Origin: an uncultured Spirochaetia bacterium
Lineage (GTDB): Bacteria; Spirochaetota; UBA4802; JAGODF01
Reading direction: 5' to 3'
Length of the DNA stretch: 16,766 nucleotides
NCBI GenBank assembly: GCA_937967705.1
Contig: CALCJG010000159.1
Coordinates: forward strand, 1 to 16,766
Made by a program: the position numbers and the translations under genes. Positions 1-16,766 of this stretch are shown one piece after another. The notes beneath the pieces are model-generated. The model saw nothing but the letters and a program-made list of their open reading frames with translations, was not told the DNA's origin and searched no databases. Numbering within the stretch: the first letter of the stretch is position 1; every line of letters begins with the position of its first letter.

Positions 1-1756
1 TGAAGGAGAGGAACTGTTCGCCCCCCGGAAGGAATCCGAGACCAATAACCGGCTCCCGGTGCCCCCGGCCCTTTTTCAGGAGTTTACCCCTCTCGACGTC
101 CCAGATATTCACACTGAAGTCTCCCTTCTCCCGGGCGGAAGAAGGGGTTCCGCCCCCGGAAACCAGCAGGTTCCCGTCGGGACTGAAAGCGAGGCTGCGG
201 ACACTGCCCCGATGACCCCGTTTGATATGATGCTGCACCTCTCCTTCGGCGTTGAGGAGATAGAGCCCTCCCTCATCAAGGCCGCAGGCGAAGATCTTCC
301 CGTCATCGCTGATCTTCAATGCAGTGATACGCCCTCCGGCGGGGATCCTCATCCGCCGGGCATTATTTTCCAGGCCCTTCAGGGAAACCCAGGCCACGGT
401 CGTTTTGCCAGTGAGGCAGGCCAGGGTATCTCCGTTGTTGCTGAGAGAGGGCATGTAGGCGTATCCCCCGCCTCCCTCCACAGAGAGGGTCTCCCTCCGA
501 TAATCGCCCCCCTTAAGCTCCCAGAATTTCATGACGCCCCCGGAAACCCAGGAGATGATCTCCTTCCCGTCGGCGGAAAATCCCAGCAGGGAACCGCCCT
601 CGTGACCGTCGTCAATCTCCCGGACAAACCCGAAATCCGCGGCATTCCAGAGGACGATTCTTCCCGAGGCGTGGGAACGCGCGGCGGCGAATCGACCGTT
701 CCTGTCGAAGACGACCCGGGCGTATCCGGTGTAGCGGCCCTCAATGCGGGCTACGGGCTTCTCTTTCCCGACATCCCAGAAGACCAGATTGCCCTGCCCC
801 TCCACGAAGACCATCAGGTCTTCCGACGGGCTGAAGAGGAGATGGCCCGCCATGACGAGGGAATCCCCGGTTCCGTATTTTTCCTTATGGGTATAGAGGG
901 CCTTGCCGTTCTCCGCGTCGCGGATCATGAAGCTGTAAAACCAGCTGAAGCCCGGCATTCCCAGGCGCTTCCCGTCACGGCTGAGGGACAGATGGGATAT
1001 CTGGCCCGTATGGGGGGAGCTGGAGACCTTTTTGCCGGTCTTGACATTCCATACGCTCAAAACCTTGTCATAGCCCTCAGTGATCAGGAGAGCCCCGTCA
1101 CGGCTGAGGGCCACCCGGAAGACTCCCTCGGAACCCGGCGAGAAGGAGCGGAGCTCCCTGCCGGCATTTACATCCCATACCCGGGCCGAGGGATCCTTGA
1201 GATACCCCCCGGCTGCGGCGTAACGCCCATCGGGGGTCAGAGCCACATGCACCATTTCCCCCTTCTGCCCCTTGAGGGGGGGAAGCGCGCGCTTTCCTTC
1301 GAGGTCCCAGAGAAACACCTCCTTCTTTCCCTTCAGGACGAGGGCGGCGATCTTTCCATTGCCGCTGAGCGCCCCGAAATTGAGACCGGGACACTTCTTC
1401 CGCAGTATCACCCCCTTCTTTTCGGAATCCCAGACGCTGTATTCATAACCGGCGTTGATCAGCACCCTCACCCTCGCCCGGTCATCCACTGCCAGGGATT
1501 GCAGGGTGCCCCACGCGTTTATACGAGGCAGGTCCGCCTGGAGGGTCCGGCTGGATACCCGCCAGATCTTCACGAATCCCATGCTGTCGGCCGAGGCGAG
1601 GTATTGGCCGCCGGGGCTGAAGGCCATCAGCTGAATTGCGCTGTTATGCCCCGGACCGGGGGAATCCTGATGGGCGCTCCCAGGGGATCGGCGGTCCGAT
1701 GTGCAGGAAACCGCCAGGGACAGCATCAGCAGAAGGAGTATTAGCGGGACGTTCAT
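1..1756 (-). CDS. WD40-repeat lipoprotein (3' end beyond window)
   Basis: The frame is open from an ATG at 1756-1754 to the left edge (585 codons seen, no stop), so the C-terminus is missing. A GAGGAGAGG ribosome site at 1769-1761 supports the start. The N-terminus is a hydrophobic signal ending LSLAVSC, so Cys18 is a probable lipidation site (type II signal peptide, Ser at -1). The rest has WD40-type blades: recurring (F/L)S-x-(D/N)G strands followed by W-D/N/E turns such as VWDSEKK, LWDLEGK, VWDVNAG, VWNVKTG, FWDVGKE, LWNAADF, FWELKGG and IWDVERG. At least eight such turns are visible, enough for one seven-bladed propeller plus part of another. WD40 propellers are binding scaffolds, so no catalysis is predicted; the partner is unknown. 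It is transcribed away from the two-component system and has its own promoter-like sequence. The long open frame on the opposite strand is a composition artefact. Confidence 0.88.
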   Translation of the reverse strand, partial: MNVPLILLLLMLSLAVSCTSDRRSPGSAHQDSPGPGHNSAIQLMAFSPGGQYLASADSMGFVKIWRVSSRTLQADLPRINAWGTLQSLAVDDRARVRVLINAGYEYSVWDSEKKGVILRKKCPGLNFGALSGNGKIAALVLKGKKEVFLWDLEGKRALPPLKGQKGEMVHVALTPDGRYAAAGGYLKDPSARVWDVNAGRELRSFSPGSEGVFRVALSRDGALLITEGYDKVLSVWNVKTGKKVSSSPHTGQISHLSLSRDGKRLGMPGFSWFYSFMIRDAENGKALYTHKEKYGTGDSLVMAGHLLFSPSEDLMVFVEGQGNLVFWDVGKEKPVARIEGRYTGYARVVFDRNGRFAAARSHASGRIVLWNAADFGFVREIDDGHEGGSLLGFSADGKEIISWVSGGVMKFWELKGGDYRRETLSVEGGGGYAYMPSLSNNGDTLACLTGKTTVAWVSLKGLENNARRMRIPAGGRITALKISDDGKIFACGLDEGGLYLLNAEGEVQHHIKRGHRGSVRSLAFSPDGNLLVSGGGTPSSAREKGDFSVNIWDVERGKLLKKGRGHREPVIGLGFLPGGEQFLSF

Positions 1757-1790
1757 AGTACCTCTCCTCAACGGGGAATGATGAGGGGCT

Positions 1791-1819
1791 ATTCTGCCAC
1801 GGGCGTTACATCGCGTCAA
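1791..1819 (-). promoter_or_regulatory. candidate sigma70 promoter of the WD40 lipoprotein gene
   Basis: On the minus strand, TTGACG (1819-1814), a 17-bp spacer and CAGAAT (1796-1791), the latter preceded by TGG (extended -10). It would start transcription near 1784, leaving a leader of about 28 nt before the ATG at 1756. Visual match only. Confidence 0.45.
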
Positions 1820-1838
1820 ATCCAATATCAAAAATGAT

Positions 1839-1867
1839 TTGAAAACTGCGGGGCTCTTCTGTAGGAT
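1839..1867 (+). promoter_or_regulatory. candidate sigma70 promoter of the two-component system
   Basis: TTGAAA (1839-1844), a 17-bp spacer and TAGGAT (1862-1867). The -35 matches 5 of 6 and the -10 matches 4 of 6 consensus bases. It points toward the response regulator and leaves a leader of about 100 nt. Its -35 lies 19 bp from the -35 of the divergent WD40-gene promoter. Confidence 0.35.
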
Positions 1868-1965
1868 GCGGAGGAAATGAGTCAAACGGGCCATCCCCCC
1901 TTCCTTCCGAAATGTTAAGAGGGGAGGCCTTTTGTTATTTCACAGGGCACAGGCCCGGAGGAGAA

Positions 1966-1970
1966 AAGGA
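1966..1970 (+). promoter_or_regulatory. ribosome binding site that fixes the response-regulator start
   Basis: AAGGA with a 7-nt spacer to GTG at 1978. It selects the GTG over the upstream in-frame ATG at 1912, whose 22 extra residues do not belong to the receiver fold. Confidence 0.75.
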
Positions 1971-1977
1971 TACTATC

Positions 1978-2646
1978 GTGCGGGTTCTGATCATCGAAGA
2001 CGATCCCAAGGTGGCCGCTTTCATCAAGAAGGGGCTGGAGGAGGAACAGTATGCCGTGGACCTCTCCAGCGACGGAGAGGACGGTCTGCACTGGGCCCTG
2101 GAGAATCCCTACGATGTCATCATCCTGGACGTGATGCTCCCGGTAAAGGACGGCCTGGAGGTCTGCCGCGGGATACGGGCCTCGGGCTCCCATACACCCA
2201 TTTTGATGCTGACCGCCCGGGACCGGCTGGAAGACAAGGTCCTAGGCCTCAACACCGGGGCGGATGACTACCTGACGAAGCCCTTCTCCTTCGAGGAACT
2301 GCTGGCCCGCGTGAGGGCCGTCCTGCGCCGCTCCCAAAGCTACCGGACCGAGACCCTCAGGATCGCAGACCTGGAGCTCGATCCCGTTTCGCGCCGCGTT
2401 ACCCGGGCGGGAAAGGAGATATCCCTGACGGGCAAGGAATACTCCCTGTTGGAATACCTGATGCGCAACGCAGGCCGGGTCCTCACGGAGACACAGATCA
2501 TCGAACACGTATGGGACATGAACTACGATCCAGCCGCCAACACCGTCAACGTCTACCTTCACCATCTGAGGAACAAGATCGACCGGGAGCACGGGAAGAA
2601 GCTCATCCACACCATCCGCTCCCTCGGTTATGTTCTGAAGGAATAG
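1978..2646 (+). CDS. OmpR/PhoB-family response regulator
   Basis: This is the DNA-binding half of a two-component system, 222 residues from GTG 1978. The receiver domain (1-115) starts VRVLIIEDD with acidic residues D8 and D9. Phospho-acceptor D51 lies in ILDVMLP, T79 in MLTARD and K101 in LTKPF, so all switch residues are present. The C-terminal winged-helix domain (about 125-222) has the ISLTGKEYSLLEYL entry, a recognition helix around NTVNVYLHHLRNKID, and the wing IRSLGYVLKE. The closest familiar types are CusR/CopR and PmrA/QseB-like regulators, but visual similarity does not settle the subfamily. It is followed after 12 bp by its kinase, and the likely target is the repeat array at 4090-4127. 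Starting at ATG 1912 would add a tail lacking family character. Confidence 0.95.
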   Translation: MRVLIIEDDPKVAAFIKKGLEEEQYAVDLSSDGEDGLHWALENPYDVIILDVMLPVKDGLEVCRGIRASGSHTPILMLTARDRLEDKVLGLNTGADDYLTKPFSFEELLARVRAVLRRSQSYRTETLRIADLELDPVSRRVTRAGKEISLTGKEYSLLEYLMRNAGRVLTETQIIEHVWDMNYDPAANTVNVYLHHLRNKIDREHGKKLIHTIRSLGYVLKE

Positions 2647-2658
2647 CGTGCGGCGTTT

Positions 2659-4104
2659 GTGATCATGAACATGTCCCTGAGGTCCCGTCTCGTCTTCCAG
2701 TTCATCGCCATCAGCGCCCTTCTCATACTGGGTTTCTTTACCTTCATCTACATCAACTTTTCCCATGCGATATACGACCGGAGCATAATAGAAAAATTCG
2801 ACAACGAGCTCAGGAAAACGGCCTCGGACCTGGGCCATTACCGGGCGGAATTCAACAGCCGGATACGCAATGACTTCTTCCTCAGCTCCTCCTACGGACA
2901 GCTGAGGGACTACCCCCGGCAACTCAGCGACGATCCCCTTATCGTTATACGCAACATAGCTCTGCAGGACAAGCGCATCCCCCTCTCTCCCGAGGCCTTT
3001 GCCGCCCTCCGTGAGGGGCGGACGCACATCGAGACCGCCCGGGAGGTCTTTCCCTTCCCCCTGAGGGTGGTCAGCATGAAGGTTCACGACCGGGAGGGTC
3101 AGCAGTACATTTTACAGATGGGCATGTCCATGCAGTACATCAGCATCACCCTGGCAAAACTTCTGCTGAAATTCATTCTCCTGGGACCGTTTCTGCTGGC
3201 CGTCATCGCCGGGCTGGGCTATCTCTTCGTCAAAAGGGCCCTGGCCCCCGTCCGGAAAATCGTCACCACCACGCGGCAAATCACCGCCCAGGACCTATCC
3301 CTGAGGCTGGAGACCATCGAGAGCCGCGACGAGATCGGGGAACTTTCGGAAACCCTCAACGGCATGATCGCCCGGCTGGAGACATCCTTCAATCAGATAC
3401 GGCAGTTCTCCGACGACGTGTCCCACGAGATCAAGACCCCCCTGACCATCATGAAGGGGGAGATCGAGGTCTGCCTGCGTCATGAGAGACCCACTGAGGA
3501 ATACCGGGACATACTCCGCAGCATACTGGAGGAGATCGACAAGCTCAACCGTATCATCGAAAACCTCTTCTTCCTCTCCCGCATGGACTCGGCGGACATC
3601 GCCGAGGGATTCCGGGAAACGGATCTGGACAAGGTGCTGCTGGAGGTCTTCGAGGAGTTATCCCCGCTGGCCGCCGGGAAGAACATCGCTCTTAACATAC
3701 AGCATCTTGCGGAGATCGCCCTGAGGGGGGATGCGGCTCTACTGAAGAGGCTCTTCAGCAACCTCATCGTCAACGCCGTCAAGTACACTCCGGAAGGCGG
3801 GTCCGTCTCCCTGAGCCTGGAGGAATGGCAGGAACTGCCGGAGAAAACCCCTCCGGGCGCCGTCTTCATCATCCGGGACAACGGCGAGGGCATCCCGGAG
3901 CGCTCCCTCCCCCGTATCTTTGACCGCTTTTACCGGGTGGACAAATCCCGGTCCAGCCTGACCGGCGGAACAGGCCTGGGTCTCACCATCGTACGGAAAA
4001 TCCTCGATCTCCACGGAGGGAAGGTTACCGTGGACAGCCGGGAGGGCCAGGGAACGACTTTTTTCCTTTTTTTCCCGAAAAACCGTAATATTAATAAACA
4101 TTAA
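2659..4104 (+). CDS. membrane sensor histidine kinase (HAMP-HisKA-HATPase)
   Basis: This is an inner-membrane sensor that autophosphorylates and passes phosphate to the adjacent regulator. It has TM1 at about 8-32, a periplasmic sensor region of about 135 residues with no recognised fold, TM2 at about 166-190, then HAMP (about 192-245). The HisKA H-box is SHEIKTPL with H256. The ATPase domain has an N-box with N372 in LIVNAVKYTPEGG, a G1 box from D407 in RDNGEGIP, an F-box in RIFDRFYRVDKSRS, and a G2 box GTGLGLTIV from G437. All catalytic motifs are intact. The overall layout resembles CusS/PmrB/QseC-type kinases; the ligand is unknown. The start is uncertain: GTG 2659 is the first possible codon, with ATG 2665 and ATG 2671 as alternatives. 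None has a well-spaced ribosome site, so translation may be coupled to the regulator gene 12 bp upstream. The stop codon lies inside the operator-like repeats. Confidence 0.95.
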   Translation: MIMNMSLRSRLVFQFIAISALLILGFFTFIYINFSHAIYDRSIIEKFDNELRKTASDLGHYRAEFNSRIRNDFFLSSSYGQLRDYPRQLSDDPLIVIRNIALQDKRIPLSPEAFAALREGRTHIETAREVFPFPLRVVSMKVHDREGQQYILQMGMSMQYISITLAKLLLKFILLGPFLLAVIAGLGYLFVKRALAPVRKIVTTTRQITAQDLSLRLETIESRDEIGELSETLNGMIARLETSFNQIRQFSDDVSHEIKTPLTIMKGEIEVCLRHERPTEEYRDILRSILEEIDKLNRIIENLFFLSRMDSADIAEGFRETDLDKVLLEVFEELSPLAAGKNIALNIQHLAEIALRGDAALLKRLFSNLIVNAVKYTPEGGSVSLSLEEWQELPEKTPPGAVFIIRDNGEGIPERSLPRIFDRFYRVDKSRSSLTGGTGLGLTIVRKILDLHGGKVTVDSREGQGTTFFLFFPKNRNINKH

Positions 4105-4127
4105 TCTTCCTTTAATCTCTCTTTAAT
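4090..4127 (+). promoter_or_regulatory. operator-like direct repeats for an OmpR-family regulator
   Basis: Four hexamers read ATTAAT (4090-4095), ATTAAT (4100-4105), TTTAAT (4111-4116) and TTTAAT (4122-4127). The last three are spaced exactly 11 bp (hexamer-N5-hexamer), and the first is 10 bp before the second. Head-to-tail half-sites one helical turn apart are the usual binding layout of OmpR/PhoB-family dimers; the PmrA/BasR box has the same TTAA-N5-TTAA shape. The array overlaps the end of the kinase gene and precedes the exbB-like gene. Binding by the neighbouring regulator is inferred. Confidence 0.65.
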
Positions 4128-4137
4128 CTCCCCAGGC

Positions 4138-4143
4138 TATATT
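4138..4143 (+). promoter_or_regulatory. -10 element of the TonB operon promoter
   Basis: TATATT begins exactly 10 bp after the last TTTAAT half-site. No good -35 hexamer lies 17 bp upstream; the repeats occupy that place. This is the arrangement of PhoB-type activated promoters, where the activator replaces -35 contacts. Transcription would begin near 4150, giving a leader of about 137 nt before the ATG at 4287. Confidence 0.5.
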
Positions 4144-4286
4144 CCTACTGTCTCATCAGAGAAGTTGTATGCTGTACTGTCCCATCGCCCTCCCTATAGT
4201 TTAAGGAAGAAAAAGCAGGGGGGTGATGTGCGGTCAATCCCCGAACTGACAGGTTTAACCCATAACCGTACCAAGGAGAATGAACC

Positions 4287-5045
4287 ATGAACCGAAAACA
4301 CCTCAAGCTCATCCTGGCCCTTCTGCTTTCCGCCCTGCTGGCCTTTGCCCTGACGGCCCCGCTGATTTACGCCCAGGGAGAATCTGCCGCCCCGCAGGAA
4401 AAGACGCTGTCACCCCAGGAAAAACCCGCCGAGAACGGAAAAAAGGAACCCGCTTCCAACGGGACCTCAGGCAATCTCTTTACCACCTTCCGCCAGGGGG
4501 GAATACTCATGTGGCCGATCCTCCTGCTGGGACTCGTGGGCCTGACCATCATCATTGAGAGGACCATCTACTTCCTGCGCAACCGGCTCTGGGACGACCG
4601 GGTTCTGGAGGCGCATATCGACTCCCTCGTCGCGGACACCGACGCCCGTTTCCGCGAGGAACTGGACGACGAGATCAACGGACGCATGCAGAACTACTTC
4701 CATTCCGTGGAGAGGGGGATGGCGCTGCTCAACGGCGTGGGAAACCTGGCCCCGGTCATCGGCTTCTTCGGGACCGTGCAAGGGATGATCGGCGCCTTTG
4801 CCGCCATCGCCGCCGCCACCACCGTAAACGCCAAGGTCGTAGCCGTGGGCATACAGATCGCCCTGATCACCACCGCCGGGGGTCTTGCCGTAGCGGTGCC
4901 CACCCTGGCCTTCTTCCATTTATACACCCATTTCATCCAGACCCTTTATGCGAAGACGGACAAGCTGGCCTCCCAGAAGACCGGTCATCTGCCGCGTTTT
5001 TCCTGGAATCAGCCCATGAAAACGGAATCCGAAACCAGTGCCTGA
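4287..5045 (+). CDS. exbB: ExbB/TolQ/MotA-family proton channel protein
   Basis: This inner-membrane subunit pairs with ExbD to use the proton gradient to energise TonB. ATG 4287 follows AAGGAG (4273-4278) with an 8-nt spacer. Residues 1-29 form a signal peptide (cleavage expected after IYA29). Residues 30-70 form a hydrophilic stretch rich in Pro, Lys and Glu, absent from minimal ExbB proteins. TM1 lies at about 73-90, a short cytoplasmic region of about 55 residues follows, then TM2 (about 150-172) with GFFGTVQGM at 159-167, the family signature, and TM3 (about 185-208). At 252 residues it is near family length. It heads an operon with two exbD genes, tonB and a receptor gene, which favours ExbB over TolQ (no Pal, TolB or TolA nearby) or MotA. 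It was probably the first gene transcribed from the promoter at 4138. Confidence 0.92.
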   Translation: MNRKHLKLILALLLSALLAFALTAPLIYAQGESAAPQEKTLSPQEKPAENGKKEPASNGTSGNLFTTFRQGGILMWPILLLGLVGLTIIIERTIYFLRNRLWDDRVLEAHIDSLVADTDARFREELDDEINGRMQNYFHSVERGMALLNGVGNLAPVIGFFGTVQGMIGAFAAIAAATTVNAKVVAVGIQIALITTAGGLAVAVPTLAFFHLYTHFIQTLYAKTDKLASQKTGHLPRFSWNQPMKTESETSA

Positions 5046-5056
5046 GCGAGGAGATC

Positions 5057-5491
5057 ATGTTCTACAACTACTATCTACGCAGAAAGGCACGCCGGCACTC
5101 CCAGCCAAGGCCCTATGAGAGCTTCGACACCACGTCCATCGGGGACCTTTCCTTCAATCTCCTGATCTTCTTCATCGTCACCGCCTCCTTTATCCTCAAG
5201 GAGGGCATCTTCTTCTCCCTGCCTTCCAAAACGGCGGGCGTGGTGCAGGTGGAGGCACGACAGCTGGTGGATATTCAACCGCTCAACCAGGGTTTCATGA
5301 TGGAGGGGATGCATCTGTCCCGGGAGGACCTCAAGACAAGGCTGATACTGCGGAAGAAGGCGAACCGGGACATCATCGCAATCATTCACATGAATCCCGG
5401 GGTAAGGTACGAGAGGCTGGTGGATACCCTGAGCGTATCGCGGGAAAGCGGTATCAGCCGCATCTCCCTGAAAAACGACGACCGGCGCTGA
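5057..5491 (+). CDS. exbD: ExbD/TolR-family protein, copy 1
   Basis: This is a proton-motive-force coupling subunit with 144 residues, one N-terminal membrane helix and a periplasmic domain. A basic cytoplasmic N-terminus precedes the helix (about 27-48, SIGDLSFNLLIFFIVTASF). D30 sits where the proton-binding Asp of ExbD and TolR is found. The periplasmic part ends with the family's pattern of an Ile-rich strand and a helix (DIIAIIHMNPGVRYERLVDTL). GAGGAG at 5048-5053 precedes ATG 5057, and the gap from the exbB-like gene is 11 bp. It differs clearly from the second copy that follows, so the two probably form a mixed complex or alternate partners. Confidence 0.9.
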   Translation: MFYNYYLRRKARRHSQPRPYESFDTTSIGDLSFNLLIFFIVTASFILKEGIFFSLPSKTAGVVQVEARQLVDIQPLNQGFMMEGMHLSREDLKTRLILRKKANRDIIAIIHMNPGVRYERLVDTLSVSRESGISRISLKNDDRR

Positions 5492-5496
5492 GGAGG
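5491..5496 (+). promoter_or_regulatory. ribosome binding site that fixes the start of exbD copy 2
   Basis: AGGAGG abuts the first possible ATG (5497) with no spacer, but lies 6 nt before ATG 5503. The second ATG is therefore preferred. Confidence 0.7.
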
Positions 5497-5502
5497 ATGA
5501 GC

Positions 5503-5925
5503 ATGAACCGTAAACCCGGAAACAAAAGATCCTTTCTGCTGAAGTTGAGACCCTTCGTGCTGGGCGCCAGCGCCGGCGACATCGCCCTGCTCCTGCTGGT
5601 CTTCTTCATGGCCTCCACCTCGACGGAACCGCCCAAGGGCGTCGAGGTCAACCTCCCCCTGGCGCAGACCCAGAGCATCGACCAGGAGGGCCTCTACATC
5701 ACTGTCTCTAAACAGGGGGCTCTCTACATGGACGGCAAGCAGATGACCCTCCAGGAGATCAGCGACAACCTGGCCATGCGGCAGTCGGAGAAGGAGCACG
5801 TGATCTCCATCACCGCCGACCGCAATCTGGAATACCGCCAGATCCGCCCGCTCCTGGACGTTTTGAAGGAACAGGATTTTCTCAACGTCGCCTTCATCTC
5901 GGAAGCGAGGAAGGATAAGCCATGA
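5503..5925 (+). CDS. exbD: ExbD/TolR-family protein, copy 2
   Basis: This is a second coupling subunit of 140 residues from ATG 5503 (two codons shorter than the longest frame; see the AGGAGG site). The membrane helix (about 20-40, GASAGDIALLLLVFFMASTS) carries D26 at the conserved proton-site position. The periplasmic domain has the standard order: a hydrophobic strand after the helix (VEVNLPLAQ), the central ITVSKQGALYMDGKQM hairpin with a following helix, and the VISITADRNLEYRQIRPLLDVLKE segment. It is closer to typical ExbD than copy 1. Its stop overlaps the tonB start in an ATGA junction, so the two are translationally coupled. Confidence 0.92.
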   Translation: MNRKPGNKRSFLLKLRPFVLGASAGDIALLLLVFFMASTSTEPPKGVEVNLPLAQTQSIDQEGLYITVSKQGALYMDGKQMTLQEISDNLAMRQSEKEHVISITADRNLEYRQIRPLLDVLKEQDFLNVAFISEARKDKP

Positions 5926-6578
5926 ACAACATGAACTACGAGATACATCACTACTTCCTGGAAACCCTCAGGAGGGTATCGGACTGGGAGGACCGGCATC
6001 CCTATTTCTTCTCCCTATTTTTCTCGGTCATGATCATCAGCCTGCTCCTGTTTTACACCACGTCTCCGGATATATCCTCGGAGGATCTGATGCCGTCGGA
6101 CCGGATCGAGTTCATCGACATGGAGAAGATCGAGATGCGGGCCCCCCGGCGCGTGGTAAAGCCGGACATCGCGGTGACCGACAAGACCAGTTCCACACCG
6201 GAAAAATACGTAGACAAGGCCGTGGGAACCTCCGATGATGCCAATGCGGTGGACCTCGCCATCTTCCCCAACGTTGCCCCTCCGCGTCCCATCGGGAAGC
6301 TGATGAAGTCCTACCCCCAGGTCGCGAAGGATGAAAACGTGGAGGCCACGCTGAAGGTGGAGATACTCATCGCCTCCAACGGCAGGGTCAAGAGGGTCAA
6401 CATCCTGGGAATAAGACTCTCCAAGGACCTGCCCCCGGACAAACACAGCAGCATCTCAAAGGCCTTCGCGCGGGATGCCCTGAAGATACTCAAGAGCGTC
6501 CGCTTTACACCGCCCATCGTCAACGGCAAGCAGACGCCGGTGAAGATGGAAATGCCGCTGCAGTTCAGGCTTAATTAA
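5922..6578 (+). CDS. tonB: TonB-family energy transducer with short linker
   Basis: This protein is anchored in the inner membrane and reaches the outer-membrane receptor to open its plug. It has 218 residues: a cytoplasmic tail of about 27 residues, one TM (about 28-46), a linker of about 70 residues, and a TonB C-terminal domain (about 118-218). The last begins PPRPIGKLMKSYPQVA (Y131) and continues through a VEATLKVEILIASNGRVKRVNILG strand-turn-strand to a closing VRFTPPIVNGKQTPVKMEMPL. A family feature that is missing is the long Pro-Glu/Pro-Lys spacer: only a few scattered prolines occur. The ATG overlaps the exbD stop by four bases, and the sequence GAGGAAGGA just upstream serves as ribosome site. 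The receptor gene starts 10 bp after its stop, indicating a dedicated transporter. Confidence 0.92.
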   Translation: MNNMNYEIHHYFLETLRRVSDWEDRHPYFFSLFFSVMIISLLLFYTTSPDISSEDLMPSDRIEFIDMEKIEMRAPRRVVKPDIAVTDKTSSTPEKYVDKAVGTSDDANAVDLAIFPNVAPPRPIGKLMKSYPQVAKDENVEATLKVEILIASNGRVKRVNILGIRLSKDLPPDKHSSISKAFARDALKILKSVRFTPPIVNGKQTPVKMEMPLQFRLN

Positions 6579-6588
6579 GGATAAGGTT

Positions 6589-9135
6589 ATGAGCATGAAG
6601 AACAAGAAACTCTCACTCCCGGGACTGATCCTGTCAGCTGCCCTGTGCATGGCGTACCTCCTTGTGCCGGACCCGAATCTCCTGCTGGCCCAGGGGGGCA
6701 AGGGGATAACAGTCAGCGGCAAGGTCTACAACAGTGCCAACGGAAAGCCCGTGGACATGGTAACCGTCGTCTTCGTGGAGGCCCGGCTGAAAACCTACAC
6801 AGACAGGAGCGGCTCCTACAGCATAGTACTGCCCGGGCCGGGCAACTATACAGTCCGCCTGCTCTCATCGGACCTCCAGTCCCGGAGCCTTAAACTCGAT
6901 GTAAAAGGCGACAGGACGCAGAACTTCTACCTTCAGCCCCGCACGGTCAAGGGCGCCGGACTGACCATCGAGGGGGAGCGGGACATACAGAAGGTGGGCC
7001 GCCACACCATGACCAAGAAAAACCTCAAGGAGGTGCCGGGCTCCTTCGGTGATTCCGTCAATGCCCTCACCTCCCTGCCCGGCGTCATACGCACCAACGG
7101 GTTTTTCGGGCCCCTGGTCATCCGGGGGGGAAATTTCCTGGCCAACAAGTACTTCATAGACGACATCCCCGTCTACAACCCGATGCACTTCGGGGGAATA
7201 CACTCGGTGATCAACAACAACCTGATCCGGGAGATCGACCTCTACGCCTCCGCCTTTCCCGCCCAGTACGGCTCGGCCAATTCCGCAATTATAGACATCA
7301 ACACCGTGGACAGCGTCAAGGAGTTCGGAGGGTATACCGACGTCGGGCTCATCTCCGCTTCGGCCCTCATCCAGGCGCCCATACTGAAGGACAAGACGGG
7401 ACAGGTCCATTTTGCCTCGCCCTACTACGTTCCGGAGGAGCAGAAGGATATGCAGAACGCCGGGTACGTCATCGCCTCCGGGCGGGTGGGATACCTGTCG
7501 ATCTTCATACCCTATATCGTCAAGGCCATCACCGGGGAAAAGCCCTCCGTGGTTCCCCAGTACTGGGATTATCAGACCAAGATGAAATACTATCTCAACA
7601 GCGACCATTCCATCACCCTCTTCTTCATGGGAAGCCACGATTACCTGAAGGTCCTGGACTCCAGCGACTTCATCAAGCCCGACGAGGGGGACGACCCGCT
7701 CCTGGTGGGGGCCAAATTCAAGGTCAACTGGACCTCCCACAGCCAAGGGATCTATTACACCTTCCAGCCCTCGGAAAAGTTCACCAACCGTCTCATGGCC
7801 TACAGCGCCCTGCTGCACTACTACACCTACCTGGACATTCCGGCGGAGGGGGTGGCGGATGCCTTCAAGGACATCCGGGTGAACAGCTATCCCTACATCT
7901 ACGGAGCCAAGGACCGGTTCAAACTGGAGGTCATCAAGAAACATTTCGATCTCTCCGGCGGTTTTGAGTACACCTACTACCATTTCAAGGCCAAGGGAAA
8001 GACCATCATGAACACGACGCAGAGCGAGGACTTCAACCTCGCCGATCCCAACCTGCATACCGCCGTCCCCCTGGACATCACGGTTACGAACTACACCCTG
8101 GGGGGATACGGGGAGATGAAGGCCCGCTGGTTCGGGTTCACCCTGGTCCCCGGAGTGCGGGCTGAGTATTTCAAACGAACCGGGCAGTCCATCGTGGACC
8201 CCCGGGGAATGATCAGCTACGAATTGCCCACGGAGACGACCCTCTCCCTGGCGGGGGGCCAGTACAGCTATTTCTTCCAGACCAACCCCTTCCTCTTCTC
8301 GGAGGCGCCCCAGGTTACCGCCCTGGGCAAGGAGCTCAAGCCGGAGCGGGCCATACACCGCCTGGCGGGGATAGAGCAGAAGCTGGGGCTCTTCGTCGTC
8401 AAGACCGAGGCTTTCTACAACAGTTTCCGGGACCTGGCCGAGGGCTATTCCCATTACCAGCCCGACGGGACGCGGCTGGACGGCATGAGCACGGGACAGA
8501 TCCGCGCCAAGGGATTTGAGATCATGATCCGCAAGGATCAGCGTGAGAACGAGCTGGGGCTCTTCGGGTGGACCAATTACACCTACACCCGGTCCCGGCA
8601 CAAATCCGGGCTGCCCACGGAGGCCGGCCTCTACGGAATCACAGCCAATCAGGTGGGCGACCCCTACGGCGATCAGTGGACCAATTACCAGTACGAGCAG
8701 CGCCACGCCTTTAAAACGGTGCTGGGCTACAGCTTCAAGACCCAGAATTTCCGCGGCAAGCACACCCTGAGCGGCAAGTTTCAGTACTACACCTCCACGC
8801 CCTACACTCCCATCACCGGGGCCAAGAGGGACGACCAGTATTCCCTAACGCATCCCGGCAAGGAGCGCTGGACGGCCAGTACCGGCTATCCCTACTCCGC
8901 CTATTTCGAAAACGATCACCGGCTGGACGTGCGCTACAGCTACACACGCTACTATTCCTGGGGATACGTCAGCTGGTACGTGGAGGTGCTGAACATCTAC
9001 AATCACGTTCCCAAAAATTCGATGAAATGGGACTATCGCTATCCCTACAGCGACACCAACCCGGAGATCAAAAAGGATACGGAAAATCCCATCATGGGGA
9101 TCATCCCCAATTTCGGCGTAGAAGTGAAATTTTAA
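6589..9135 (+). CDS. TonB-dependent outer-membrane receptor with N-terminal carboxypeptidase-regulatory-like domain
   Basis: This is a predicted 22-strand barrel with 848 residues. A signal peptide (about 1-35, ending LLLAQ) is followed by a beta-sandwich like the CarboxypepD_reg domain (about 40-118: VSGKVYNSANGKPVD, then a DRSGSYSIVLPGPGNYTVRL turn). Next comes a possible TonB box around L125 (LTIEGE), then the plug (about 140-240) with SVNALTSLPGVIRTNG, the VIRGG motif (R179), YFIDDIPVYNP and the conserved AQYGSANSAIIDI end. The remainder is aromatic-rich alternating strands, ending in GVEVKF with C-terminal Phe, the usual barrel-assembly signal. No SusD-like partner is encoded nearby. The substrate cannot be deduced; metal chelates, vitamin B12 or small glycans are all possible. 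ATG 6589 and ATG 6595 are both acceptable starts, preceded by two AAGG sequences. It lies 10 bp after tonB and 25 bp before the first lipoprotein gene. Confidence 0.92.
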   Translation: MSMKNKKLSLPGLILSAALCMAYLLVPDPNLLLAQGGKGITVSGKVYNSANGKPVDMVTVVFVEARLKTYTDRSGSYSIVLPGPGNYTVRLLSSDLQSRSLKLDVKGDRTQNFYLQPRTVKGAGLTIEGERDIQKVGRHTMTKKNLKEVPGSFGDSVNALTSLPGVIRTNGFFGPLVIRGGNFLANKYFIDDIPVYNPMHFGGIHSVINNNLIREIDLYASAFPAQYGSANSAIIDINTVDSVKEFGGYTDVGLISASALIQAPILKDKTGQVHFASPYYVPEEQKDMQNAGYVIASGRVGYLSIFIPYIVKAITGEKPSVVPQYWDYQTKMKYYLNSDHSITLFFMGSHDYLKVLDSSDFIKPDEGDDPLLVGAKFKVNWTSHSQGIYYTFQPSEKFTNRLMAYSALLHYYTYLDIPAEGVADAFKDIRVNSYPYIYGAKDRFKLEVIKKHFDLSGGFEYTYYHFKAKGKTIMNTTQSEDFNLADPNLHTAVPLDITVTNYTLGGYGEMKARWFGFTLVPGVRAEYFKRTGQSIVDPRGMISYELPTETTLSLAGGQYSYFFQTNPFLFSEAPQVTALGKELKPERAIHRLAGIEQKLGLFVVKTEAFYNSFRDLAEGYSHYQPDGTRLDGMSTGQIRAKGFEIMIRKDQRENELGLFGWTNYTYTRSRHKSGLPTEAGLYGITANQVGDPYGDQWTNYQYEQRHAFKTVLGYSFKTQNFRGKHTLSGKFQYYTSTPYTPITGAKRDDQYSLTHPGKERWTASTGYPYSAYFENDHRLDVRYSYTRYYSWGYVSWYVEVLNIYNHVPKNSMKWDYRYPYSDTNPEIKKDTENPIMGIIPNFGVEVKF

Positions 9136-9148
9136 CTTTTTGGAAAAC

Positions 9149-9154
9149 AAGGAG
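9149..9154 (+). promoter_or_regulatory. ribosome binding site that fixes the start of the first small lipoprotein
   Basis: AAGGAG with a 6-nt spacer to ATG 9161. It overrules the upstream in-frame TTG at 9140, which would put charged residues before the signal peptide. Confidence 0.75.
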
Positions 9155-9160
9155 CGAGTC

Positions 9161-9568
9161 ATGACAATAAGAATGAAGATACTGCCCGTCACCGTCCTCT
9201 CCGCCGCACTCCTGCTGGTCACGGCCTGCAGCACATCACCCATCTGCCTTACCCCCTCCACGACCCCCCTGCAGGGAAAGGTGGTGGAGAAGAAGCTCGG
9301 CAAGGCGGAGGGAACCGACAGCGCCTTCTCCTTCCTGGGTCTCTGGATGTGGGGCCGCCCCGACATCGAGAGGGCCCTCAAGGAAGCGGTTGCGCAAAAG
9401 GGGGGCGACGCGCTGATCGACGTGCACTGCTACGAGACCTACCGCTGGTTCGTTCTCTTCGGCGTCACCACCTTCCGCATCGAGGGGGAGGCCGTCAAGC
9501 TGGGCACGCCCCCGGCGGATACCGGCATCATAAAGGGAAAGGGTAAAAAATCCCGAAGGCAGAGGTGA
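9161..9568 (+). CDS. small lipoprotein, first of a related pair
   Basis: Family not recognised. The protein has 135 residues from ATG 9161. The signal MTIRMKILPVTVLSAALLLVTAC places the lipidated residue at Cys23; the residues after it lack Asp at +2, which would favour the outer membrane under the Escherichia coli rule. The mature part has GTDSAFSFLGLWMWGRPDI, a short helix (ERALKEAVAQKGGDAL) and two hydrophobic strands (RWFVLFGVTTFRIEGEAV), then a basic tail ending KGKGKKSRRQR. The next gene repeats this plan, so the two arose by duplication. The helix-GGD-strand arrangement recalls small TRL-like or DUF-type lipoproteins, but the identity is not certain. It sits in the operon 25 bp after the receptor gene, suggesting a periplasmic or outer-membrane accessory. 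Confidence 0.85.
   Translation: MTIRMKILPVTVLSAALLLVTACSTSPICLTPSTTPLQGKVVEKKLGKAEGTDSAFSFLGLWMWGRPDIERALKEAVAQKGGDALIDVHCYETYRWFVLFGVTTFRIEGEAVKLGTPPADTGIIKGKGKKSRRQR
9562..9568 (+). promoter_or_regulatory. ribosome binding site that fixes the start of the second small lipoprotein
   Basis: GAGGTGA, nearly complementary to the 16S rRNA tail, overlaps the stop of the preceding gene. It is best spaced to ATG 9573 and too near the GTG at 9570. Confidence 0.7.
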
Positions 9569-9572
9569 TGTG

Positions 9573-9935
9573 ATGAAAGGGAAAGATTTGCTTGCCGTGT
9601 CGGCCCTGCTGATCCTCTGCACCGCCGCCGGATGCCTGCGCCTGCAGCGCCACCCGGGGGGTGTGAGTCCCTCGGCCTATCCCATGAAGGCGGAAAAATA
9701 CACGGTGCTGGAGGAGATACGGGGGGAGAGCAGCAGTTTTCACCTCTTCTGGTTCATCCCGGTAACCCGGAGGGCCACCCTGCAGGAGGCGGTGTCCAAC
9801 GCGATTCACGAAAAGGCCGGGGACAACCTGGTGGAGATATCCTGGTGGCGCGAGCGGCATTACTGGATTGTGGGGACGGTGGATCTCTATGTCGTCAAGG
9901 GAAAGGTGGTCAAATACAAGAACGAGGAGGAGTGA
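9573..9935 (+). CDS. small lipoprotein, second of a related pair
   Basis: Family not recognised. The protein has 120 residues with a clear lipobox (CTAAGC, Cys21). The mature part aligns with the preceding lipoprotein without large gaps. GESSSFHLFWFIPVTRRATLQEA matches GTDSAFSFLGLWMWGRPDIERAL in position. HEKAGDNLVEI matches AQKGGDALIDV, and HYWIVGTVDLYVVKGKVVKY matches RWFVLFGVTTFRIEGEAVKL. The shared points are G-x-S-x-F, K-(A/G)-G-D-x-L, the W before the strands, and G-x-VK at the end. It lacks the first copy's long basic tail. It begins 4 bp after the preceding stop and closes the operon; the opposing ftsK stop is 9 bp away. Function inferred only from context: an accessory of the TonB-dependent system. 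Confidence 0.85.
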   Translation: MKGKDLLAVSALLILCTAAGCLRLQRHPGGVSPSAYPMKAEKYTVLEEIRGESSSFHLFWFIPVTRRATLQEAVSNAIHEKAGDNLVEISWWRERHYWIVGTVDLYVVKGKVVKYKNEEE

Positions 9936-9944
9936 TCCCCTCCG

Positions 9945-12542
9945 TCAGATGAAGACCTCCCGGGGCTTGCTGCCCTGCTGCGGCCCCACGTATCCCCGGT
10001 CCTCCATCAGCTCGATGATCCGCGCCGCCCGATTGTACCCGATGCTGAGCCGCCTCTGCAGATAGGAAGCGGAGGCCTTTTTGGTCTCTTCCACGATCTT
10101 GAGAGCCTCCACGAAGAGGGCGTCGTCGAAGTCGTCGTCGCTGTCCTCCTCTTCCGAGGAGAAGAGGCTCTGCTCGATGTCTATGTAGGCGGGCTTGGCC
10201 ATCTTGCGCAGGTGCTGCACGATTCGGATGATCTCGTCCTCGGAGATGAAAGCCCCCTGCACGCGCACCGGGAAGGAGCTGGTGGGCGACTGATAGAGCA
10301 TGTCCCCCTTGCCCAGGAGTTTTTCCGCCCCGTTCTGATCGATGATGGTGCGTGAGTCCGTCTTCTGGGCCACCTGGAAGGCAATACGCGCCGGGAAATT
10401 GGCCTTGATGATCCCCGTGATGACGTCCACCGAGGGCCGCTGTGTGGCCAGCACCAGGTGAATCCCCACGGCCCGGGCCTTCTGGGCGATGCGTGTGATG
10501 TATCCCTCGATCTCCTTTGCCGCCACCATCATCAAATCCGCCAGCTCGTCCATGATGACGACTATGTAGGGCAGACGCTCCCGCTCGTTGCCGTGGCGCG
10601 CCACCTTCTCGTTGTACTTGTCGATGTCCCTGGTGTTGAGTTCCGCCAGCAGCCTGTAGCGGCGCTCCATCTCGAACATGGCCCACTTGAGCGCCTTGGG
10701 CGCCACATGAGGTTCCGTGATGACCGGCGTGAGTATATGGGGAAGCCCGTTGTACAGCTGCAGTTCAACCATTTTTGGATCAACCATGATGAAACGGACG
10801 TAATTGGGATCGTAGTTGTAGACGAGGCTGGATATGATGGCGTTTACGCAGACCGATTTGCCCGATCCCGTAGCCCCGGCGATCAGCAGATGCGGAAGCT
10901 TCTTGAGATCCAGCGTAACGGGCCTTCCCAGTATGTCCTCTCCCAGGGCCACCTTGAGCCGCCCCGTCTGAGCCTGGTACTCCGGGGACTTGATGATGTC
11001 CCCCATGGTCACCATCTCCCGAATCAGGTTGGGAACCTCCACGCCGACGGCCGACTTGCCCGGAATGGGGGCCACGATTCGCACCCGGGAGGCCGCCAGG
11101 GCCATGGCGATGTCGTCCGCCAGCGCCACGATCTTGTTTACCTTGATGCCCGGCGCAATCTGCATCTCGTAGAGGGTGATGACCGGTCCCCGGTTCACGT
11201 TGACCACCCGGGACTCAATTCCGAAATCCCCCAGCGTCCTTACCAGCAGCTCCGAGTTGCGGCGTATTTCGTTCTTCCAGCTCTCCGTGTCGGCGGTGGC
11301 GGACATGTCCAGGTAATTTACTGGTATTATGTATTCCTCGTTGATGGGTATGTCGAAGAAGACCTTGTCGATCTCGCTGTAGCCCGCGGACTCGTCTTCC
11401 ACCACGGGATTTCGGCGGGACACCGCCGCGGCCGTTTCTCTTCCGCACCGGTTGAGGCTTTTCTCGAAATCCTCCTCCACCTCATCGGGTGCATCTTCTT
11501 CCTCCTCGGTAAAGACCGCCGTCAGGGGCTCCCCCTTCCGATCAACGCGCTCCTCGGCGTCCAGGCTCCGGATCCGTCCCACCTTGACAGCGTCCAGTAT
11601 CTCCGGCTCCACAGGCTCCTCATCCGGCATGATCTCCGCGATGGATTCCCGCACCGCCCCGTCATAAACGAAGAGCGTCTCGTCGGGCCGGGACTCCAGG
11701 GCCCGGTAACCGGTCACGGTGTAGTCCTCTTCCTCCCGGGCAAGGGTATCCAGGCTTCGGACGTCATCCCCTCCGGAATCCGATGCGGGAACGTCCAATC
11801 CCGTGTAGACCGGATTGACCAGGGGAAGCATCTTAGGTATGTCCGTCAGGGGCACCTCCCCGAAACGGTCCATCCTGTTCTGAACGGGTATCTTCTTTTT
11901 AGTAATCCAGGGCATGCGGCCCCGGGCGCGGGCATGGATCGCCTCCTCCAGGTTGTTGCGCGGGGCGCTGCGCTTTAGCCGCCAGGCATCGTACCGCCCG
12001 CGGAGACGGACCCAGAGCTCTTCCCCCCGCCGGCTGGACCGGCCGGAATCGATGAGGGCCGAAACGGACAGGGACCCCAGCAGGATGAGTCCCACCAGGT
12101 TGAGTATGATGACAATGAGATAGGCGCCGGTTTTCCCCAGCAGTTCCCGGAAAAAACCGGAAAGATAGAGCCCGATGAATCCCCCGGCGTACTGCGGTAT
12201 GTTCACGGCATAGGGCAGGGCGATAAGGGCGGAAGTGGTCACCAGCAGCAGGGCCAGGGAAAAGATCTTCTCCAGGGACGAGAGGACGTCCCCCTTCCTC
12301 AGCAGGCTCCAGCCCGAAAGGAAGGCGATGGGAATGAGCAGATAGGAGGAATAGCCGAAGGCCGTCCTGAGGAAATGGCTGATGAGCGCCCCGAAGGGCC
12401 CGATGAGGTTCTCCACCGGCGCGTTCCTCCCCAGCAGGTCATAATCGTTGAGACCGTAGCTGGCCAGGGCGAGCAGCGTGATAAGACCGGAGAGCAGGAC
12501 CAGAATCCCCGTGATTTCCTGATACTTTTTATCCTTAAACAC
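9945..12542 (-). CDS. ftsK: FtsK/SpoIIIE-family DNA translocase
   Basis: This septum-located motor pumps chromosome DNA and activates dimer resolution. It has 865 residues. Four membrane helices (within about 8-165) precede an acidic, poorly ordered linker (about 170-385) rich in Glu and Asp. The alpha/beta motor carries Walker A GATGSGKS (556-563, K562) and Walker B IVVIMDELADLM. It also carries the arginine-rich QKARAVGIHLVLATQRPSVD segment. The C-terminal winged-helix gamma domain (about 795-865) is KKASASYLQRRLSIGYNRAARIIELMEDRGYVGP, the part that reads polarity sequences. It starts at GTG 12542-12540 preceded by GGGAGG; the family usually begins with ATG, so this is a minor deviation. 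It is the last gene of the dut-rnj-uppP-ftsK run, 58 bp after uppP. Length is close to SpoIIIE (787) and much shorter than Escherichia coli FtsK because the linker is small. Confidence 0.97.
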   Translation of the reverse strand: MFKDKKYQEITGILVLLSGLITLLALASYGLNDYDLLGRNAPVENLIGPFGALISHFLRTAFGYSSYLLIPIAFLSGWSLLRKGDVLSSLEKIFSLALLLVTTSALIALPYAVNIPQYAGGFIGLYLSGFFRELLGKTGAYLIVIILNLVGLILLGSLSVSALIDSGRSSRRGEELWVRLRGRYDAWRLKRSAPRNNLEEAIHARARGRMPWITKKKIPVQNRMDRFGEVPLTDIPKMLPLVNPVYTGLDVPASDSGGDDVRSLDTLAREEEDYTVTGYRALESRPDETLFVYDGAVRESIAEIMPDEEPVEPEILDAVKVGRIRSLDAEERVDRKGEPLTAVFTEEEEDAPDEVEEDFEKSLNRCGRETAAAVSRRNPVVEDESAGYSEIDKVFFDIPINEEYIIPVNYLDMSATADTESWKNEIRRNSELLVRTLGDFGIESRVVNVNRGPVITLYEMQIAPGIKVNKIVALADDIAMALAASRVRIVAPIPGKSAVGVEVPNLIREMVTMGDIIKSPEYQAQTGRLKVALGEDILGRPVTLDLKKLPHLLIAGATGSGKSVCVNAIISSLVYNYDPNYVRFIMVDPKMVELQLYNGLPHILTPVITEPHVAPKALKWAMFEMERRYRLLAELNTRDIDKYNEKVARHGNERERLPYIVVIMDELADLMMVAAKEIEGYITRIAQKARAVGIHLVLATQRPSVDVITGIIKANFPARIAFQVAQKTDSRTIIDQNGAEKLLGKGDMLYQSPTSSFPVRVQGAFISEDEIIRIVQHLRKMAKPAYIDIEQSLFSSEEEDSDDDFDDALFVEALKIVEETKKASASYLQRRLSIGYNRAARIIELMEDRGYVGPQQGSKPREVFI

Positions 12543-12600
12543 CAGAATCCTCCCTTAACATCTCTACGACGGGCCCGGTCTCCGCGGCAGCAGCCGGTGT

Positions 12601-13443
12601 TCAGGAGGCAAACCCCAGGAGAAACACCAGCCCGGCGGCGCCCAGGGCCGAGGTGTAATACCCGAACACATCCAGCCGGATCTTCTTTACCATCACGATC
12701 AGGAGCCTCAGGGAAAAGAGGGCCACCACGATCGTCAGGGCCATCACCAGGGCAATCAGGGCGATGTGCTCCAGGGGCAATCCCCTCTTGACGACCTTCA
12801 CCGTTTCCAGAAGCCCCGCTCCGCCGATGACCGGCAGGGCCATCAGAAAGGAAAACTTGGCCGCCTCCTCCGGCTCCAGACCGGACAAGAACCCGCCGGT
12901 GATGGTCATCCCGGAGCGTGAAATGCCCGGCAGAATGGCCGCCGCCTGAAACAAACCGACCAGGAGAGACCTCCCCAGGCCTATCTCCTCTAATTTTCGG
13001 CTGTTCAGGGGGATTTTCTTAGTAGATATCAGGATGATTCCGTTGATTATGAGCAGAACGCAGACGGTCACGGGAGAGCCGAAAAGCCGCTCGATGGCGT
13101 CATTGAAGAGAACCCCGATGATCCCCGCCGGCAGACAGGCCGCCAGGATGTAGCCGGTCTTTTTCATCGCCGGCGAGCGGAAATCCCTCTTCCCCAGGGA
13201 GCCGAAAAACTCAACGATCAGGGCCGCCAGGTCCTTCCGCAGAAATATGACCACCGCGATGAGGGTCGCCACGTGGAGGATGACGTTGACGAAAAGCACG
13301 AGGTTCTCCCCCATCCCCTTGAGGGCTTCGCGGAAGAAGGGGATGTTTTCCAGGAGGGCCAGATGGCCGGAGGAGGAAACGGGCAGAAATTCCGCCACTC
13401 CCTGGACGATGCCCAGGGTCATGAGGACGATCAGGAGATTCAT
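12601..13443 (-). CDS. uppP: undecaprenyl-diphosphatase (BacA/UppP)
   Basis: This inner-membrane enzyme removes a phosphate from undecaprenyl diphosphate, recycling the lipid carrier of peptidoglycan and O-antigen synthesis; overproduction gives bacitracin resistance in other species. It has 280 residues, close to the family's 265-280. Both signature regions are present: GVAEFLPVSSSGH at 15-27 (E18 and the serine cluster) and PGISRSG at 172-178 (R176), corresponding to the conserved Glu-rich and Arg motifs. Seven to eight hydrophobic segments are visible. ATG 13443-13441 follows AGAGG with a 6-nt spacer. The start comes one base after the rnj stop (TGA-T-ATG), so expression is coupled to RNase J. 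Confidence 0.97.
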   Translation of the reverse strand: MNLLIVLMTLGIVQGVAEFLPVSSSGHLALLENIPFFREALKGMGENLVLFVNVILHVATLIAVVIFLRKDLAALIVEFFGSLGKRDFRSPAMKKTGYILAACLPAGIIGVLFNDAIERLFGSPVTVCVLLIINGIILISTKKIPLNSRKLEEIGLGRSLLVGLFQAAAILPGISRSGMTITGGFLSGLEPEEAAKFSFLMALPVIGGAGLLETVKVVKRGLPLEHIALIALVMALTIVVALFSLRLLIVMVKKIRLDVFGYYTSALGAAGLVFLLGFAS

Positions 13444-13444
13444 A

Positions 13445-15100
13445 TCAAACCTCTAATATCAGGATTTCGATGAGGGGATTCCTTCGGGTGAGCTTGTTGA
13501 GATAGGTCTTCAGGCTTTTTCGCAGGAATCCGGATATCTCTCTGGCGGATAAACCATCTCCCAGCACTTTGTCAAGCTGTTCTTCAATATCCTCCCGGAT
13601 CTGCTGCAGCAGGCGCACATTGGCGCTGTCCACGATCCCCCGGCTGACGACCTCCGGACCGCCCGCCAGCCGTCCCCGGGACATGATCAGTGTCACGAAG
13701 AGTATACCCTCGGTCGCCAGAACGTGCCGGTCCCGGATGAGACCGCTGTCCAGGTTGCCGATGTCGCCGCTGTCCACAAATATGTTGCCCGGATTGAGAT
13801 GGCCGGTGATGTCGAAGCTCCGGGAGGTCATCTCGATGATCTGCCCGTTCTCCGCCAGGATGATCCGCGAGCCCTTGATCTTCAGGGATTCCGCCAGCCG
13901 TGCATGGGCCTTGAGCATCTTGAACTCCCCGTGTATCGGCATGAAGAAGCGCGGCTTCGTGAGGGAGAGAATCAGTTTAAGCTCCTCCTGGGAACCGTGC
14001 CCGGAGACGTGTATGTCCTCGTCCTGTTCGTAATAGACGTCGGCGCCCATGCGCATCAGGGAGTTGATGACGTTGTTGACCATTCTCTCGTTGCCGGGGA
14101 TCACCGAGGCGGTGATAACCACCGTGTCCCCCTCCCCCGCGCTGAAATGCTTGTGGGTCCCGCTCGCCATGCGGGCCAGGGCGGACATCGGCTCCCCCTG
14201 CGTTCCGGTGCAGATGACCACCTGTTTCTTCGAAGGAATGCGCGAGGCCTCTTTCACGTCGATGAGCATCTCCTCCCGGAATTTGAGGCAGTCCAGCTCC
14301 CGGGCGATGTCTATGTTCTTCTGCATGGTGATCCCCGAGACGATCACCTTTCGATTGTAGCGCTGTGCAGCGTCCAAGACCTGCTGAATGCGGTTGATGT
14401 TGGAGGCGAAGGAGGCCACGATGATCCTCCCTTTGGAAGAGGAGAAGATGTCGATCAGCTTTCCGCTCAGGACGCTCTCGGACCGGGTAAAACCGGAGCG
14501 CTCGGCGTTGGTGCTGTCGGACATCAGAAGGAGGACCCCCTTCTCCCCGTACTCCGCGAAGCGGTGAAGGTCCGTCACCATGCCGTCGACGGGGGAAAAA
14601 TCGATCTTGAAATCCCCGGTGTGAATGACCGTTCCCAGGGGCGTCCCTATCGCCAGGGCCACGCCGTCGATGATGGAGTGGTTGACCTGCAGGAACTCCA
14701 CAACGAAGGTCCCGATATGCACCACGTCCCGGGGGGATATCTCCGTCAGGACCGGCATCTCCCGCGGCGGCTTTTCCTGGAGGCGGCTCTGTATCAGCCC
14801 CAGAGTCAACCGGGTGGCGTATATCGGCGCATTCACCTCCTGAAGCAGGTAGGGGATGGCCCCGATATGGTCTTCGTGCCCGTGGGTCACCAGGATGGCC
14901 CTGACCCGGTGGCGGTTCCGCACCACGTAGGAAAAGTCCGGGATCAGAAAATCGATCCCCGGCTGCTCGTCCGTGGGAAACATGATCCCGCAGTCCACGA
15001 TGATGAGGTCGTCCACGTATTCGAAGACGGTCATGTTCTTCCCTATGGCACCCAGTCCGCCAAGGGGGATGATCTTGAGTTTATCCTTATCCTGAGTCAT
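13445..15100 (-). CDS. rnj: ribonuclease J
   Basis: This metallo-beta-lactamase/beta-CASP exo- and endoribonuclease processes rRNA and degrades mRNA. It has 551 residues, the usual length. The zinc site is complete: H73, H75, D77 and H78 in [10 protein letters not shown]141 in QVNHSI, D163 in HTGDFKID, and a late His in [10 protein letters not shown]. The beta-CASP region begins around [16 protein letters not shown] and the C-terminal dimerisation part ends [13 protein letters not shown]. Start ATG overlaps the dut stop by four bases (ATGA), with no Shine-Dalgarno sequence just upstream, so reinitiation from dut is likely. It is followed immediately by uppP. RNase J is widespread in Firmicutes, Spirochaetes, delta-type proteobacteria and others; this narrows the host only slightly. 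Confidence 0.97.
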
Positions 15101-15531
15101 AATCCGGTATGCCCGAAGCCCCCCTCGTTTCTCTCCGTTTCCCCCAGCGCCTCCACCTCCAGGAAATGCCCCCGGTAGACCCTGCTGAAGACCATCTGGG
15201 CGATGCGCATCCCCCTCTCCACGGTAAAGGGCTTATCCCCGAAATTGGCCATGATGATCTTGAGCTCGCCCCGGTAATCGGGGTCAATGGTGCCGGGCGT
15301 ATTAAGGAGGGTGATGCCGCTCTTGAGGGCCAGACCGCTGCGGGGCCTGATCTGGGCCTCGTATCCCTCCGGTATCTCCAGGAACAATCCCGTGGGCACC
15401 AGGACCACGCGTCCGTTTTCTATAACCACCGGTTCTTCGATGAAGGCAAAGATGTCCGCCCCGGCGGAACCCCGGCTCTGATACTCCGGCAACCTGGCCC
15501 CGCTGATGGCACGGATTTTTACTGGTATCAT
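15097..15531 (-). CDS. dut: deoxyuridine 5'-triphosphate nucleotidohydrolase (dUTPase)
   Basis: Hydrolyses dUTP to dUMP and diphosphate, keeping uracil out of DNA and supplying dTMP precursor. It has 144 residues, typical of the trimeric family. Motifs in order are SAGADIFA (22-29), the phosphate-binding RPRSGLA (62-68), [13 protein letters not shown] (77-89, with catalytic-water D83 and substrate-stacking Y86), [10 protein letters not shown] (near 107-116), and the flexible C-terminal [10 protein letters not shown] (134-143). Position 141 is His where Ser or Thr is common. It leads the minus-strand operon; its stop overlaps the rnj start. The ribosome site is weak (GGAA at about 6 nt from ATG 15531). 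Confidence 0.97.
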
Positions 15532-15575
15532 GATCGTTCCAAAGTAATTCTGTAAAAGTTTTCCCTGCCTGTCTA

Positions 15576-15592
15576 TGAAAAACTATTTTTCA
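15576..15592. repeat. perfect 17-bp palindrome over the dut -10 element
   Basis: TGAAAAACTATTTTTCA: two exact 7-base arms around CTA. It covers the predicted -10 hexamer (15584-15589) and the expected start site of the dut operon, the usual place for a repressor site. The arms could also form a weak RNA hairpin. No known box (such as a LexA box) was recognised in it. Confidence 0.55.
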
Positions 15593-15612
15593 GGTTCGCC
15601 GGGAAATGTCAA
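15584..15612 (-). promoter_or_regulatory. candidate sigma70 promoter of the dut-rnj-uppP-ftsK operon
   Basis: On the minus strand, a consensus TTGACA (15612-15607), 17-bp spacer, and AAAATA (15589-15584), with TGA directly before the hexamer (extended -10). Expected start near 15577, leader about 45 nt. The -10 is poor, the -35 perfect. Confidence 0.5.
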
Positions 15613-15666
15613 GAAAATAGATTTTCCCCATTCCCAAGTAATTTCCTGAGAGGTGAGATATTTTTA

Positions 15667-15693
15667 TTGACTATTTTCCCGCGACCGTATACA
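15667..15693 (+). promoter_or_regulatory. candidate promoter of the TPR-like lipoprotein gene
   Basis: TTGACT (15667-15672) and TATACA (15688-15693) with a 15-bp spacer, shorter than optimal. It would leave a long leader of about 185 nt before ATG 15885. The nearer TATAAT at 15732-15737 is an alternative -10. Confidence 0.3.
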
Positions 15694-15884
15694 GGAACCA
15701 CATTCGCCTAAAAGGGCTTTTTTTTCATCCGTATAATAAATAAAGAGGATTTCGTCTCACTCTAATGGGATTTTTTCCCGGGACATATGGCAGGAGGATT
15801 CCGGCGATACATTCCGCAGGGGAAAGGCCCGACCTTTAATCCACCCAGCTCAATTATTTGGTACAATTTATCGGAGGAATACAC

Positions 15885-16766
15885 ATGAAAAAACCGTCCG
15901 CTCTTCTCCTAATGGGCTTTTTTATCGTCTCCTGTGCTGTAACAGGGAGGAAAGCTGTAAACTATCAGAACATCGAGGCCCGCAACAAGGCCTGGAGCGC
16001 CGCCGTGGCCCAGGTCAAGGAGAGCCCCCTGAGCCAGAGCTCCTACAAGAGCCTGGTTTCGCAGATGAAGCTGATCAACAAATCCCTCGATCCCCTGGAC
16101 GAGAGCATCATAGAGGTCAACGCCATCAAGGAAAAGATGGCGTTCAACGATGCCAACAAGGGGTTTTTACGTACTTACCAGTCCGACTTCAGTAAAGTGA
16201 TGCAGATCTTCAGCACAAACGAAGAAAAGCTCAAGGCCAAGGACTGGCATGCCGCCGTCAAGCAGGAACTGGCAAACGCCGAAACCGAGATGGAACAGAT
16301 CAGTAAAAAGTTCCCCAAGGCCAATCGGGAGATGAAAAAACGCCAGAAGAAGAGCGAGCGTGAGGGGAAGAAGCATTTCAAGGAAGCCAAGCGCCTGCGG
16401 AACAAGCACCGCTACGACGAAGCCCGGGAACAGTTCAAAGAAGCGATTAAGTACAACCGCGATCATGCCAAGTCCGCCGAGGATTCCCTGGCCGCCATGG
16501 CCCTTCACGATCAGGCCGAAGCCAAGCTGAAGAGGGAAGGCAATCAGGCGGAGGCCAAAAACCTTCTGATCCAGGGGATGAAACGGGACGCGGAAAACCC
16601 CAACCTGGACAAGGCCCTCAAGGATTTCGTGAACGTGCATCTCAAATGCGCCCGCGACTGCGAGCGCCGGCGCCTCTTTGCGGCGGCCGCGGCGGAGTAC
16701 TGGCAGGCCTCCAAGTACTATTCCGGCAAGAAGCAGGAGAAGTACGAAAAGCTCGCCCAGAAGAAC
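15885..16766 (+). CDS. TPR-like helical lipoprotein (3' end beyond window)
   Basis: The frame is open from ATG 15885 to the window end (294 codons, no stop). GGAGG at 15873-15877 precedes the start by 7 nt. The signal MKKPSALLLMGFFIVSC gives a lipidation site at Cys17, with Ser at -1 as in the WD40 lipoprotein. The rest is almost wholly helical and rich in Lys, Glu and Ala. Helix pairs resembling tetratricopeptide repeats occur near 163-197 (HFKEAKRLRNKHRYDEAREQ region, with the typical A-x-x-x-Y/F-x-x-A spacing). Similar pairs recur near 205-240 and 250-285. An earlier segment (about 30-150) looks like coiled coil. Such proteins are protein-protein adaptors in the envelope. The family name is not known to me, and no neighbour to its right is visible. 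Confidence 0.85.
   Translation, partial: MKKPSALLLMGFFIVSCAVTGRKAVNYQNIEARNKAWSAAVAQVKESPLSQSSYKSLVSQMKLINKSLDPLDESIIEVNAIKEKMAFNDANKGFLRTYQSDFSKVMQIFSTNEEKLKAKDWHAAVKQELANAETEMEQISKKFPKANREMKKRQKKSEREGKKHFKEAKRLRNKHRYDEAREQFKEAIKYNRDHAKSAEDSLAAMALHDQAEAKLKREGNQAEAKNLLIQGMKRDAENPNLDKALKDFVNVHLKCARDCERRRLFAAAAAEYWQASKYYSGKKQEKYEKLAQKN

Follow-up and report, generated by a model that had tools for sequence, protein, structure and literature searches.

A candidate composite operator at the end of a sensor kinase gene may link a CusR/PcoR/AgrR-type two-component system to a TonB operon in Spirochaetota

AgrR of Cupriavidus metallidurans is a response regulator closely related to CzcR and CopR, and its binding site is the 6-4-6 inverted repeat ATKACANNNNTGTMAT. 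According to the accessible portion of that report, extra in-phase direct repeats matter for activation, changing the C-G pairs of the box nearly abolishes it, and AgrR is a possible type II activator (PMC7380067). Members of this subfamily can have narrow target ranges: the available sections of another study describe a single target for HprR and make CusR a conditional single-target regulator when unphosphorylated, whereas phosphorylated CusR bound more than 10 targets (PMC8249747). For PmrA, the base contacts given in the accessible text include Asn188 and Asn196 among others (PMC4660055). In Leptospira, a tonB-exbD-exbD-exbB cluster beside a TonB-dependent receptor is controlled by PerR, as far as the available part of the source goes (PMC7567364). 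Our literature search, which took in few subscription papers, found no report from Spirochaetota of the array described below or of a TonB operon preceded by such a regulator.

The window, by which we mean the whole 16,766-bp stretch of DNA that was analysed, looks from its sequence like Spirochaetota DNA, and the closest receptor and kinase relatives with a named source come mostly from Spirochaetes or Spirochaetota MAGs. A regulator, a kinase, exbB, two copies of exbD, tonB, a receptor and two lipoprotein-like genes follow one another in that order on the + strand, with the array at the end of the kinase gene:

1978..2646, + strand: response regulator of the CopR/SilR/CzcR (TIGR01387) subfamily (Pfam, NCBIfam, alignment with relatives and E. 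coli regulators)
2659..4104, + strand: membrane sensor histidine kinase with HAMP, HisKA and HATPase_c domains (Pfam, NCBIfam)
4090-4095, + strand: half-site 1, ATTAAT, within the kinase ORF, forming the dyad's upstream arm; 6/6 columns invariant in 6/6 sequences
4100-4105, + strand: half-site 2, ATTAAT, downstream arm of the dyad; T/A-TTAAT in relatives
4111-4116, + strand: half-site 3, TTTAAT, first direct repeat, at an 11-bp step from half-site 2
4122-4127, + strand: half-site 4, TTTAAT, second direct repeat, at an 11-bp step from half-site 3 and separated from the -10 by 10 bp
4138-4143, + strand: putative -10 element TATATT
4287..5045, + strand: exbB, first gene of the presumed target operon (Pfam PF01618)
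5057..5491, + strand: exbD, copy 1 (Pfam PF02472)
5497..5925, + strand: exbD, copy 2 (Pfam PF02472)
5922..6578, + strand: tonB (Pfam PF03544)
6589..9135, + strand: TonB-dependent receptor with an N-terminal carboxypeptidase-regulatory-like domain (Pfam PF13715 and PF07715, homologs)
9140..9568, + strand: small protein related to LIC20211-family lipoproteins, under the model cut-off
9570..9935, + strand: second small protein related to LIC20211-family lipoproteins, under the model cut-off

The regulator ORF spans 1912-2646 and opens 22 codons 5′ of where aligned homologs begin; judging from the sequence, the true start is probably the GTG at 1978. Relatives of the LIC20211-like gene pair (9140-9935) adjoin the receptor in many of the loci L001-L033. 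At L033 the receptor homolog (601-2855) is matched as four pieces in shifted frames, and it looks as if the gene is broken or the assembly in error. Elsewhere in the window, a 580-codon open frame on the + strand (2-1744) runs antisense to a minus-strand WD40-repeat gene and is probably a shadow of GC-rich coding.

A sequence-only reading of this DNA had called the array a PhoB/PmrA-type operator. That label does not suit the regulator, which scores 289.0 bits against the CopR/SilR/CzcR model TIGR01387 (cut-off 279.2) and falls far below the cut-offs of the PhoB model TIGR02154 (209.3 bits; cut-off 296.2) and the PmrA model NF007928 (189.5 bits; cut-off 330). Among PDB entries, the DNA-binding domain finds PcoR first (4.8e-24), with PmrA at 2e-11 and PhoB at 3.2e-11; the whole regulator finds DrrD (1kgs) first, and its identity to BasR is 37.6%. 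The ortholog at L002 scores 284.0 against TIGR01387, and the related regulators of three further genomes score below the cut-off (G050, 264.7; G082, 264.4; G071, 273.4). The kinase reaches 285.3 bits against TIGR01386, the heavy-metal sensor kinases, just under the cut-off of 292.55. Its structure model has a mean pLDDT of 73.8 and a pTM of 0.41, and the model's fold matches, mostly kinase cores or whole-kinase models, gave nothing on the signal or the sensor domain.

The recognition helix of the regulator reads VYLHHLR in the window and VYIHHLR in three orthologs. RR or KR precedes LR in all seven proteobacterial subfamily members that we examined, a yardstick of our own, and HH stands in that place here. 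By our own count on the alignment, the positions of PmrA Asn188 and Asn196 are occupied by N and H in the window regulator. The half-site letters and the helix thus both lean towards PmrA, though the protein is not PmrA.

At the level of the letters, most of the sequence-only description proved accurate. The half-sites start at steps of 10, 11 and 11 bp, so that three of them (starts 4100, 4111 and 4122) keep the exact 11-bp period that had been claimed. TATATT follows the last half-site at a gap of exactly 10 bp, again as described, and the stated lack of a -35 agrees with promoter prediction, which found no sigma-70-type pair in 3900-4400. The array was also correctly placed directly 3′ of, and partly inside, the kinase gene: half-site 1 lies within the ORF and the stop codon TAA (4102-4104) falls within half-site 2. 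Between kinase and exbB, no terminator-like site is predicted in 3900-4400, and RNA-based readings gave no Rfam match and no tRNA.

What is not supported is the description of the half-sites as running head to tail. There are four of them, as claimed, but the orientation of the first is ambiguous: ATTAAT reads the same on both strands, so its letters reveal no direction. Four related sites in two genomes, G050 and G082, are informative here. Half-site 1 is ATTAGA in all four, and half-site 4 is TCTAAT in three of them. Because ATTAGA is the reverse complement of TCTAAT, we infer that half-site 1 is probably inverted.

The 10-bp first step fits a 6-4-6 dyad, ATTAAT-AAAC-ATTAAT, followed by two in-phase direct repeats, a layout like that described for AgrR. 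Its outer arms, ATTA-N8-TAAT, are present in all six orthologous sites chosen by kinase and in 4 related sites, two of which were found by that pattern itself. The inner C-G pair (ATTACA/TGTAAT) is absent, ATTAAT/WTTAAT being present in 6/6, and the array differs from ATKACANNNNTGTMAT by more than 2 mismatches. An in-phase direct repeat and a type II position relative to the -10 are both found, as judged from sequence only. The array would represent an A/T-switched form of the CusR/PcoR/AgrR-subfamily composite operator, a switch familiar from copper and silver resistance, set 3′ of the kinase gene. Apparently new here are TTTAAT for TGTAAT, HH for RR in the helix, and a TonB system as the target.

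Chance is an unlikely source of the array. Searching the 16,766 bp for WTTAAT-N5-WTTAAT-N5-WTTAAT with up to 3 mismatches returned three overlapping matches, all at this place and one of them exact; the same three-site pattern appeared in 0/200 shuffles of the whole stretch. Neither the three-site nor the four-site pattern arose once in 2000 shuffles of a 400-bp region, whether that region came from the window or from any of five relatives.

To find these relatives, a receptor profile was used to collect 79 loci, with genes mapped in L001-L033 and all 79 scanned for the four-site pattern. It occurs only in L002 and L032, the two in which this kinase precedes exbB. Whole-genome searches with the kinase brought in G001 (L080), G023 (L082) and G038 (L083); across 198 relatives and 392 genomes of the phylum, strong kinase matches (E below 1e-90) are limited to G001, G002, G023 and G038. 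A further genome, G015, entered through its receptor locus, and its kinase is cut by the contig; in G015 and G038 alike the kinase is cut in this way and no regulator is visible. Another 17 kinase homologs (P0002-P0018) are 47-54% identical, may in some cases represent the same loci, and are excluded from the array scores.

In all five relatives found with an orthologous kinase before exbB, the array stands at the end of the kinase gene with steps of 10-11-11, and a T....T hexamer again lies 10 bp past it. The loss of half-site spacing that would have spoken against the sequence-only reading is thus absent from the intergenic alignment it had proposed. In a gap-free alignment of the window and the five relatives, 19/20 columns of the TTAAT core are invariant, compared with 3/18 of the other array columns, 1/10 of the gap between array and hexamer, 2/6 of the hexamer and 0/96 of the columns downstream. 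Mean pairwise identity is 98.3% for the core, 58.1% for the other array columns and 25.8% downstream. The alignment is anchored on a pattern drawn from the same six sequences; the five relatives were picked by kinase or receptor instead.

The kinase stop falls within half-site 1 in L080, L032, L082 and L083 and just 5′ of it in L002, the frames of L002 and L083 being taken from matches. Half-site 1 is fully coding only in the window. Half-sites 3-4 lie past the kinase stop in 6/6 sequences and half-site 2 in 5/6. Protein constraint is therefore no explanation for the conservation of half-sites 3-4 in any of the six sequences, or of half-site 2 in the relatives.

The array also follows the kinase. 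At seven exbB loci without this kinase upstream (L004, L005, L006, L008, L023, L025 and L027), no two-, three- or four-site array lies within 500 bp of exbB; for four of them (L004, L005, L006 and L008) a search of the whole genome also gave no match to the kinase at E 1e-50. In four genomes from outside Spirochaetota (those of L022, L028, L035 and L039) no array was found.

Scans for a regulon were run on the five relatives' genomes, which are MAGs with no completeness given, in place of the window's own genome. Half-sites 2-4 plus the hexamer, with up to 2 mismatches, were sought in 12 genomes; in each of the five relatives the sole match with 0-1 mismatches is this locus, and the AT-rich G010 and G012 have one 1-mismatch match each, elsewhere. 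With a looser pattern of two sites plus the hexamer, the five genomes yielded one extra place (G038, C168:5428), a second G023 match being the same array. Upstream of the regulator gene, the nearest 350 bp hold no dyad in the window or in the three orthologs with a visible gene, so autoregulation, as reported for AgrR, is not indicated here.

A wider scan of 392 Spirochaetota genomes for exact ATTA-N8-TAAT-N7-TAAY-N7-TAAT-N10-TWNNNT gave 11 matches in 9 genomes, compared with 4 for a reversed-pattern control. Five are the orthologous locus, four are in G050 and G082, which have a related regulator, and two are elsewhere. The latter (G112 and G282) were taken as chance, there being no two-component system within the 3.0-3.5 kb examined. 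Arrays at L024 (10889) and L093 were likewise set aside as chance, since the ORFs listed nearby include neither a related regulator nor a related kinase, and L123 (G071) has only degenerate half-sites after its kinase.

In G050, the same composite promoter follows a related regulator-kinase pair and precedes the gene for a sigma-70-family sigma factor (L125:4543-4596), with a second copy before an OmpA-family gene (L137:2240-2293). From this arrangement, the G050 two-component system may control a sigma factor. In G082, one copy precedes a receiver-regulator-kinase operon (L140:1747-1800) and another follows its kinase (L126:2985-3038), where the contig soon ends; these flanking copies suggest autoregulation in that relative.

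The distance from the dyad to the -10 is 32 bp in the window and across the spirochaete set. Four of six known-type boxes examined have a candidate -10-like hexamer at a distance of 33 bp: TATAAT downstream of pcoS, TAAAGT at cusC, TATCCT at hiuH and TACACT at czcE. The divergent boxes were measured towards cusC and hiuH. The czcE region has a second candidate, TACAAT, at 24 bp, and two other plasmid copR-type upstream regions have no -10-like hexamer in range. TG stands one base 5′ of the hexamer in four of the five relatives and is absent in the window; it accompanies all four G050/G082 hexamers (TAAAAT, TATAAT, TATACT and TACTAT). Position 2 of the hexamer is A in just 3/6 orthologous promoters, and the -10 is therefore weak as a sequence signal.

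Taken together, the region 4090-4143 is very probably the output promoter of the upstream two-component system, driving the TonB operon. We infer that the regulator binds here and activates rather than represses. Its proximal protomers would do the work of the missing -35 and assist sigma-70 RNA polymerase at the weak -10 (4138), and transcription of exbB-exbD-exbD-tonB-receptor-lipoproteins would start near 4150. Such a promoter, placed where the kinase gene ends, would be of type II and depend on the regulator. The sequence-only reading had proposed the neighbouring regulator as the candidate binder and the TonB operon as its target, and both remain likely, the spacing being kept in 5/5 relatives; its broader assignment, an OmpR/PhoB-superfamily operator with a -10 and no -35, is also supported. 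Against our reading, A/T letters occupy the place of the C-G pairs that are critical in AgrR.

The array might instead be a plain PhoB/PmrA-type operator, four tandem head-to-tail half-sites for two tandem dimers. Half-sites 3-4, TTTAAT-N5-TTTAAT, do fit the PmrA consensus (C/T)TTAA(G/T)-N5-(C/T)TTAA(G/T) of PMC10729948, and by eye the helix NTVNVYLHHLR is nearer to NTLEVHIHNLR of BasR/PmrA than to NAIDVAVKRLR of CusR. However, the first step is 10 bp, not 11, in the 6 orthologous and 4 related sites, half-site 1 of the related sites is ATTAGA, the inverse of the TCTAAT at half-site 4 in three of the four, and the regulator fails the PhoB and PmrA models; we regard this alternative as unlikely. 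QseB would offer a precedent for TTAA binding. We set it aside, since PMC10729948 gives a different QseB consensus.

A repressing role for the array with the regulator bound, or one in stopping transcription that reads through from the kinase gene, is rather improbable. In its favour, no terminator-like site lies between kinase and exbB, so that read-through could also express the operon, and in the accessible part of PMC11195947, Pseudomonas CopR represses pcoA2 through a palindrome from which CusR activates. Yet a site that ends 10 bp 5′ of a -10 lacking a -35 is in the position of a type II activator, and its geometry is within 1 bp of that of four subfamily boxes. AT-rich tracts beside promoters can raise transcription without a regulator. 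Another regulator might bind, or the repeat might serve as a UP element or a histone-like protein site, but the exact phasing, the letters held invariant across kinases of 49-55% identity amid diverged spacers, and the presence of the array with the kinase and its absence without it make such a role very improbable.

If the array is indeed the output promoter, it forms a candidate regulator-operator pair in uncultured Spirochaetota, where our search of the literature found no studied example, and would connect a metal-type sensor system to TonB uptake instead of efflux. With letters of the half-sites and residues of the helix changing in concert while the geometry stays within 1 bp, it could also serve as a natural experiment in which an OmpR-family regulator changes DNA specificity while keeping its placement relative to RNA polymerase. 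Tentatively, and with a little less than even confidence, we suggest that the spirochaete regulators are a natural insulated specificity class, in which RR/KR became HH (or NY) as TGTAAT became TTTAAT/TCTAAT in every half-site, and in which the composite promoter moved among unlike targets with its 10-11-11-10 spacing kept. By sequence, such targets would include a TonB uptake system, a sigma factor and an OmpA-family gene. We do not put this higher because just two of six regulators with an NY-type helix have the array nearby (L125 and L126; no clear array in L124, L086, L088 or L089, in stretches of about 350 bp upstream of the regulator and 300 bp downstream of the kinase), a count that tells against a strict helix-site rule.

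Among known systems, the AgrR consensus is ATKACA-N4-TGTMAT, compared with ATTAAT-N4-WTTAAT here, and AgrR has several targets including its own gene, in the portion of PMC7380067 available. Unlike the AgrR box, each of the 10 sites here has two downstream direct repeats at 11 bp. The boxes of E. coli CusR and HprR share the dyads (ATGACA-N4-TGTCAT and ATTACA-N4-TGTAAT) and an in-phase TGTCAC or TGTAAG 11 bp on; they differ in their divergent promoter layout, C-G half-sites and a helix with KR or RR. Similar in arrangement are pcoRS, with the site downstream of pcoS, and czcRS-czcE, where a regulator-kinase pair likewise has a 6-4-6-like box 3′ of the kinase, with 1 and 2 mismatches. No target gene is annotated just after pcoS in the record used, a place that we take to be that of pcoE. 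These two systems differ in their C-G half-sites and in neighbours annotated for metal resistance, not TonB uptake. The PmrA box consists of two tandem half-sites, as the accessible part of PMC3973317 has it, and the regulator here belongs to another subfamily. Finally, the Leptospira cluster shares tonB, two exbD genes, exbB and a receptor with this locus and differs, according to the available part of PMC7567364, in being controlled by the Fur-family regulator PerR, with no neighbouring two-component system mentioned there.
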